In this document: positions 1-64,000 of the stretch, one piece after another
Layout of the letters: every line of letters begins with the position of its first letter
How positions within the stretch are numbered: position 1 is the stretch's first letter
From: Brytella acorum
GTDB taxonomy: Bacteria; Pseudomonadota; Alphaproteobacteria; Acetobacterales; Acetobacteraceae
Assembly (NCBI RefSeq): GCF_029309905.1
Contig: NZ_JARBJP010000004.1
Location: forward strand, 62,001 to 126,000
Direction: 5' to 3'
DNA: 64,000 nt
Program-made: the position numbers and the translations under genes
The notes under the pieces: generated by a model
What the model was told of the DNA's origin: nothing
What the model saw: the letters and a program-made list of their open reading frames with translations, nothing else
Database searches by the model: none

Positions 1-67
1 GCGGCGTCGTATTGATCGCCGAGACAACCTCGTCTTCCTCTCCACCCCCTCCGACGTTCATTCCCAT
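1..67 (-). CDS. exbD: ExbD biopolymer transport protein, N-terminal fragment
   Basis: Partial gene cut by the window edge. The minus strand from an ATG two bases beyond the exbB stop reads MGMNVGGGGEEDEV followed by SAINTTP. A short Gly/Glu-rich cytoplasmic leader followed by an INxTP-type segment is the usual start of alphaproteobacterial ExbD, just ahead of its single membrane helix. ExbD works with ExbB and TonB to pass the proton-motive force to outer-membrane receptors. It is the third gene of tonB-exbB-exbD. Only 22 codons are visible, so the call rests on this leader and on the neighbours. Confidence 0.75.
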   Translation of the reverse strand, partial: MGMNVGGGGEEDEVVSAINTTP

Positions 68-69
68 GA

Positions 70-1110
70 TTACGCAATCCGCTCGCTGGTGGTTGTGGTG
101 ACCGACGCATCATTGCCACGCACGGTCGGAAGTGCACCGTGGCGGAAGCCGCCCATCAGGACGGACTGGACGTCAGCGGAGAAGTTGCGAACGCGATCCA
201 TGGCGCTCTTGTTACGACGCACGAGCAGGTTGTAACCCAACACGGCCGGAACAGCGGTCGCAAGACCGATCGCGGTCATGATCAGCGATTCACCAACCGG
301 ACCGGCAACCTTGTCGATCGATGCCTGACCGGACGTGCCGATGGCGACGAGGGCGTGATAGATACCCCACACCGTGCCGAACAGACCGACGAACGGCGAG
401 GTCGAGCCGACCGTTCCAAGGAATGCGAGACCGCCCTGCAGACGCGTGTTGATCGTATCGACAGCGCGCTGGATGGAGATGGCTGTCCAGCTGTGAAGAT
501 CGATCGAGTCCCGCATGGAGCCCTCATGGTGCTCGGCGGCCACGATGCCGGTCTCGGCAACATAGCGGAACGGCGAAGACTGCTTCAGCGTCGCCGCGCC
601 TTCCTGGACGCTGCTCTTGGTCCAGAAGACCTTGGCTGCTTCCTTGGAAGCGGCGAACACCTTCGCCTGCTCGAGGAACTTGGTGACCATGATGATCCAG
701 GTGCCAGCCGACATGATCACCAGGATGACCAGAACGCTGCGGGCAATAGCATCGCCATTACCCCAAAGGGCTTTCAGGCCATATGGGTTTTCTGCCGGCT
801 CCGCGGCGGCAGCGTCGGCCGGCGGAGGAGCATCGGCACCGGGCGCCGGGGCGGCAGCATCGGGAGCAGGCGTCGGCGCCGGAGCAGAAGCATCGGGAGA
901 GCTCGGCGCGGCATCTGCCGGAGCCGCGGGAGCCGGGGCCGCAGCGTCAGGCGCGGGCGTCGCAGGAGCCTGAGCAGGCGCTGCGTTCGGATCTGTGGTC
1001 GGGGCTTCCTGCGCGAGAGCGACGACCGGCATGGCGACGGCCTGGGCTACGGCCAGCGTCACTGCCAGGGCCGGGGCGGCGAGAGCGGGAAGGCGGAACA
1101 GTCTCGTCAT
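70..1110 (-). CDS. exbB: ExbB-type proton channel subunit (MotA/TolQ/ExbB family)
   Basis: 346 aa. It has an N-terminal signal-type hydrophobic stretch (about 1-34), a low-complexity Ala/Pro linker (about 35-105), a first membrane helix near 122-142, then the conserved MotA/TolQ/ExbB core with two helices (about 228-258 and 277-300) containing the SPFVGLFGTVWGI segment. The long Ala/Pro extension with a signal sequence marks the large ExbB variant rather than the roughly 240-aa enterobacterial form. ExbB forms the pentameric inner-membrane channel that energises TonB. I prefer the ATG at 1110 (AGAGGA ten bases upstream) to an in-frame TTG at 1119. It follows tonB and precedes exbD by two bases. 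A TolQ role is unlikely because tonB is adjacent. Confidence 0.9.
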   Translation of the reverse strand: MTRLFRLPALAAPALAVTLAVAQAVAMPVVALAQEAPTTDPNAAPAQAPATPAPDAAAPAPAAPADAAPSSPDASAPAPTPAPDAAAPAPGADAPPPADAAAAEPAENPYGLKALWGNGDAIARSVLVILVIMSAGTWIIMVTKFLEQAKVFAASKEAAKVFWTKSSVQEGAATLKQSSPFRYVAETGIVAAEHHEGSMRDSIDLHSWTAISIQRAVDTINTRLQGGLAFLGTVGSTSPFVGLFGTVWGIYHALVAIGTSGQASIDKVAGPVGESLIMTAIGLATAVPAVLGYNLLVRRNKSAMDRVRNFSADVQSVLMGGFRHGALPTVRGNDASVTTTTSERIA

Positions 1111-1323
1111 TAACTCCAAATCCTCTGAGATAGAGCCCTCCCGGAAGGGGACTCTGGCAGCACCGCCCCGGACACCCCGGAACGGTCCGTGAAGTCATCG
1201 GTTGAGTCCCGAACATCGGAACCACCGCTGAAAATCGGGTCGAACCTCCGTCACCGGCGGCCCGACAGTTATATTTAAAGAGCAGATCGCGTTGCGAGGA
1301 ACACGATACCTGCCCCCGCCTGA

Positions 1324-2001
<678 letters not shown>

Positions 2002-2494
2002 CGAATGAGACCCTCCCAAAACCCTCGATCGTCCAGTACCCCGCTTTTTTTCAAAAGTGGGGCGTGCGCAACGCAACTGCTTCGCAGCTGATACGTTGTA
2101 CCTGGTGGATCAGAGCGCTCCCGCATCCACGGGAACCGCGTCGATCGACCAGGCCATACCTCAAGAGCATGGCACCTGTGCGATTTGGGCAAATCTATGG
2201 CCCAGGTGTCAAGCCGCTTTCGGCATCCATTTTTTATCGGAACCCGTCATCGTAACGATGTGACACAGGCTTACCGCCCGCACATGAGAGCCGTTTGAAC
2301 GGTGTTCTGCAAGTGTAATATTAATGACTTCGTTCTCAAAGCCGCAGATTTTTTTTCATTTAATATCGTACAGGCGCATCAAACAGTACGATTCTGATAA
2401 AATCGCTTCATCAGACACCGCACGCCGAAGAAGGGGACGGACACGTCCGCTCCCCCGACGATGCGGCACATCATCATCTGAAAAAACGTATACT
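2002..2494. other. Intergenic region between prfB and tonB
   Basis: About 490 bases with no convincing gene. It should hold the tonB promoter and regulatory sites. Visible structures are a nested inverted repeat (CACCTG at 2173-2178 and CAGGTG at 2203-2208 around GATTTG/CAAATC at 2182-2195), a hairpin at about 2040-2063 (CCCCGCTTTT / AAAAGTGGGG with one G-T pair) just upstream of the tonB start, and the prfB terminator candidate. I saw no convincing Fur box. Confidence 0.5.
2433..2455 (-). terminator. Probable terminator hairpin after prfB
   Basis: GGGGACGGAC (2433-2442) can pair with GTCCGCTCCC (2445-2454) with a small bulge, forming a GC-rich hairpin about 40 bases past the prfB stop. On the minus strand it is followed by CTTCTTC, a weak pyrimidine tract, so termination may be Rho-assisted. 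Confidence 0.45.
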
Positions 2495-3626
2495 TTATTG
2501 TGCGTTGGCACTCGCCTCGGATCGTGTCGCCCCCACGCGCTCTGCCAGAGCCGCCGACATGAAGTCATCCAGCGCTCCATCGAGCACGGCGGTGGGGTTG
2601 CCTTTCTCGACTCCCGTACGAAGATCCTTGACCAGCTGATAGGGCGCCAGAACGTAAGAACGGATCTGGTGTCCCCAGCCGATGTCTGTTTTCGCGGCTT
2701 CCGTCTGGGCTGCGGCAGCTTCCCGTTTCTGCAACTCGGCTTCATAGAGTCGCGCCTTGAGCATCTGCATGGCCGTCGCGCGGTTCCGATGCTGGGAACG
2801 ATCTGTCTGGCACGCCACGACAATGCCTGTCGGCATATGCGTGATGCGAATCGCCGAATCGGTTTTGTTGACGTGCTGGCCGCCCGCGCCGGACGCACGG
2901 AAAGTATCGACCTTCAGATCGCCGTCATTGACCTCGATTTCGATCGTATCGTCGACCACGGGATAGACCCAGACGGAGGCAAAGGACGTCTGGCGACGCG
3001 CGGCGGCATCGAACGGCGAAATCCGGACGAGACGATGCACACCGGCTTCCGTCTTGAGCCAGCCATACGCATTCGCCCCGGAAACCTGCAAAGTCGCCGA
3101 CTTGATACCGGCCTGCTCGCCCTCGCTGGACTCCATCAACGTGACTTTATAACCGCGTTGCTCGGCCCACCGGGTATACATACGCAGCAGCATCTCGGCC
3201 CAGTCCTGGGCTTCGGTACCGCCAGCGCCCGCATTCACCTCGAGATAGCAGTCATTGCTATCGGCTTCGCCCGAGAGAAGGCTTTCAATCTGACGGGCAT
3301 GCGCCTGCTGAGCGAGGCCGCGCAACGTGGCAACGGCCTCGCCGACCGTGGCCTCGTCGCCTTCGGCTTCCGCCATTTCGGCAAGCTCAAGCATGTCGGA
3401 GGCATCACGTTCAATCTGCTGGACGCCTTCGACCTGCCCCGCCAGAAGCGTGCGCTCGCGCATCAGCTTCTGGGCGACATCGGCATCGTTCCACAGATCG
3501 GGGTCTTCGGCTCGGTGATTAAGCTCGGCTAGCCGCGCCTGGGATGCATCCCAGTCAAAGATGCCTCCTCAGCAGCGCCACCGACTGCTTGATCTGCTCG
3601 AATAGGGCCTCGGTTTCGGCCGACAT
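2495..3626 (-). CDS. prfB: Peptide chain release factor 2 (programmed +1 frameshift)
   Basis: RF2 reads UGA and UAA stop codons and triggers peptidyl-tRNA hydrolysis. A 23-codon first frame starts at ATG 3626 (AAGGAG seven bases upstream) and runs into an in-frame TGA at 3557-3555. The TGA lies in AGGAGG-CAT-CTT-TGA-C, the classic RF2 autoregulatory slip site with an internal Shine-Dalgarno three bases before CTT. After a +1 shift reading continues DWDASQARL and on to the stop at 2495, giving about 376 aa. The SPF anticodon-like motif (about 203-205) and the GGQ catalytic motif (about 248-250, in SGAGGQHVNK) are both present. The gene starts 26 bases after the mrcA stop. Annotation that ignores the shift will begin falsely at 3463. 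Confidence 0.97.
3554..3569 (-). promoter_or_regulatory. RF2 +1 programmed frameshift site
   Basis: The minus strand reads AGGAGGCATCTTTGAC. The Shine-Dalgarno-like AGGAGG, three-base spacer, CTT slip codon and TGA-C stop context match the known prfB recoding signal. Low RF2 lets the ribosome pause at TGA and slip forward, making more RF2. Confidence 0.95.
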
Positions 3627-3652
3627 GTCAAAACTCCTTTTTGAATGACGCC

Positions 3653-6424
3653 TTAGTACAGTCCGCCCACACCGATGTCACCCGTCTGCGCTGCCGGAGG
3701 CGTCGCTCCCGATTTGACTGGCTGACCGTTCTTCGCCACCGGCACGCCGTTCGGCCCGATGGTCTCCGAGCCAGTGCCCGCCGACAGAGTGTCTGCCGGT
3801 GCTGGTGCGGCGGCCATATCCGTTTCCGAATCGGAAATATTCTCCGCCCCCGTATCCGCCGCCGTCAGGGCTTCCGTCCCGGCCCCGAAGCCGTTGAGCG
3901 CGACGCTCATACCGGGCACCTGATCCGGCTTGAACGCATCCACCGCCATCATGCGACCCGTATCGTACCGGGCAAGGACCATCCCGTCGGGCTGCCGGAA
4001 GGAGAGTTTCGGACGCCCCTCGAAAACCGCCTTCATCATCTTGTTCCACATAGGTCCGGCGATGCGACCACCGGTTTCATTCTTGCCCAGCGAACGTGGC
4101 GTATCATAACCGACCCAGACAACGGTCACGACGTCGGGAGAAAAGCCTGCGAACCAGGCATCGTGAAAGTCCTGACTGGTACCGGTCTTGCCCGCGACCT
4201 CTCGATCGATGCCTTCTCCGGCCTGGGTTCCCGTGCCATGGCGAATGACGTCCTGCATCATCGTGGTGATCTGATAGGCGCTTTCGTCACTGGCGATACG
4301 CGGCCTGTTATCGGCAACCACCGGAACTTCCAGACTGCCCGCGACGGGCTCTGCCGGCGTGGCGGGAGGTACGGCCGACGGTACGGCGCCGCCACTGCCG
4401 CCACTGGCCGAATCTCCCGAGACCGGCTCCGATGGAGGGGGCGGCGCCAGAGCGGGAGGCGTCGGAGGGGCCTGCATCATCGTGCCCAAGGTCAGCGTCT
4501 GCCCCTGCGGCGTCCATATCAGATGTCCGTCGCGGTCCTGGACCGTATCGATCAGAGACGGCACCACGATGTGCCCCTCCGATGCAATGGAAGCATAGGC
4601 TGCGGTTTCACGCAGGACCGTCGTCTCGACGGCCCCGAGAGCCGCCGGAAGCACATGGGGCATCTGCTCGACCAGACCGGCCCGAATTGCCATGTCCGCG
4701 ACCGCTTTCATGCCGAGATGGGCGGCCAGCCGGATCGTGACAAGGTTACGACTTTCACGCAGGGCATCATGCAGGGTCGTCGGCCCCCAGTTGTCCTCCT
4801 CGTAGTTATGAGGGTGCCAGTCCCCATAGGAGACAGGCGCATCGTCAAATTTTTCCGATGGCGGAATGCCCTTCTCCATCGCCGTCAGATAGACGAACGG
4901 TTTGAACGACGAACCGGGCTGACGCAGGGCCTGCGTCGCGCGGTTGAACTGCGATTCACGGAACGACCAGCCGCCGACCATGGCCAGAACGCGCCCCGTG
5001 CGCACATCCATCGTCACGATCGCACCTTCGATGCCCGGCACCTGTCGAAGCCCGACGGAAGAGCCGCCCGCCTGAGGTTCGACCAGAACGAGGTCTCCGC
5101 TGCGCACGGCATGCGAGCGCATCCAGCCGCGATCCTTCGCCACGATCGTACCCGATTGCGGCGCGCCGTCCTCAAGCCAGCCGACCTCGGCTCTGGCGGG
5201 CGAGATCACCACAGCCAGACGCCACTGCTCGATCAGGCCGGGGGGCGCCTTCGCGGTTTTCAGAGCATGGCTCCAGCTTGAAGGGTCGGCCGCGACGTCA
5301 GCGTCGAGATGCCCGACCGGGCCGCGCCAGGCTTCGTGGGCGCGATCATAATCGACGAGGCCCTCACGCAGAACGCGGGTCGCCACGTTCTGCAGAACAG
5401 GATCAAGGCTGGTATGCACTTCCAGCCCGCTGCGGGTCGCCACGTCCTCTCCATATCGCTCGATAAGCTGGCGGCGCACTTCGGAGCCGAACCACTCCGA
5501 ATTGGCCAGCGGACCGAACCGGCGCGCATTGTGGGGAATGAGAGGCTCGGCCATTGCGGCGCGCTCCTCTTCGGATGTGATGGCCCCGATTTCGAACATC
5601 CGGCCGATCACGAGATTACGGCGCGCCGTCGCGGCGTCCGGATGCCGGAACGGATCGTAATTGCTGGGCGACTTGGGCAGTGCTGCGAGCGTCGCGGCTT
5701 CGGCGACGGTGAGCTGGTCCAGGGTCTTGTTGAAATAGGTCTGGGCCGCGGCCGCCACCCCATAGGCCCGGCTGCCCAGATAGATGCCGTTGAGATAGAT
5801 CTCGAGAATCTTGTCTTTGGGAAGGGTCTGTTCGATCCGCAACGCCAGGAGCATCTCCCTGAGCTTGCGGGAGATGGACAGCTCGTTGCTGTCGAGCACC
5901 ATATCGCGCGCGACCTGCTGCGTGATCGTCGAGGCGCCGATGGGTCGCTTGCCGTCGGCGCGCGTCAGATTGGTCATCTCCGCGCGCGCTATGGCCAGAG
6001 GGTCGATGCCCTTATGCGTATAGAAGTGCTGGTCTTCGATCGCGATGAAGGCGTTCTTGACGCGGGTGGGAATCGCGGTGATCGGCACGTAAATGCGCCG
6101 CTCGGCTGCCAGCTCGGCCATAAGGTGGTCATCGCCGGAATAGATCCGGCTGACGGTCGGCGGCTGGTAATGACGCAGACTGTCCACGCTCGGCAGCCCG
6201 GACGCCAGACCATCATATTTCTGCCAGACGACCAGCGTCGTCCCCGCGACGCCCACCAGGACGACGCCGGTCGTGACGGCCAGAATCTGCCGCCAGCGGC
6301 GAAAGCGCGGCCCTCCCGGTCCCCGGCCGCCGGATCGACGCCCTCCGAACAGCGATGGGCGGGAGCCGTTCCCCTTTCCCCCTCCATTGCCCGAGGGGGC
6401 GTCACGATGCCAGGCAAACGTCAT
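3653..6424 (-). CDS. mrcA: Penicillin-binding protein 1A (glycosyltransferase/transpeptidase)
   Basis: Bifunctional peptidoglycan synthase of about 923 aa: a short basic Gly/Arg-rich cytoplasmic tail, one membrane helix (ILAVTTGVVLVGVAG), a GT51 transglycosylase domain (EDQHFYTHKGID, GASTITQQ) and a class A transpeptidase domain with the catalytic SxxK in GSSFKPF, SRN and KTGTS. A Pro/Ala/Ser-rich insert lies before the KTGTS region and a low-complexity tail ends the protein. It polymerises and cross-links murein at the inner-membrane periplasmic face. The start is uncertain: ATG 6424 (MTFAWHRD) is chosen, but ATG 6460 (MILTPF) is possible and the frame stays open to 6571. prfB follows closely, probably in the same transcript. 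Confidence 0.93.
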   Translation of the reverse strand: MTFAWHRDAPSGNGGGKGNGSRPSLFGGRRSGGRGPGGPRFRRWRQILAVTTGVVLVGVAGTTLVVWQKYDGLASGLPSVDSLRHYQPPTVSRIYSGDDHLMAELAAERRIYVPITAIPTRVKNAFIAIEDQHFYTHKGIDPLAIARAEMTNLTRADGKRPIGASTITQQVARDMVLDSNELSISRKLREMLLALRIEQTLPKDKILEIYLNGIYLGSRAYGVAAAAQTYFNKTLDQLTVAEAATLAALPKSPSNYDPFRHPDAATARRNLVIGRMFEIGAITSEEERAAMAEPLIPHNARRFGPLANSEWFGSEVRRQLIERYGEDVATRSGLEVHTSLDPVLQNVATRVLREGLVDYDRAHEAWRGPVGHLDADVAADPSSWSHALKTAKAPPGLIEQWRLAVVISPARAEVGWLEDGAPQSGTIVAKDRGWMRSHAVRSGDLVLVEPQAGGSSVGLRQVPGIEGAIVTMDVRTGRVLAMVGGWSFRESQFNRATQALRQPGSSFKPFVYLTAMEKGIPPSEKFDDAPVSYGDWHPHNYEEDNWGPTTLHDALRESRNLVTIRLAAHLGMKAVADMAIRAGLVEQMPHVLPAALGAVETTVLRETAAYASIASEGHIVVPSLIDTVQDRDGHLIWTPQGQTLTLGTMMQAPPTPPALAPPPPSEPVSGDSASGGSGGAVPSAVPPATPAEPVAGSLEVPVVADNRPRIASDESAYQITTMMQDVIRHGTGTQAGEGIDREVAGKTGTSQDFHDAWFAGFSPDVVTVVWVGYDTPRSLGKNETGGRIAGPMWNKMMKAVFEGRPKLSFRQPDGMVLARYDTGRMMAVDAFKPDQVPGMSVALNGFGAGTEALTAADTGAENISDSETDMAAAPAPADTLSAGTGSETIGPNGVPVAKNGQPVKSGATPPAAQTGDIGVGGLY

Positions 6425-6657
6425 GAAAGCCGAAGGTCCAAAAAACGGGGTTAAGATCATTCTGCGCTTTGTAGCATCGCCGCTGTCGTCCGTCGCCTCC
6501 CGGCTCCGGCAACATTCGGAACCGGCACGATTGCGACCGGCGCGGGTAAAGCTGGTCCATGAAGAAAGCAAAACAAGGGCGCGGTCCCCCGGCTCGCCAA
6601 AGGCCGCCGGTCCGCGCTGTCAGCCGGAAAAAAAGGGACAGCCCCTGATCCGATGGC

Positions 6658-8304
6658 TTAAGCCGACAGGACCCGGCTGATCACTTCCTGCGCCTCGTCC
6701 TGGATCTCCCTGAGATGTTCGGGGCTTTTGAAACTTTCGGCATAGATTTTATAGACATCCTCCGTGCCCGACGGGCGCGCGGCGAACCAGCCGTCTTTCG
6801 TCGTCACCTTCAGCCCGCCGATCGCAGCCCCGTTGCCCGGAGCGGTGGTCAGCTTCGCCGTGATCGTCTCGCCAGCCAGAGTATCGCCCGGATATTGCTC
6901 GGGCGAGAGCTTCGACAGCTGGGCTTTCTGCTCCGGCGTCGCGGCGGCGTCGATCCGCGCATAATAGGGCGTGCCGAGTCGAGCCGCGATTTCATGGTAA
7001 TGCTCGCTGGGATTCTTACCGGTTTTTGCGGTGATCTCTGCGGCCAGAAGCCCGAGAATGAGACCGTCCTTGTCCGTGGTCCAGACCGTGCCGTCACGGC
7101 GCAGGAACGTCGCCCCCGCGCTTTCTTCACCGCCAAAGCCGAGCGAACCATCCATCAGACCGGGCACGAACCATTTAAGCCCCACGGGCACCTCGACCAG
7201 TTTCCGCCCCAGCTCCGCCGCCACCCGGTCGATCAGGCCGCTACTGACCAATGTCTTGCCGATGCCGAGATCAGCGCCCCAGTCGGGCCGGTTCCGGTAA
7301 AGATAGGCGATCGCCACGGCGAGATAATGATTCGGATTCAGCAATCCGTCCGGCAGCGCGACGATGCCGTGACGGTCCGCATCCGTGTCATTCGCAAAGG
7401 CAACGTCGAACTGGCGGCCCATGCTGATCAGACGGGCCATCGCATAAGGTGACGAACAATCCATGCGGATCTGTCCATCCCAGTCTGCCGTCATGAAGCC
7501 GAATTGCGGATCGACTTCCGTACTGACGATCGTCGCATCAAGGCCATAGCGGTCGATGATGGGCTGCCAGTAGGCGACGGCTGCGCCGCCAAGTGGATCA
7601 ATCCCGATCCTGACGCCCGCGTCGCGAATGGCCGCCATGTCGATGACCGAGTCCAGATCCGCCACGTAGGGCGTGACGAAATCATAGCGGGTCACGCAGC
7701 TTTGGTGGATCGCCTCGTCGAACGGCAGACGTTTCACGTCTTTCAGCCCGTCCATCAGAAAGCCGTTGGCGAGATCCTGAACCGCCTTGGTGATGGACGT
7801 ATCCGCGGGGCCGCCATTGGGTGGGTTGTATTTGAAGCCCCCATCGACCGGCGGATTATGCGACGGGGTTACGACGATGCCGTCCGCCAGACCGCCGGTT
7901 CGGCCTCTGTTATATGTGAGAATGGCGTGAGAGATGACCGGGGTCGGCGTGTAGCCGTCATTCTGGTCGATATGCACGGCGATGCCGTGAGCTGCGAGAA
8001 CCTCCACGGCGGTTCGCTGAGCCGGAGCGGAGACGGCATGACTGTCGATCCCCAAAAAGAGCGGACCGTCAATGCCTTCAGCCTTGCGATGTCGCGCGAT
8101 CGCCTCGCAGATCGCCAGGATATGATTCTCGTTGAAGCTCGTATGGAGTGGCGAGCCCCGATGACCTGAAGTGCCGAACGATACGCGCTGGGTGGCGACC
8201 GCTGGGTCCGGCTTGCGCTCGTAATAGGCAGCGATCAGAGCCGGAATATCCGCGAGATCCGACGCGGGAAGCCGCTTTCCGGCCAGGGGACTGATGTTTG
8301 CCAT
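6658..8304 (-). CDS. pgm: Phosphoglucomutase (alpha-D-glucose phosphate specific)
   Basis: 548 aa, the length of the bacterial Pgm family. Interconverts glucose-1-phosphate and glucose-6-phosphate, supplying UDP-glucose and dTDP-sugar synthesis. All active-site motifs are present: the phosphoserine loop VTPSHNPP, the metal-binding NDTDADRHG, the sugar-binding GGEESAG and the phosphate-binding ARPSGTED near the C-terminus. Cytoplasmic. It is monocistronic as far as the sequence shows. Functionally it links to the rfbBACD dTDP-rhamnose operon 36 kb away, which uses glucose-1-phosphate. Confidence 0.96.
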
Positions 8305-8759
8305 GATGAATAACGGTCCTCGCGAAACTGTTGAACGATAGGTTGCCGGTTAACAAACAACCTCTGCGACGGGCGGTCCAGCCCCATGGGCTGTTTTGGG
8401 CGGCAGAGTTCTTGTAGCGGTTTGGGAGATGAACGTGGCAACCGCATGAGCCGTTGCGTTTCAGACCGATTAAGGAAAGCAGCGGGTCTCCCATTCCGGG
8501 CGCTCCACAGTTTCGCATCTCTGCGGAAGGTATCCATACAAGCGGGATCGGTGTTCCGGGGGATACGAAAAGAGTGGAATAGTCAGGCCAGCCCGCCGCG
8601 AACAAAGAGTGTACGCAAGATCCTGGCGCCGGAAAAAAGACGTCTGGATTTCGGCACGGACAATGTGGCCGCATTTGATGGCCTCGATGGTTCACACTGC
8701 CCAGTGATCATCGTAGGGTGAGGGCAAGCTGATTGTCATCGGACCGAGAAAGACGTCTC
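8305..8759. other. Intergenic region between pgm and the glycosyltransferase island
   Basis: 455 bases with divergent flanking genes. No convincing gene. A small hairpin (CAGCCC, loop CAT, GGGCTG at 8379-8393) followed by TTTT is visible but no plus-strand gene precedes it. This is the left boundary of the AT-richer island that begins near 8760. Confidence 0.5.
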
Positions 8760-9848
8760 ATGAAAAAACATGAAATACTATCTTTACCCATGAGAGATAT
8801 ATCCGAAACCGGATTGCCTTTCGTCGAATTGGCGAAAAGCTCGATGGCAATTAATATGACTTTCCATTCTATTTTGGGTGTGACAGACGGAGACGCACTG
8901 ATGTCTCTTCATCGCAACCCGATTTACGAAGCTGTTGGTTATTACGTCGCTTCAAACGCCATGGTCACTTATGATGGAACAATCATTTATAACGATAACA
9001 TAGTTTCTTCTCCTACATTAAATGTCTCTGAATTAAACAGGCACGTTCTTGAGCACTTTCTTGAAGGAGAACTTCCCCTTCTTCATCCGATCGGCGGATT
9101 GTCGGTTGTACTCTATGGTTTCGGGTGGGTCGTTTATGGACACTGGCTGGTAGAGTTTTTCACACGGGTATACACGGTTCATGCCTTTGGGATGGATCTG
9201 AATAAGATTACCTGGATACTACCGAATGATGTCCCCCAATATGTCCTCTCTTTTCTCAGTAAAATTGGCATCCGAAAAGAGAGTCTTTTCCTCTTTGACC
9301 ATAAACGTGAGATCGTATGCTGCGAAAATCTCTTGATTCCTGTAAATCTATGCAAGTCCTCATCTAACGCACATCCGCTTTTCGAAAAATATTGTCAGTG
9401 GTTTAGAAAATTATGCGTCGGTCATGAAGCCGCGCTCGATAAATGTAACAAGCTGTTTGTCACTCGGAAATCGTTCACAAACCATCGTCCGGTCGTGAAT
9501 GGAGATGAGTTAAAAGAAATCTCACAGGAGTTCGGCTACCAGGTATTCTCGCCAGAGACTATGTCTCTTGATGAACAGATTGAGATTTTCTCGACGGCAG
9601 CGAGTATTGCTGGGGAATACGGATCTGGACTGCACAACTCAATTTTCGCTCCCGAGCATGCGGTTATTACGGCGTTGCGTATTAATCGTCAGGCATTTGG
9701 CTTTGTGCAGAGCTCCCTCGCAGCCGCAGGTGGGCAGACGATGTCTTATGTGTTCGGTGAAGAGCGAGACGATGGACTCTATATCCGCCCCGACTGGTAT
9801 CGTACCGCCCTTCAATATGCGGATGACAGCATAAACTCTCGTTTTTAA
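8760..9848 (+). CDS. Family 61-type glycosyltransferase (DUF563-like)
   Basis: 362 aa. The C-terminal half resembles the GT61/DUF563 family of capsular-polysaccharide-associated transferases: a GHWLVEF segment (about 126), a predicted sugar-nucleotide fold, a KLFVTRKSFTNHRPVVNGDEL segment corresponding to the usual 'ISRxxxxxRxxxNE' element, and GEYGSGLHNSIFAPE (about 285), equivalent to the HGAGLxNxxF motif. It probably acts at the cytoplasmic side on a surface glycan; the donor and acceptor are unknown. Codons are clearly more AT-rich than in flanking genes, suggesting transfer. The start is uncertain: ATG 8760 has a poor ribosome-binding site, whereas an in-frame TTG at 8733 has GAGGG upstream. 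Confidence 0.72.
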   Translation: MKKHEILSLPMRDISETGLPFVELAKSSMAINMTFHSILGVTDGDALMSLHRNPIYEAVGYYVASNAMVTYDGTIIYNDNIVSSPTLNVSELNRHVLEHFLEGELPLLHPIGGLSVVLYGFGWVVYGHWLVEFFTRVYTVHAFGMDLNKITWILPNDVPQYVLSFLSKIGIRKESLFLFDHKREIVCCENLLIPVNLCKSSSNAHPLFEKYCQWFRKLCVGHEAALDKCNKLFVTRKSFTNHRPVVNGDELKEISQEFGYQVFSPETMSLDEQIEIFSTAASIAGEYGSGLHNSIFAPEHAVITALRINRQAFGFVQSSLAAAGGQTMSYVFGEERDDGLYIRPDWYRTALQYADDSINSRF

Positions 9849-9990
9849 CGTTCGGGCATCTTCGAGAAGACTGTTTTCTGGCGGAAAGCACGGCCGAAGA
9901 TATTCGGCTATCGCCTCTCGGGAAAATACTCCCGGGCCATCTGCCGTTGCCCGACACTTGCCTGGCACGAAAAGATCAGAGTGCATTCCT

Positions 9991-10020
9991 GGCCCTGACG
10001 CATAAAAATCATTCAGGGCT
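9991..10020 (+). terminator. Hairpin after the family 61 glycosyltransferase gene
   Basis: GCCCTGA (9992-9998) pairs with TCAGGGC (10013-10019), 14-base loop, followed by a weak pyrimidine-rich TCTCACCTC. A possible terminator separating the glycosyltransferase transcript from the next promoter. Confidence 0.4.
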
Positions 10021-10093
10021 TCTCACCTCATGACGAAAACCCCTGCACAGATGCTCCACGAAGAACCACGGACCTTATCGAAGTCATTTTTGA

Positions 10094-10122
10094 TTGACTT
10101 TGTAGCACAAAAAGTGTATTAT
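10094..10122 (+). promoter_or_regulatory. Near-consensus sigma-70 promoter
   Basis: TTGACT (10094-10099), a 17-base spacer, then TATTAT (10117-10122). This is one mismatch from consensus in each box with ideal spacing, giving a predicted start near 10129 and a leader of about 38 bases before the ATG at 10167. It is one of the two best promoters seen in the window (the other precedes rpsD) and lies in AT-rich DNA. Confidence 0.8.
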
Positions 10123-10166
10123 ATTCTTATGATGCCATATTTGCATCATTTTAGGGAAAAATATAA

Positions 10167-12158
10167 ATGCGCTTTTTATTTTTTATTTGTGCGTTTTTTC
10201 TTACGGTGCCCGAATGCTTCGCTGACACTGTTGCTTCATACTACAAAAATAGTAACGGTCAATATATAAAAGTCAATCTTGCGTCTCCTGTAACGGCGAC
10301 GGGTCTCCCGGGCGTCGTAAATTTTAAAAATTCCGCACGGCAATGGGAAGGCGTCCAAGCAATCAGCCTCGTCTGCGGCCTTGATGCGTCCCAGAACGCC
10401 ATTCCCTGCGATTACCTTCAGCCAACTCGTATCAATCAGCCGCTTGGAATCGCAGGCCTCGATGCCGGGGGACACGAACTCGCACCGCTCGGAAGCGTCG
10501 GCGCATCGGTCTTATTTTCGTCTGACGGCGCGCCGGTCATGTCGGTCAATCCGTCGCAGAATGATCCGACCAAGCCCTATCAGGACAACTACTCTGGCGG
10601 CAGTCTCATCAAGCCGCATGCGCTGTTGGTCACCGGCGCGCGCGTGGGTCTTCCGAATACTGACGATGACCATAATGCGAATGGGCAACTTTATCTTGTC
10701 GGCCAAACAGATGGCCCCGATGGGCTGGGATGTCTGATCTGTGTGATCAACAGCGGCAATGCCCTGCCAAACACCATGCCGGGCATATCGGGCGGCGGTT
10801 CGTCGAACTGGGCCAATGGCGCCTCGGGGATCGCTGAGTATGGCGATGCCGACAGTCCCATGGAATATCTGTTCGAGCAGAACCTTCAGCCCGTGCTGAC
10901 ACTGGATGTGGCGAGTTACACCGCTGGCCAGATTGTCCTGAAATCAGCCATGAGCGCCGCTCAGATGGCGCGCGTTCACTACGGCATGTATGTCCAGACG
11001 AACAGTGTCGATCCGACACTGGCAACCCCGACATTCAGCGCGACGACAAGCCAGGGCGGCCTCACATTTTACGCTTCCATCGTCGATCACGTCGTGGACA
11101 ACACGCATATCGCCGTGCGCGGCTGGGCCGTCCCCGGTTCCGGAAAGACAGGGGGCGTTCCAGATACGTCGAGCCTGGACACCGCATGGACAAATTTTGG
11201 CAAGGCCGTCGTCGGCATAGGGTCTCCAACCAACACGAGCCATATCAACTGGGTTTTCGACTACGAGGCCGGACAGTCCTGGGTTCGGAACTACGAGAAC
11301 GAAATCGACCTGATCAACAATTCAGGTCAGGACGGGCGTGTTCGCATCCGTGGCCTGACGATGACCTATCAGGGCAACGCGGCTCCTTCGGCTGATAGCT
11401 GGGCTCTCAATCTCAATACGGCGCCGATGCCGGTCGATATTCATATGGAGGTTGGCGCCAAATCCGTGGGTATCGAGAGCAACGCTTTCTGGTTTCATGG
11501 CAACGCGGGCGTCAGCAATCAGGGCGACACTTGGGAAATGATGGAAAGTGCCGCCTTCGCCGGTTCAGCGCAGAATATGCGTCTCGTGAGTTGGCTGGCT
11601 CAGGATTGCGCGACGGCGGGATATGGCTGCGTTTCCCTACACCAGGGCCTCATCGTGAACGGGACAACGGGTGCCGTGAGCACTCCGCAGGCACAGATCG
11701 TTTATGACCCCCTGCTACCGGGACACACGACGAACAGCACGGGCGTTCTCGGACTCGCCTCATTCGGTGGAATTGACTTCAGTCTGGATGGTGGACATCC
11801 AACAGTGCCCCAAGGGAATTTTCTAGTGCTCCAACCTTCGAACTGGACAGAAAGCTCTTCTGTAGCGCCCATACTCCAAGCAGCTTCGGCATCGCAGCTG
11901 AACGTTCGTGATACGTCGGGCAACGGTATTACACTGAATACCTATGGCTTGACCGTTGGTGGCGAAGCAGATGTCGGAACGTTAGTTTCGAGCGGGAATG
12001 TTAACGTCAAAAACGGCGCTTATTTTCAGGAATCTTTGACTACCCCCGCTTCTTCGACAAGCGCTTGTATAGCGGGTGAATTTACAGACGATCAGAATTA
12101 TCATTATGTCTGCGTACAAACCAACACATGGAAGAGAGTGGCGCTCAGCAGCTTCTAG
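10167..12158 (+). CDS. Large secreted protein of unknown function
   Basis: 663 aa, not recognised. A clear Sec signal peptide is at the start (FLFFICAFFLTVPECFA, cleavage probably near residue 20). The rest is rich in Gly, Ser, Thr and Asn and low in charge, the texture of beta-structured extracellular or tail-spike-like proteins. Residues about 100-230 repeat small-polar patterns. The C-terminal 45 residues include CIAGEFTDDQNYHYVCVQTN and then TWKRVALSSF, a Cys-x(~18)-Cys module with WKR-ALS-F ending that I associate with tail-fibre or beta-helix proteins (recollection, unverified). AGGGA lies nine bases before the ATG. It sits between two probable glycosyltransferases, so a role in binding or modifying a surface glycan is a guess. 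Confidence 0.7.
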   Translation: MRFLFFICAFFLTVPECFADTVASYYKNSNGQYIKVNLASPVTATGLPGVVNFKNSARQWEGVQAISLVCGLDASQNAIPCDYLQPTRINQPLGIAGLDAGGHELAPLGSVGASVLFSSDGAPVMSVNPSQNDPTKPYQDNYSGGSLIKPHALLVTGARVGLPNTDDDHNANGQLYLVGQTDGPDGLGCLICVINSGNALPNTMPGISGGGSSNWANGASGIAEYGDADSPMEYLFEQNLQPVLTLDVASYTAGQIVLKSAMSAAQMARVHYGMYVQTNSVDPTLATPTFSATTSQGGLTFYASIVDHVVDNTHIAVRGWAVPGSGKTGGVPDTSSLDTAWTNFGKAVVGIGSPTNTSHINWVFDYEAGQSWVRNYENEIDLINNSGQDGRVRIRGLTMTYQGNAAPSADSWALNLNTAPMPVDIHMEVGAKSVGIESNAFWFHGNAGVSNQGDTWEMMESAAFAGSAQNMRLVSWLAQDCATAGYGCVSLHQGLIVNGTTGAVSTPQAQIVYDPLLPGHTTNSTGVLGLASFGGIDFSLDGGHPTVPQGNFLVLQPSNWTESSSVAPILQAASASQLNVRDTSGNGITLNTYGLTVGGEADVGTLVSSGNVNVKNGAYFQESLTTPASSTSACIAGEFTDDQNYHYVCVQTNTWKRVALSSF

Positions 12159-12472
12159 TATTTTATTATTTTCATGGATTTTTTATGACGAATTGAAACT
12201 ATATTCTTAAAATCCAGCGGGGAATTGAGCAGGCGAAAATGCAGAGTATTTTGACTTAGCCTGCATCACTTCCCCTATGGTGGCCAGCAACCAGATGAGG
12301 TGAAGAAGACGGTCGGCTCGTTGGTGACTCCCTGCAGCCGATAGTTGTCATGGATGGTCTTCCAAACAATCAAGGGACGACCAATAAACCGTCCCTATTC
12401 TTCAATCTCGAGCAATTTTTGAATTATGCTCCCACAAAAGATCTGTTACACTCGATATGTCAGCTTTCTCAT
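12159..12472. other. Intergenic region between convergent island genes
   Basis: 314 bases. A hairpin, AGGGACG (12373-12379) with CGTCCCT (12390-12396), could terminate either flanking gene. On the minus strand a short open stretch (about 12289-12400) encodes a peptide with no start or recognisable domain; its GC content is higher than the flanking island genes, so it could be a scrap of a mobile element, but I cannot identify it. Confidence 0.4.
12373..12396. terminator. Hairpin between convergent genes
   Basis: Seven-base perfect stem AGGGACG/CGTCCCT with a ten-base loop, followed on the plus strand by ATTCTTC and on the minus strand by TGATTGTTT. Convergent genes end on both sides, so a bidirectional terminator is plausible. 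Confidence 0.45.
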
Positions 12473-13204
12473 TTAAAACGAGTTATGCAAAAAATAAGGA
12501 AAAATATCGTTCCCATATAAATCAAAATTATCTGAACCATTACCAATTCCAAATGGATAATTATAAATACTGAACCAGTTCGGCTTTCCGCTACCAATCC
12601 ACATTTCGCAACTTACTCGATTTATCTGCTCTGGATGGCAAAAGCTTTCATCCGCAAAGCTTTTTGATAGCGGATGCTCCAGACTCCTTACATATTTGGA
12701 AGTGGCCCACCAAAAGTTTCCTTGGAAGTGCTCTCGTGGGTGCATATGAAAGTTTATTCCCGCCACGTCGTGAGACTGCAACATTGTAACGCAATCCCTC
12801 CACTTCGTAATTGTTCCGTACTCCAGAAACCTTCTCCAGCTATTGACATTTTTTATTACACTCAAATCTCTTGTTTGCGAAAAATGGCGAATACCCTTAG
12901 TGTGAAAATACATTACATATTCATATTCTTTGTTTTTATTACAAAAATCAAAAAGATGCTTTAGAGTGAAAGCTTCATATTGACTTTCATCTTCTGATAT
13001 TTCTATTATTTCTATAAAATTATATTGAGATATATATTGCCTTATAACTTCACCCTGCTTACTATTTATGCAGCAAAATATCCGTGCATTATGCCTTAAA
13101 CCCGCCTGTATCAGGTTTTTTATCTGCTCATCTATGAGAAGGCACCATGAGACTGAATTTTCAGGTGCCCAAACATGGTAAAATACAGCCGCTTTCTTCA
13201 TCAT
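12473..13204 (-). CDS. Glycosyltransferase-like protein, function unknown
   Basis: 243 aa, AT-rich. The N-terminus (KKAAVFYHVWAPENSV) is followed by an alternating hydrophobic pattern like a nucleotide-binding fold. The middle has YEYVMYFHTKGIRHFS, a conserved W-R-FLEYG segment, then HDVAGINFH and HFQGNFWWATSKYV. This 'YFHTKG ... W-R--LEY ... HFxGNFWW' pattern occurs in an uncharacterised group of GT-A-like proteins associated with polysaccharide loci (recollection of the family, not verified). The start is set at ATG 13204, since the frame opens with TTG at 13213. It points toward the secreted-protein gene. The most likely role is transfer or modification of a surface sugar; donor and acceptor are unknown. 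Confidence 0.6.
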   Translation of the reverse strand: MMKKAAVFYHVWAPENSVSWCLLIDEQIKNLIQAGLRHNARIFCCINSKQGEVIRQYISQYNFIEIIEISEDESQYEAFTLKHLFDFCNKNKEYEYVMYFHTKGIRHFSQTRDLSVIKNVNSWRRFLEYGTITKWRDCVTMLQSHDVAGINFHMHPREHFQGNFWWATSKYVRSLEHPLSKSFADESFCHPEQINRVSCEMWIGSGKPNWFSIYNYPFGIGNGSDNFDLYGNDIFPYFLHNSF

Positions 13205-13360
13205 AAAATCCAATAATTCAGGTGTTGTTTATATAAATTGTTCAGTAAATTTTGGGAAACTCCTTGTCAACAGGCCTTGCTGCGCGAATAAACGACTGAA
13301 GCTGGTGACGGCCATGCTGCTCTTACCAGGTTACCCAATTGGAGCATCCAAACGCTTATC

Positions 13361-13389
13361 GAGGCTGGTTCATGAACGTGACCAGCCTC
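13361..13389. terminator. Perfect inverted repeat downstream of the exporter-peptidase gene
   Basis: GAGGCTGGT (13361-13369) and ACCAGCCTC (13381-13389) form a perfect nine-base stem with an 11-base loop, about 80 bases past the stop of the minus-strand permease-peptidase gene. No T-run follows on either strand. It may be a Rho-independent stem without U-tract, an mRNA 3'-end stabiliser or part of the island boundary. Confidence 0.4.
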
Positions 13390-13468
13390 ATCATCAGTCG
13401 TGCCAAGGCGCGCACCATCAGCGGTACACGGCCCGTTTGCGACAAACCCGTCTACAGAATACGCACCG

Positions 13469-16400
13469 TCAAGGCCCCGTCACCAGCTTGACGTTATCGT
13501 CCGGATTGCGATCGACCATCTCTACATACGGGTCAATTCCCGCATAGCTTGGCTGGCGATCAACCGTGAAATGCAAGGTGTTGTCACCCGTTTTGATCGC
13601 CCGACGCGCCATCAGAACCACATTCTTCCGGTCGAAGGCCGCTTCCCCAGGCATAGCCGTAAAGAGACCGATATCGACGGGCTCGTTCATCGGCGTTTCC
13701 GTCTCATTACCCTTCCCGTCCGCGTAAAGCTTCTTCGCCGAGACTTTCATGTCCACATCGAACCGGCCATCGGGGCGCTTCGTTACGACACCGGACACCG
13801 TGCGCAGATCGTAGAGCGTGATCTTTTCGAACAGATCGGTGATGAGCTGCTGCCCCGCCGGTGCAGCATCGCCGATCTGCCCGGCCTGGGCACGGAAGTC
13901 ACCGACGAGATCAAGCGAGCGTGGCCACGGGGCGCCCTTGAAGCGATAATCGGTAAGCAACTGGCGCAGACCGGCATTCACCCGATCCGCTCCCAGACGG
14001 TCCTGAAGCAGATACATCACGACCGAGCCCTTGCGGTAATGGATGTATTGCTGGTTCTCCACGCGCTCGAGGGGCTCTTCTTCCAGGCGTTCCGCACCGC
14101 GTGCGCGTAAATACTGATCCAGCTCATATTTGAGGAAGCGACGGATCTTGTCGGGGCCATACAGCTCCCGCATCGTCATGAGGGCCGAATACTGCGCCAG
14201 CGTTTCGGAGAGCATGGTCGCACCCTGCATATCCGCGCCGACGACCTGATGCGCCCACCATTGATGGCCCAGTTCGTGAGCCGTCACGTAGGTCACGTAA
14301 TCGATGTTGTCGGGTTTCGACAGATTGGCGATGAAACCGATCCCTTCCGAATAGGGGATCGTGCCCGCGAAAGCCTGTGCGAACGAAGAATAGGCCGGAA
14401 ACTCCAGAATGCGGGCATAGTGAAACTGATAGGGGCCAAAATTGGACTCGTAATATTTCAGCCCCGCCTTGAAGCCATTCAGCATCCGGTCGACGTTCCA
14501 AGGATGGTGCGGGTCGTAATAGACCGTCAGGGCAATCGGTCCATTGGGACCGTCATAGGTCGCATGACGTTCGGCGTAGCGCGCGGACTGCACGGCGAAG
14601 AAGTTGAGCACCGGCGCCGAGGTGACGAAGCGAGCCGTCCGTCGGCCGTCATGCGTCACATCCGAAACCCGGTCTCCCGGCGCGATCGGTGTCTGGTCGG
14701 CGTCGGTCGTGACCGTGATATCCGCGGTCGTCCAGCCCGCATGGATGTAGTTCTGCGCCTGCGCCGAGCGATCCTCGAGCTTCGCCATCCGCAATTCCGG
14801 CGTCAGTCCATATTTGCGCCTCTTGATGCGGTCCTGAAGCAGCCCGTCGCGCGTCATGCCGATCGTCGGCGCGAAATCGTCCTTGTTGACGAACGTGCCG
14901 TTGGGGAAAATTCCCAGTCCCGTATTGGCGGCGTTAGCAAAGCCGCGTTGCCTGCGCTCGGTGCGGAAATCCATCCCGATCGTCGCACCCGGCGCGAGCG
15001 GCCGGGCCAGCTTGTAGATGCGGTAGTGGAACCGCGGATAGTCACGCTCCAGCGTCGCGCCGTCGATCCTGAGGTCGAGCAGCTTCGTCTGACGCGTCTC
15101 CATGCGTATATGAACACGGTCCAGCGGCACATTCTGATGATTGGTCAGGTCATAATGACCCGTGACCGCCATCGCCGGGCCGTTCGGATGAATGTCGATG
15201 TCGAAACGCAATGCCGTCACGTCGGGTTGGGGGACATGCTCGTAGGCCAGCAGCGCCTTCTCGTAATCCGCCATGTACCGGTCGCGCTGGTCCGGCGTGC
15301 GATATTCGTTCCAGACATGCGTGTTGATGAAAATGAACACGCCGAGAGCCGCGAAACATCCCAGCGCCGCACCGCCGATCGCCGCGGGCGTCCCGCGGAT
15401 ACGGGATGGGAGCACGGCGAGACGCGCCTGAAGCGTCATGGCCGCGCCGCGCCGCCACAGAAGATGGCACAGCACGACCAGGATGATGGCGAAACACGCC
15501 CAGTAAAGATCGCAGACCAGCAATCCCTTCCAGAAGGTGCCTACCCCGTTCATATCGGAGAGCGGCATGCCGGGCGTGCGTCCGTAATTATAGAGAATGT
15601 CGTCCAGTCCCAGCGTGCCGCCGATCAGACGCAGCACCATGTAGAGGAACATCAATCCCCAGCCGACGAATTTCTGCGGCGCGAGAACCTGGAAAAACAC
15701 CGCCAGGATGGCTGTCAGAAGTGTCGAGACGGTCGCGGGCAGCACGAACCAGAGCAGGTAATGTCCCAGTTCCAGATGCGTGTAGCCATGGGCGAGCTGG
15801 TAGATCACGCCCACGACGACACCCGCGATCAGCGTCGTGAACAGCACGATGGCGATGGCCGGCACCTTGCTCAGCACGAAGATCCAGCCCGGCAGAGGAG
15901 CCGCGCCCACCAGTTCCTGCATCTTGCGGTCCTGTTCGCGCCAGACGACCTCGCCCGCGTAAAACGCCGCCATGATGAACGGAATCATCGTGAAAGCACC
16001 CATGAGATGCTGGATCATCACGCGGGTCACGGGCCAGACAGGCGTGCCATACATCTCGTCGAGATCGGTCAGGCCGCCGATCGTGTTCATGATGCCCAGC
16101 AGAAGAAGAACGACATAGGCCGGGCTGCGCAGCACCTGCCGGATTTCGAATCGCAGACGCAGGAGATACTGCGCCCGCCGGGCGGACGCATCGAAACGCG
16201 GGCGGGGCAGGGCGCGTGGATTGAACACGGGGAGCGGCGCTGACGGGGCTTCATCCCAGCGCCGGGACAGACGCGGCTGGCGTCGGGTGAAGCGGAAGAG
16301 ACTGCCCGCGAGCGCCAGAAGAGCCGCCGCGATCCCGCACCAGATCAGCCGGTTCCATAGAAGGATGCTCGTCGGTGGCGGCGCCAGCATATTGCGCTCG

Positions 16401-17077
16401 ACCGGGGTCCAGTAGCGCGTTGCCAGATCGACCGCGCCGAACCCGAACGGTTCGATATAGCCGAACGTCTCTTCAAGACGGGGCAACCTGCCGATCATCG
16501 TGGTCGCGATCGTCCACACAACCATGAGGGCGACCGCGACGATGTAGGACCCCATCATGGAGCGTGTCAGGGTCGCCGTGGCGAACATGAGCGCGCTGAT
16601 GAGAAACAGGTTCGGGATCGCGAGAAGGCCGTAAGCCTTGAAGTTGGCGAGCCAATGAACCGGGCCGAGCGTTTCAGGATCGACCCAGGGCATGAATGAG
16701 CCCAGCAGCACGCCCAGAGGGACTGCGAGAAACACCACGCAACAGGTGAGAAAAACCCCGAGGAAACGGCCGTAGATGTAAGGCAGGCGTCGCAGACGCG
16801 TTGCGTACAGGATCTGGCCGAAGCCGGTTTCCTCGTCGCGGATGACGGCATTGGCCGCGATGGCCGCGCAGACGAACAGCGAGAAGACCGAGAAGATCTG
16901 CTCCATCTGAGCGACGGCGTAGGGTGCGTTCTTGTGAACGTTGCCGCCCCCGCCGATCTGAATGACGGATACGGTCGTGCACAGGAAAGTCAGGGTGAAG
17001 AAGATCAGGGCGCAGACCCAGAAAGCCGGGCCGCGCATCTGATAGCGGATCTCGAACCGCGCGATACGTGCGAGCAT
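13469..17077 (-). CDS. ABC-2 type permease fused to M1 family metallopeptidase
   Basis: 1202 aa. Residues 1-575 carry two sets of about six membrane helices of the ABC-2 permease type, beginning LARIARFEIRYQMRGPAFW. A periplasmic or extracytoplasmic region follows, with a gluzincin M1 domain: zinc ligands HELGH (about 933-937) and the downstream Glu in SETLAQY; FAYS-type substrate region AYSSFAQAF. M1 enzymes remove N-terminal residues from peptides. The gene starts three bases after the stop of its own ATPase gene, so the two form one transporter. Such permease-peptidase fusions occur widely in Proteobacteria but their substrates are not established. Possible job: export coupled to trimming of peptides, or membrane proteolysis linked to transport. 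Confidence 0.88.
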   Translation of the reverse strand: MLARIARFEIRYQMRGPAFWVCALIFFTLTFLCTTVSVIQIGGGGNVHKNAPYAVAQMEQIFSVFSLFVCAAIAANAVIRDEETGFGQILYATRLRRLPYIYGRFLGVFLTCCVVFLAVPLGVLLGSFMPWVDPETLGPVHWLANFKAYGLLAIPNLFLISALMFATATLTRSMMGSYIVAVALMVVWTIATTMIGRLPRLEETFGYIEPFGFGAVDLATRYWTPVERNMLAPPPTSILLWNRLIWCGIAAALLALAGSLFRFTRRQPRLSRRWDEAPSAPLPVFNPRALPRPRFDASARRAQYLLRLRFEIRQVLRSPAYVVLLLLGIMNTIGGLTDLDEMYGTPVWPVTRVMIQHLMGAFTMIPFIMAAFYAGEVVWREQDRKMQELVGAAPLPGWIFVLSKVPAIAIVLFTTLIAGVVVGVIYQLAHGYTHLELGHYLLWFVLPATVSTLLTAILAVFFQVLAPQKFVGWGLMFLYMVLRLIGGTLGLDDILYNYGRTPGMPLSDMNGVGTFWKGLLVCDLYWACFAIILVVLCHLLWRRGAAMTLQARLAVLPSRIRGTPAAIGGAALGCFAALGVFIFINTHVWNEYRTPDQRDRYMADYEKALLAYEHVPQPDVTALRFDIDIHPNGPAMAVTGHYDLTNHQNVPLDRVHIRMETRQTKLLDLRIDGATLERDYPRFHYRIYKLARPLAPGATIGMDFRTERRQRGFANAANTGLGIFPNGTFVNKDDFAPTIGMTRDGLLQDRIKRRKYGLTPELRMAKLEDRSAQAQNYIHAGWTTADITVTTDADQTPIAPGDRVSDVTHDGRRTARFVTSAPVLNFFAVQSARYAERHATYDGPNGPIALTVYYDPHHPWNVDRMLNGFKAGLKYYESNFGPYQFHYARILEFPAYSSFAQAFAGTIPYSEGIGFIANLSKPDNIDYVTYVTAHELGHQWWAHQVVGADMQGATMLSETLAQYSALMTMRELYGPDKIRRFLKYELDQYLRARGAERLEEEPLERVENQQYIHYRKGSVVMYLLQDRLGADRVNAGLRQLLTDYRFKGAPWPRSLDLVGDFRAQAGQIGDAAPAGQQLITDLFEKITLYDLRTVSGVVTKRPDGRFDVDMKVSAKKLYADGKGNETETPMNEPVDIGLFTAMPGEAAFDRKNVVLMARRAIKTGDNTLHFTVDRQPSYAGIDPYVEMVDRNPDDNVKLVTGP

Positions 17078-17080
17078 GGA

Positions 17081-17959
17081 TCAGGCCGCCCGGCGGGAGT
17101 TGTCGAGCGTACGGAAATAGACGTCCTCGAGGCTTCCCTCCATCGGTTCGAAACCGGCACCGGGATCGCTCTGTGCCTCGACATGAATGATCGTGCGCCC
17201 AGCGAACAGGCGCACCGCGATGACACGATAATCCTGCTGGTAGCGCTCCAGATCCTCGCGCGGGATGATCTTGCGCCACAACTGTCCGCGACTCTCGTCG
17301 ATCAACGCCAGCGGCGCGCCTTCGAGCAGAATGCGCCCTCCGGCCAGGACGGCCATGCGGGGGCAGAGATCGGCGACGTCCTCGACGATATGGGTCGAGA
17401 GAATGATCACGACCTGCTCGCCGACTTCCACGAGCAGGTTGAGGAAACGGTTGCGCTCTTCCGGATCGAGCCCCGCCGTCGGCTCGTCCACGATGATGAG
17501 GGAAGGCTGCCCGATCAGAGCCTGCGCGATGCCGAAGCGCTGGCGCATGCCGCCCGAGAAGCCCGCGACCGCCTTTTTGCGCACATTCCAGAGATTGACC
17601 TGCTGAAGCAGCGTCTCGACCGTTTCGCGTCGCTCGCCCTTACCCGTAATGCCCTTCAGCACGGCCAGGTGATCGAGCAGATCATAGGCCGAGACGCGCG
17701 GGTAAACGCCGAAATCCTGCGGCAGATAGCCCAGCGTCTCGCGCAGGCGCTCCGGCTCGCGCAGGACGTCGATCCGATCGAACGTGATCGCCCCTGATGT
17801 CGGCGCCTGCAACGTCGCGATCGTGCGCATGAGGGTCGACTTGCCCGCCCCGTTGGGACCGAGCAGGCCGAACATGCCACGCGGTATGTCGAGGGAAACA
17901 TGATCGAGCGCGCGTGTGCCGTTCGGATAAACCTGCACGAGGTCCGAGATATGCAGCAT
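17081..17959 (-). CDS. ABC transporter ATP-binding protein
   Basis: 292 aa cytoplasmic ATPase. Walker A GPNGAGKST (about 34-42), Q-loop in LPQDFGVYP, signature FSGGMRQR, Walker B LIIVDEP, D-loop GLDPEE and the switch histidine in STHIVED are all intact. The 'YPNGTRALDHVSLDIPRGMFGLLGPNGAG' style start and the STHIVEDVADL segment place it with ATPases of ABC-2 exporters. It drives the permease-peptidase encoded three bases downstream. Start ATG 17959 has AAGGA about 12 bases upstream. The gene is divergent from sdpR, with about 150 bases between, so the SdpR operator might also affect this promoter. Confidence 0.92.
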   Translation of the reverse strand: MLHISDLVQVYPNGTRALDHVSLDIPRGMFGLLGPNGAGKSTLMRTIATLQAPTSGAITFDRIDVLREPERLRETLGYLPQDFGVYPRVSAYDLLDHLAVLKGITGKGERRETVETLLQQVNLWNVRKKAVAGFSGGMRQRFGIAQALIGQPSLIIVDEPTAGLDPEERNRFLNLLVEVGEQVVIILSTHIVEDVADLCPRMAVLAGGRILLEGAPLALIDESRGQLWRKIIPREDLERYQQDYRVIAVRLFAGRTIIHVEAQSDPGAGFEPMEGSLEDVYFRTLDNSRRAA

Positions 17960-18081
17960 GGTAGTCGAAAGTCCTTCCGGTTTGGTGGTGAAACGTTACA
18001 CGAACAATCCGGCGGCGGGCGAGTGCTCTCACATTACATTCGTCATTCCGCGCTCTCCTTCAGGGCAGATTTTTATTGCTT

Positions 18082-18111
18082 TATTTCGGTGTTTCGCTAA
18101 ACAACGAAATA
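18082..18111. promoter_or_regulatory. Palindromic operator overlapping the sdpR start
   Basis: TATTTCGGTGTTT (18082-18094), centre CGCT, AAACAACGAAATA (18099-18111): a 13-base inverted repeat with one mismatch. ArsR/SdpR repressors bind such near-palindromes. It ends on the A of the sdpR start codon, so binding would block transcription or initiation of sdpR-sdpI and perhaps the divergent ABC genes. Confidence 0.7.
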
Positions 18112-18404
18112 TGAGTGATGTTTTCAAAGCCCTCGCCGATCCAACCCGTCGCGCCATCCTCGTGCTGCTGCGCGAACGCGCCATGACGGCGGGCGAAATC
18201 GCCGAGCATTTCAACCTGACGCGTTCGACGCTCTCCGGCCATTTCTCGACGCTTCACGCCGCCGGGCTGGTGGAGCGGGATCGTGAAGGTACGACCATTA
18301 CGTACCGCCTGCGCCTGTCGGTTCTGGAAGAAGCCTGGCTCGGCCTGGCCTCTGCCCTGCATCTTGGAGAGGAGACAACCCGTTGGAAAAAGAACGACGT
18401 CTAG
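18111..18404 (+). CDS. ArsR/SdpR-family transcriptional repressor
   Basis: 97 aa winged-helix protein: MSDVFKALADPTRRAILVLL with the ADPTRR signature of ArsR-like regulators, a recognition helix around FNLTRSTLSGHFSTLHAAGL, and a beta wing EREGTTITYRL-like segment. It has no cysteine metal site. In Bacillus, SdpR represses the sdpRI operon and is titrated to the membrane by SdpI bound to toxin; the same gene pair here suggests autorepression. There is no Shine-Dalgarno before ATG 18111 and the operator ends there, so the mRNA may be nearly leaderless. It overlaps the next gene by 22 bases. Confidence 0.88.
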   Translation: MSDVFKALADPTRRAILVLLRERAMTAGEIAEHFNLTRSTLSGHFSTLHAAGLVERDREGTTITYRLRLSVLEEAWLGLASALHLGEETTRWKKNDV

Positions 18405-19003
18405 GTCCGGCGATCTCGGCCACGCTGATCGCGCTGACGACAGGAGCATGTCTGAGCGTTACCTGGCATAGTGCCGCACCGCGCAGTGCGATCCTGACGA
18501 CGGTCACATGGAGCGTCGCGACACAGGCTGTCACATGGCTTGTTATGTTTTACGCGCCGTATTTTCTCAATCGCGACCGCGAAGCCGGTTTCAGGCGCTC
18601 CATGTCCTTTTACGATACGGCGTGGGTCACGCTGACGGCACTGCTCTGCGTCACTCAAGCCTGTCTGGTGGCGAAGATACGAGGATTTGGGGTCTCGATG
18701 CCGTCACTCCATGCTTTCAGTCTGGGCATTCTGTTTGTCGTGCTCGGAAATACGCTCGGCAAACTGAGCCCCAATGGCGTCATCGGCATCCGCACACCCT
18801 GGACCCGACGCAGCGTCTGGGTCTGGGACAGAACGCATCGAACCTGTGGTCCCTTGATGGTTCTGCTTGGCACAGCCTTTCTGGTCATGGGCTTGCTCGC
18901 CCGACCCTCGCAGATACTCCAGATTGCCCTCGTCCTCAGCTTCGCCGCGCTCGCTTACGGAATTTCGTGGTATTATGGACGGATAGAGGCGCGCCGATCA
19001 TGA
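18383..19003 (+). CDS. SdpI-family membrane protein
   Basis: 206 aa, about six membrane helices. It contains the family hallmark GKLSPNGVIGIRTPWT followed by VWDRTHR. In Bacillus SdpI gives immunity to the SdpC toxin and signals to SdpR; in other bacteria the function is unproven. The start is taken as TTG 18383, which has GAGGAG nine bases upstream and lies inside the end of sdpR, indicating translational coupling. Divergent from an ABC exporter with an attached peptidase, which fits a peptide-response or immunity context. Confidence 0.85.
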   Translation: MEKERRLGPAISATLIALTTGACLSVTWHSAAPRSAILTTVTWSVATQAVTWLVMFYAPYFLNRDREAGFRRSMSFYDTAWVTLTALLCVTQACLVAKIRGFGVSMPSLHAFSLGILFVVLGNTLGKLSPNGVIGIRTPWTRRSVWVWDRTHRTCGPLMVLLGTAFLVMGLLARPSQILQIALVLSFAALAYGISWYYGRIEARRS

Positions 19004-19013
19004 GGAGGCGCAT

Positions 19014-19171
19014 ATGGGTCCCAATGCCTCCATGGGCCTCATCGCGCTGGTGATTGCAGCCAATGCGATGCGGGGCTGTGTCTTTGGCTGGCTGTTCTGG
19101 AAAGCGCAATGATGGCGCATGCGACCGCGCATCTTGCGGTGTTCGGACTTATGGCCGTGATCGCCGCTTGA
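19014..19171 (+). pseudogene. 3' remnant of a CPBP-family intramembrane protease, frameshifted
   Basis: Just after sdpI, with GAGGAGG six bases upstream, ATG 19014 opens a 32-codon frame reading ANAMRGCVFGWLFWKAQ then TGA (19110-19112). Continuing from ATG 19109 in another frame gives MMAHATAHLAVFGLMAVIAA and TGA at 19171. Joined, this matches the C-terminal end of CPBP (Abi/CAAX-type) proteases, where 'RGxxFGWLYWRxGLEAAMxAHxxxHL' is usual. The N-terminal two-thirds, including the EExxR motif, is missing. I read this as a decayed gene; two coincidental small peptides is the alternative. Confidence 0.6.
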
Positions 19172-19234
19172 GGGAGGCAGGAATTATCGGGTTCTGCCCG
19201 TACCCGGAAGGAGATTTGTCCCCTTCACCCCGAT

Positions 19235-20794
19235 TTATGGGTTGCCGATTCCGATCTGCTTGATGTCATGGAAAGCCAGATCCGGATTCGCTTCCGTCGT
19301 CCGACGCATCATGAAGGCGGAACTGGCGAGAAAGACCGGATCGCCATCGAGATCGTCCGCCATGGACGAGCGGTTGACCATCGAGAACGTCTCGATCTTC
19401 GCCTTGTCACCGGTCACCCAGCGCGCCAGCGAGAAAGGCGTCGTCTCGAACCCGATGGACACTCCGTATTCGCCCATGAGCCGCGACTGGAGCACATCAA
19501 GCTGAAGCGTGCCGACCACGCCGACGATCGGGGGCAGGCCATCCTGGGGGCGGAAAAGCTGCACGACGCCTTCTTCCGCCAGTTCGACCAGCGCCTGACG
19601 CAGCTTCTTGGCCTTCATGGCGTCATCGAGCCGCACGCGACGCAGGATTTCCGGCGCGAAATGCGGAACGCCCGTAAAGCGCAGATCCTCGCCCTCGGTC
19701 AGCGTATCGCCGATGCGCAGCGTGCCATGATTCGGAATGCCGACCACATCCCCCCCGAAGGCCTCTTCCGCCAACTGGCGGTCCCGCGCGAAGAAGAACT
19801 GCGGCGTATGCAGGGCAAACTGCTTGCCCGTCCGTACATGCTTCAGCCGCATCCCGCGCGTCAGGCGACCCGAACAGACCCGCGCAAACGCCATGCGATC
19901 GCGGTGATTGGGGTCCATATTCGCCTGAATCTTGAAGATCAGCGCGGACACGGCCGTCTCGTCCGCCCGCACGGCACGCGTTTCAGACGGCTGGGCGCGA
20001 GGCGCCGGGCCATAGGCGACGAGCGCGTCCAGCAGATCGGTCACGCCGATCTCCTTCATGGCGCTGCCGAAAAACACCGGTGTCAGATGGCCCGCATCGA
20101 AAGACTCGCGATCGAATTCCGGCAACGCGGCCTCGACCAGTTCGAGATCCTCGGAAAGCTGCACCAGGCGCGGATCGGATTGCGGAAGCCCGGCGGCCAG
20201 ACCGCGCAGTTCCCGCGTGCGAAGATCATAAGTCCCCGCGAATGTCGCCGCGCGCCCGACCGGCCATGTCGCGGGCGAGGTGTCGAGCGCCAGAGTATTG
20301 GCAATCTCGTCAAGCAGCGAGAAGCAGTCCTGCGCCTCACGGTCCATCTTGTTGATGAAGGTGACGATCGGGATGTCGCGCAGGCGGCAGATCTCGAACA
20401 GCTTGCGCGTCCGGTCCTCGATGCCCTTGGCGGCGTCGATCACCATGACGGCGCAGTCCACGGCGGTCAGCGTGCGGTAGGTGTCTTCGGAGAAGTCTTC
20501 ATGGCCCGGCGTATCGAGCAGGTTGAAGACGCAATCGCCATATTCGAACGTCATGACCGAAGTCACGACGGAAATGCCACGATCGCGCTCGATGCCCATC
20601 CAGTCCGATTTCGTGCGGCGACGTTCGCCTTTCGCACGCACGTTGCCTGCCATCTGGATCGCACCACCGGCGCGCAGGATACGCTCAGTCAGCGTGGTCT
20701 TGCCGGCATCCGGATGCGAGATGATCGCGAACGTACGGCGGCGCGCGATCTCGCGTTCGATGATCGCATCCGGAGCAGTGGCGGTTTCGGACAT
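19235..20794 (-). CDS. prfC: Peptide chain release factor 3
   Basis: 519 aa translational GTPase that removes RF1/RF2 from the ribosome after termination. G1 is ISHPDAGKTTLTE (about 25-37), G3 DTPGHEDFSEDT, G4 FINKMDRE; the length and the ARRRTFAIISHPDAGKT start are typical of RF3 rather than EF-G. Cytoplasmic. Encoded downstream of rpsD on the same strand, separated by two strong hairpins. The ribosome-binding site is weak, which may mean low expression or reliance on a local promoter. Confidence 0.96.
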   Translation of the reverse strand: MSETATAPDAIIEREIARRRTFAIISHPDAGKTTLTERILRAGGAIQMAGNVRAKGERRRTKSDWMGIERDRGISVVTSVMTFEYGDCVFNLLDTPGHEDFSEDTYRTLTAVDCAVMVIDAAKGIEDRTRKLFEICRLRDIPIVTFINKMDREAQDCFSLLDEIANTLALDTSPATWPVGRAATFAGTYDLRTRELRGLAAGLPQSDPRLVQLSEDLELVEAALPEFDRESFDAGHLTPVFFGSAMKEIGVTDLLDALVAYGPAPRAQPSETRAVRADETAVSALIFKIQANMDPNHRDRMAFARVCSGRLTRGMRLKHVRTGKQFALHTPQFFFARDRQLAEEAFGGDVVGIPNHGTLRIGDTLTEGEDLRFTGVPHFAPEILRRVRLDDAMKAKKLRQALVELAEEGVVQLFRPQDGLPPIVGVVGTLQLDVLQSRLMGEYGVSIGFETTPFSLARWVTGDKAKIETFSMVNRSSMADDLDGDPVFLASSAFMMRRTTEANPDLAFHDIKQIGIGNP

Positions 20795-20818
20795 GACAGA
20801 TACCCGTCTTCAGAACGA

Positions 20819-20859
20819 CGAACGCCGGGCCGGGGGCAAGGCCCCGGACCCGGCGTTCG
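20819..20859 (-). terminator. Strong GC-rich hairpin between rpsD and prfC
   Basis: CGAACGCCGGG (20819-20829) and CCCGGCGTTCG (20849-20859) enclose a further GGGGC/GCCCC stem, giving a nearly continuous long hairpin after rpsD. No good U-tract follows; likely a terminator or attenuator limiting read-through into prfC. Confidence 0.7.
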
Positions 20860-20868
20860 AAGGAACAT

Positions 20869-20884
20869 CCGGCCCGAAGGCCGG
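20869..20884 (-). terminator. Second hairpin after rpsD
   Basis: CCGGCC (20869-20874) and GGCCGG (20879-20884) close a CGAA loop immediately after the rpsD stop. It stacks before the larger hairpin and may aid termination or protect the mRNA end. Confidence 0.5.
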
Positions 20885-20890
20885 CGTGGA

Positions 20891-21508
20891 TCAGCGCGAG
20901 TAGAACTCGACGACCAGGTTCGGTTCCATCTGCACCGGATACGGCACATCGGACAGGCGCGGGCTGCGGATGAACTTGCCCTTCATCTGGCGATGATCGA
21001 CTTCCACGTATTCCGGAACGTCGCGCTCGCCGCTCTGGGCCGCATCAAGAACAACCGCGAGCTGCTTGGAACGCTCGCGCACTTCGATCACGTCACCATC
21101 ACGCACCAGGTAGGACGGGATGTTGACCTTGCGGCCATTGACCGTGACATGGCCGTGGTTGACGAACTGACGCGCGGCGAACGGCGTGATCGCGAATTTG
21201 AGGCGATAGATCACCGCATCGAGGCGGCGCTCCAGCAGGTCGATCAGGTTCTCCGAGGTATCGCCCTTGCGACGGACGGCTTCCTCGTAATACTTGCGGA
21301 ACTGCTTCTCGCTGATGTTGCCGTAATAGCCCTTGAGCTTCTGCTTGGCCATGAGCTGGACCGAGAAGTCGGACGGCTTCTGCTTGCGGCGCTGGCCGTG
21401 CTGGCCGGGGCCATATTCACGACGATTGACCGGGGACTTCGCGCGGCCCCACAGATTGACGCCGAGACGGCGATTGATCTTGTACTTGCTTTCCTGGCGC
21501 TTGCTCAT
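20891..21508 (-). CDS. rpsD: 30S ribosomal protein S4
   Basis: 205 aa, the usual S4 length. Start [16 protein letters not shown] at ATG 21508 with AAAGG 12 bases upstream; the frame extends to 21622 but nothing upstream fits S4. Contains the conserved [10 protein letters not shown] segment, the S4 RNA-binding domain ([12 protein letters not shown] ... [20 protein letters not shown]) and C-terminal EVDH...GKF. S4 is a primary 16S rRNA binder that nucleates the 5' domain. A promoter lies about 180 bases upstream, leaving a leader of about 170 bases; S4 often regulates its own operon through such leaders. Confidence 0.98.
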
Positions 21509-21630
21509 TGCAAGAACGACCTTTCGGCTTCCGGCCTTCCCCATGCTGCATGGAAGACCGCCTGTTGCACCGGTAGGCCACTTCCCGAACTGGAAGCGGC
21601 GGGCGCGTGTCTGATACCGCAACCACGGAG

Positions 21631-21655
21631 CGCAGACTCCGATCCGGTCACGGCC
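21631..21655 (-). repeat. 25-bp repeat in the rpsD leader (copy 1)
   Basis: CGCAGACTCCGATCCGGTCA plus CGGCC, differing at one base from 24624-24648. Weaker similarity continues for about 30 bases to the right (ACGTTCCCGGCAATGGC against ACGTGCCCGGCGACGGC). Lies within the predicted first 50 bases of the rpsD transcript. Confidence 0.6.
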
Positions 21656-21684
21656 GGCACGTCCACGTTCCCGGCAATGGCGGC

Positions 21685-21713
21685 CTCCTATCCGCCGGGG
21701 CGCGTCTTGTCAA
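21685..21713 (-). promoter_or_regulatory. Probable rpsD promoter
   Basis: On the minus strand TTGACA (21713-21708), a 17-base spacer and TAGGAG (21690-21685). The -35 box is perfect and the spacing ideal. The predicted start near 21678 gives rpsD a leader of about 170 bases. Confidence 0.7.
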
Positions 21714-22187
21714 CGAAAGAGAGCCAAATTCCGCCACCTCCGGCCAGGGAACCCACTTCAGCAGACGGACTGTCCTCAACCTGCAACCGCCCGCATCCCT
21801 CGTTTCGATACCTTCCTCTCTTGATACTATTCACGGGAAAGACGATAGCCCGTCGCACACCCGAGGGTTTTTCCCGACCAACCAGACGGGAGCGGCGTGC
21901 TCAAGCCCCTCCGTCACCAGACCGGCTTCGTACCACCAGATCCCGCCCGAAAATTTGTCCGACAAAGCGAGGTGGAATCAAGAATGATCTCACTTATCCA
22001 CCATGCTCTCGGGTAACATCGACGGCAACGAAATTTTATCAAACAATGCTTAATCGTAACTGTTTAACTTTCGAAACAGACATGGCAATCTTCTGACAGC
22101 AATCCGCACTCATCCGCGTCGCGCCATCCCGGGCCGTGGGAGCGTTTTCATTGCTCTTTTCTGAACCCGCACAAGGACGATAACTCA
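21714..22187. other. Intergenic region upstream of the S53 peptidase gene
   Basis: About 470 bases between divergent genes. No convincing gene, RNA or repeat recognised. The part near 22020-22110 is AT-rich and probably carries the peptidase promoter, but no clear -35/-10 pair stands out. Confidence 0.4.
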
Positions 22188-24131
22188 ATGAAACGCCTTG
22201 GTTTTTCTGAACGTGCCATAATGGGCTGCCTCCTTGCCTGTGGAGCGCTTCCCGGCGGGTCGGCGTCAGCACAACCTCTCACATTCGTCAGCCCTCTTGC
22301 TTCCGAGGAATCCGTGTCTTTCACCGTTGTCCTTCCGCTGCGTGATCGGGCTGGCCTGGAAGCCATGGTCGCCCGTCAGCACGATCCGGCAACGTCCCTT
22401 TATCATCACTGGCTCACGCCCCAGGAGGTCGAAACACAGTACGGGCCGTCCGCCACGACAATCGCCGCGGTCACGACCGCCCTCCAGAAAAGCGGCCTCA
22501 GCGTGACAGTACATGGCCATACGCTTTCCGTGTCCGGCACGGCTTCGCGGGTCGGACACGCGTTCAACACCAGTCTCGCCTATGGACGCAGCCAGGGCGG
22601 GGCGCTTCGCAGCTATGCGATGACGGCGCCCGTTCTTCCATCCGCCCTCACATCGGTGAAAGCCGTCGTTCTGGGTCTCGATAAGAATATCCACGAAGCT
22701 CACGTGGACAGTCAGAAAATAGCGCTCTCGCAGTCTGCGATCCTCGACCCCGCCAACCGCTACAGCAAGGACGGCACCTATTGGTACAATGATCTCAAGC
22801 AGGCCTATCAGTTCCCATCTTATCAGACGATGATCCAAAAAAACGGCAAGCAGGTCCGTCTTGATGGAACAGGTGTCACCGTGGGCATCCTCATGTCGGC
22901 CGACATCAATGATTCAGACCTCTCCGCCGTCTTCAACCATGAACACTTCATGGCCAATTCCGGACAGGCCTCGAATCCGTCGCTCTACAAGCGCGTGGCG
23001 GTCGATGGCGGTGCGACGACCAATACCAACCAGTTCGACGAGGCGTCTCTCGACACACAGCAGGCCCTGACCGGCGCGCCGGGCTCGCACGTCATCCTCT
23101 ACCAGATTCCTTCCCTGGCCAACTCGGAAATGCTCGCGGGCTTCGGCAAGATCATCGCCGATAACGAGGCGGACGTCGTTTCCGCGTCATTCGGTGAATG
23201 CGAGCTTTATTTCACAGCCGGATATAATTTCGGTTCCGACTATACGTCCTATTTCGATATCGCCCATGAAATGTTCCTTCAAGGCAATGCCCAGGGCATA
23301 ACCTTCCTTGCCTCATCGGGCGACAACGCGGGACTGGAATGTCCGGATACGAATTATGTGCTTCAGGGCAATAACGGCAGCTATGTCAAAGGCATCGAAT
23401 GGCCGGCAAGCGATCCCAACGTGACGGCAGTCGGGGGTACGAACCTGCTCACCCAGAACACTTCCGGCAGCCTCGATTCGACCTATGTCGGCGAAAACGC
23501 GTACAGCGATCCCCTTCCCGCCAAAGATCCTTTTGGCATCGGCAAGACGCTCGTCAACGCGCGCTGGGGCGCAGGCGGCGGCCTCTCCGTCTATTTCGCC
23601 AAACCCGCTTACCAGACTGACGGCGGCATCAACACCGGCTCAACCGGCTATCGGGCCGTGCCGGACATCGGCATGCAGGTCGGCGGCTGCCCATATGGCG
23701 CCATTACCCCGTGCAACGGCGGGAACAGTGTCCTCAATGGAAACGGCAACACGGATCGCTCCGCCGTCGTCGTCAGCACCAACGGGATTTTCAGCGGGTT
23801 CATCGGAACGTCCGTCGCCGCGCCGGAGCTTGCCGGCGCCGTTGCCATTCTGATCGAGAAATCGGGTCGTCAAGGCAATCTGAATCCCTATCTTTACGCG
23901 CTCGGCACCGCCCAAGCCAGCACCGGATCGAACAATACAGATCGTTCGACGACCGTCTTCCATCGCACCATTCCGGGATATAATGGCGTGGTAACGAATA
24001 ACCAGCCGGTCAATACGCGTGGGAAATACTTCAACTACACGACGGGTCTGGGCACGCCGGTCGTCTATCGCCTTGTCGGCATGCCTGACGCCGAGAAAGC
24101 GGGTGTGCCGCAGAGCGCTTCCAATCCGTAG
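22188..24131 (+). CDS. Secreted S53-family serine-carboxyl (kumamolisin-type) peptidase
   Basis: 647 aa acid endopeptidase precursor. A signal peptide (about 1-29, ending SASA) is followed by an activation prodomain (about 30-190, LYHHWLTPQEVETQYG typical of pro-kumamolisin) and a catalytic S53 domain. The triad is visible: Glu285 and Asp289 in DEASLDTQ, the oxyanion Asp379 in SSGDNAG and Ser542 in IGTSVAAP. The C-terminal calcium site is present in outline (NYTTGLGTP) though its usual Asp residues look substituted. Acid-stable extracellular proteolysis suits an acidophilic acetic acid bacterium. AGGA lies 11 bases before ATG 22188, and a good terminator follows, so it is monocistronic. Confidence 0.93.
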   Translation: MKRLGFSERAIMGCLLACGALPGGSASAQPLTFVSPLASEESVSFTVVLPLRDRAGLEAMVARQHDPATSLYHHWLTPQEVETQYGPSATTIAAVTTALQKSGLSVTVHGHTLSVSGTASRVGHAFNTSLAYGRSQGGALRSYAMTAPVLPSALTSVKAVVLGLDKNIHEAHVDSQKIALSQSAILDPANRYSKDGTYWYNDLKQAYQFPSYQTMIQKNGKQVRLDGTGVTVGILMSADINDSDLSAVFNHEHFMANSGQASNPSLYKRVAVDGGATTNTNQFDEASLDTQQALTGAPGSHVILYQIPSLANSEMLAGFGKIIADNEADVVSASFGECELYFTAGYNFGSDYTSYFDIAHEMFLQGNAQGITFLASSGDNAGLECPDTNYVLQGNNGSYVKGIEWPASDPNVTAVGGTNLLTQNTSGSLDSTYVGENAYSDPLPAKDPFGIGKTLVNARWGAGGGLSVYFAKPAYQTDGGINTGSTGYRAVPDIGMQVGGCPYGAITPCNGGNSVLNGNGNTDRSAVVVSTNGIFSGFIGTSVAAPELAGAVAILIEKSGRQGNLNPYLYALGTAQASTGSNNTDRSTTVFHRTIPGYNGVVTNNQPVNTRGKYFNYTTGLGTPVVYRLVGMPDAEKAGVPQSASNP

Positions 24132-24149
24132 CTGACCGCGATCACCCGG

Positions 24150-24187
24150 AAGCTCCGTAAAATCCTCCGGTTTGACGGAGTTTCCGC
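24150..24187 (+). terminator. Terminator after the S53 peptidase gene
   Basis: GGAAGCTCCGT (24150-24160) pairs with ACGGAGTTTCC (24177-24187), an 11-bp stem with one G-U, followed by a T-rich stretch (TGCTTTCTCGTTTTCTC). Lies 19 bases after the stop. Confidence 0.7.
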
Positions 24188-24252
24188 GATGCTTTCTCGT
24201 TTTCTCACGAGAGAGGAGCCAATCAATAACCGTCGGACCGACCTGCGCCCGC

Positions 24253-24625
24253 TCAACCTTCCAGGGACTGAAGCTGGAACAGGCGACGGTGCATGCCCCC
24301 GTCCTGACGGATGAGCTCTGCGTGGGAGCCATCCTCCTTCAACTCACCATGACTGAAGCCCAGAATACGCCAGAATAGGATCGCGTTCCATCACCGTCGT
24401 GAGACGATGCGCAACGACGATGACGGTCCCGTCGCGCATCAGCCGTTCGATAAAGCCCGACGCATTGGCGCGATGGGACGCTTCCTCGATCTGCCCCTGT
24501 GTCGCCCCCAGGGCGATCATAGGCAATATTTTCAGCCAGCGAGCGGTGAAACAGGATGGACTCCTGCCGCACGATGACAATCCAAGAACGCCGGATCCTG
24601 CATACCCGTCAGGATATCCACCCCG
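24253..24625 (-). pseudogene. Decayed partial copy of an ABC exporter 3' end
   Basis: The minus strand reads, with at least two frameshifts, SILFHRSLAENIAYDRPG, GATQGQIEEASHRANASGF, IERLMRDGTVIVVAHRLTTV and SHGELKEDGSHAELIRQDGG then MHRRLFQLQSLEG stop. This mirrors the last ~180 codons of the intact exporter at 26022-27857. Some 60 codons are missing between two ERL sequences, removing the LSGGERQ signature and Walker B, as if deleted by recombination between short repeats. Homology begins near GTGGATATCC at about 24625. Non-functional. Confidence 0.88.
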
Positions 24626-24648
24626 CAGACTCCGATCCGATCACGGCC
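24624..24648 (-). repeat. 25-bp repeat at the ABC remnant / reductase junction (copy 2)
   Basis: CGCAGACTCCGATCCGATCA plus CGGCC; one mismatch from 21631-21655. It sits where similarity to the intact ABC exporter stops and the 3' flank of the aldo/keto reductase begins. Confidence 0.6.
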
Positions 24649-24693
24649 CACACCCCCTACGTGCCCGGCGACGGCCCGCCCCACCTTCTGCCG

Positions 24694-25689
24694 TCAGGCG
24701 CTACGCTGGGGAGGTGCCATGAAATCAGGCTCGATTTCGTCAGGAACGTGTCGCTTGAGAATCGCGTCGATCTCCGCGAGTTCGTCTTTCGACAGCGTCC
24801 AGCCCAGCGCATCGCGAATGCCTTCGATCTGCGCGGGCTTGCGCGCGCCCCACAGAGCCACGGTCGGTCCCTGATCGAGCACCCAGCGTATGGCCAGGCT
24901 GAGAACGGTCTTGCCACGCTTTTCGGCAAAGGCTTTCAGATCCTCGACTGCCGCCAGATAATTCCTGAAACGGGGCGGCTGGAACTTGGGATCCATCGAG
25001 CGCAGATCGTCCTTCGGAAACGTTGAGTCCGCCGTCATCTTTCCCGCCAGCAAGCCACGACACAGAGGACCGTAGGCCAGCACGACCGCGTGATGCTTAT
25101 GCGCATAAGGCAGCACATCGCGCTCGGTCGGACCGCGCTCGAACAGGTTATATGGCGGCTGGATGGTGCTGAGCGGCACTTTCGCGCGGAACTTCTCCAT
25201 ATCCGCCACCGAAAAATTGCTGACCCCGACGGCCCGGATCTTGCCTTCCTGATGCAGTTTTTCGAGTTCGGCCGCCGTATCCTCGACGGGGGTGAGACCA
25301 TCGGGCCAGTGCACCTGCTCAAGATCGAGGTAGTCTGTCTTCAGGCGACGCAAAGACTGTTCGACCTCATCGCGGACGCGCTCGGGGCGGCTGTCGCGGA
25401 AAACTTTGTGATCCTGCGTCCAGTTCAGACCGAGTTTCGTGGCGATGACGACCTTTTCGCGTCGGCCGCCTTCAAGCGCTCGACCGACGACTTCCTCGCT
25501 ATGCCCAAACCCATAAACCGGTGCGGTATCGATCAGGTTCACGCCTTCATCCAGCGCCCGATGAATGGTCCGGACGGCATTTTCGTCGTCGGGACCGCCC
25601 CACATCCACCCGCCGATGGCCCAGGTTCCAAGCGCAATACGAGTCACCGGCTGTTCGATGCCGGGAATGGTGATCGTGTCTGTCGCCAT
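24694..25689 (-). CDS. Aldo/keto reductase
   Basis: 331 aa NADPH-dependent oxidoreductase of the AKR (alpha/beta barrel) superfamily. Catalytic residues are visible: Asp and Tyr in DTAPVYGFGHSEEVVG, Lys in VIATKLGLN and His in LEQVHWPDG. The GVSNFSVADME and GPLCRGLLAGKM segments are typical of the Tas/YajO-like or AKR11-13 groups that act on small carbonyls; the substrate is unknown. ATG 25689 has AGGAAGGA nine bases upstream and is preferred over the longer frame to 25815. It lies between the intact ABC exporter gene and the decayed copy of that gene's 3' end, which implies a past tandem duplication. Confidence 0.92.
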   Translation of the reverse strand: MATDTITIPGIEQPVTRIALGTWAIGGWMWGGPDDENAVRTIHRALDEGVNLIDTAPVYGFGHSEEVVGRALEGGRREKVVIATKLGLNWTQDHKVFRDSRPERVRDEVEQSLRRLKTDYLDLEQVHWPDGLTPVEDTAAELEKLHQEGKIRAVGVSNFSVADMEKFRAKVPLSTIQPPYNLFERGPTERDVLPYAHKHHAVVLAYGPLCRGLLAGKMTADSTFPKDDLRSMDPKFQPPRFRNYLAAVEDLKAFAEKRGKTVLSLAIRWVLDQGPTVALWGARKPAQIEGIRDALGWTLSKDELAEIDAILKRHVPDEIEPDFMAPPQRSA

Positions 25690-26021
25690 GACGGACGTCC
25701 TTCCTGAAAAAAGGGTTCGGTATCGGGAGCCGCGGAGCCAGTTTGTCGGGATCCGCGATGGCCCCGCGCATGGGAGGTCAGAACGCAACGTCAGCCTCCG
25801 CCAAGTGTTCCCCATCGAAACGCCTCAGGCCGGAAAGTGCAACCCGCTCCTGTTTTCAGAGCCTGACTCCCAAAGCAGTCCGATTGATTTTTCGGACCGG
25901 ACTGGCACGGTTTCGGGACTCGCGCGGTTTTGGGACTGGCATGGCGACGGGTCGCATATCATGAGCCTCCGGACCTGGAAGAAGGGGCGGAGGTCCCCTC
26001 CCAAGGTGCGCGGCCGCGCAC
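25690..26021. other. Intergenic region with a degenerate 17-bp tandem repeat
   Basis: 332 bases between the exporter stop and the reductase start. A 17-base unit occurs three times at 25900-25950 (GACTGGCACGGTTTCGG, GACTCGCGCGGTTTTGG, GACTGGCATGGCGACGG). Otherwise no gene or RNA seen. Confidence 0.5.
25900..25950. repeat. Three degenerate 17-bp tandem units
   Basis: Units start at 25900, 25917 and 25934; each begins GACT(G/C)GC and the first two end GGTTT(C/T)GG. Could be a regulator-binding array or a slipped-strand relic. Confidence 0.5.
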
Positions 26022-27857
26022 TCAACCTTCCAGGGACTGGAGTTCGAACAGGCGACGGTAAATACCACCGTCCTGACGGATCAGCTCCGCATGGGAACCG
26101 TCTTCCCTCACTTCGCCATGACTGAAGACCAGAATACGATCGAGTTCCATCACCGTCGCCAGACGATGCGCAACGACAATCACCGTCCGGTCGCGCATCA
26201 GGCGCTCCATCGCATCCTGAACCAGGGCTTCAGACTCCGAATCGAGGCTGGACGTCGCTTCATCGAAAATGAGGATCGGCGCATCCGCCAGAAAAGCCCG
26301 CGCGATCGCCACGCGCTGCCGCTCGCCGCCCGAGAGCTTGACCCCTCGCTCGCCGACCAGCGTCGCATAGCCGTCAGGCAGCCGCTCGATGAAGTCCGAC
26401 GCATTGGCGCGACGGGCCGCTTCCTCGATCTCCGCCTGCGTTGCCCCCGGCCGGCCATAGGCGATGTTTTCGGCCAATGATCGGTGAAACAGAATGGGCT
26501 CCTGCGGCACGATGGCAATCTGCGAGCGAAGGGATTCCTGCGTGACCGTCCGGATATCCACGCCATCGACCAGGATACGTCCGCCGCTGACATCGTAAAG
26601 GCGCTGCAGCAGCTTGGTAAATGTCGTCTTGCCCGAACCACTCGGCCCCACCAGCGCCACACGCGAGCCGGGCGCGATCGTGACGTCCAGATCGCTGTAG
26701 AGCGGCTTCGTCTGCGCGGGGTAGCGAAAAGTCACATGCTCGAAATGGATGGCCCCATGCGGGAAGCGCGCGACGAGCGCGCCCGGCTGATCCTGCACAC
26801 CGGCTTCACGCCCGAAGATGGCGACCAGTTCTTCCATCTCGTTGACCGAACGCTGCACCTGACTGACCTGCTGGCCCAGATCCCGCAGATAGCCCTGCAC
26901 GAGAAACACCATCGTCAGAACATAGGCGACATCCCCCGGTCCCGCCTTGCCGTTCCACCAGAGCCAGACGGACAGGGCAATGAGCTGCATCCGCATGATC
27001 AGGGACGCGAGGTTCTGGAGATTCCCGCTATTCGTGCCCCGCACCCATGTCCGGCGCGTTCGGCCACGCCATGCCGCGACCGTGCGGCCGAGCCGACGTT
27101 CCTCGCGTCCCTCCGCCCCGAACGCCTTCACCACCGCGTTGCATGTGATGGCGTCGGCCAATGCCGCGCCCATGCGGGTGTCCCACTGGTTGGACTGGCG
27201 GGCTGACGGCGCGACGTAGCGCAGCGTCAGCCATATCGACAGCACGATGAACAGCACGACCGACACGCCGAGCACGCCCCCCATCAGGGGCGAGTGCAAC
27301 CCGAGCACCAGCGTCGTCCCGCACAGCACGATCGCCTCCGGCACGATCATCAGCAGCAGCGTGTCGTTCAGCGTATCCATCGCCCACATGCCACGCGTGA
27401 GTTTGCGGACCGTGGAGCCGGCGAAAGTGTTGGCATGCCAGTCCGTCGAGAAACGCTGGACGCGCGCGAAGGCCTTGCCGATCACATCCGTCATCATGGC
27501 CAGCGTGAGATCGGTTATGCCGAGGAAGGAAAAGCGGCGCCCGATCAGCCCGATCAGCCCCAGCGATATCAGCCCGCCCACGGTCCAGGTCGCGTCCCGC
27601 AGCAGCGCGACCTGTTCGGCGCCATGGGGCGGCCCACCGGCATGCTGTGAGACATCGCTGACGAGACGGCCCGCCAGAACGGGCATGACGATGTCAGCCG
27701 CCGTCGCGAGCGCCACCCCGGTCAGCGTGCGGGCAAGTGGCCACGGATGCTCGATCCAGCGGCGCGCGATGAAGGCCACGATGCCTGTGAACGGGATCTC
27801 CCGCGTCTTTTTCTCCCGCTGTTGCGGCGTCAGTTCGGATGCGGCAGTTTCGGACAC
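26022..27857 (-). CDS. ABC exporter, fused membrane and ATPase domains (MsbA-like)
   Basis: 611 aa half-transporter. About six membrane helices (residues 30-320) are followed by an ATPase domain with Walker A GPSGSGKTT, Q-loop VPQEPILFHRS, signature KLSGGERQR, Walker B ILIFDEATSSLDSES and switch His in VVAHRLATV. The type I exporter topology suits lipids, drugs or peptides; the substrate is unknown. I choose GTG 27857 as start because GGAGGAG lies seven bases upstream; an in-frame ATG at 27887 has no ribosome-binding site. A damaged copy of the 3' end lies downstream beyond the reductase gene. Divergent from nth. Confidence 0.92.
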   Translation of the reverse strand: MSETAASELTPQQREKKTREIPFTGIVAFIARRWIEHPWPLARTLTGVALATAADIVMPVLAGRLVSDVSQHAGGPPHGAEQVALLRDATWTVGGLISLGLIGLIGRRFSFLGITDLTLAMMTDVIGKAFARVQRFSTDWHANTFAGSTVRKLTRGMWAMDTLNDTLLLMIVPEAIVLCGTTLVLGLHSPLMGGVLGVSVVLFIVLSIWLTLRYVAPSARQSNQWDTRMGAALADAITCNAVVKAFGAEGREERRLGRTVAAWRGRTRRTWVRGTNSGNLQNLASLIMRMQLIALSVWLWWNGKAGPGDVAYVLTMVFLVQGYLRDLGQQVSQVQRSVNEMEELVAIFGREAGVQDQPGALVARFPHGAIHFEHVTFRYPAQTKPLYSDLDVTIAPGSRVALVGPSGSGKTTFTKLLQRLYDVSGGRILVDGVDIRTVTQESLRSQIAIVPQEPILFHRSLAENIAYGRPGATQAEIEEAARRANASDFIERLPDGYATLVGERGVKLSGGERQRVAIARAFLADAPILIFDEATSSLDSESEALVQDAMERLMRDRTVIVVAHRLATVMELDRILVFSHGEVREDGSHAELIRQDGGIYRRLFELQSLEG

Positions 27858-27970
27858 AGACAGGCTCCTCCGCGAAATGAAACACATCGCGGGACGTCAA
27901 AGTGATGGATACGGGAACGGTCCATTATGCGCGGCGCCGACTGCCGAGGCAATTCGTGAAAGAACGCTGC

Positions 27971-28693
27971 ATGACGAACGCATCCGCCAGACGTCCCATG
28001 ACGAAGCCAGAGGCCCGCCGGTTCATCACGGCCCTGGCCGAAGCCAATCCGAACGCCGAAAGCGAACTCGTTTTCACCGACACCTTCACGCTGCTCGTCG
28101 CGGTGGTTCTCTCCGCGCAGGCCACGGATAAATCGGTCAACAAGGTGACGGGCGGCCTGTTCCACGATGCGCCGGACCCCGCAGCCATGATCCGGCTCGG
28201 CGAAGACGGCATCGCCGCTCACATCCGCACCATTGGCCTGTGGCGGGCCAAGGCGCGGAATGTCTTTCTACTCTCCCGGAAACTCGTCACCGACCATCAG
28301 GGCGAGGTTCCGTCGGACCGCGCCAGTCTCGAAGCCCTGCCGGGCGTCGGGCGCAAGACCGCCAATGTCGTGCTCAACGTGGCGTTCGGCGAGAGCGCCA
28401 TGGCGGTGGATACGCATATCTTCCGCATCGGGAACCGCACCGGCCTCGCGCCCGGAAAGACCACGCGGCAGGTCGAGGACGGCCTGATCTCCCGCATTCC
28501 GCCAGACATGCTGCGTCCGGCGCATCACTGGCTGATCCTGCATGGCCGCTATATCTGCAAAGCCCGCAGTCCCGAATGCTGGCGCTGCGCGGGATTCGAC
28601 CCCTGCCAGTTCAAGGACAAGAAAATCCGTCGGGAAGCCCATGGCGGAACCGCAGTGCCCATGCCGGAACGGCCGGTTGACACGACAGATTGA
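27971..28693 (+). CDS. nth: Endonuclease III (DNA glycosylase/AP lyase)
   Basis: 240 aa from ATG 27971; the frame opens at 27902 and ATG 28000 is another choice. Base-excision repair enzyme removing oxidised pyrimidines. The helix-hairpin-helix LPGVGRKTANVVLN carries the catalytic Lys, AVDTHIFRI the catalytic Asp, and the C-terminal [4Fe-4S] loop has Cys spaced C-x6-C-x2-C-x5-C in ICKARSPECWRCAGFDPC. Cytoplasmic. The ribosome-binding site before 27971 is weak (GAAAGAA). Confidence 0.95.
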   Translation: MTNASARRPMTKPEARRFITALAEANPNAESELVFTDTFTLLVAVVLSAQATDKSVNKVTGGLFHDAPDPAAMIRLGEDGIAAHIRTIGLWRAKARNVFLLSRKLVTDHQGEVPSDRASLEALPGVGRKTANVVLNVAFGESAMAVDTHIFRIGNRTGLAPGKTTRQVEDGLISRIPPDMLRPAHHWLILHGRYICKARSPECWRCAGFDPCQFKDKKIRREAHGGTAVPMPERPVDTTD

Positions 28694-28790
28694 CACAACA
28701 GATTGACCGGCAGATCGGGACAAAGCCTCTTCCCGCTTTTCAAACGACGTTCTACCGCTTGAGGCCGTTCTCTCTGGAAGGAAAGCGCTC

Positions 28791-29078
28791 ATGGCCAGCT
28801 ATATCGTTTTTACCAAGGAAAAAACCACCGATCAGGCTGAACTCGACACCTACGGATCGCTTGTCGGCGAGACATTCAAAGGCCATCCGGTCAAGATCCT
28901 CGCGGCCTACGGCCAGCAGGAAGTCCTCGAAGGCACGGGCCCCGAAGGCGTCGTGATCGTCGAGTTCCCCGACCATGAGGCCGCTCTCGCCTGGTATAAC
29001 GGCCCGGCCTACACGAAAGTGCGCGAACACCGCTTCAAGGGCGGCATCTATCGCGCGACGCTGGTCGCGGGAGTCTGA
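28791..29078 (+). CDS. DUF1330 family small protein
   Basis: 95 aa dimeric alpha+beta barrel type protein (MASYIVFTKEKTTDQAELDT start; VIVEFPDHEAALAWYNGPAY is the hallmark segment). DUF1330 proteins are small cytoplasmic proteins of unknown role related to the EthD/antibiotic-monooxygenase fold. GGAAGGAAA is well placed before ATG 28791. It lies between nth and the convergent comEC, ending 12 bases from the comEC stop. Confidence 0.9.
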   Translation: MASYIVFTKEKTTDQAELDTYGSLVGETFKGHPVKILAAYGQQEVLEGTGPEGVVIVEFPDHEAALAWYNGPAYTKVREHRFKGGIYRATLVAGV

Positions 29079-29090
29079 CGAAACGATCCT

Positions 29091-31268
29091 CTATTCCGCC
29101 TGCGCCATGGGAAGATTGGGCACGCCCCGACTGCCTGGCGCAGGCACCCAGAAACGATCGCCACGCCACGCGCGATCGGAAACCAGTTTCCAGCCATGCG
29201 GCCCCGCGTAAGCCGCGAAGGCGCCATCCCGCCATACAGAGAACCGGTCGATAAACGGTAGTCCGGGACAAGCCTCGCGAGCAGGCGATTGCGTCACGAA
29301 CAACGAGGCCTCCCGACAGAACGCCTCCGGAGGGACGTCGAAACCGTCGGAGCGGTCCTGCGGACGCATCAGCACTACACCGCCAGCCGTCTTGACCCGA
29401 CAGAACGATCCGTCGCATGTCCCCACATCCGCGAGATCCACGGTGGGGAGGGCCAGAGCCTGCGTCCAATCACGGACGACAAGGCGGTCAAGGCCGCTCC
29501 CCATGCCGACAGCGAGGCCCTCATCCACCCGAACCGCCATGCTTCCGGCGTCCGGCGCGACAAGCACGTCGGGCCTTGCGACGAGCCAGGGAGAGGCCAT
29601 CGCGAACAGGATCGGCAGCAACCCGCAAAGACGCGCCTTCCCGCGCCAGAGGCAAAGGAAGCAAAGGCCCAGCAGGTAGAGCAGCAGCCCCCATCCCGGC
29701 ATGGCGGGAACGGGTGTCACGGCGACCGGAAAGCCCGCGACGCCGTGCGCCATGCGCATGATGAGGGCGATACCGGCTCCCATGACGTGCACCGGCAGCC
29801 TCGCGAGCCCCAGCGGCATCAGGAGGAGTGCGATGATGCCTGCGGGCATCACCCATAATCCTGCCAGCGGAACGGCCAGGAGATTGGCCAGCACGAACCA
29901 GGGCTGGAAAAGGCCGAAATGCGCCAGACTGACGGGCAGCGTCGCCAGACCGGCCACGACGCTCGTCAGGACCAGCGCCACACCGTGCGTCCCCGCGCCG
30001 CGCAGGACCCCGCCCTCGCCACGCAGATTGAGCAGCCCGCCCCGCATGACGTCATAGGCGGCGATCAAGGCCATGACGGCCGCGAACGACATCTGAAAGG
30101 AGACGTCGAGCACGACGTAGGGCGCGAACGCCATGATGCCCAGCGCGACGAGCGCCAGGGCGCGCATGGACAGGACCCGACGGCCCGCCAGCAGGGCGAC
30201 GGTTCCGAAAGCCGCCATGCCCAGCGCCCGGACCGCCGGAAGATGGCTGCCCGTCAGAAGCACATAGAGACCTCCTGCGACAAACCCCACGATAACGGCG
30301 ATCTCACGGCAGGGCCATCGCAGGGCGACGGGCGGACAGGCGGCCATCAGCAGACGTAACGCCATCACGACGAACCCCATGACGAGGCCGAGATGAAGCC
30401 CCGCGACAGCCAGAAGATGAGCGAGGCCCGAAACGGCGAAATCGTCACGCGTCTGCGTTGAAAGCGACGCGGTCTCGCCCGCGAGCAAGGTGGCGGCGAT
30501 CGCGCCCCGCTGATCTGGAAGCCACGTCATGAGGCTGGCCGCGATCGCCTCGCGCGTGTGTTCCAGCAGCGGCGTTCGACCGCCGGAAAGAACCGAAACC
30601 GTGCCAAGGACAGTCCCTGTACCGGCCTGGCCCGCAAACCAGGCTTCGCGCTGCATGTCACGGCCACCAGGCGACGACGGCCAGGGTGTGAGACGCAGCA
30701 GCGCCCGCATCCGCAGGCGCGCGCCCGGCAGAAACACGGCGGGATCTCTCGCCTTCAGGCTGATCCTCAACGTTCGGCGCAGGGGAGACATGCCGATATC
30801 GAGCCCGCTCTCAAACACGACGCGCTTGAGCACGACACGTCGATTAGCCTGACCGTTGGTTTCGGCGACGGCGTCGATGCGCGCCACCTCGCCCGAGAGG
30901 ATAACGGCCCGGGAGGGCAGGTAGGGCATGTCGGGCTGGCGGTGCGCGCAGAGCTGAACATCCAGGAAGCCCGCGGACGCGATCAGAAGCGCGAAGCCAC
31001 CCAACCGCGCGAGGGGACGCCGCCAGAGCGTTGCGACAATGACGAGCGCTCCGCAGAAAACGACCGCGGGGCAAAGAAACCCGGGCTCATGCCGGGGCAG
31101 GAAATACGCGATGGCTCCCACGCCGAAAAAGACCGGAAGCCAGGACGGAAGGCGTCGTCCCTGCTCCTGAACCATCGTCCCGATCCGCGACGGCAGGACC
31201 ATGCGCGCCGTCGTTTCCGGCGTGAGAACGTCGGGCTCGTCGGGATCGAAACGGAAGGCACCGTTCAT
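29091..31268 (-). CDS. comEC: ComEC/Rec2-type DNA uptake membrane protein
   Basis: 725 aa polytopic inner-membrane protein. An N-terminal OB-type DUF4131 domain (about 60-230) precedes the competence domain with the signature FAVSGLAHLLAVAGLHLGLV and about ten helices. The C-terminal 130 residues lack the HxHxDH metal motif of the beta-lactamase-like domain found in longer ComEC proteins; only a degenerate tail with LVVRDW and CDGSFCRV remains. ComEC forms the channel for single-stranded DNA during transformation. It starts six bases after the stop of the RNase T2-like gene, probably as one transcript. Confidence 0.9.
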   Translation of the reverse strand: MNGAFRFDPDEPDVLTPETTARMVLPSRIGTMVQEQGRRLPSWLPVFFGVGAIAYFLPRHEPGFLCPAVVFCGALVIVATLWRRPLARLGGFALLIASAGFLDVQLCAHRQPDMPYLPSRAVILSGEVARIDAVAETNGQANRRVVLKRVVFESGLDIGMSPLRRTLRISLKARDPAVFLPGARLRMRALLRLTPWPSSPGGRDMQREAWFAGQAGTGTVLGTVSVLSGGRTPLLEHTREAIAASLMTWLPDQRGAIAATLLAGETASLSTQTRDDFAVSGLAHLLAVAGLHLGLVMGFVVMALRLLMAACPPVALRWPCREIAVIVGFVAGGLYVLLTGSHLPAVRALGMAAFGTVALLAGRRVLSMRALALVALGIMAFAPYVVLDVSFQMSFAAVMALIAAYDVMRGGLLNLRGEGGVLRGAGTHGVALVLTSVVAGLATLPVSLAHFGLFQPWFVLANLLAVPLAGLWVMPAGIIALLLMPLGLARLPVHVMGAGIALIMRMAHGVAGFPVAVTPVPAMPGWGLLLYLLGLCFLCLWRGKARLCGLLPILFAMASPWLVARPDVLVAPDAGSMAVRVDEGLAVGMGSGLDRLVVRDWTQALALPTVDLADVGTCDGSFCRVKTAGGVVLMRPQDRSDGFDVPPEAFCREASLFVTQSPAREACPGLPFIDRFSVWRDGAFAAYAGPHGWKLVSDRAWRGDRFWVPAPGSRGVPNLPMAQAE

Positions 31269-31274
31269 GACGCG

Positions 31275-32075
31275 TCAGGGTGCATGAGGTTCAGGACGCT
31301 GGATCAGGAAGCGGGCCGGACAACGTGCGAACGCATCGGGCAAGGGCGCCAGGGTATCGGCATCCGGAAAGCGCGAAAGGCCGTCACGTGAGATACCGAA
31401 GGTGATATTCGTCAGCATGACGGGCTCGCCCACGAATTCCGAACAGCGCGGCTGGAAATTTTGTGCGGTGGCGCCCGGGACCACGGCCCGGAGATCGGCT
31501 TCGGTTACATACTGGCCCTGATGCGTGGTCAGGAAAACGGCGAGCGGACCGTTGGAGACTTTCCGCGCCAGCCTCAGAAGCGTGCGGCCATAAGCTTCAG
31601 GCGTGATCCCGAAACAACGCGCTGAAGTGTTGTATTGATATTGGGCGCTCGTCTTTCCGCCATCACCGTCAAGATGGGTGACATGCTGATTGATCGCGGC
31701 CAGCTGGGCCGGATCGATCCTGACCTGCGTGAAATCATGGTGACCATACAGTTCGCAGCCATTCAGCCACCACTGGTGCCAACTCTGTCCCTGTGTCGCA
31801 AGATCCGCGGGCAGGGTGGGTTGCAATCGTATCGCGACGATCCCCGCGTCATGCGGCAGACCATCATGGCACGCTTCCGTCCGCACGCCGATTTTTTCAG
31901 CCGGACAATAACCGGGCTGCCAGGCAAGATCGAGGCGATAGCCGGTGTAGTGATGCGCGCCCGGCCAAGGCCGACCGTCCGTACAGGCGGAAAGCGTCGA
32001 AGCCGCGACCAGTAAGCCGATAAGGCGGAGGACTTGCGGGGTACGGCTCATGAAATACGTCATTTTTTTCGTCAT
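31275..32075 (-). CDS. RNase T2-like lipoprotein lacking the catalytic signature
   Basis: Up to 266 aa. A lipobox (STLSAC) near residue 31 marks an exported lipoprotein. YTGYRLDLAWQPGYCP resembles the opening strand of RNase T2 enzymes, and the Cys pattern fits that fold. The two catalytic boxes are altered: the HGLWP position reads AIRLQP, and the HEWxKHGTC position reads HQWWLNGCE, so the general acid/base His and Lys are absent. It is therefore either a binding protein or has a different activity. Three possible ATGs (32075, 32063, 32051) all lack a good ribosome-binding site; the last gives the most typical lipoprotein signal. Transcribed with comEC. Confidence 0.65.
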   Translation of the reverse strand: MTKKMTYFMSRTPQVLRLIGLLVAASTLSACTDGRPWPGAHHYTGYRLDLAWQPGYCPAEKIGVRTEACHDGLPHDAGIVAIRLQPTLPADLATQGQSWHQWWLNGCELYGHHDFTQVRIDPAQLAAINQHVTHLDGDGGKTSAQYQYNTSARCFGITPEAYGRTLLRLARKVSNGPLAVFLTTHQGQYVTEADLRAVVPGATAQNFQPRCSEFVGEPVMLTNITFGISRDGLSRFPDADTLAPLPDAFARCPARFLIQRPEPHAP

Positions 32076-32479
32076 GGTCTCGAAAGGAAGGCCCGGCAGA
32101 ACGTCTATTCATTCCGTCAGCGCTAACAGCTCGTTCCACATCCATACCATGCCGGTAGGATCCATCGCCCTCAACGCCCTGCGCGATCGGGTGATACATC
32201 GCCTGAACGTCGAGATGGCTGCCTTCACCCCACGCGGGACGCGTCAATACGAGATTATCCGCCGAGATATCCACAAAGCTGTCCGCAGAAGGAACACGTC
32301 CCGCCTGTGGCCAAAGAGCAACAGAAGCCAGCGCTATCCATACTGGACTGCCATCCCGAATCGTGGCGGTTTTCTGCCGGTTTCCGGCATCATTATCAGG
32401 ACGGCAAGCGAAATATTGAGCGTGCCGATCAACCTTTTCGTAAGGACTCGTCCGCCCCCACCAGAAGAAGGAAAGCAAA

Positions 32480-32650
32480 ATGTTACCCACAACGTCGTCT
32501 GGACATCCGGAGTCGATGAGCGGGCTCAATCCTTGGGCACAGTTTTTTCGTCAGGAGACCATCCCTACGGCAGGGGCGATCACTTTGCCGCCGCCGCTTT
32601 ACCGTCGCGAAACGGAGTCCCGCGCGCATGTATCGGCACGGCGGACATAA
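32480..32650 (+). CDS. Small hypothetical protein (56 aa)
   Basis: ATG 32480 has AAGGA seven bases upstream. The product begins MLPTTSSGHPESMSGLNPW and includes AGAITLPPPLYRRET. No motif, signal peptide or membrane segment recognised. Prolines and arginines make a folded domain unlikely. It may be real because of the ribosome-binding site, but chance cannot be excluded. Confidence 0.3.
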   Translation: MLPTTSSGHPESMSGLNPWAQFFRQETIPTAGAITLPPPLYRRETESRAHVSARRT

Positions 32651-32674
32651 ACGGGGAGCTGCGAACAAAGACAG

Positions 32675-32690
32675 TGTTTCATGTGAAACA
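32675..32690. promoter_or_regulatory. parS-like palindrome (outlying)
   Basis: TGTTTCATGTGAAACA; one base from the bacterial parS consensus TGTTTCACGTGAAACA. Intergenic, about 18 kb from parB. The central mismatch may weaken ParB binding. Confidence 0.5.
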
Positions 32691-32808
32691 CCTTCGCGAG
32701 TGGGCCAGCTCTCTTCCATATCTGTCGTAGGCACCGGACGGCTCACCGAACACGCCGATGACGGCATCGGCCTGTCCAATTCGACACCTCCCACAAGGCC
32801 CGTTTCTC

Positions 32809-33393
32809 TCACGAAGCCCGTGGGGTTTTCAGTTCCGAGGCATGGCCCGGCCGCCAGATCGTCATCATGGCGGCGCCGAAACGCCGGGATATCAGAGGGG
32901 TTTCCACAGTAAGAGGCGGCTCGTCGGCACCAGTCTCGGCGACGATGATCGTATCGGGGCCAATCCATCCGGCCCGCTGCAAAGCAGCAACGCCACGCGG
33001 AACAAGATCCTGTCCGTAGGGCGGATCGATAAACGCGATGGTCACAGGTCCGGCAGCCCGTGGCGGTCGCAGCACATCGCAGGATAAAACCCGCACCCGG
33101 TCCGAAAAACGCGCCGTCGCGATATTGGCCGCCATGATGGCGCGCGCAACAGCATTCTGCTCCATGAACCACGCCTGGGTCGCTCCGCGCGAAAGCGCCT
33201 CCAGTCCCAGAGCCGCCGTGCCCGCGAAGGCGTCCAGAACCGTGGCGTCATGCAGCAGTTCACGCCCCCCCCAGGAGGCATGCATCAGAATGTCGAACAG
33301 CGCCTGTCGGGCCCGATCCGAGGTCGGGCGCGTCGTCGATCCCGCAGGAGCCCGCAGGGTCAGGCCGCGCCGTTCCCCGCCGACAATTCTCAC
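32809..33393 (-). CDS. rsmD: 16S rRNA (guanine(966)-N2)-methyltransferase
   Basis: 194 aa SAM-dependent methyltransferase of the RsmD family. The MRIVGGERRGLTL start and RPTSDRARQALFDIL are diagnostic; the SAM site is LDAFAGTAALGLEALSRGA and the catalytic motif DPPY lies in IAFIDPPYGQD. It methylates G966 of 16S rRNA on assembled 30S particles. The start codon is GTG 33393 with GAGAAG eight bases upstream. Third gene of the GATase, rluB-like, rsmD run, 24 bases after the rluB-like stop. Confidence 0.94.
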   Translation of the reverse strand: MRIVGGERRGLTLRAPAGSTTRPTSDRARQALFDILMHASWGGRELLHDATVLDAFAGTAALGLEALSRGATQAWFMEQNAVARAIMAANIATARFSDRVRVLSCDVLRPPRAAGPVTIAFIDPPYGQDLVPRGVAALQRAGWIGPDTIIVAETGADEPPLTVETPLISRRFGAAMMTIWRPGHASELKTPRAS

Positions 33394-33417
33394 AGCCCGC
33401 TTCTCATCTCGACAACC

Positions 33418-34284
33418 TCAGTCCTCGCTCTCCGCCGGAGCCACGCTCTCCGGCGCCGCCAACCGGCGCGCGCGCGTCTTGAGGCGCACGGGGGCCGCAA
33501 GACCGGGGATCTGCTCACGGAGGATCTTGGTCTGAACCTCTTCGAGTTCACGCTTTTGCAGCGTGCCAAGCTGGAACGGGCCATAAGCCGTGCGAATGAG
33601 GCGGCTGACATGGAGATTGAGCCCCATCATGACGCGCCGGATCTCGCGATTTTTTCCTTCACGCAGTGACACCGTCAGCCAGGCGTTATCGCCCTTGCGC
33701 GAATCCAGCCCGGCTTCGATCGGCCCGTATTTCACACCTTCGAACTCACTGCCGTTGATCAGGCTCGCGAGACGCCGCTCGTCCACGACGCCGAAAACGC
33801 GCACGCGATAACGACGCAGCCACGCATTGCCAGGCAATTCCAGACGCCGGGCCAGCCCCCCGTCATTCGTCAGGAGTAGCAGTCCCTCCGAGTTGATATC
33901 CAGCCGCCCGACACTGACCACGCGAGGCATGCCCTCGGGCAGCGATTCGAAGACCGTCGGGCGGCCCTGCGGATCGCGGTGGGTCGTCATCAATCCCTCC
34001 GGCTTGTGATAGCGCCAGACGCGCGTGTGTTCCTGCGCGCCCACGACCTGCCCATTCACCTGCACGATGTCTCCCGGCGCGACGAAAGTCGCGGGATGCT
34101 CGACCACCGCGCCGTTGAGACGGATGCGCTTCTCCGCGATCATGCGCTCGACGTCGCGACGCGACGCCGTGCCCGCGCGCGCGAGCCATTTGGCGATCCG
34201 CTCGCCGCGCGCGGACGCCACGCCATGCTCGTCGGCGGAGCCATGCTCTTCAGCGGGAAGGTCTGGGGGAAGGTCGGCAGTCAT
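33418..34284 (-). CDS. rluB: RluB/RsuA-family rRNA pseudouridine synthase
   Basis: 288 aa. An acidic N-terminus is followed by an S4-like RNA-binding domain (RIAKWLARAGTASRRDVERM) and a pseudouridine synthase domain with the catalytic Asp in GRLDINSEGLLLLTNDG and GKNREIRRVM. The most likely role is pseudouridylation of 23S rRNA near 2605 (RluB); RluE/RluF/RsuA relatives cannot be excluded. Start ATG 34284 overlaps the upstream TGA as ATGA and has AGGA seven bases before it. An Arg/Ala-rich tail ends the protein. Confidence 0.88.
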   Translation of the reverse strand: MTADLPPDLPAEEHGSADEHGVASARGERIAKWLARAGTASRRDVERMIAEKRIRLNGAVVEHPATFVAPGDIVQVNGQVVGAQEHTRVWRYHKPEGLMTTHRDPQGRPTVFESLPEGMPRVVSVGRLDINSEGLLLLTNDGGLARRLELPGNAWLRRYRVRVFGVVDERRLASLINGSEFEGVKYGPIEAGLDSRKGDNAWLTVSLREGKNREIRRVMMGLNLHVSRLIRTAYGPFQLGTLQKRELEEVQTKILREQIPGLAAPVRLKTRARRLAAPESVAPAESED

Positions 34285-35003
34285 CGTCGTTCCTGGGCAG
34301 CCGCAATCAGGGCGGCGAAGATTCGGTCGTCGGCGGGATCGATAGCGAATTCCGGGTGCCACTGCACGCCGATACAGAAGCGCGCGCCATGTTTTTCGAC
34401 GGCCTCTATGATTCCGTCCGGCGCGCGCGCGCAGATTTCCAGCGTTCCGGGGTCTCTCACCGCCTGATGGTGCGAGGAATTCACAGCGAGTTCGTCACGT
34501 CCCGCAATCGCGCGCAGTCGCGATCCGGCCACGACGGATACGGTGTGGCCCGCCTCGTCACGCGGGTTCGGCTGTTCGTGAAGCAGCGCGTCGGGACGGG
34601 CGTCAGGAATATGCTGGATGAGGCTCCCGCCACATGCGACGGCCATGAGCTGCATCCCGCCGCATATGCCCAGAACCGGCAGGTCACATTTCAACGCGGC
34701 TTGCAGGAGCGCCATCTCGGCCTCCGAACGACCCGGCTTGAGCGTGGTCTTGGGGTGGCGATTCTCACCAAACAGGGCCGGGTCGAGGTCGAAGGCCCCG
34801 CCTGTCACCACCAGCCCGTCGAGCCGCGCGACCAGGGCTTCCGCCTGCGCGGGATCATGTCCCAGTCCGACCGGCAATCCTCCGGCCCGCACGATCGCAT
34901 CGCCATAGTTCCGACGCAGCGCATACCACGGCCAGCGCGAGAACGCGCCCGGGGCGCCAGGTTCGATATCGAGCGTCACACCAATGAGGGGAGAAGCAGT
35001 CAT
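34281..35003 (-). CDS. Class I glutamine amidotransferase-like hydrolase (PuuD/peptidase C26 type)
   Basis: 240 aa. Triad residues are present: nucleophile Cys in GICGGMQ, His and Glu in GVQWHPEF. The IGVTLD start and GGAFDLDPALFGE segment match gamma-glutamyl-GABA hydrolase-like proteins that cleave gamma-glutamyl amides; the true substrate is unknown. Cytoplasmic. First gene of the run with rluB-like and rsmD, coupled through an ATGA overlap. The start at 35003 lacks a clear ribosome-binding site. Divergent from tadA. Confidence 0.9.
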   Translation of the reverse strand: MTASPLIGVTLDIEPGAPGAFSRWPWYALRRNYGDAIVRAGGLPVGLGHDPAQAEALVARLDGLVVTGGAFDLDPALFGENRHPKTTLKPGRSEAEMALLQAALKCDLPVLGICGGMQLMAVACGGSLIQHIPDARPDALLHEQPNPRDEAGHTVSVVAGSRLRAIAGRDELAVNSSHHQAVRDPGTLEICARAPDGIIEAVEKHGARFCIGVQWHPEFAIDPADDRIFAALIAAAQERR

Positions 35004-35075
35004 GGAGCAAGATTAGAACAGAGCCTCGCGAAAGCCCATTGTGTCTGCACGCGGCCAACGGGCATTCTGGTCCTC

Positions 35076-35531
35076 ATGACGCTCATGGACTTGGCATTGA
35101 AACAGGCACGACTGGCCGCCGAACGCGGCGAAGTGCCCGTCGGCGCCGTGGTGCTGGGACCGGATGGCGCCATCCTTGCGGAAGCGGGCAATGAAACCGA
35201 GGCGTCCCGCGATGCCAGCGCTCATGCGGAACTGCTCGCCATGCGCCGCGCGGCGCAACGCCTTGGAACGGCTCGACTGACCGGATGCACGGTCGTCGTG
35301 ACGCTTGAGCCGTGCCCGATGTGCGCCGCCGCGATGTCACATTTCCGGGTCAAACGCCTTCTGTTTGGCGCCTATGATCCCAAAGGCGGAGGCGTGGAGC
35401 ATGGTCCGCGCATCTTCGACTCCGAACGCTGCCTTCACCGTCCGGAAGTCATCGGCGGCGTTCGGGCCGAAGAAAGCGGTGGTCTGCTCCGTGATTTTTT
35501 CAGCGCGCGCCGTGCCCCCCGGAATGGCTGA
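35076..35531 (+). CDS. tadA: tRNA-specific adenosine deaminase
   Basis: 151 aa. Converts A34 to inosine in tRNA-Arg(ACG). Zinc and catalytic motif HAELLAM supplies His and the proton-shuttling Glu; PCPMCAAA supplies two Cys ligands. The protein starts MTLMDLALKQARLAAERGEVP, close to the family norm; ATG 35085 is another possible start. The frame is open far upstream (34356) but that part is antisense to the GATase gene. Divergent promoter with the GATase gene in about 70 bases. Confidence 0.95.
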   Translation: MTLMDLALKQARLAAERGEVPVGAVVLGPDGAILAEAGNETEASRDASAHAELLAMRRAAQRLGTARLTGCTVVVTLEPCPMCAAAMSHFRVKRLLFGAYDPKGGGVEHGPRIFDSERCLHRPEVIGGVRAEESGGLLRDFFSARRAPRNG

Positions 35532-35545
35532 CGTGCCGAAAGTCG

Positions 35546-36007
35546 TCACTCGTCAGGGCAGCGATTCCGGCTCTGCGGGAAATCGGAGCAGATCCGGTTT
35601 TTCTCCGGGTTCCATATGAAACGGACCATCTCGCTTGCCGAGCCATCCGCCTGGGCCTGCGCCACCAGCGCGTCGATCGCCCGCACACGGCCATGGACAT
35701 AGGTGAGATCGACGTTGCCGGAATAGCGGCCCGTGCTGTTGTCCATGCCCTCGAAATGGGTGGGCTTATGTTCCTTGCCCGGCACCCCGAAGAACTGGAC
35801 GATCTCTTTGGAGGTCTTGTTTTCAAGAGCCTTCAGAGTCGCCTCCGACAGGTCCCGGCACGTAATCTCCGGGCGCTCCTCGTCACCAGGATCGGACGTC
35901 CAGCAGGCTGAGTTTCCGGCACCCGTCGCCGCGTGCGCTCGCCCCATCACAGGCGTCACAGCCAGCAACGAAAAGAGCATGACGGTCGGGACAAAAATTT
36001 TGGACAT
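35546..36007 (-). CDS. Secreted hypothetical protein
   Basis: 153 aa. A signal peptide (about 1-26, ending GRAHA) precedes a small domain with four cysteines (SACWTSDPG, ITCRDLS, RICSDF, RCPDE) that could form two disulfides in the periplasm. The 'ITCRDLSEATLKALENKTSKE' region looks helical. I recognise no family. GGGGAAAA lies just upstream of ATG 36007. It ends 14 bases from the tadA stop, so the genes are convergent. Confidence 0.7.
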   Translation of the reverse strand: MSKIFVPTVMLFSLLAVTPVMGRAHAATGAGNSACWTSDPGDEERPEITCRDLSEATLKALENKTSKEIVQFFGVPGKEHKPTHFEGMDNSTGRYSGNVDLTYVHGRVRAIDALVAQAQADGSASEMVRFIWNPEKNRICSDFPQSRNRCPDE

Positions 36008-36351
36008 CGATTTTCCCCAGTTGGCGGACGTGCCTCTATACCAGTCTTATAAGGCAAGATGCGATCGCTTCAAATTCTGCCATCATCCAGATGGAAATTT
36101 TCATTTATACGGGTGAATTCCTGTATTCATGAACCATAAAAATTCTTTTACTTAAAAATATGGAAAATTTTTGAGTATGGGATATTTTTTCTCAAACTAT
36201 GTCTTACCCATCTTTCATCTGAACTCACTCTTGGTTTTGCGAAATTCCGGTCATATCTGTTTGAGTGTCCTTGCCGCATTGCGGACCGATCCTGACACAT
36301 CGGCCCGTCAGGCGTTAAGCTGCATATTTTGGTGTCCTGGTGGAAACGAGC
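36008..36351. other. Intergenic region upstream of the DegP-type protease
   Basis: 344 bases between divergent genes. A notably AT-rich block (about 36110-36240) is followed by GC-rich sequence. Likely contains both promoters; no clear sigma-E or heat-shock box recognised. Confidence 0.4.
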
Positions 36352-37908
36352 ATGTCGAACCTTTCCCGTAAGCGCTTCGCGCTCTCGAACTCACGTCGCT
36401 TCCTTGCTCTGGCAAGCGCCCCTCTTCTCGCGTTCAGCCTGGCGCAGACCCCCGCCCACGCGGCAGGCCCGATCAAGCCGCAGACGCAGGTCGAGCACCT
36501 TCCGAATTTCGTCAATCTGGTCAAGCAGGTGAAGCCGGCGGTCGTCTCCATCACCTCGCATATCCGCGCCGACGTCGCCGCGCGGGAAGAGGGCGGCATG
36601 CCGGATCAGGGCGAGCAGCAGGGTTCGCCTTTCCCGTTCCCCTTTCCGTTCCAGATGATGCCGCAGCAGCAGCCCAAGCGGACGGTCGAGGCGCGCGGTT
36701 CGGGCTTCATCATTTCCAGCGACGGCTATATCGTCACCAACAATCACGTCGTGAACGGCGCAACCCGTGTCTCCGTCACACTCGATGACGGGACGACGCT
36801 GCCGGCCAAGGTGATCGGCCACGATCCGCAAACCGACGTCGCCCTGCTGAAGATCACACCCAACAGCCCGCTCTCCTTCATCGAACTCGGCGACTCCGAC
36901 GAAGTGCAGCCCGGCGAATGGGTGGTGGCGGTCGGCAACCCGTTCGGACTGGGAGGAACCGTGACCTCGGGCATCGTCTCGGCCCGGGGCCGCAACCTCA
37001 ATTCCGGCGCCTATGACGACTTCATCCAGACCGATGCGCCCATCAACCAGGGCAACTCGGGCGGTCCGCTCTTCACGCAGGACGGCAAAGTCGTGGGCAT
37101 GAACACGGCCATCCTGTCGCCATCGGGAGGCTCGGTCGGCATCGGCTTCGCCATTCCGTCGAACACGATCAAGAACGTCGTCGACCAGCTTCGCAAGACC
37201 GGTCATGTCGTGCGCGGTTATCTGGGCCTCACGGATCAGAGCATCTCCCCGACCATGGCCAAGGCCCTCGGCCTCAAGCCGGGCGAACCGGGCGCTCCGC
37301 CGATGGGTTCGCTCGTCGCCAGCGTCAATCCGCATGGGCCGGCCGACAAAGCCGGGGTGAAGGCGGGCGATGTCATCACCACGCTCAACGGCAAGCCGAT
37401 CAAGGACGGGCATGACCTGGCGGTCCATGTCGTTTCCATGACCCCGGGTTCGAAAGCCACGCTGGGCATCCTGCGTGACAACAAACCAACGTCAATCGAC
37501 GTCGTCGTCGGCAATATGAGCAAGGACAAGGCCAGCGGCGACAGCGATGATGCGACCGATGATTCGGCCAGCAACTCCAGCAGCCGAATCGGGATTTCGC
37601 TCATTCCACTGACGCCGGATGTGCGTCAGCAGCTCGGCGTGGATGAAACCGTCACGGGTACCGTGGTGAACGGTGTCGATAGCGGCTCGCCCGCGGAACA
37701 TGCCGGAGTACGCCCTGGCGATATCATCCAGGCTGTCGGCACGACGAAAGTGACGTCTCCGCGCGCCGCCATGACCGCCGCCCGCTCCATTCTGAAGACG
37801 AAACAGCCTGTTCTGCTCAGAATCCTGCGCGACGGACAACCGCTCTTCATCGCCATTTCGCCGAATTCCTCCCAGGATGACGACGGCGGGAGCGACGACG
37901 GCCAGTGA
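36352..37908 (+). CDS. degP: DegP/HtrA-type periplasmic serine endoprotease
   Basis: 518 aa. Signal peptide (about 1-38, ending AHA), a Gln/Pro/Phe-rich linker, a trypsin-like domain with the triad His132 (VTNNHVV), Asp162 (TDVALLK) and Ser236 (GNSGGP), then two PDZ domains (about 285-380 and 410-505). It degrades or refolds misfolded envelope proteins. The acidic Ser/Asp-rich segment between the PDZ domains and at the C-terminus is unusual but common in this group. ATG 36352 is favoured; GTG 36340 is also in frame. A strong terminator follows, so it is monocistronic. Confidence 0.94.
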   Translation: MSNLSRKRFALSNSRRFLALASAPLLAFSLAQTPAHAAGPIKPQTQVEHLPNFVNLVKQVKPAVVSITSHIRADVAAREEGGMPDQGEQQGSPFPFPFPFQMMPQQQPKRTVEARGSGFIISSDGYIVTNNHVVNGATRVSVTLDDGTTLPAKVIGHDPQTDVALLKITPNSPLSFIELGDSDEVQPGEWVVAVGNPFGLGGTVTSGIVSARGRNLNSGAYDDFIQTDAPINQGNSGGPLFTQDGKVVGMNTAILSPSGGSVGIGFAIPSNTIKNVVDQLRKTGHVVRGYLGLTDQSISPTMAKALGLKPGEPGAPPMGSLVASVNPHGPADKAGVKAGDVITTLNGKPIKDGHDLAVHVVSMTPGSKATLGILRDNKPTSIDVVVGNMSKDKASGDSDDATDDSASNSSSRIGISLIPLTPDVRQQLGVDETVTGTVVNGVDSGSPAEHAGVRPGDIIQAVGTTKVTSPRAAMTAARSILKTKQPVLLRILRDGQPLFIAISPNSSQDDDGGSDDGQ

Positions 37909-37943
37909 CGATGACCGGTCCCTGAATTCCGGAAAATCATCGA

Positions 37944-37979
37944 AACGGGGCGTCGACCGCAAGGTCCACGCCCCGTTTT
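37944..37979 (+). terminator. Intrinsic terminator after degP
   Basis: AACGGGGCGT (37944-37953) pairs with ACGCCCCGTT (37968-37977), with an inner GACC-GCAA-GGTC stem, then TTTTC. Textbook Rho-independent terminator 35 bases after the stop. Confidence 0.92.
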
Positions 37980-38166
37980 CATCTGCGCTTCATCCCCGTT
38001 CCGAAGATTTCACGATCGGCACCAGCCTTATCCACGACAAATTCATGTTTTCTTCTGTTGTTAAGCGCTTCGCGGCTATAGTTAAGACGAACCCGATTGC
38101 CGCCATTCCCGTGTCCGCCCATCGCTGGGGCGCGACCTGCCCGCTTGATGACAGGATCGTATTTCT

Positions 38167-40872
38167 TTGGCCTCGTTCAGCCGCATGACCTCTCCCGGAG
38201 CCTCTTCTTCCAAACTACGAGACCAGCTTCGCGCCCGCCTCGCCGAACTCGGCGGGCTGGGCCTGCTCGCCGCGGCGCTGACGCTTGGCGTGGCTCTGTG
38301 GAGCTATAACCCGGTCGATCCATCCTTCAACACGTCCACCGGAACCGCCCCGACCAATATGCTCGGGCAGATCGGCGCTTCCCTGTCCGATTTCCTCGTG
38401 CAGTGGTTCGGTCTCGCCAGCGGTCTTCCGATCGTCGTGCTGATCGCCTGGGCCTGGCAGATCGTGCGCCGTCATGCCCTTGGCGCTCCCATTCTGCGGA
38501 TTTTATCTTTTCTGGCCCTGCTTCCGGTTTCCGCCGGTGTCGTGGCGTCGTTTCAGGTCATGATCCCGGCGCTCTCGGGAACCTGGCCCTCCCGTGCGGG
38601 ACTGGGCGGCCAGATCGGCCGTTCCCTGGCGGAGCACGCCGTCGGTGCGGGCCGGGCCGAGCTTGGCAATATCGGTGCTATTCTCGGCTTTCTTCTCGGA
38701 TGGCTCCTGTTTCTTCTGCTTCTGCCTCTGGCGATGGGACTGACCCGTCGGGAATGGCGGATGCTCGGGCGCGGCGTGACGATGGCCGCGCGCCAGCCCA
38801 CGCAGATTGTTCGTCGTCTCAACGGCCATAAAGAGCCTTCTCCCGAACCGGACTGGAAGCGCTACGAGGCGCAGGTCGCGCCGATCGTGGATCGCAACGC
38901 CAACAACCGGTCCCCGGACGAGACACGCGAACGGAATTTCACCCCCGCCCGGACCGGTTGGCTCCAGCCCCCCAGCCGACAGAACGAAGCCCCACCGGCC
39001 GCGCCGGCAGAAGCCGTCGAAACAAAAGCCCTGACGGTTCCCGCCAATCTCTACGCCAATCAGCTGGCCACGATCGCCCGCGACGGAGAACAGCAGCAAC
39101 GGCCTTCGACACGTGCTCCAACACCCGCGCCTTATGATGACGACGAGGCTTTCGCGCGCCCGCGCTCCATGACCAGCACCGCGCCGCAGCGTGACGGGAA
39201 TGAAGGACGTGCGGATGCGGCTGCCGAGACGGCGGAGCCGGTGGGCATGTTCAAGCGCGGTCTTTTCAACATGCTGAAAGGCGAGCGGGCGGCGGCGCGC
39301 CCCAACCCCGCCGCCGCGCCAGGCTGGGAGCCGACCGGCTGGAAGCCCCCTCCCCTCTCCCTGCTGACGAAAACGCCGCCTCACGCCATGACCGGCCCGT
39401 CGAACGAGGTGCTTCAGGCCAATGCGCGCCTCCTTGAAACCGTGCTGGGCGATTATGGCGTTCAGGGTCAGATCGGCGACATTCACGCGGGCCCCGTGGT
39501 CACGCTTTATGAACTCGAACCGGCCCCAGGTATCCGCTCGGCGCGCGTGATCGGACTGGCGGATGATATCGCGCGCTCGCTTTCCGTGCTCAGCGTGCGT
39601 ATCGCGACCGTGCCGGGCCGCAACGTCATCGGCATCGAAGTGCCTAATGCGGCGCGCGAAACGGTCTATTTCTCGGAATTGCTGGAAGCGCCGGACTGGC
39701 GCGATGATCGTGGGCAGCTGACGCTTGCTCTCGGCAAGGACATTGCCGGCAATCCGGTCTATGCCGATCTCGCGCGCATGCCACATCTGCTGATCGCGGG
39801 CACCACAGGTTCAGGCAAGTCCGTCGGCGTGAACGCCATGATCCTGTCACTGCTCTACAGGCTCTCGCCAGAAGAGTGCCGCCTTATCATGATCGACCCC
39901 AAGATCCTCGAACTGTCAATCTATGACGGCATTCCGCATCTGCTGACGCCGGTCGTGACGGAACCCGCCAAGGCGGTGTCGGCTCTTAAATGGACGGTGC
40001 GGGAAATGGACAAGCGCTATCGCGCGATGGCGCATCTCCAGGTCCGCAACATCGCGGGCTATAACGAGCGCGTGCAGGAGGCGCGGGCGTCTGGAGAATT
40101 GCTGACCCGCCGCGTCCAGACAGGCTTCGATCCGGAAACCGGCCGCCCCGTGTTCGAGGAACAGGCGCTCAACCTTGAAGCCATGCCCTATATCGTCGTC
40201 TTCATCGACGAAATGGCCGATCTGATGATGGTGGCGGGCAAGGAGATCGAGACGGCGGTACAACGTCTGGCCCAGAAGGCCCGTGCCGCCGGGATTCACG
40301 TCATCATGGCGACGCAGCGTCCATCCGTGGACGTGATCACCGGCACGATCAAGGCCAATTTTCCCACGCGCATCTCGTTCCAGGTCATCAGCAAGTTCGA
40401 CAGTCGCACGATTCTTGGCGAGCAGGGCGCGGAACAGCTTCTGGGACAGGGTGACATGCTGTTCATGCAAGGCGGCGGTCGCATCACCCGCGTTCACGGA
40501 CCGTTTGTCGGTGACAGCGAAGTCGAAGCCGTCGTGGCCGATCTGCGCTCCAAGGGCGAACCGATCTACAACGACGATGTCGTGGCAGGTCTCGACGAGG
40601 AGAGCGAGAGCGGTGGCGGCAAGGGTGGGAGCGGCAACGGCCTGAACGGGGGCGCCTATGATGCGGAAGCCAGCCTGTTCGATCAGGCGGTATCCATCGT
40701 GGCCCGGGAAGGCAAGGCTTCGACGTCATTTATCCAGCGCCATCTCTCCATCGGCTATAACCGGGCCGCGAAAATCATCGAGCAGATGGAGAAAGAAGGT
40801 ATCGTGAGCGCGGCCAATCACGTCGGCAAACGCGAAGTTCTCATCAAGCGTCAGAGGGACGACGAGGAATGA
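38167..40872 (+). CDS. ftsK: DNA translocase FtsK
   Basis: 901 aa. Four to five N-terminal membrane helices (about 25-205), a Pro/Ala-rich linker, then the RecA-like motor with Walker [14 protein letters not shown] (about 545) and Walker [13 protein letters not shown], and a C-terminal gamma winged helix (about 835-895, [20 protein letters not shown]) that reads polar DNA motifs. It pumps chromosomes at the septum and activates XerCD at dif. The start is TTG 38167 (AGGAT about ten bases upstream) or ATG 38185. Its stop overlaps the next gene as ATGA. Confidence 0.95.
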
Positions 40873-41639
40873 AACGTCCGGTGTCGTCGGCACCGGACGC
40901 AGCCGCCTTTCCCTATCCTGTCCTTTACAGAAGCCCGCGGCTGATCGTGATCGACAAACCCGCGGGACTGCCGGTCCATGCGGGACCGAAGACAGGACGG
41001 ACTCTGGAAGATGCGTTCCCCCTTCTTTCTCTAAGAAAAGATGGCCCCTGGCTCGTGCATCGACTGGATGCAGATACATCCGGATGCGTGCTCGTCGCAC
41101 TGCGGAAACAGGCGCTCATCCAGGCGCAGGCCGCCTTTCAGGGCCGCCAGGTGCGCAAGACCTACTGGGCCGTGGTCGAAGGCCACCCGGCGGACCATTC
41201 AGGCGAAAACGCTTCAGGCGAGATCAACGCCCCGCTCCGGCGGGACGAGCAGCGTAACGGCTGGCGGATGATCGTGGATCCCAGGGGCCAGCCAGCCCGC
41301 ACGGGATGGCGTGTTCTGGGCCGCGATGGCGACAGGTCGTGGCTGGAACTCACGCTGCATACCGGTCGGACCCATCAGGCGCGCGCCCATTGTGCCGCGC
41401 TCGGCTGCCCGATCCTGGGCGACCCCGTTTATTATCCACTGGAGAACCGGGCATCTGGAAATCGGGCCGTTCCCCTCCAGCTTCTCAGCCGTCGGCTCGA
41501 AATCACCGTCGGCGAGGAGCACATCGATACCTGTGCGATACCGCCCGAAGCCATGACGGCGTTCCTCGGCCGTATGGGCTATCGTCCATCCGATAGTACG
41601 AACCAGAAACGGAACAGCCAGGTCTCTGACGGCGTCTGA
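40869..41639 (+). CDS. RluA-family pseudouridine synthase
   Basis: 256 aa. The catalytic motif [14 protein letters not shown] holds the active Asp; [12 protein letters not shown] and [13 protein letters not shown] are family hallmarks. Without an S4 domain it resembles RluA (23S U746/tRNA U32) or TruC; the exact target is uncertain. Translationally coupled to ftsK (ATGA). Its last 61 bases overlap the 3' end of the convergent glycosyltransferase gene. Confidence 0.9.
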
Positions 41640-42508
41640 CGCACCAGACCGGGATATCGTCTCAGGAGGCGCGCGCGCGCCCATCGACCACGCGGCAGGG
41701 TGTGTGCCAGATCGACGAGCAAGGCGCGGGCCTTCGGGGTTGCGATGGCCGGACGCGACATCAACCCCGCCACGTTTGCGGAGAATGTCGCCATGAACTG
41801 ATACGGCCCGCGCCGTAACGCCGCGAACGCCCGATGCAGACGCGAGCGGTTGGCTCCCACGACGTTCCGCCCATGCTGGCGATAATAGCTGACGCAGCGT
41901 CCGTCAGCGACGACGACCCCACCCGTGGCCGTCACGACGAGATAGGCCCACCAATCGTGAAGAACCTCTTCCGGCGGCGCAAAATCCACCAGAAGAGCGC
42001 ACGCGGCGGCCGAAAGCATCATCGTGTGACCCGTCACGATATTCTGCGTCAGCGCTGCTTCGAAACCCGGCGGACGAAGAAAGGGCGGCGACTCGCCTTT
42101 TACAGTCAGGGAGGCATCCGTCAGATACTGGCGGGCGCAATACAGGGCCGGGCCGGTGCGATGACCAGCAAGCGCTGTGACAGCCCAGTCGAGCTTTTCC
42201 GGCAGCCAGACATCATCCTGATCCGCGTAGGCCACCATCGCGCCTGGAGGCACCAATGTCAGGAGATGGGCGAAGGAACGGGCGACGCCGAGTCGTTCCT
42301 CACATTCACGGCTTTCGATACAGCGTCCCAGTCCTCGGTGAGCCTGAAAGGACAGCATGATCGCCCGTGACGCATCATCAGACCCGTCATCGCGCCAGTA
42401 AAGCGTCCAGTTCCGATGGGTCTGCGCAACGAAGCTGTCGAGCTGCTGGTTGAGGAAGGCTTCGCCGTTATAGACGGACAGTAGGATGGCGACAGGCGCT
42501 TCCTGCAT
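41579..42508 (-). CDS. Family 2 glycosyltransferase (rhamnosyltransferase-like)
   Basis: 309 aa GT-A enzyme. VAILLSVYNGEAFLNQQLDS is the typical nucleotide-binding start; WRDDGSDDASR and the metal-binding YADQDDVWLPEKL are present. The C-terminal part includes a DWWAYLV segment and basic residues suited to membrane association. It ends the rfbBACD operon, so dTDP-L-rhamnose is the likely donor. Start ATG 42508 lies behind a run of eight G that could serve as ribosome-binding site; ATG 42526 is also in frame. Gap to rfbD is about 100 bases. Confidence 0.87.
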   Translation of the reverse strand: MQEAPVAILLSVYNGEAFLNQQLDSFVAQTHRNWTLYWRDDGSDDASRAIMLSFQAHRGLGRCIESRECEERLGVARSFAHLLTLVPPGAMVAYADQDDVWLPEKLDWAVTALAGHRTGPALYCARQYLTDASLTVKGESPPFLRPPGFEAALTQNIVTGHTMMLSAAACALLVDFAPPEEVLHDWWAYLVVTATGGVVVADGRCVSYYRQHGRNVVGANRSRLHRAFAALRRGPYQFMATFSANVAGLMSRPAIATPKARALLVDLAHTLPRGRWARARLLRRYPGLVRQTPSETWLFRFWFVLSDGR

Positions 42509-42609
42509 GTCGCCCCCCCCAACCATGCGCGGCACCCAGCTTCGAGGTGCGGCACTGTCACGTGCTTTGGAATCGGGATGCCGCACGGAAGCGAGGTTGA
42601 GCCGTCAGT

Positions 42610-43506
42610 TCAGACTTTGGCGAAGAGCTTGCCCACGGTATGCGCCACGCTGTCGCGCCATTCCGGGAGCTTCACGCCGAAGACGCGTTCGAGTTTGCCG
42701 CAATCAAGGCGCGAATCCTGCGGACGCTTCGCCGGTGTTGGCCAGTCCTGCGTCCGGATGGCCAGAATTTCCGGCACGGCCTGCCCATGTTTTGCAGCTT
42801 CTTCGAGCGTTGCCACCGCCAGACCGTGCCATGTCGTGTCGCCCTGGCCGCTGGCGTGATAGATGCCGGCGTATGAGTCTTTCCAGCCGCCCGTTTCGAT
42901 TTTCGCGATGATCGCGAAAATGGCCTGTGCGAGATCATCGGAGCTGGTCGGATTACCGCTCTGGTCACCGACAACCTTGAGCTGGGGATTTCTGGCCCCG
43001 GCATTGATCATGGTGCGCACGAAATTCTTGCCATGGGCCGAATAGACCCAGGACGTCCGCAGAACGATGGACTGTGGATTGGCGGCGAGCACGGCCTGTT
43101 CGCCTGCGGCCTTCGTGCTGCCGTAGACCGTCTCCGGCGAAACGGGATCGGTTTCGACGTAGGGAGCGCCCTTATCCCCTGAGAAGACGTAGTCCGTGGA
43201 CACGTGTATCAGAGGGATACCCGCCGCCGCGCAAGCCGTGGCCAACTCAGCCGGCCCGGACTCGTTGGCGCGGGTCGCGCCTTCCTTTTCGGTCTCGGCA
43301 AGATCCACGGCGGTCCAGGCCGCCGCATTCACGACGATTTCGGGATGATATCTGGCGATCGCCGCGGCAATCGTCTCGGGGCGGTCGAAATCGAATTCGG
43401 GCCGTCCCACACGGATTACACGCCCCTGACCGAGAGTTTCGAGGGAAACGGCCAACTGCCCGCTGCCGCCTGTGACGAGGATTTTGCCCTTGTCCTGCGC
43501 GCTCAT
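42610..43506 (-). CDS. rfbD: dTDP-4-dehydrorhamnose reductase
   Basis: 298 aa short-chain dehydrogenase fold. The NAD(P) loop is KILVTGGSGQLA, the active site YGSTKAAGE (Tyr and Lys), with VVNAAAWTAVDLAE and STDYVFSGDKGAPY diagnostic of RmlD. It makes dTDP-L-rhamnose, the last step of the pathway. Starts within the end of rfbC (ATGA overlap). Confidence 0.96.
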   Translation of the reverse strand: MSAQDKGKILVTGGSGQLAVSLETLGQGRVIRVGRPEFDFDRPETIAAAIARYHPEIVVNAAAWTAVDLAETEKEGATRANESGPAELATACAAAGIPLIHVSTDYVFSGDKGAPYVETDPVSPETVYGSTKAAGEQAVLAANPQSIVLRTSWVYSAHGKNFVRTMINAGARNPQLKVVGDQSGNPTSSDDLAQAIFAIIAKIETGGWKDSYAGIYHASGQGDTTWHGLAVATLEEAAKHGQAVPEILAIRTQDWPTPAKRPQDSRLDCGKLERVFGVKLPEWRDSVAHTVGKLFAKV

Positions 43507-44063
43507 GAGTATTGGAACCAGTTGGTGGCTTCGGTGAAGTGCGGTGCGACAAGGTCCTTGTCGGACAGGACGGCGTCCTTCGGATTCACGGGCCAGTCGA
43601 TCGCGATATGAGGACAGTTCCAGATGACCGCGCGTTCCGACGCCTTGTCATAGACGTTGGTGCATTTGTACTGCACCTCGGCATTCTCGGTCAGTGTCAC
43701 GAAACCATGCAGAAAGCCCGGTGGAATCCAGAGCTGGGACCAGTTTTCTTCCGAAAGCTCGGCTGCGACCCACTGACCATAGGTCGGTGAGCCCGTGCGG
43801 GCATCCACGGCGACATCCCAGATCGCCCCCCGCGTGCAACGCACCAGCTTGCCTTGGGCATAGGGGGCAAGCTGACAATGCAGGCCACGCACGACGCCCT
43901 TCTGGCGCGACAGACTCTGGTTGTCCTGAACGAACGGAAGATCGATACCCGCTTCCGTCATCCGCGACAGATTATAGGTTTCGGAAAAGAAGCCACGATT
44001 GTCTCCGAAACGCGGCGGCGTCACGAGAATGACTTCGGGTATTTCGAGACGTTCGACTTTCAT
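43503..44063 (-). CDS. rfbC: dTDP-4-dehydrorhamnose 3,5-epimerase
   Basis: 186 aa cupin-fold epimerase. The catalytic His lies in GVVRGLHCQ; FFSETYN and GFLHGFVTL (with WIPPG before it) are family signatures, as is the Tyr-rich region YKCTNVYD. Third step of dTDP-L-rhamnose synthesis. About 50 bases after rfbA. Confidence 0.96.
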   Translation of the reverse strand: MKVERLEIPEVILVTPPRFGDNRGFFSETYNLSRMTEAGIDLPFVQDNQSLSRQKGVVRGLHCQLAPYAQGKLVRCTRGAIWDVAVDARTGSPTYGQWVAAELSEENWSQLWIPPGFLHGFVTLTENAEVQYKCTNVYDKASERAVIWNCPHIAIDWPVNPKDAVLSDKDLVAPHFTEATNWFQYS

Positions 44064-44116
44064 GATCCTGCCTTTTTTCTGCCGTCAGCGATGGGGAATC
44101 GACCGGTCGCGGACCT

Positions 44117-45040
44117 TCAGTTCTTGCTGACAGTCGCGAGCGGTTGGCCGTGCTCCGCCAGCTCGCGGAGCATACGGCCGAGATCCGTCTTCGCGACGCG
44201 ATGGGCGAGCGCCAGAAGCTGCTGCTTGTCGATGAAGCCCATTCGGAAGGCGACTTCCTCCGGCGATCCAACCAGCATGCCCTGACGCGACTGGATCGTC
44301 TGCACGAATGTACCCGCCTGCATGAGGCTGTCCGGCATGCCGGCATCCAGCCACGCGCAACCTCGGCCCAGCCGGTCGACCTGCAACGTTCCTTCTTCCA
44401 GATACATGCGGTTGAGATCGGTGATTTCCAGCTCGCCGCGTGGGCTCGGCTTGACCCTCTTGGCAAAGTCGACCACACGGTGATCGTAGAAATAAAGGCC
44501 CGTCACCGCCCAGTTGGACTGGGGCTCTGTCGGCTTCTCCACGATTTCCAGAGCCCGACCGTTCTCGTCGAACGAGACCACGCCGTACCGCTCCGGATCG
44601 CGCACCTGATAGGCGAAAACCGTTGCGCCTTCGGGACGCTTGGCTGCGGCGCGCAGAAGCACGCCAAGATGGTCGGCGAAGATGAGGTTATCGCCAAGCG
44701 CCAGCGCACTCGGCGCACCGTCAAGCCATTCATCGGCGATCAGGAAAGCCTGCGCCAGCCCGTCGGGCGACGGCTGAACACGATATTCAAACTTCACGCC
44801 GAACTGCGAACCGTCGCCCAGCAGCCGTTGGAACTGGGGAATATCATGCGGGGTGGAGATGATCATGATGTCCCGGATACCCGCGAGCATCAGCGTCGAC
44901 AGCGGATAATAGATCATCGGTTTATCGTAAACCGGCAGCAGCTGCTTTGATGACGCAAGCGTCATGGGATGCAGGCGCGTGCCGGAACCGCCCGCGAGCA
45001 GAATCCCCTTCATGGGGGTCGAGAAAGAGACGCTCGGCAT
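44117..45040 (-). CDS. rfbA: Glucose-1-phosphate thymidylyltransferase
   Basis: 307 aa. The nucleotidyltransferase loop [32 protein letters not shown] and the metal-binding [10 protein letters not shown] are intact; VRVIEQPA-type end is shortened. Makes dTDP-glucose from dTTP and glucose-1-phosphate, the product of Pgm. Start ATG 45040 shares a base with the rfbB stop (TGATG), which supports this start over ATG 45013 (MKGIL). Confidence 0.96.
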
Positions 45041-46095
45041 CAGGAATTCGTCCCTAGTCGCTGGCCCGTATAGCGACGGGCGCGGATTTCTTCCCACCAA
45101 TCACGATGATCAAGATACCATTGGACCGTCTTACGGATCCCGGTTTCGAAATCGTGCTTGGCCTTCCAGTCCAGCGCCTCTTCGGCATGGCTCGCATCGA
45201 TTTCGTAGCGGAAATCATGCCCTGGACGATCGCTCACAAAACGGATCAGGCGCTCACGCGGGCCGGCGGGGTCGGGCACGAGTTCGTCGAGCACGGCGCA
45301 AATCGTTTTGACAACGTCGAGATTCGTGCGCGGTTGCCGCGCGCCGATCGCGTATGTTTCACCGGGCTTGCCGATTTCAACAGCCTTGACCAACGCCTCA
45401 GCGTGATCCTCGACGAACAGCCAGTCGCGGACGTTTTCACCCTTGCCGTAAACCGGCAGTTCCTTGCCTTCAATCGCATTGATCGTCACCAGAGGGATCA
45501 ATTTCTCGGGGAAGTGCCACACGCCATAATTGTTCGTCGTGTTCGTAACGAAGGTCGGAAGGCCATAGGTATGATACCAGGCGCGCACGAGATGATCCGA
45601 GGCCGCCTTGGACGCCGAATACGGGCTTCGCGGATCGTAAGGCGTCGTTTCCGTGAACGGCGGATCTTCCGGCTCGAGATGGCCAAAGACCTCATCGGTG
45701 GAAATGTGGTGAAAACGGAAGGCTTTCTGCTCGTCTGCGCCCAGACCGCTCCAATATTTGCGAGCCGCTTCCAGGAGGGAATAAGTTCCAACGACATTGG
45801 TCTGGACGAAAACGCCAGGGCCGTCGATCGAACGATCCACATGGCTTTCGGCGGCGAGATGCATGACCGCGTCAGGCTGGAAGCTCTCGAAAAGCCGCTG
45901 CATCTCCACGCCATTGACGATATTGGCCCGAGCATGGCTGTAGCGATCGTTTGACGCAACCTCGGACACTGTGTCTTCCGACGCCGCATAGGTCATGCAA
46001 TCGACGTTGAGAACACTATGTTCGGTGTTGCGTATGATGTGCCGCACAACCGCCGACCCGATAAACCCGCATCCGCCGGTCAATAATATGCGCAT
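45040..46095 (-). CDS. rfbB: dTDP-glucose 4,6-dehydratase
   Basis: 351 aa. NAD-binding [13 protein letters not shown] at the start, catalytic STDEVFGHL (Thr-Asp-Glu) and [14 protein letters not shown] (Tyr-Lys), NNYG and the substrate loop present. Forms dTDP-4-keto-6-deoxyglucose. First gene of rfbB-rfbA-rfbC-rfbD-glycosyltransferase; the operon promoter should lie in the 160 bases up to 46259, shared with a divergent gene. Confidence 0.97.
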
Positions 46096-46259
46096 CGACG
46101 GTCTTCTCCCGAACAGACGTTTTCTATCCCATTCCTTAATACTTACCGAGAGGGAAGGAAAGGGCCGCCGCCTCTCGCGCCGATAACGCTCTTGCTTTAG
46201 ACAGGGGCCACGACAAAGCCACAGCGGCCCTGAACCATGGACCGTCGAAGGAATTGCAC

Positions 46260-48329
46260 ATGCTCCAGGACGGGCTCACACGAACGCTTCTTGAAACGCT
46301 GGATCGTCCCGATCTGCGGACGATCGCGGGGCCGGTCGATGTAAGTCTGGATGTTCACCTCGCGATTCCATTTCGCGTCTGCGGCCCCCGCGTGGTGCTG
46401 GGCGGTCTGGCTCTGGAGCGGCCGGAACTGTCGCCCACCCTTCTGCGGCATGCGCTCGAACTCGCCCGCCTCCGCCTCGATGCGCCTGACATCGGATGCG
46501 AATACGCCATTTTCGCCTCGGCCCGTCTCGCCGCGTTGTTTCACGACCTCACGCCCGAAGCATGCTCAACGACGGACATCCTCCCATGGATTGACGTGCT
46601 GAGACAGGATCACGTCCCACCGGTGCAGGTGTTGCACACGCTCTGGTCCCAGCTTTCGGGAATGGTCGCCGATGCTCCGGAACAGATCGATGGCGAGGCC
46701 GCTGCCAGAGGACTGGAACGCGTCTGGCCGATGCTGGGGCCAACGGAAGCACTCATGGCGGAAGGCGGCGACGCGCGACTGGCGGTCGACCCGGATACGG
46801 GCCTCAATCGCTATGGCTGTTCTCACCGGCCTCGTCCCTGGGCGGTCACCTTCGCGTCCTCCACAGCTTCCTCTCTTTCGGAGCGTGGTTTCGAAGGGGC
46901 GGAAAATGCAAGACGACGCGCGGTCGTCGCGATCCTGCGCGGGCACAATGTCGATCAGGCCAGAGAGGCCTCGAGCCAAGACGCCAGAATCGCTCTGGCC
47001 CGATGTTATGGTGTCATGCCGGAACAGGTGATTCTGGCGGCGTCAGGCACCGATTGTGAACTGGCCGTGCTCGCGATCGCTGCCGACCGTGCGAACGCTC
47101 GCCCTCTGTCCAATATTCTCGTCGCTCCGGACGAGACCGGAAGCGGCGTCCCGCTGGCGGCGGCCGGCCGACATTTTGCGGACGAGGCAGCCAATGATGC
47201 GATCGTCACAAAAGGAGCACGCGTCGAAGGTTTCCCGGACGCGACCATTCTGCACGGGGTGGCAATCCGCGACGGTGCCGGCTCACCACGAGAAAGCGCG
47301 GAAATAGACGCGGAATGTGAAGCGACCATCGCCAGAGAGATATCGGCGGGGCGGCACGTTATCCTGCACCAGCTCGACATGTCCAAAACGGGGCTGGTCG
47401 CGCCGCGCGAAGACCTGCTTGAGACGTTGCTGGCGCGCTTCGACGGGCGTCTGGACATCGTGGTGGATGCCTGTCAGGCTCGCCTCGAGCCCGCCCGCAT
47501 CCGCCAGATGGTCGCAGCGGGGATCATGGTCATGGTCACGGGGTCCAAATTTTTTACCGGACCGCCGTTCTGCGGCGCGCTTCTGTTACCGCAGGCGCAT
47601 GTCGCCCGACTTTCGAAAGCCCGTCTGCCCCGTGGGCTTTCCGCATACGCGCACAAGGCTGAATGGCCGCCTCTGCTGGAAGACAACGCGCTCCGCGACG
47701 GCGCAAATTTCGGCCTCGCGCTTCGATGGCATGCGGCTCTGGCGGAGATGCTTGCCTTTCTCGCCATCCCGCCGGACCGTATCCGTGCGACGCTGGTCGC
47801 ATTCCTTGAGATGGGTCGTGACGCGATCGACGCGAATCCCGATCTTGAATTGCTTGAACCTCCGGCTCTCATCCGACCGCCGATTGAAGGCCGCCCCGGC
47901 TGGGATGACGTGCCGACCATTCTCTCGTTTCTCGTCCGCGATCCTCAGGACCACGAGCGCGTCATGGTCCTGGAAGACACTCGCAGGCTGCATCGCTGGC
48001 TGAACGCCGACCTTTCTCCCTGGATCAGGAATTCACCAATCGCTTCGCGCCTGTGCCATCTTGGCCAGCCCGTCCCCGTGAACGCCCCTCAACTGGGTGA
48101 CGCTACCCTGGCAGGCGCGCTCCGTCTGTGTGCTGGCGCACGTCTCGTCTCCGGGGAGCCCTCGCATGCCGGCATGGATCCTTCCGCGCGCCTGATCCGA
48201 GAGTTCAATGACGCCCGCGCGGCATTGGCGAAAATCTCCCTGATCCTGCAAAACTGGGATAGCCTGCGTGCGGCCGATCCCGTTCCGCATTACGCCCCTC
48301 TTCAGATGGACCGACAGGGAACCTCATGA
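46260..48329 (+). CDS. Uncharacterised PLP-fold (aminotransferase class V-like) protein
   Basis: 689 aa. Residues 1 to about 190 form a separate domain I do not recognise. From about 195 the sequence has the texture of a fold-type I PLP enzyme: [16 protein letters not shown] (cofactor phosphate loop), [28 protein letters not shown] with the Asp that pairs with the pyridine N, and [18 protein letters not shown] with the candidate Schiff-base Lys. The C-terminal part (about 480-689) is a small domain ending in alpha-helices. The substrate is unknown. ATG 46260 has AAGGA seven bases upstream. It overlaps a histidine phosphatase gene (ATGA), so the two should act together. Confidence 0.7.
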
Positions 48330-48991
48330 CGCAGTCACACGGCCACTTTCTCGATGCCATGCAGCTCCCTTCGGGAGTCACCCGTTTCTGGCTGATTCGC
48401 CATGCTCTCGTCGAGCCGCAGGCGCGTCTGCGGCTCTATGGGGCTCTGGACGTCGATGTCTGCGGCGACAGCCTCATGGCTCAACGTCCTTATTATGAAG
48501 CGATCGCCCGGCGCCTCCCGGAAGATGCGCGATGGGTGGTCTCCCCACTCCGTCGCACCCACGCGACGGCCCAGGCGATTTTTGAGGCTGGCTATGGCAA
48601 CCGCGACATGCTGATCGAACCGCGTTTCATCGAGCAGTCCATGGGGGAGTGGCACGATCTTCCTCATGGTGACCTTCCACGCAAGCTCCGGCAACGCGCG
48701 CATGATTTCTGGTCCACCTCCGCCAGCGAGCAGCCCCCCGGTGGCGAAAGCATGCTGGATGTCTGTGCCCGCGTCGGTCATGCTTTGGATGATCTGGCTG
48801 AGGTGAACGCTGGCCGCGATACAGTGGTCGTCAGCCATGGGGGCGCCATTCGCGCAGCGCTTTCTCACGCTCTGCAGGTTCATCCCGACACAGCGCTCCG
48901 CTTTGCCATTCAGAACCTGTCCCTGACAATTCTGGAGCGCATCAATGGCGTCTGGAGAGTTGTGACGGTAAACGAACTTCCTGCGGGCTGA
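48326..48991 (+). CDS. Histidine phosphatase family protein
   Basis: 221 aa branch-1 enzyme. Catalytic RHA in FWLIRHALVEP (the usual RHG is RHA here), Arg in VVSPLRRTHATAQ, Glu in IEQSMGEWHDL and the second His in VVVSHGGAIRAA are in place. Relatives include phosphoglycerate mutase-like and CobC-like phosphatases. It is coupled to the PLP protein gene, so it may dephosphorylate that enzyme's product or substrate; this is inference. Confidence 0.88.
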   Translation: MTQSHGHFLDAMQLPSGVTRFWLIRHALVEPQARLRLYGALDVDVCGDSLMAQRPYYEAIARRLPEDARWVVSPLRRTHATAQAIFEAGYGNRDMLIEPRFIEQSMGEWHDLPHGDLPRKLRQRAHDFWSTSASEQPPGGESMLDVCARVGHALDDLAEVNAGRDTVVVSHGGAIRAALSHALQVHPDTALRFAIQNLSLTILERINGVWRVVTVNELPAG

Positions 48992-49068
48992 AGCCGTGAC
49001 GACCGCATGACCTCATGCAGCGCGTGTTTCAGGTTCTCAGATCTATAAACGCGTAATTTTTGGAATTT

Positions 49069-49248
49069 TCAGGAATTTCTCATCGTATATATAAATGCAA
49101 TCGACGTAATAATTGTCATAATCAACCAGAATATGCTGAAATGGAAGCTTCCATCCGCGTCCATCGACATGGAAACACATACGGCGATCAGGCATAACGT
49201 CGCGACGACACCTGTAGCTCCCATCCACGCCATACGGTGCTTGAGCAT
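49069..49248 (-). CDS. Small two-helix membrane protein
   Basis: 59 aa from ATG 49248, which has AGGAAG seven bases upstream. Two predicted membrane helices: MGATGVVATLCLIAVCVSM and FWLIMTIITSIAFIYTM, linked by a short polar loop. No known family. A longer form from GTG 49281 is possible but its ribosome-binding site is weaker. A real small protein seems likely from the start signal and hydrophobic pattern. Confidence 0.5.
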   Translation of the reverse strand: MLKHRMAWMGATGVVATLCLIAVCVSMSMDADGSFHFSIFWLIMTIITSIAFIYTMRNS

Positions 49249-49530
49249 GAAACTTCCTATCTGTTCATTGGCCGAGGCCACGACCCGCCGAGTGAAAGAG
49301 TGGGTTTGTACAATCAGGCCGCAGTATCAGCCTGATTCAAGAGAGACGCAAGCAAACTTGCCAGCATGAGGCTGTTCGCAAAGAAGCGGACTTCCCTCTC
49401 TCGCCTCCTGTCGGAGTCCCGGGACTTCATCCATGATCCATGGCGCTTGACACCGGGAACCGGTCGATCAACTCGCCATTCCGTGTCGAATCGATGAAGA
49501 AGGAGGAAGGCGGGAGGAACTAAAGCAGGA

Positions 49531-49674
49531 ATGTCAGGCTCTGGGATACTTGAATTTGTTCCACATATGGAACAGCAGAAACTTCCGGTCGATGAAGAAT
49601 GTGTGTGGCGCAGGGAGGCCAAGATCCGGCGACTTCTTGACAGTGCGCGTAAAATTCGGAGCTTAAGGATTTAA
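49531..49674 (+). CDS. Small basic hypothetical protein (47 aa)
   Basis: ATG 49531 preceded by GGAGG at 13 bases. The product ends in a basic, probably helical stretch (CVWRREAKIRRLLDSARKIRSLRI split after 20 residues). No family recognised. The preceding 280 bases (49249-49530) hold no convincing gene. Weakly supported. Confidence 0.3.
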   Translation: MSGSGILEFVPHMEQQKLPVDEECVWRREAKIRRLLDSARKIRSLRI

Positions 49675-49908
49675 GCACGCTTCCCGATGTAATGGTCAAA
49701 ATCTGGACGTCATGCTCGTGAGAGTAAGGCTAATCCTTACTGGCTGAACACGCCTGTAGCCGAGCCGCGTCGATCTGCGCCCGAATGCAGGCGGCGATCG
49801 ACATCTCCTGACATTGATGAGCGAAGAGACATCTGAAGTGGCCGGTTCGCATCACCGCCAAAGACTCAAAAATCTGGAATTTTCCGAGAGAAAGACCGGA
49901 AGGAACGA

Positions 49909-49984
<76 letters not shown>

Positions 49985-50006
49985 ATCGTTCCGTTCCGGT
50001 GGCGGC

Positions 50007-50035
50007 CTTCTAACAGCGCATTCAGAACCCTGCAA
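50007..50035 (-). promoter_or_regulatory. Possible tRNA-Lys promoter
   Basis: On the minus strand TTGCAG (50035-50030), 17-base spacer, TAGAAG (50012-50007), about 23 bases before the tRNA 5' end. Moderate match to sigma-70. Confidence 0.45.
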
Positions 50036-50068
50036 GAGGATTTTTTTGAATTCTCCGAATTCGCCGTC

Positions 50069-50953
50069 CTATTTATGATCCGGATTGAGAAGGCGAAGGA
50101 TACCATCAAATTGCTCTAACGAGCGGTAGCCCAGCTGAAGCGTGCCACCTTTTCCATCAAATTTGATTTTAACCTTCAGACCCAGTCGCGACGAAAGATC
50201 ACGTTCGAGATGCACGATCTCGGTATCTCCGGAGACGGACGTGGGTGCCTGAGCAATACGCGGCGCCTGGCGCGCCAGAGCTTCTGTCTGCCGGACGTTC
50301 AGGCCACGCTCAATCACCTGTCCGGCCGCTGCGACCGGATCAGGATGCGCGAGCAGGGCGCGCGCATGGCCCGCACTTAAACGCCCTGCACGGACATGCG
50401 CGCGAACCTCCTGCGGGAGTTGAAGAAGGCGCAGGGTATTGCCAATATGCGGGCGCGATTTGCCAACCGAACCCGCCAGTTCTTCCTGCGTGAGCGCGAA
50501 GTCCGTGAGCAAGCGCTGGAGACCCTCCGCTTCTTCAATGGCGTTGAGATCCGCACGCTGCAAATTCTCGACGAGTGCCGCCGCCATGGCATCACCGTCA
50601 TCAAATGCGCGGACATGAACCGGCATTTCATGCAGACCCGCCCTTTGGGCCGCACGCCAACGGCGCTCACCCGCAATGATCTGGTAGTGCCCGGCCTTGG
50701 CCGGATCAGGACGCACGAGAATGGGCTGAAGTACACCCCGGCTGCGAATGGAGGCGGAAAGTTCTTCCAGCCGTCCTTCATCCATATCCTGCCGGGGCTG
50801 GAAGGGGCCGGGCGCCAGAAGATCGATACCAAGCGTCGTTGCCGCCGGAACATTTTCTGACGACGGACGCGTGACCTTGACGAGATCGGACGCCTGATCG
50901 CCCAGCAACGCCGCCAATCCGCGCCCCAGACGTGGAGCGTCCTTCTTCGCCAT
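50069..50953 (-). CDS. parB: Chromosome-partitioning protein ParB
   Basis: 294 aa. An N-terminal CTPase domain with the arginine-rich GERRWRAAQRAG, a helix-turn-helix (TQEELAGSVGKSRPHIGN) that reads parS and a C-terminal dimerisation end. ParB binds parS, spreads as a CTP-dependent clamp and is moved by ParA to segregate origins. Starts five bases after the parA stop. The DAPRLGRGLAALLG start is the standard ParB leader. Confidence 0.97.
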   Translation of the reverse strand: MAKKDAPRLGRGLAALLGDQASDLVKVTRPSSENVPAATTLGIDLLAPGPFQPRQDMDEGRLEELSASIRSRGVLQPILVRPDPAKAGHYQIIAGERRWRAAQRAGLHEMPVHVRAFDDGDAMAAALVENLQRADLNAIEEAEGLQRLLTDFALTQEELAGSVGKSRPHIGNTLRLLQLPQEVRAHVRAGRLSAGHARALLAHPDPVAAAGQVIERGLNVRQTEALARQAPRIAQAPTSVSGDTEIVHLERDLSSRLGLKVKIKFDGKGGTLQLGYRSLEQFDGILRLLNPDHK

Positions 50954-50958
50954 CGTTT

Positions 50959-51765
50959 TCAGCCTTTCCGTTCAGGACGTGCGGCAACCCGTGCCGCCAA
51001 CTCGTCGGCCAGCATACCGTAAGCTGTGGCGCCACTGCTGCGACGATCATATTCAAGAACCGAACAACCGTGGCTTTGCGCTTCGGAAATACGGATATTC
51101 CGAGGAATCACGGTTTGCAGAACCTGTTCACCAAAAAAACTGCGAGCATCGGCTGCAACGAGTTCGGAAAGATTATTGCGTCGATCATACATCGTCAGAA
51201 CGATGCCCGCGATGTGCAAATCAGCGTTAAACGCGCGACGCACACGCTCAACCGTGCGAACCAGTTGACTGATCCCTTCAAGCGCAAAAAATTCGCATTG
51301 CAGCGGCACAAGAACACCGTCAGCCGCGACCAGCGCATTCAGCGTCAGAATGCCCAGGCTCGGCGGGCAGTCGATCAGAATAAAATCGTATTGCGAGGCG
51401 AGTTGCTGGAGGGCTTCCTGCAATCGATATTCCCGCCGCTCGGATGCGATAAGCTCGATTTCGACACCAGCGAGATCGTTATCCGCCGTGATGATATGAA
51501 GGTTCTCGACGCTGGTCTCGCGCGCCCAGGACGCTGCCGGGGCTTCCTGCATTAGGGCCGCGTAACTGCCATTACCGCGCTGATCGTAACCCACGCCAAG
51601 GCCGGTTGACGCATTCCCCTGCGGGTCGAGGTCTACGAGCAGGACGCGTTTGGACCCTGCGAGCGCAGATGCGAGATTGATGGCGGTTGTCGTTTTACCG
51701 ACGCCCCCCTTCTGATTGGCAACCGCGATGATGCGCGCTGCTCTGATCTTGTCGTTACTCGACAC
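50959..51765 (-). CDS. parA: Chromosome-partitioning ATPase ParA
   Basis: 268 aa deviant Walker ATPase. [17 protein letters not shown] supplies the signature Lys; [14 protein letters not shown] and [19 protein letters not shown] follow. It forms gradients on the nucleoid that pull ParB-parS. Its start lies 11 bases inside the end of rsmG. Part of the mnmE-mnmG-rsmG-parA-parB chain. Confidence 0.97.
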
Positions 51766-52333
51766 GCCGGATGTCGCTCACTTTGATGATGGCACCGTTT
51801 TCGTCAGTGCGACTGTTCAGGATCTCGTGGCTCATGTGCCAGTTCGCTTGCGCATCGGTCAACTCATCGGGCAGCGCTTTCCCCTTGAGAAAGAGCGCCT
51901 GACCGCCGGGGGCGAGCAATGGCTGGGTCCACTCCAGAAGCTTGGCCAAAGGCGCCAGAGCCCGCGCGGTCACGAAAGAAGCCGGGGCCGGTCGCGCGGC
52001 TTCGATGCGTTGCGCCAGCACCTGCGCCCGGACACCGCAAGCACGTGCAGCCTCCCGCAGAAACGCCGCCTTGCGTTGATCCGATTCGATAAGCGTCATT
52101 TCCGCATCTGAGGCAATGCCGACGATCAGGCCGGGAAAGCCGCCACCCGAGCCGAGATCGATGACGCGAGCCCCTCTCGGAACAAGCGGCGCGATCTGAA
52201 GCGAATCCTCGATATGCCGGGGCCAGAGTTGGGCCAGATCCCGCGCACTGACGAGGTTGATCTTCGCGTTCCATTTGATCAGCAACGCGGCGAACGTCTC
52301 CAGCCTCGCCTGCGTTTCACGTGAAACATCCAT
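51755..52333 (-). CDS. rsmG: 16S rRNA (guanine(527)-N7)-methyltransferase
   Basis: 192 aa SAM-dependent enzyme; [18 protein letters not shown] is the SAM site. N7-methylates G527 of 16S rRNA; loss gives streptomycin resistance. Its first codons MDVSRETQ are read from a parS-like site. TGATG coupling with mnmG. Confidence 0.96.
52313..52328. promoter_or_regulatory. parS site in the rsmG start
   Basis: CGTTTCACGTGAAACA, one base from the parS consensus, overlapping rsmG codons 2-7. parS sites in this position are common near bacterial origins. Confidence 0.85.
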
Positions 52334-54204
52334 CAGGCAGCGAGCCTGAGATGCGCCAGCAAAGCGACAAGCGCCGCAGGCGTGACGCCGGAGATACGTT
52401 GAGCCGCAGCAAAATTGACCGGACGGGCCGCGGCAAGGCGCTCGCGCATTTCCGAGCTCAGACCGCCGATGGTCGTATAATCGAGATCGGGCGGGAAATT
52501 CAGAAGGGCGTCTCCTTCCATCTGTCGGATCTCCCTGTCCTGCCGCTGAAGGTAGCCATCATATCGTGCCTCCGTTTCCACATGACGGCGGATGCGTTCG
52601 GGCAATGCCCCAAACCAGGGTGCCAGCTGCACCGCCATCTCCGGGGTGGCGCGCGCCGCGAACGCATCGCAGAGGGAGCGTCGGCGACCATCCTGTGAAA
52701 TCGCCAGACCCGCGTTTTTCAATTGCGCCGGTGTGAAGACGCTTTCCGAAGCCCGCGTCACCGCGTCGTCGATCAGGGCTTTGGTCTTCGCAAAGACGGC
52801 AGCCCGCTGCGCGCCGACACAACCGGCACGCTCGCCCTTGGAAGTCAGTCTGAGATCCGCATTGTCGGCGCGCAGCGTCAGGCGATATTCCGCTCGTGAT
52901 GTGAACATCCGATAGGGCTCGGATATCCCCTGAAGCGTCAGATCATCGACCATGACGCCGAGATAGGCTTCGCTGCGCTCGAAAATGACGGCATCCTGCC
53001 CGACAGCCTTTCTGGCGGCGTTCAGGCCTGCCAGCAGGCCCTGAGCACCCGCTTCCTCATAGCCCGTCGTTCCGTTGATCTGACCGGCGAGAAAAAGCCC
53101 CGGAAGAGCGCGCAGTTCCAGACTTGGAAACAGCTCGCGCGGATCGACGTAATCATATTCGACGGCATAGCCAGGCATAACGATCCGTGCCTTTTCCAGA
53201 CCCGGAATGGACGCGATCATGGCCGCCTGCACATCGGCCGGCAGGCTGGTGGAAATACCATTGGGATAGACCAGGTCTCCGCCCGGGTTGCCCGGCAGAC
53301 CTTCCGGCTCGAGAAAAATCTGGTGCCCGTTGCGCTCACCGAAACGCACGACCTTGTCTTCGATCGACGGGCAGTAGCGGGGCCCCCGCCCTGAAATCGC
53401 GCCACCGTACATGGCCGATTTTTCCAGGTTGTCGCGGATGATCTGATGGGTTTCGCCCGTCGTTGTCGTGATGCGGCAGCAGAGTTGCGGATTGGTGATC
53501 CGTGCGGTCATCGTGCTGAAAGGTTCAGGCTGGGCATCGCCATCGTCACGCTCCAGCGACTCCCAATCGATGCTGTCACGCGCCAGCCGGGCTGGCGTGC
53601 CGGTCTTGAGACGCCCCATACGCAGACCGAGACTTTCGAGACGCAGCCCGAGCGCGGCCGCCGGTCGCTCGCCGACGCGTCCCGCCTGTTCCTGGGTGTG
53701 TCCGATATGAATCACACCGCGCAGGAACGTGCCGCTCGTGAGAACCACGGCACCAGCGCGATAGATCACCTCGTCCGCACAGACGACACCCTGAACCCTT
53801 GGACCGTCGAGCAGCACGTCGACCACCTCGCCTTCGCGCAGTTCCAGATTCGGGGTCGCATCGAGGAGCCTTCGGATGGCGGTTCGATAGAGCGAACGAT
53901 CGGCCTGTGCCCGTGGACCGTGCACGGCTGGCCCTTTGGAACGATTCAGTAGCTTAAAATGAATTCCCGCAGCGTCAGCAGCACGCCCCATCAACCCGTC
54001 CAGCGCGTCGATTTCCCGCACAAGGTGCCCCTTGCCGATACCGCCAATCGCCGGGTTGCAGGACATGACGCCAACAGTTTCCAGGCGCTGGGTCAGGAGC
54101 AGCGTGCGCGCGCCAAAACGTGCCGCCGCCGCCGCCGCTTCGCAGCCCGCATGTCCTCCTCCAATGACGATGACGTCGTAGGCGCTCACTTCAATTCCCG
54201 TCAT
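52333..54204 (-). CDS. mnmG: tRNA 5-carboxymethylaminomethyluridine modification enzyme MnmG
   Basis: 623 aa FAD-dependent partner of MnmE; together they modify U34 of tRNAs reading split codon boxes. The FAD loop is [12 protein letters not shown] near the start; [14 protein letters not shown] and [13 protein letters not shown] are family signatures, and a helical C-terminal domain completes it. Starts inside the mnmE stop (ATGA). Confidence 0.97.
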
Positions 54205-55502
54205 TTCCCGATGCAGAACTGGCTGAATATCACGTCCAGCAGAGATTCGACATCAACTTGCCCCGTCAAACGACCTAAAGCGCGCATGGACAGCCGGAAC
54301 TCCTCACCGCGCAGTTCCGGCCATACCTGGATGCCCGCGCGCTCAAGATGCGCCAGGGCTTCCTGGATGCCTGCGCGATGCCGCGCCCTTGTTAGCGGCA
54401 CGCCCTGACTGGCCATGAGCGCGCGGACGCGACGGCGCACTTCGTCCCGAAGCGCATCGAGACCGTCGCCATTTATGGCGCTGATCGCCAATACGCTCTC
54501 TTCCACCATCGCGTCCTGATCGATTTTATTGCGTACGAGCAGGGCGTCTGGCGTCAGGGCATTTGGTGGGTCTCCTTCATAAAGCTGCAAAACGATATCG
54601 GCCTGTTTCACGTGAAACATCGCCCGGCGGATGCCCTCCGCCTCGATTTCATCCTCAGTCTCACGGAGCCCCGCCGTGTCGACGAGACGAAGCTTGATGC
54701 CGTCGAGCACCCAGTCGACAGCAATCACATCGCGGGTCGTGCCGGGCCTGTGTGTGACAATGGCTGCATCATATCCGGACAACGCATTGAGAAGGCTGGA
54801 TTTCCCCGCGTTGGGTTCGCCCGCGATGACAATCGTGACGCCACGACGGACAAGTTCGCCCCGGTGATCCGCAAGATGCGCCCTCATTTCGGCCTGAAGA
54901 TCCAGACGTTCGGTTTCCAGCACACCCTCTACGGCGGCCGACAGGGTTTCGTCAGGAAAATCAATAAGGGCTTCGTGCTGCGCGAGCAGTCGGCGCAAAC
55001 GCTGCGCCCATCCGTCATAAAGGCGACTCAACGCGCCATCCGCCTGATGGAGAGCCTGTCGCCTCTGCGAGGCGCTTTCGGCCTCGATGAGATCCGCGAC
55101 AGCTTCCGCCTGAAGCAGATCCATGCGCCCTGCCTGCACAGCCCGCCGCGTAAACTCGCCCGGCTCCGCCGGACGCGCGCCCAACGTCGTCAGAGCGAGG
55201 GCGACGCCGTCAATCACCGCTGGTCCCGCATGAAGATGGAGTTCAAAACTGTCTTCACCCGTGTAAGCGTTCGGCCCCGGAAACCACAGCACCACCGCCT
55301 CGTCGAGAATTTCGTCGCCTGACATCAGACGCCTCAGACTCGCCCGCCGTGGCTGCGGCAGCCTGCCAGCGCACAAGGCCCTGAGAATACGATCACAACC
55401 GCCGCCGCTGACGCGCATGACGGCGATGGCGGCACGACCCATTCCGGTCGCGAGCGCAAAAATCGGGGCAGGAAGATCGGAAAACATCGGAAGCTCGGTC
55501 AT
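54201..55502 (-). CDS. mnmE: tRNA modification GTPase MnmE
   Basis: 433 aa. N-terminal tetrahydrofolate-binding domain, helical domain interrupted by a G domain with [14 protein letters not shown] (G1), DTAGLRET (G3) and NKID (G4), ending in the conserved FCIGK with the essential Cys. Works with MnmG. The G domain encodes MFHVKQ over an exact parS. First gene of the chain leading to parB; divergent from ogt. Confidence 0.97.
54604..54619. promoter_or_regulatory. parS site inside mnmE (consensus)
   Basis: TGTTTCACGTGAAACA, an exact match to consensus parS, within codons for MFHVKQ of MnmE. Confidence 0.93.
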
Positions 55503-55522
55503 GGGCGTGCTATGCTCCTATC

Positions 55523-55972
55523 ATGCCACAGCTTTCTTTTCATTCTCCAATCGGCCCGCTCACACTCTCGGAAGACGATGAGCATATCGTCGCTCTCGAC
55601 TGGGGCTGGGGACGCGATCAGGAAGAAACGCCCCTGCTCGTGCGCGCGCGCGACATGGTCGATCGCTATTTTGACGGCGAAAAAGAGACGTTCGATCTAC
55701 CGTTGGCGCCATTCGGAACGGCTTACCGCAAACGCGTCTGGGACGCTTTACGGCAGGTGCCTTACGGTCAGACGACATCCTATGGCGAACTGGCCGCAAG
55801 GGTCGGCGGCTCAGCGCGCTCTGTCGGCGGCGCGATGGCGGCCAATCCCATTCCGATCCTTATCCCCTGTCACCGCATTCTTGGCCGTCACGGATTGGGC
55901 GGCTATTCGGGCAGTGGGGGACTGGACGACAAGCGCGCCCTGCTGCGTCTCGAAGGCGTGGAACTCATCTGA
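55523..55972 (+). CDS. ogt: Methylated-DNA--protein-cysteine methyltransferase
   Basis: 149 aa suicide repair protein. The acceptor Cys lies in IPILIPCHRILG; QVPYGQTTSYGELA forms the DNA-binding helix-turn-helix region. It removes alkyl groups from O6-guanine. ATG 55523 is 20 bases from the divergent mnmE start, so promoters overlap. Convergent with rho, with a hairpin between. Confidence 0.94.
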   Translation: MPQLSFHSPIGPLTLSEDDEHIVALDWGWGRDQEETPLLVRARDMVDRYFDGEKETFDLPLAPFGTAYRKRVWDALRQVPYGQTTSYGELAARVGGSARSVGGAMAANPIPILIPCHRILGRHGLGGYSGSGGLDDKRALLRLEGVELI

Positions 55973-55978
55973 GAGCAC

Positions 55979-56003
55979 GCGGCGCTCCACTGGGGAGCGC
56001 CGC
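55979..56003. terminator. Bidirectional hairpin between ogt and rho
   Basis: GCGGCGCTCC (55979-55988) and GGAGCGCCGC (55994-56003) form a perfect ten-base stem with five-base loop between convergent stops. No T-run on either side. Confidence 0.6.
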
Positions 56004-56010
56004 CGCCGGA

Positions 56011-57300
56011 CTAGTTGTTCATCGCGTCGAAGAAATCCTGATTCGACTTGCTGTATTTCAGCTTGTCGAGAAGGAAATCCATCGCGTCCATCGTGCCCAT
56101 CGGCGCCAGAATACGACGCAGGACCCACATCTTCGAAAGCGTGGCGCGATCGACCAGCAGTTCTTCCTTGCGTGTCCCCGACTTCGTGATGTCGATGGCC
56201 GGGAAGGTGCGCTTGTCGGAGAGCTTCCGATCGAGAATGAGCTCGGAGTTACCGGTGCCCTTGAACTCTTCGAAGATGACCTCATCCATGCGCGAACCGG
56301 TATCGATCAGGGCCGTCGCAATGATCGTCAGCGAACCGCCTTCCTCGATGTTGCGCGCCGCGCCGAAGAAGCGCTTGGGACGCTGCAGCGCGTTTGCATC
56401 GACACCACCCGTCAACACCTTGCCCGACGACGGCACGACCGTGTTGTACGCACGTGCCAGGCGCGTGATGGAATCAAGCAGGATGACGACGTCGCGCTTG
56501 TGTTCGACCAGACGCTTGGCCTTCTCGAGCACCATTTCCGTGACCTGCACATGGCGGGTCGCAGGCTCATCGAAGGTCGAGGCGACAACTTCGCCGCGAA
56601 CCGAACGCGCCATGTCCGTCACTTCTTCCGGCCGCTCGTCGATCAGGAGAACGATCAGGAAAACTTCCGGATGATTGGCTGAAATCGATGCGGCGATGCT
56701 CTGGAGCATGACCGTCTTGCCGGTCCGCGGCGGCGCGACGATCAGGGCGCGCTGGCCCATGCCGATCGGTGCCACGAGATCGATGACGCGCGCCGTATAG
56801 TCACGCTGGTCTTTCTTGCCCTTGGCCGGGGCTTCGACAGGCCCCGTCGGCTCGACTTCCATCTTCAGACGACGATCGGGGTAGAGCGGCGTCAGATTGT
56901 CGAAGTTGATCCGCTGCCGGACGGCTTCGGGCGCCTCGAAGTTGATCGTGTTGACCTTGAGCAGCGAGAAATAACGCTCCCCATCGCGTGGCGCGCGAAT
57001 CTGTCCTTCGACCGTGTCGCCCGGACGCAGCGCATAACGACGAACCTGCGTGGGCGAGATGTAGATATCGTCGGGGCCCGGAAGGTAATTGGCTTCAGGC
57101 GAACGCAGAAAGCCGAAGCCGTCCGGCAGGATTTCCAGCGTGCCTTCGCCGTAAATCGCCTGGTCATTTTCAGCGAGTGTTTTGAGAATGGCGAACATGA
57201 TGTCCTGCTTGCGCATGGACGACGCATTCTCGATATCGAGACTTTCGGCGTAAGCCAGAAGATCTGCGGGCGATTTAGCCTTGAGTTCGGCGAGATGCAT
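56011..57300 (-). CDS. rho: Transcription termination factor Rho
   Basis: 429 aa hexameric RNA helicase. N-terminal RNA-binding CSP-like domain ([20 protein letters not shown]), Walker [14 protein letters not shown], Walker [17 protein letters not shown] and Q-loop/R-loop segments typical of Rho. Stops untranslated transcription. ATG 57300 has AAGG eight bases upstream. The 250 bases to corA hold its promoter; in many bacteria the rho leader is autoregulated. Confidence 0.98.
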
Positions 57301-57553
57301 GAAAAGTGCCTTGGAAATGGGCTGGTCGCGGATGCTGAGTCACACCTGCTGGCGGGCGTCAGAGTCGTAACGACGTCACGATGAGGTGGTCGCTCGACGG
57401 GCCTAATCCTGTAACCGCCTGAGCGATCAGCGCATGAAAAATAGGAAGAATCAATTCGGCAGGACGCCGACTGGTTACCGCGGGTGCCTACGCCTGTTTC
57501 CGACCCGCGTCAAGTCTGCCGTCATCTGACCTGGGGTGGCTTCACGGAACCGT

Positions 57554-58537
57554 TCAGCGGGCGCCGAACCACCCTCTGCGCCAGAAGATCACAAGCGGGA
57601 CCAGGATCGAAAGCATCATGAGACCGAGGCAGTAATAGTAGCCGTAATGCCAGTCCAACTCGGGCATGGTCTTGAAATTCATGCCATAGACACCTGCGAT
57701 CAATGTGGGCGTGATCCCCACGAAACTGACCACGGTCAGCAGTTTCATACCGTCATTCTGCTCGATACTGATAAATCCCAAAGTGGCGTCAAGAAGAAAC
57801 TGGATCTTGTTCCAGGTCTGGGCGGAGGCATCGTTCAGAGAAAGAACGTCCCGTGCCACAATCTTCATGCGCGCGCTGAGGGGGGCGGGCATCATGTATT
57901 CGGTATTATCGCCCAGAAAGTGACCGGTCCGGTCCAACGCCAGAAGGCTGTCGCGAATATAGGATGTCAGATCACCGCTATGGCCGAGCCTCCGCAGGGT
58001 TTCCCGCAGCATTTCCGCCGTGCGCGCCCGCTTGCGCGGCTGATCGGCGGCGAAGACCTTGCGTGAAATCACATCCAGATCCCGGCCCAGAGCCTCGATC
58101 ACATCCGCGATCCTGTTGACGATTGCTTCGAGCAGGATCATCAGGATTTCGGGAGCGGACGGCCTTGGTTCATCCTTCTTCCACTCGGCGATATCGCGCC
58201 CTACGATATCGAACGCGTTATAATCGGCATATCGGATCGTAATGATCTTGTCCGGCGCCAGGACGATACCGATCGGAAGCGCGGTGACATCTTCCAGATC
58301 ATTTCGATCGACCATAGGCATGGAGAGATAGACGATGTCTCCGCGTTTGTAATGACGCGATGAACTTTCGATCTCATCTAGCTGATCACGGGTCGGAATT
58401 TTCATTCCGGCGATGCGGTTCGCTCGCTCCAGTTGATCGCTGTTCGGTTCTATGAGGTCGAGCCATACGACACCCTGGGCGTCCGTCGGGTCGATGACTT
58501 CGTGCGCCGGCTCTCCGAACGGGCGGGCTAGAAACAT
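57554..58537 (-). CDS. corA: CorA-family divalent metal transporter
   Basis: 327 aa. Large cytoplasmic domain followed by two C-terminal helices, the first ending in the selectivity motif YGMNF (GMN), then a short basic tail. It imports Mg2+ (possibly Co2+ or Ni2+) as a pentamer. Start ATG 58537 (MFLARPF) has GGGG eight bases upstream; the frame stays open to 58618. Confidence 0.93.
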   Translation of the reverse strand: MFLARPFGEPAHEVIDPTDAQGVVWLDLIEPNSDQLERANRIAGMKIPTRDQLDEIESSSRHYKRGDIVYLSMPMVDRNDLEDVTALPIGIVLAPDKIITIRYADYNAFDIVGRDIAEWKKDEPRPSAPEILMILLEAIVNRIADVIEALGRDLDVISRKVFAADQPRKRARTAEMLRETLRRLGHSGDLTSYIRDSLLALDRTGHFLGDNTEYMMPAPLSARMKIVARDVLSLNDASAQTWNKIQFLLDATLGFISIEQNDGMKLLTVVSFVGITPTLIAGVYGMNFKTMPELDWHYGYYYCLGLMMLSILVPLVIFWRRGWFGAR

Positions 58538-58678
58538 ACGTGATCCCCTGCAAGCCCCTTGTCTTTCCCGCGATCTGATCTTTGAAGCAACCCCCAACGC
58601 GGAAGAATGGACGGGCAAGCCTTCCCTCTGGTATCGCTGTGGCCCGAAATGACGGGACAGACAGGGAACGGCCCGACC

Positions 58679-59914
58679 ATGAACACGCTCAACGAAACGA
58701 CAACGCCATCGCCGAACAGTCTGCGTTCAGGACCGGACTGGCGCGGCCGCTTTGGCATTTTCGGGGGGCGCTTCGTTGCCGAAACCCTGATGCCGCTCGT
58801 GCAGGATCTTGAAGCCGCTTATGAGAAAGCCAAGGCCGATCCCGCGTTTCACGTGAAACTGAACTACTATCTGAAAGACTATGTCGGCCGTCCGAGCCCG
58901 CTCTGGTTCGCCGAGCGCCTGACGCGCGAGCTCGGTGGCGCGAAAATCTATCTCAAACGCGAAGAACTCAACCATACGGGTTCGCACAAGCTGAACAACG
59001 TGATGGGCCAGATCCTGCTGGCCGAGCGCATGGGCAAGACGCGCATTGTCGCGGAAACGGGGGCGGGGCAGCATGGCGTCGCCACAGCCACGGTCTGCGC
59101 CCTGTTCGGCATGAAATGCGTCATCTACATGGGTGCTACGGACGTCGAACGGCAAAAACCCAATGTGTTCCGCATGCATCTGCTCGGCGCGGAGGTCGTT
59201 CCGGTCACCGCAGGCGCCGGAACGCTCAAGGACGCGATGAACGAGGCGATGCGCGACTGGGTCGCCAACGTCGAGGATACGTATTTCCTCGTCGGCACGG
59301 TCGCGGGACCGCATCCGTACCCGCGGATGGTGCGTGATTTCCAGTCCGTCATCGGCGACGAAACACGCGAACAGATCATCGAGGCCGAAGGCCGTCTGCC
59401 GGACTGCATCGTCGCGGCCATCGGCGGCGGCTCGAACGCCATGGGCATTTTCCATCCGTTTCTCGACGAGCCCTCCGTGCGGCTGATCGGCGTCGAGGCG
59501 GCCGGCCACGGCTTGGATAGCGGCAAGACCGCCGCGTCAATCTCACGCGGCCGTCCTGGCGTTCTGCATGGCAACCGCACCTATCTCCTTCAGGACAAGG
59601 ACGGGCAGATCGACGAGGCGCATTCGATCAGCGCCGGACTGGATTATCCCGGTATCGGGCCTGAACATTCCTGGCTACATGAGATCGGGCGTGCCGAATA
59701 TGTCGGCGTTACCGATCAGGAGGCGCTCGACGCCTTTCAGCTTCTGACGCGGAGCGAAGGCATCATTCCGGCTCTCGAATGCGCGCATGGCCTGGGCTAC
59801 GTCATGAAGCTCGCGCCGACGCTGGATCGGGACAAGATCATCGTCCTCAACGTCTCGGGACGGGGAGACAAAGACATCTTCACGGTCGCCAAGCATCTGG
59901 GAGTTTCGCTTTGA
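58679..59914 (+). CDS. trpB: Tryptophan synthase beta chain
   Basis: 411 aa. PLP Lys in [11 protein letters not shown], phosphate-binding GGGSNAMG and the ammonia-tunnel segments are intact. Condenses indole with serine. Start chosen at ATG 58679 (MNTLNET) because the length then matches TrpB; ATG 58649 and 58607 are also in frame. Coupled to trpA by a TTGA overlap. An internal parS-like palindrome spans codons for FHVKL. Confidence 0.97.
58845..58860. promoter_or_regulatory. parS-like site inside trpB
   Basis: CGTTTCACGTGAAACT; the central 14 bases GTTTCACGTGAAAC form a perfect palindrome identical to the parS core, with both outer bases changed. Confidence 0.7.
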
Positions 59915-60723
59915 GCCGTATCAAGGCGCGCTTCGACGCGCTCAAGGCGGAAGGGCGCGGCGCCCTCATCCCCTATCTTCAGGCCTTCGATCCGGATCTG
60001 GAAACATCCTACGCCATCCTGAGCGGCATGCCGGGAGCGGGGGCCGATCTGATCGAGATCGGCGTGCCGTTCTCCGACCCCTCCGCTGATGGCCCGACCA
60101 TCCAGCAGGCCGCGCTGCGCGGCCTCGGAGTCGGCGCCACGCTGACGCGCGTTCTGGATATGGTGCGGCGTTTCCGCAAGGACGATGACATCACGCCGAT
60201 CATTCTGATGGGGTATCTCAACCCGATCGACAGCTATGGTCCGAAGCGCTTCTGCGTGGATGCGGCTCAGGCGGGTGTGGATGGTCTGATCATCGTCGAC
60301 CTGCCGCCGGAAGAAGCGGATCTCCTCGCGGATGACGCCAGCGCCAATGGTCTCGACGTCATCCGGCTCGTGGCGCCGAACACCCCGGACGCACGCCTGC
60401 GAGCGATCCTGCCGGACGCCAGAGGCTTCATCTATTACGTGAGCATCACGGGCGTGACCGGCACCCGTTCGGCCAGTGAGACGCAACTCTCGGCGGCCCT
60501 GCCGCGCATCCGCGCGATCAGTGATCTTCCGGTTGCGATCGGGTTCGGCGTCCGCACGCCCGAACAGGCTGCGATCGCCGCCAGGACAGGCGATGCCGCC
60601 GTAGTGGCCAGTGCGCTCATCCATACGCTTGCAACCACGCTGAAGGGCGGCAAGGCGACGGCGGATACGGTTCCCGCCGTGCTCGATCAGGTCCGCGAAC
60701 TCTCAGCCGCCATCCGCGAATAG
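59911..60723 (+). CDS. trpA: Tryptophan synthase alpha chain
   Basis: 270 aa TIM barrel. [18 protein letters not shown] holds the catalytic Glu and Asp region; [12 protein letters not shown] and GFGVRTPEQ are conserved. Cleaves indole-3-glycerol phosphate and channels indole to TrpB. Starts with TTG 59911 overlapping the trpB stop (TTGA), with GGGAG seven bases upstream. An intrinsic terminator follows. Confidence 0.97.
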
Positions 60724-60726
60724 GTC

Positions 60727-60757
60727 AAGCGCCTGTCGTCCGTCACGGCAGGCGTTT
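60727..60757 (+). terminator. Intrinsic terminator after trpA
   Basis: AAGCGCCTG (60727-60735) pairs with CAGGCGTTT (60749-60757) with one G-U, followed by CTCCTTCTGTT. Four bases after the stop. Confidence 0.8.
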
Positions 60758-60779
60758 CTCCTTCTGTTACCGGGTTCTG

Positions 60780-61343
60780 TTACAGGGCGCGGCTTGCGGC
60801 TGTGCCGATACCGACCATGGCTGCCCCGGCGAAGATCAGTTCGATGCCGATCAACGTACCGAGCAGCCACAGGCCCGACCACGGCAATGTCATGAAAATC
60901 AGGGCGCCGACGAGAAGCGTGATGATCGCGCTCAGGAGCATGCCCCACCAGTTGCTCAGGTAACGATGGCCGCTCGCCCACGCCGCGCGGGCGATTCCTG
61001 AAAAAATCAGGCATCCGGCGAGAAAGGCCGTGACAAACACCGAACCGGTCACGGGCTCCTCGATGACCAGCAGACCACCGAGCACATAGAGAACCCCCGC
61101 CAGCGCCATGAACCACTTGTTGGACGACGACACCTGATTCTGCGCGAAAGCCTGCGCGAGTTGCGCCACCCCGCCAAAAACCATAAGCACGCCGATCAGG
61201 ACCACGCTGGCCAGCGTGGTAAACACCGCATCGATCCAGGCAAGGACGCCAAGAACGATCAGCAGGCAGCCGATGGCGATGAGCCAGCCCGGTTTGAGGG
61301 TCCGTAACGGTCCTGGCGGCTGAAAAGAATTGAATTCGGACAT
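60780..61343 (-). CDS. HdeD/DUF308-family membrane protein
   Basis: 187 aa, about six membrane helices in three similar pairs, beginning LKPGWLIAIGCLLIVLGVLAWI. HdeD-type proteins are linked with acid resistance in enterobacteria; in acetic acid bacteria an acid-stress role is plausible but unproven. ATG 61343 has GGGGAG nine bases upstream. Convergent with trpA. Confidence 0.85.
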   Translation of the reverse strand: MSEFNSFQPPGPLRTLKPGWLIAIGCLLIVLGVLAWIDAVFTTLASVVLIGVLMVFGGVAQLAQAFAQNQVSSSNKWFMALAGVLYVLGGLLVIEEPVTGSVFVTAFLAGCLIFSGIARAAWASGHRYLSNWWGMLLSAIITLLVGALIFMTLPWSGLWLLGTLIGIELIFAGAAMVGIGTAASRAL

Positions 61344-61589
61344 CTTGCGTGTCTCCCCATGTTTCGCGCCCAAGCGCCCACTCTATCATGGTATAGTACG
61401 TTCAGCGCCCGCCTGTCCGATGAATCTGCGGTTCTCGTCAGCGTCGGCTGGACGAAGCGTCGAAACCATCCGTCGTCAACACACTGGCGCAAAGCTGCGT
61501 CAAACGCTAAAAGCGTCGCCCTACATTTACGAAAATAGACTTACGGACGTGGGAGGCCGCCCCTTCCCTTCGCGACGGAGAATGATGTC

Positions 61590-62477
61590 ATGAGCTGGCT
61601 GACCGAATATGTCCGCCCCAAGATCCGGGGTTTCCTGAAGCGTGAAGTTCCCGACAACCTGTGGACCAGTTGCGAATCCTGTTCCCAGATGATTCTCGTC
61701 CGCGATCTGGAACGTGCCCACAAAGTCTGCCCGCATTGCGGGTATCATATGCGGCCGACGGCTATGGAACGTCTGGCATGGACGTTCGACAATGGCGAGT
61801 TCACACGCATCGAACTGCCAAAGGTCCCAACCGATCCGCTGAATTTCCGGGATAGCAAGAAATACTCGGATCGCCTCAAGGACCAGCGCAATCGGTCCCA
61901 TCTCGATGAGTCGATGGTGGTGGCTCACGGCGAAATCGGTGGTCACGCGGCTGTCGTCGCCGTTATGGCCTTCGAGTTCATGGCGGGCTCGATGGGGACT
62001 GCCCTCGGCGAAGCGTTCATCGCGGCCTGCCGTCTGGCGATCCTGCAAAAAGCCCCGCTGATCGTTTTCACGTCTTCGGGCGGCGCACGCATGCAGGAAG
62101 GCATGCTGTCGCTGATGCAGATGCCGCGCACGACCATCGGCGTGGAAATGCTCAACGATGCCCAAATTCCCTATATCGTCGTTCTGACGAACCCGACGAC
62201 GGGCGGTGTTTCGGCTTCTTTCGCCATGCTGGGCGACATCCAGATCGCGGAACCACAGGCGCTGATCGCGTTCGCAGGCCCGCGCGTCATCCAGGATACG
62301 GTGCGCGAGAAACTGCCGGAAGGCTTCCAGCGCGCCGAATATCTGCTGGAACACGGCATGATCGACCGCGTCGTCAAGCGCGGCGACCTGCCTCGGGAAC
62401 TGGCGCTCGTCATCGGGCTTCTGACGGCTGGACGCGCGATGTCGTCCATTCCGACACCCGGCACCGAAGCGGCCTGA
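61590..62477 (+). CDS. accD: Acetyl-CoA carboxylase carboxyltransferase beta subunit
   Basis: 295 aa. N-terminal zinc finger with paired Cys in CESCSQ and CPHCGYH, then the crotonase-like transferase domain (SGGARMQEGMLSLMQM, NPTTGGVSASFAM). With AccA it transfers CO2 from biotin to acetyl-CoA. GGAG lies about nine bases before ATG 61590. folC follows after 13 bases. Confidence 0.97.
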   Translation: MSWLTEYVRPKIRGFLKREVPDNLWTSCESCSQMILVRDLERAHKVCPHCGYHMRPTAMERLAWTFDNGEFTRIELPKVPTDPLNFRDSKKYSDRLKDQRNRSHLDESMVVAHGEIGGHAAVVAVMAFEFMAGSMGTALGEAFIAACRLAILQKAPLIVFTSSGGARMQEGMLSLMQMPRTTIGVEMLNDAQIPYIVVLTNPTTGGVSASFAMLGDIQIAEPQALIAFAGPRVIQDTVREKLPEGFQRAEYLLEHGMIDRVVKRGDLPRELALVIGLLTAGRAMSSIPTPGTEAA

Positions 62478-62490
62478 AGGCCCCGGACGC

Positions 62491-63810
62491 GTGACCGTAA
62501 CGGGAGCCCCAGTCAGACTGAGCGACGAATATCAGGGTCGGGCGGGAGAGATTCTGGCCCGCCTTCAGGCGCTTTATCCCAAGCTGATCGACCTCTCGCT
62601 CGATCGGCTGCGAGCCCTCCTTGCCCGGCTTGGGCATCCTGAACGGCAGCTACCGCCCGTCATCCATGTGGCCGGGACGAACGGCAAGGGCAGCACCTGC
62701 GCCAATCTCCGCGCCATCGCCGAAGCGGCTGGCTGGCGCGCCCATGTGATGACGAGCCCCCATCTCGTCAGCGTCGTCGAGCGCTTTCGTGTGGCGGGTA
62801 CACTGGTCTCCGAAGATGCGCTCATCGACGTTCTCGAAGAAATCGAACGGGTCAATGACGGCGCGCCCATTACGGTTTTCGAGGTTCTGACGGCGGCGGG
62901 CTTTCTGCTCTTCGCCCGGACACCGGCCGATCTCGCCATCATCGAGGTGGGTCTGGGTGGGCGTCTCGACGCCACGAACGTCATCCCTCACCCGGCGGCA
63001 TGTATCATCACGCCCATCAGCCGCGATCATGAAGCCTTCCTGGGCGATACGCTGGAAGCCATCGCGTACGAGAAGGCGGGCATCATCAAGCAGGGCATTC
63101 CCGTGATCTGCGCGTCGCAACCGCCAGAAGTTCTGGCGGTCGTGGAAAAACAGGCGCGCGGGCTTCAGGCGCCCCTCTGGCGCCTCGGCCACGAGGTCGG
63201 GGTTCAGGATTCTGCGGAAGGATTGCGTTATCGCGATCCTCTCGGCCCTCTCGATCTCCCCAGACCCGGCCTGCTGGGGGTCCATCAGGTCGAGAACGCG
63301 ACTCTGGCCGTCGCCGGGCTACGGGCGAGTGGCCTGCCCCTCTCGGAAACGGCGTGGGCGGGCATTGCCCGGACAAGCTGGCCCGCGCGTCTCCAACGCC
63401 TGACCGGAAATCTCAGCCGTCAACTTCCGCCGGACTGGGAACTCTGGCTCGACGGTGGCCATAACCCGGGCGCCGGGATTGCGTTGGCGGCGACGCTCTC
63501 TCAATGGAAAGACAGACCGCTTCATCTGATCGTCGGCATGAAGCAGAGCAAGGACGCTCGTGGTTTCATAAACCCACTTCTATCGCTGGCCGAGACGACT
63601 CAAGCAGTCAGCGAGCCGGGACAGCATCTGGCGCTCAACGTGGACGAAATCATCCAGGCTTCGGGCGGCCGGGCTGTCGCGGGGCCCACGATCCTCGCGG
63701 CCCTGACGAGACTGCGCGCGCAGGGCGGACCCGCTGCCCGCGTGGTTCTATGCGGCAGCCTCTATCTCGCGGGCGTGGCTCTCGCGCAGGACGGCACCCA
63801 CCCGGTCTGA
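62491..63810 (+). CDS. folC: Folylpolyglutamate/dihydrofolate synthase
   Basis: 439 aa Mur-ligase-type enzyme adding glutamates to folates. P-loop HVAGTNGKGSTCANL, DATNVI and the C-terminal DGGHNPGAG are conserved. Starts with GTG 62491. The accD-folC order is common in Alphaproteobacteria. Confidence 0.96.
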   Translation: MTVTGAPVRLSDEYQGRAGEILARLQALYPKLIDLSLDRLRALLARLGHPERQLPPVIHVAGTNGKGSTCANLRAIAEAAGWRAHVMTSPHLVSVVERFRVAGTLVSEDALIDVLEEIERVNDGAPITVFEVLTAAGFLLFARTPADLAIIEVGLGGRLDATNVIPHPAACIITPISRDHEAFLGDTLEAIAYEKAGIIKQGIPVICASQPPEVLAVVEKQARGLQAPLWRLGHEVGVQDSAEGLRYRDPLGPLDLPRPGLLGVHQVENATLAVAGLRASGLPLSETAWAGIARTSWPARLQRLTGNLSRQLPPDWELWLDGGHNPGAGIALAATLSQWKDRPLHLIVGMKQSKDARGFINPLLSLAETTQAVSEPGQHLALNVDEIIQASGGRAVAGPTILAALTRLRAQGGPAARVVLCGSLYLAGVALAQDGTHPV

Positions 63811-63835
63811 CTCCTTCGTCGGACCGTGCGGGATA

Positions 63836-64000
63836 TCAGGAAACGGCCGCCACGCCACGTATGATCGCCCAGATCGTCCAGACCCACCATGCCGCGATCA
63901 TGGCCCAGGGCACGACGAGAAGAACGCTGCCCGCGCCGAAAGTTATGGCTGCGATGCCAGCCACGAATGTATGCGCGACCGCGACTGCGATGGTCACCAG
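63836..64000 (-). CDS. Membrane protein, C-terminal fragment
   Basis: Minus-strand frame open to the window edge, 54 codons plus TGA (63838-63836). Two hydrophobic stretches (VTIAVAVAHTFVAGIAAITF and SVLLVVPWAMIAAWWVWTIW) end in IIRGVAAVS. Unidentified; the rest lies outside. Convergent with folC. Confidence 0.6.
   Translation of the reverse strand: MVTIAVAVAHTFVAGIAAITFGAGSVLLVVPWAMIAAWWVWTIWAIIRGVAAVS

Follow-up and report, generated by a model that had tools for sequence, protein, structure and literature searches.

A divergent class-V-like, predicted PLP-dependent protein family of Acetobacteraceae co-occurs with a group II decarboxylase

The window analysed here, a stretch of 64,000 nucleotides of Brytella acorum (contig NZ_JARBJP010000004.1, positions 62,001 to 126,000 of the forward strand; contig C4 of genome G000 in what follows), carries a gene for a 689-residue protein that, as judged from profile alignment and structural modelling, is a divergent class-V-like fold-type-I enzyme predicted to bind pyridoxal phosphate (PLP). 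Among genomes, a group II PLP decarboxylase encoded on a different contig tracks this gene better than does the histidine phosphatase (HP) encoded directly downstream of it. On balance, we favor the view that the PLP protein acts on an alpha-amino acid in one pathway with this decarboxylase, the roles and the order of the two enzymes being our proposal, and that the decarboxylase, more than the adjoining HP, is probably its working partner. With more doubt than confidence, we also put forward a fuller version, in which a new PLP family and a group II decarboxylase would serve an alphaproteobacterial amino-acid-to-amine pathway. The PLP family would have, in the segment of the class V asparagine, a second active-site lysine (Lys376, whose loss accompanies that of Lys430) and would be mostly fused, in Acetobacteraceae, to a possible metal-free zincin remnant, and in related clusters, sometimes among flagellar genes, an ATP-grasp-like protein would complete a small-molecule route. 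This family, found in industrially used bacteria (vinegar bacteria and their kin), has been missed by Pfam and NCBIfam, and its likely catalytic residues are given below. The apparent operon partner is corrected in a testable manner, the co-inherited partner being the unlinked decarboxylase, and the shared distribution of these two PLP enzymes suggests that an amine is involved.

The gene of the 689-residue protein, hereafter the PLP gene, occupies 46260..48329 on the plus strand including its stop codon, as supported by the list of open reading frames, the structural model and the profile alignment. The frame runs from an ATG at 46260 to 48326 and is followed by a stop codon at 48327–48329; use of an alternative TTG start at 46254 would lengthen the protein by two residues. 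We consider the frame a real gene because relatives exist at identities from 65% down to about 37%. In agreement with a previous reading of the DNA made from the sequence alone, which had called the protein unrecognised, it matched nothing in Pfam or NCBIfam at E ≤ 1, nor did it match any PDB sequence at this threshold, and a search of the literature found no description of the family. Similarly, none of the 44 members scanned matched PF00266 or any other Pfam PLP family at E ≤ 1, while the NCBIfam scan of members gave some weak matches, including PvdN (0.098) and serC_3 (0.11), each in one member. Profile searching of PDB sequences with the alignment A1 returned none; two calcium-uniporter chains obtained with alignment A2 (E 0.57 and 1.1) were taken as chance matches. 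A single tRNA gene was detected in the window by ARAGORN, a tRNA-Lys (CTT) at 49909–49984 on the minus strand, which lies between the PLP–HP gene pair and parB.

A first scan of genome contigs with the single 689-residue protein gave no confirmed loci, while scanning with alignment A1 resulted in 72 named loci. At E ≤ 1e-3 the PLP family was detected in 82 of the 299 genomes of Acetobacteraceae (the family genomes referred to below), some of these matches being fragments and one, in G310, being taken as false: this locus (L120) was removed because the matching frame looked, on visual reading, like that of a cytochrome. The family was found in none of the 24 class relatives searched, and a profile of short forms detected it in four of 380 genomes of other families. 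We distinguish long homologues, which have the N-terminal domain of the window protein, from short ones, which do not.

The AlphaFold model of the 689-residue protein (44 sequences) has a pLDDT of 93.3 and a pTM of 0.93 and displays a fold-type-I, class-V-like PLP fold, as expected from the sequence-only reading. The corresponding domain comprises residues 162–689 (46743..48326, plus strand), as delimited by the short homologues, the model and hhalign. The PDB neighbours of the model, which match residues of about 188–671 with Z scores of 21–23, are C-DES, NifS, SufS, IscS, PhnW and AGT. C-DES (1elq) stands first (Z 22.9, rmsd 3.8, 360 residues aligned) with the others within about 2 Z units, and rows no more than 1 Z apart, transaminases among them, are to be read as tied; moreover, absence from these fold lists does not exclude a family. 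The best Foldseek E-value of the model was 7.5e-11, and the top rows obtained with a library of viral structures were PLP folds of a general kind. At the level of sequence profiles, hhalign aligned the family to the four PF00266 proteins of the window genome with a probability of 93.8 (E 1.8e-7), pairing VVDACQ with IDGSQ and TGSKF with TGHKL, and under a laxer setting it aligned residues 174–638 with a probability of 95.2. The same method gave a probability of only 0.1 for kinship between the 689-residue protein and the group II decarboxylase, and this relationship was rejected.

In class V enzymes, a lysine forms the Schiff base with PLP, an aspartate contacts the pyridine nitrogen, a histidine stacks on the ring and an arginine binds the carboxylate of the substrate. 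The motifs VVDACQAR (residues 401–408) and TGSKFF (residues 427–432), proposed from the sequence alone to contain the aspartate and the lysine for PLP, did align with the PLP residues of class V: hhalign places Asp403 (codon 47466..47468) on the class V aspartate, Gln406 on the glutamine, Lys430 (codon 47547..47549) on the Schiff-base lysine and Arg622 (codon 48123..48125) on the late, C-terminal arginine, all codons being on the plus strand. Asp403, Gln406 and Arg622 are each invariant in 101 homologues (87 long and 14 short forms, the count excluding L089, L104 and L108, whose PLP frame is broken), and position 430 is lysine in 98 of the 101. If the alignment holds, Lys430 would carry the cofactor, Asp403 would contact its pyridine nitrogen and Arg622 would hold the carboxylate of the substrate.

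That the closest folds in both Foldseek and the second structure ranking are C-DES, NifS, SufS and a carbon-sulfoxide lyase could be read as kinship of the PLP protein to cysteine desulfurases or C-S lyases. However, the tie of the top fold rows within 1 Z unit, transaminases included, blunts this argument, and several features of the family speak against it. Thr293 (98/101) stands where the class V ring-stacking histidine aligns, which is invariant in the four PF00266 proteins compared; the asparagine of class V is missing from the segment SKTG; and the loop preceding Arg622, which is loosely aligned, has no invariant cysteine, Cys599 being found there in 80 of 87 long and five of 14 short forms. 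Furthermore, the window genome already possesses PF00266 proteins at C2:622397 and C2:111803-113979. We therefore judge a desulfurase or C-S lyase function improbable and retain the broader assignment to a divergent class-V-like enzyme.

The SKTG segment, which takes the place of the S/N-N-x-x-G of class V, contains Lys376 (codon 47385..47387, plus strand), likewise a lysine in 98 of 101 sequences; here the class V asparagine lies opposite an alignment gap and Lys376 stands beside the gap. The three sequences without Lys376 are also the three without Lys430. Lys376 might hold a further anionic group of the substrate or join in proton transfer. The paralogues devoid of both lysines are found at L117:3156-4619 (minus strand), L121:3353-4855 (plus strand) and L132:4545-6812 (minus strand), and their host genomes hold another copy.

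The N-terminal domain (residues 1–160; 46260..46739, plus strand) is weakly zincin-like. The sequence-only reading was right that an extra domain precedes the PLP fold, but its size, put there at about 190 residues, is nearer to 160 according to the model and to the short homologues, which begin at about residue 160. Residues 1–165 modelled alone (36 sequences) gave a pLDDT of 91.6. Foldseek found no closer match to this domain than E 0.19, while in the second structure ranking zincin-like chains scored high, the best being the HExxH domain of ChlB (8s5f; Z 6.9, rmsd 4.3, 141 residues aligned) and Acel_2062 (3e11) giving Z 6.1 with an rmsd of 2.5 over 71 residues; Z scores below 8 may reflect merely a common arrangement. 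An HExxH motif was not found in the N-terminal domain of the window protein. Near-invariant positions are Arg63, Glu67 and Leu71; among long forms having a residue there, Arg63 is present in 83 of 84 and Glu67 in 84 of 84. Arg63 and Glu67 lie four residues apart on a helix (residues 55–74) that may be equivalent to the HExxH helix of zincins, in which case they would occupy the positions of its two histidines.

The odd N-terminal domain and the three lysine-free sequences could together be taken to mean that the protein binds PLP without catalysis, as a sensor or scaffold in which the N-terminal domain is the working part. We see very little chance of this, as nearly all other sequences retain the catalytic residues identified by alignment and the lysine-free ones are extra copies in genomes with another copy.

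The HP gene (48326..48991, plus strand) encodes a branch 1 histidine phosphatase of 221 residues, as established by PF00300 and NCBIfam scans and by residue alignment. Its protein matches PF00300 over the whole length (E 1.2e-39; 136.5 bits versus a cut-off of 21.7), and Arg25, His26, Glu103 and His171 are invariant among the 14 homologues aligned (L153 being excluded), but it falls under the cut-off of every NCBIfam model matched, the best being CobC (TIGR03162; 96.7 versus 162.9 bits). A role as phosphoserine phosphatase in a serine route was discarded, a canonical SerB scoring above its cut-off in the window genome (G000:C1:289161). The overlap of stop and start codons reported from the sequence alone is indeed present, the stop of the PLP gene and the start of the HP gene sharing ATGA at 48326..48329 (plus strand, read directly in the sequence). 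An HP gene lies directly downstream of the PLP gene in 70 of the 72 named loci, L097 and L098 being the exceptions; in L085 and L108 it was matched in two pieces and counted as present. With start codons chosen by script, the gap between the two genes ranges from −4 to 274 nucleotides, being exactly −4 in 10 loci, and in 59 of 70 loci it does not exceed 44 nucleotides with both genes on the same strand.

This close arrangement led the sequence-only reading to propose that both enzymes act on one phosphorylated metabolite. Such a metabolite could be, for example, a phospho-amino compound that would be made by the PLP enzyme and then released by HP. The pairing is kept throughout one clade except in Lichenicoccus: in a tree of 60 rows, in which L140 and L143 form long branches of unsure placement, the 30 HP-adjacent rows fall in one supported group of 31 (99/96), where only Lichenicoccus has no HP neighbour, a pattern that fits one origin and one loss. 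However, 270 of the 299 family genomes gave HP-like matches (E ≤ 1e-3), and HP is kept in G154, G078, G203, G273 and G013, in which the search detected no PLP gene. In L159, L161 and L162, also from genomes in which no PLP gene was found, HP follows frames that resemble, by eye, the ATPase and permease of an ABC exporter, and in L155 HP stays beside rmlB in the same situation. Conversely, at least three PLP-positive genomes (G012, G089 and G168) have no HP match and three others a weak one (G034, G176 and G009; G176 is 100% complete and its best HP match has an E-value of 3.4e-9). HP is also more conserved than the PLP protein: in each of the 70 loci its identity to the window sequence is the higher one, with medians of 64 versus 49%. 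Because the pairing is the synteny of one clade and HP also occurs without the PLP gene, we give the shared metabolite limited weight and consider it unlikely. HP is probably co-transcribed with the PLP gene in the acetous clade without being an obligate partner, and its own role is probably an older one. HP may carry out a dephosphorylation at some step encoded by this operon, but it is not required in every genome that has the PLP gene.

Upstream of the PLP gene, on the minus strand, the window contains rmlB/A/C/D (polABCD-like; 42610..46095), identified by the list of open reading frames and Pfam. The locus survey showed that these divergent neighbours, correctly described in the sequence-only reading as a dTDP-rhamnose operon, do not belong to the system in general: rhamnose genes, with rmlB nearest, are divergent from the PLP gene in 31 of the 68 loci with enough upstream sequence. 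The pol cluster, which corresponds to the rhamnose genes of the window, has been reported in connection with pellicle formation (PMC5553594, PMC5050591) and as necessary for it (PMC5553594), and the PLP protein could on this ground be a part of rhamnose or pellicle polysaccharide synthesis. Yet the Asaia and Komagataeibacter copies have no rml gene within the flanking stretch examined and, although a homologue lies near rml genes in L163, other genes surround most of the homologues found beyond the acetous clade, which leaves this role highly improbable.

The genomic distribution of a decarboxylase is part of the case for the amino-acid pathway that we favor. In the clusters L140, L141 and L142, all outside Acetobacteraceae, a PLP homologue, a decarboxylase scoring above the PF00282 cut-off and an ATP-grasp-like protein (X) are encoded together. 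A profile built from the three decarboxylases identified a counterpart in the window genome (G000:C2:632053-633465; 635.8 bits), on a different contig from the window, with HKW at positions 294–296. This protein matches NCBIfam decarboxylases below their cut-offs, and among solved sequences it comes nearest to decarboxylases of DOPA, diaminobutyrate and tyrosine (the closest being 7xin, 190 bits), a range by which its substrate is not fixed. Among 200 Acetobacteraceae genomes (G000–G035 and G060–G223, as read from handle numbers), 70 scored at least 488 bits and the next 274, with no scores between these values, the score line having been chosen after inspection of the list. The decarboxylase is thus present in 53 of 56 PLP-positive versus 17 of 144 PLP-negative genomes (Fisher 1e-29, uncorrected for kinship), and, when counted by genus, in 30 of 32 versus 10 of 70 (Fisher 5e-15, likewise uncorrected). 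The genomes with a PLP gene and no decarboxylase are G012, G089 and G133 (86, 96 and 84% complete).

A follow-up of 23 genomes in seven genera of mixed PLP status found the decarboxylase in eight of eight PLP-positive versus two of 15 PLP-negative genomes (G233 and G244); five of these 15 were already in the 200-genome sample, which leaves two of 10 among the new ones. The co-occurrence is clearest in genera g79 and g93; in g79, the decarboxylase is found in both PLP-positive genomes and in none of the four PLP-negative ones, all of which have HP. It is broken in g83 (G082, G157 and G244) and g31 (G233), where the decarboxylase occurs without the PLP gene. Among 380 genomes of the class outside Acetobacteraceae, three of four PLP-positive and seven of 376 other genomes reach 480 bits, with the profile there built from those same three PLP-positive genomes and scores without a gap; in the fourth, G620, no such decarboxylase was found. 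Physical linkage is seen with two short homologues of Acetobacteraceae, the decarboxylase gene following directly downstream in L119 (ATGA overlap) and L116 (TGATG overlap). Decarboxylase neighbours vary among the loci fetched. Note also that a 272-residue frame without NCBIfam match (L189:10509-11324, minus strand) lies beside the window-genome decarboxylase and recurs in four of 20 decarboxylase loci fetched.

In the pathway that we propose, one of the two enzymes would reshape the amino acid and the decarboxylase would make the amine, the PLP protein either handing its product on or receiving that of the decarboxylase. In some relatives, the ATP-grasp-like X could link an acid to the amine. 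X was identified by weak matches to RimK (0.014) and LysX (0.08) and is also found beside the PLP homologue in L122 and in G019 (L172). As a general partner X was dismissed: no X was detected in the window genome, and the overall association is weak at most, with seven of 56 PLP-positive versus 16 of 144 PLP-negative genomes scoring at least 375 bits (p 0.81) and, with weaker matches included, 21 of 56 versus 32 of 144 (p 0.03). In L141, L142 and L199, the decarboxylase and X lie among apparent flagellar genes, named by eye, like the ABC exporters above, except for FlbT of L141 (Pfam); the PLP gene was not found in L199. At L143:6434-7375 (minus strand), a gene resembling D-Ala-D-Ala ligases of the ATP-grasp type (below cut-offs) replaces X and is divergent from a PLP homologue from outside the family.

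The system can be compared with several known ones. Like the branch 1 histidine phosphatases CobC, PspA and glucosyl-3-phosphoglycerate phosphatase, HP has the catalytic residues of its branch, but it stays below the NCBIfam cut-offs matched. The zincin-like domains of selecase, Acel_2062 and ChlB rank first among the structures matched by the N-terminal domain, at Z scores of at most 6.9 and with no HExxH in that domain of the window protein. The proposed partner belongs to the group II PLP decarboxylases (PF00282), which include the DOPA, tyrosine and diaminobutyrate enzymes and with which the 689-residue protein does not align. According to PMC8141765, the methanofuran/methylofuran route employs the decarboxylase MfnA and the ATP-grasp enzyme MfnD, the same two kinds of enzyme as in the L140–L142 clusters. 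The likeness is an analogy only, a methylofuran route having been rejected for lack of a match to MfnB (PF04476) in the window genome. Finally, the 689-residue protein has in common with aminotransferase class V (PF00266: NifS/SufS/IscS, C-DES, PhnW and AGT) the fold, the D-x-x-Q motif, the lysine of TGSK/TGHK and the C-terminal arginine, and differs from it by the lack of a Pfam model match, by Thr293 in place of histidine, by SKTG in place of S-N-x-x-G and by the extra N-terminal domain. While it departs from PF00266 in the curated score and in one residue feature, in its predicted manner of working it resembles the class V enzymes.
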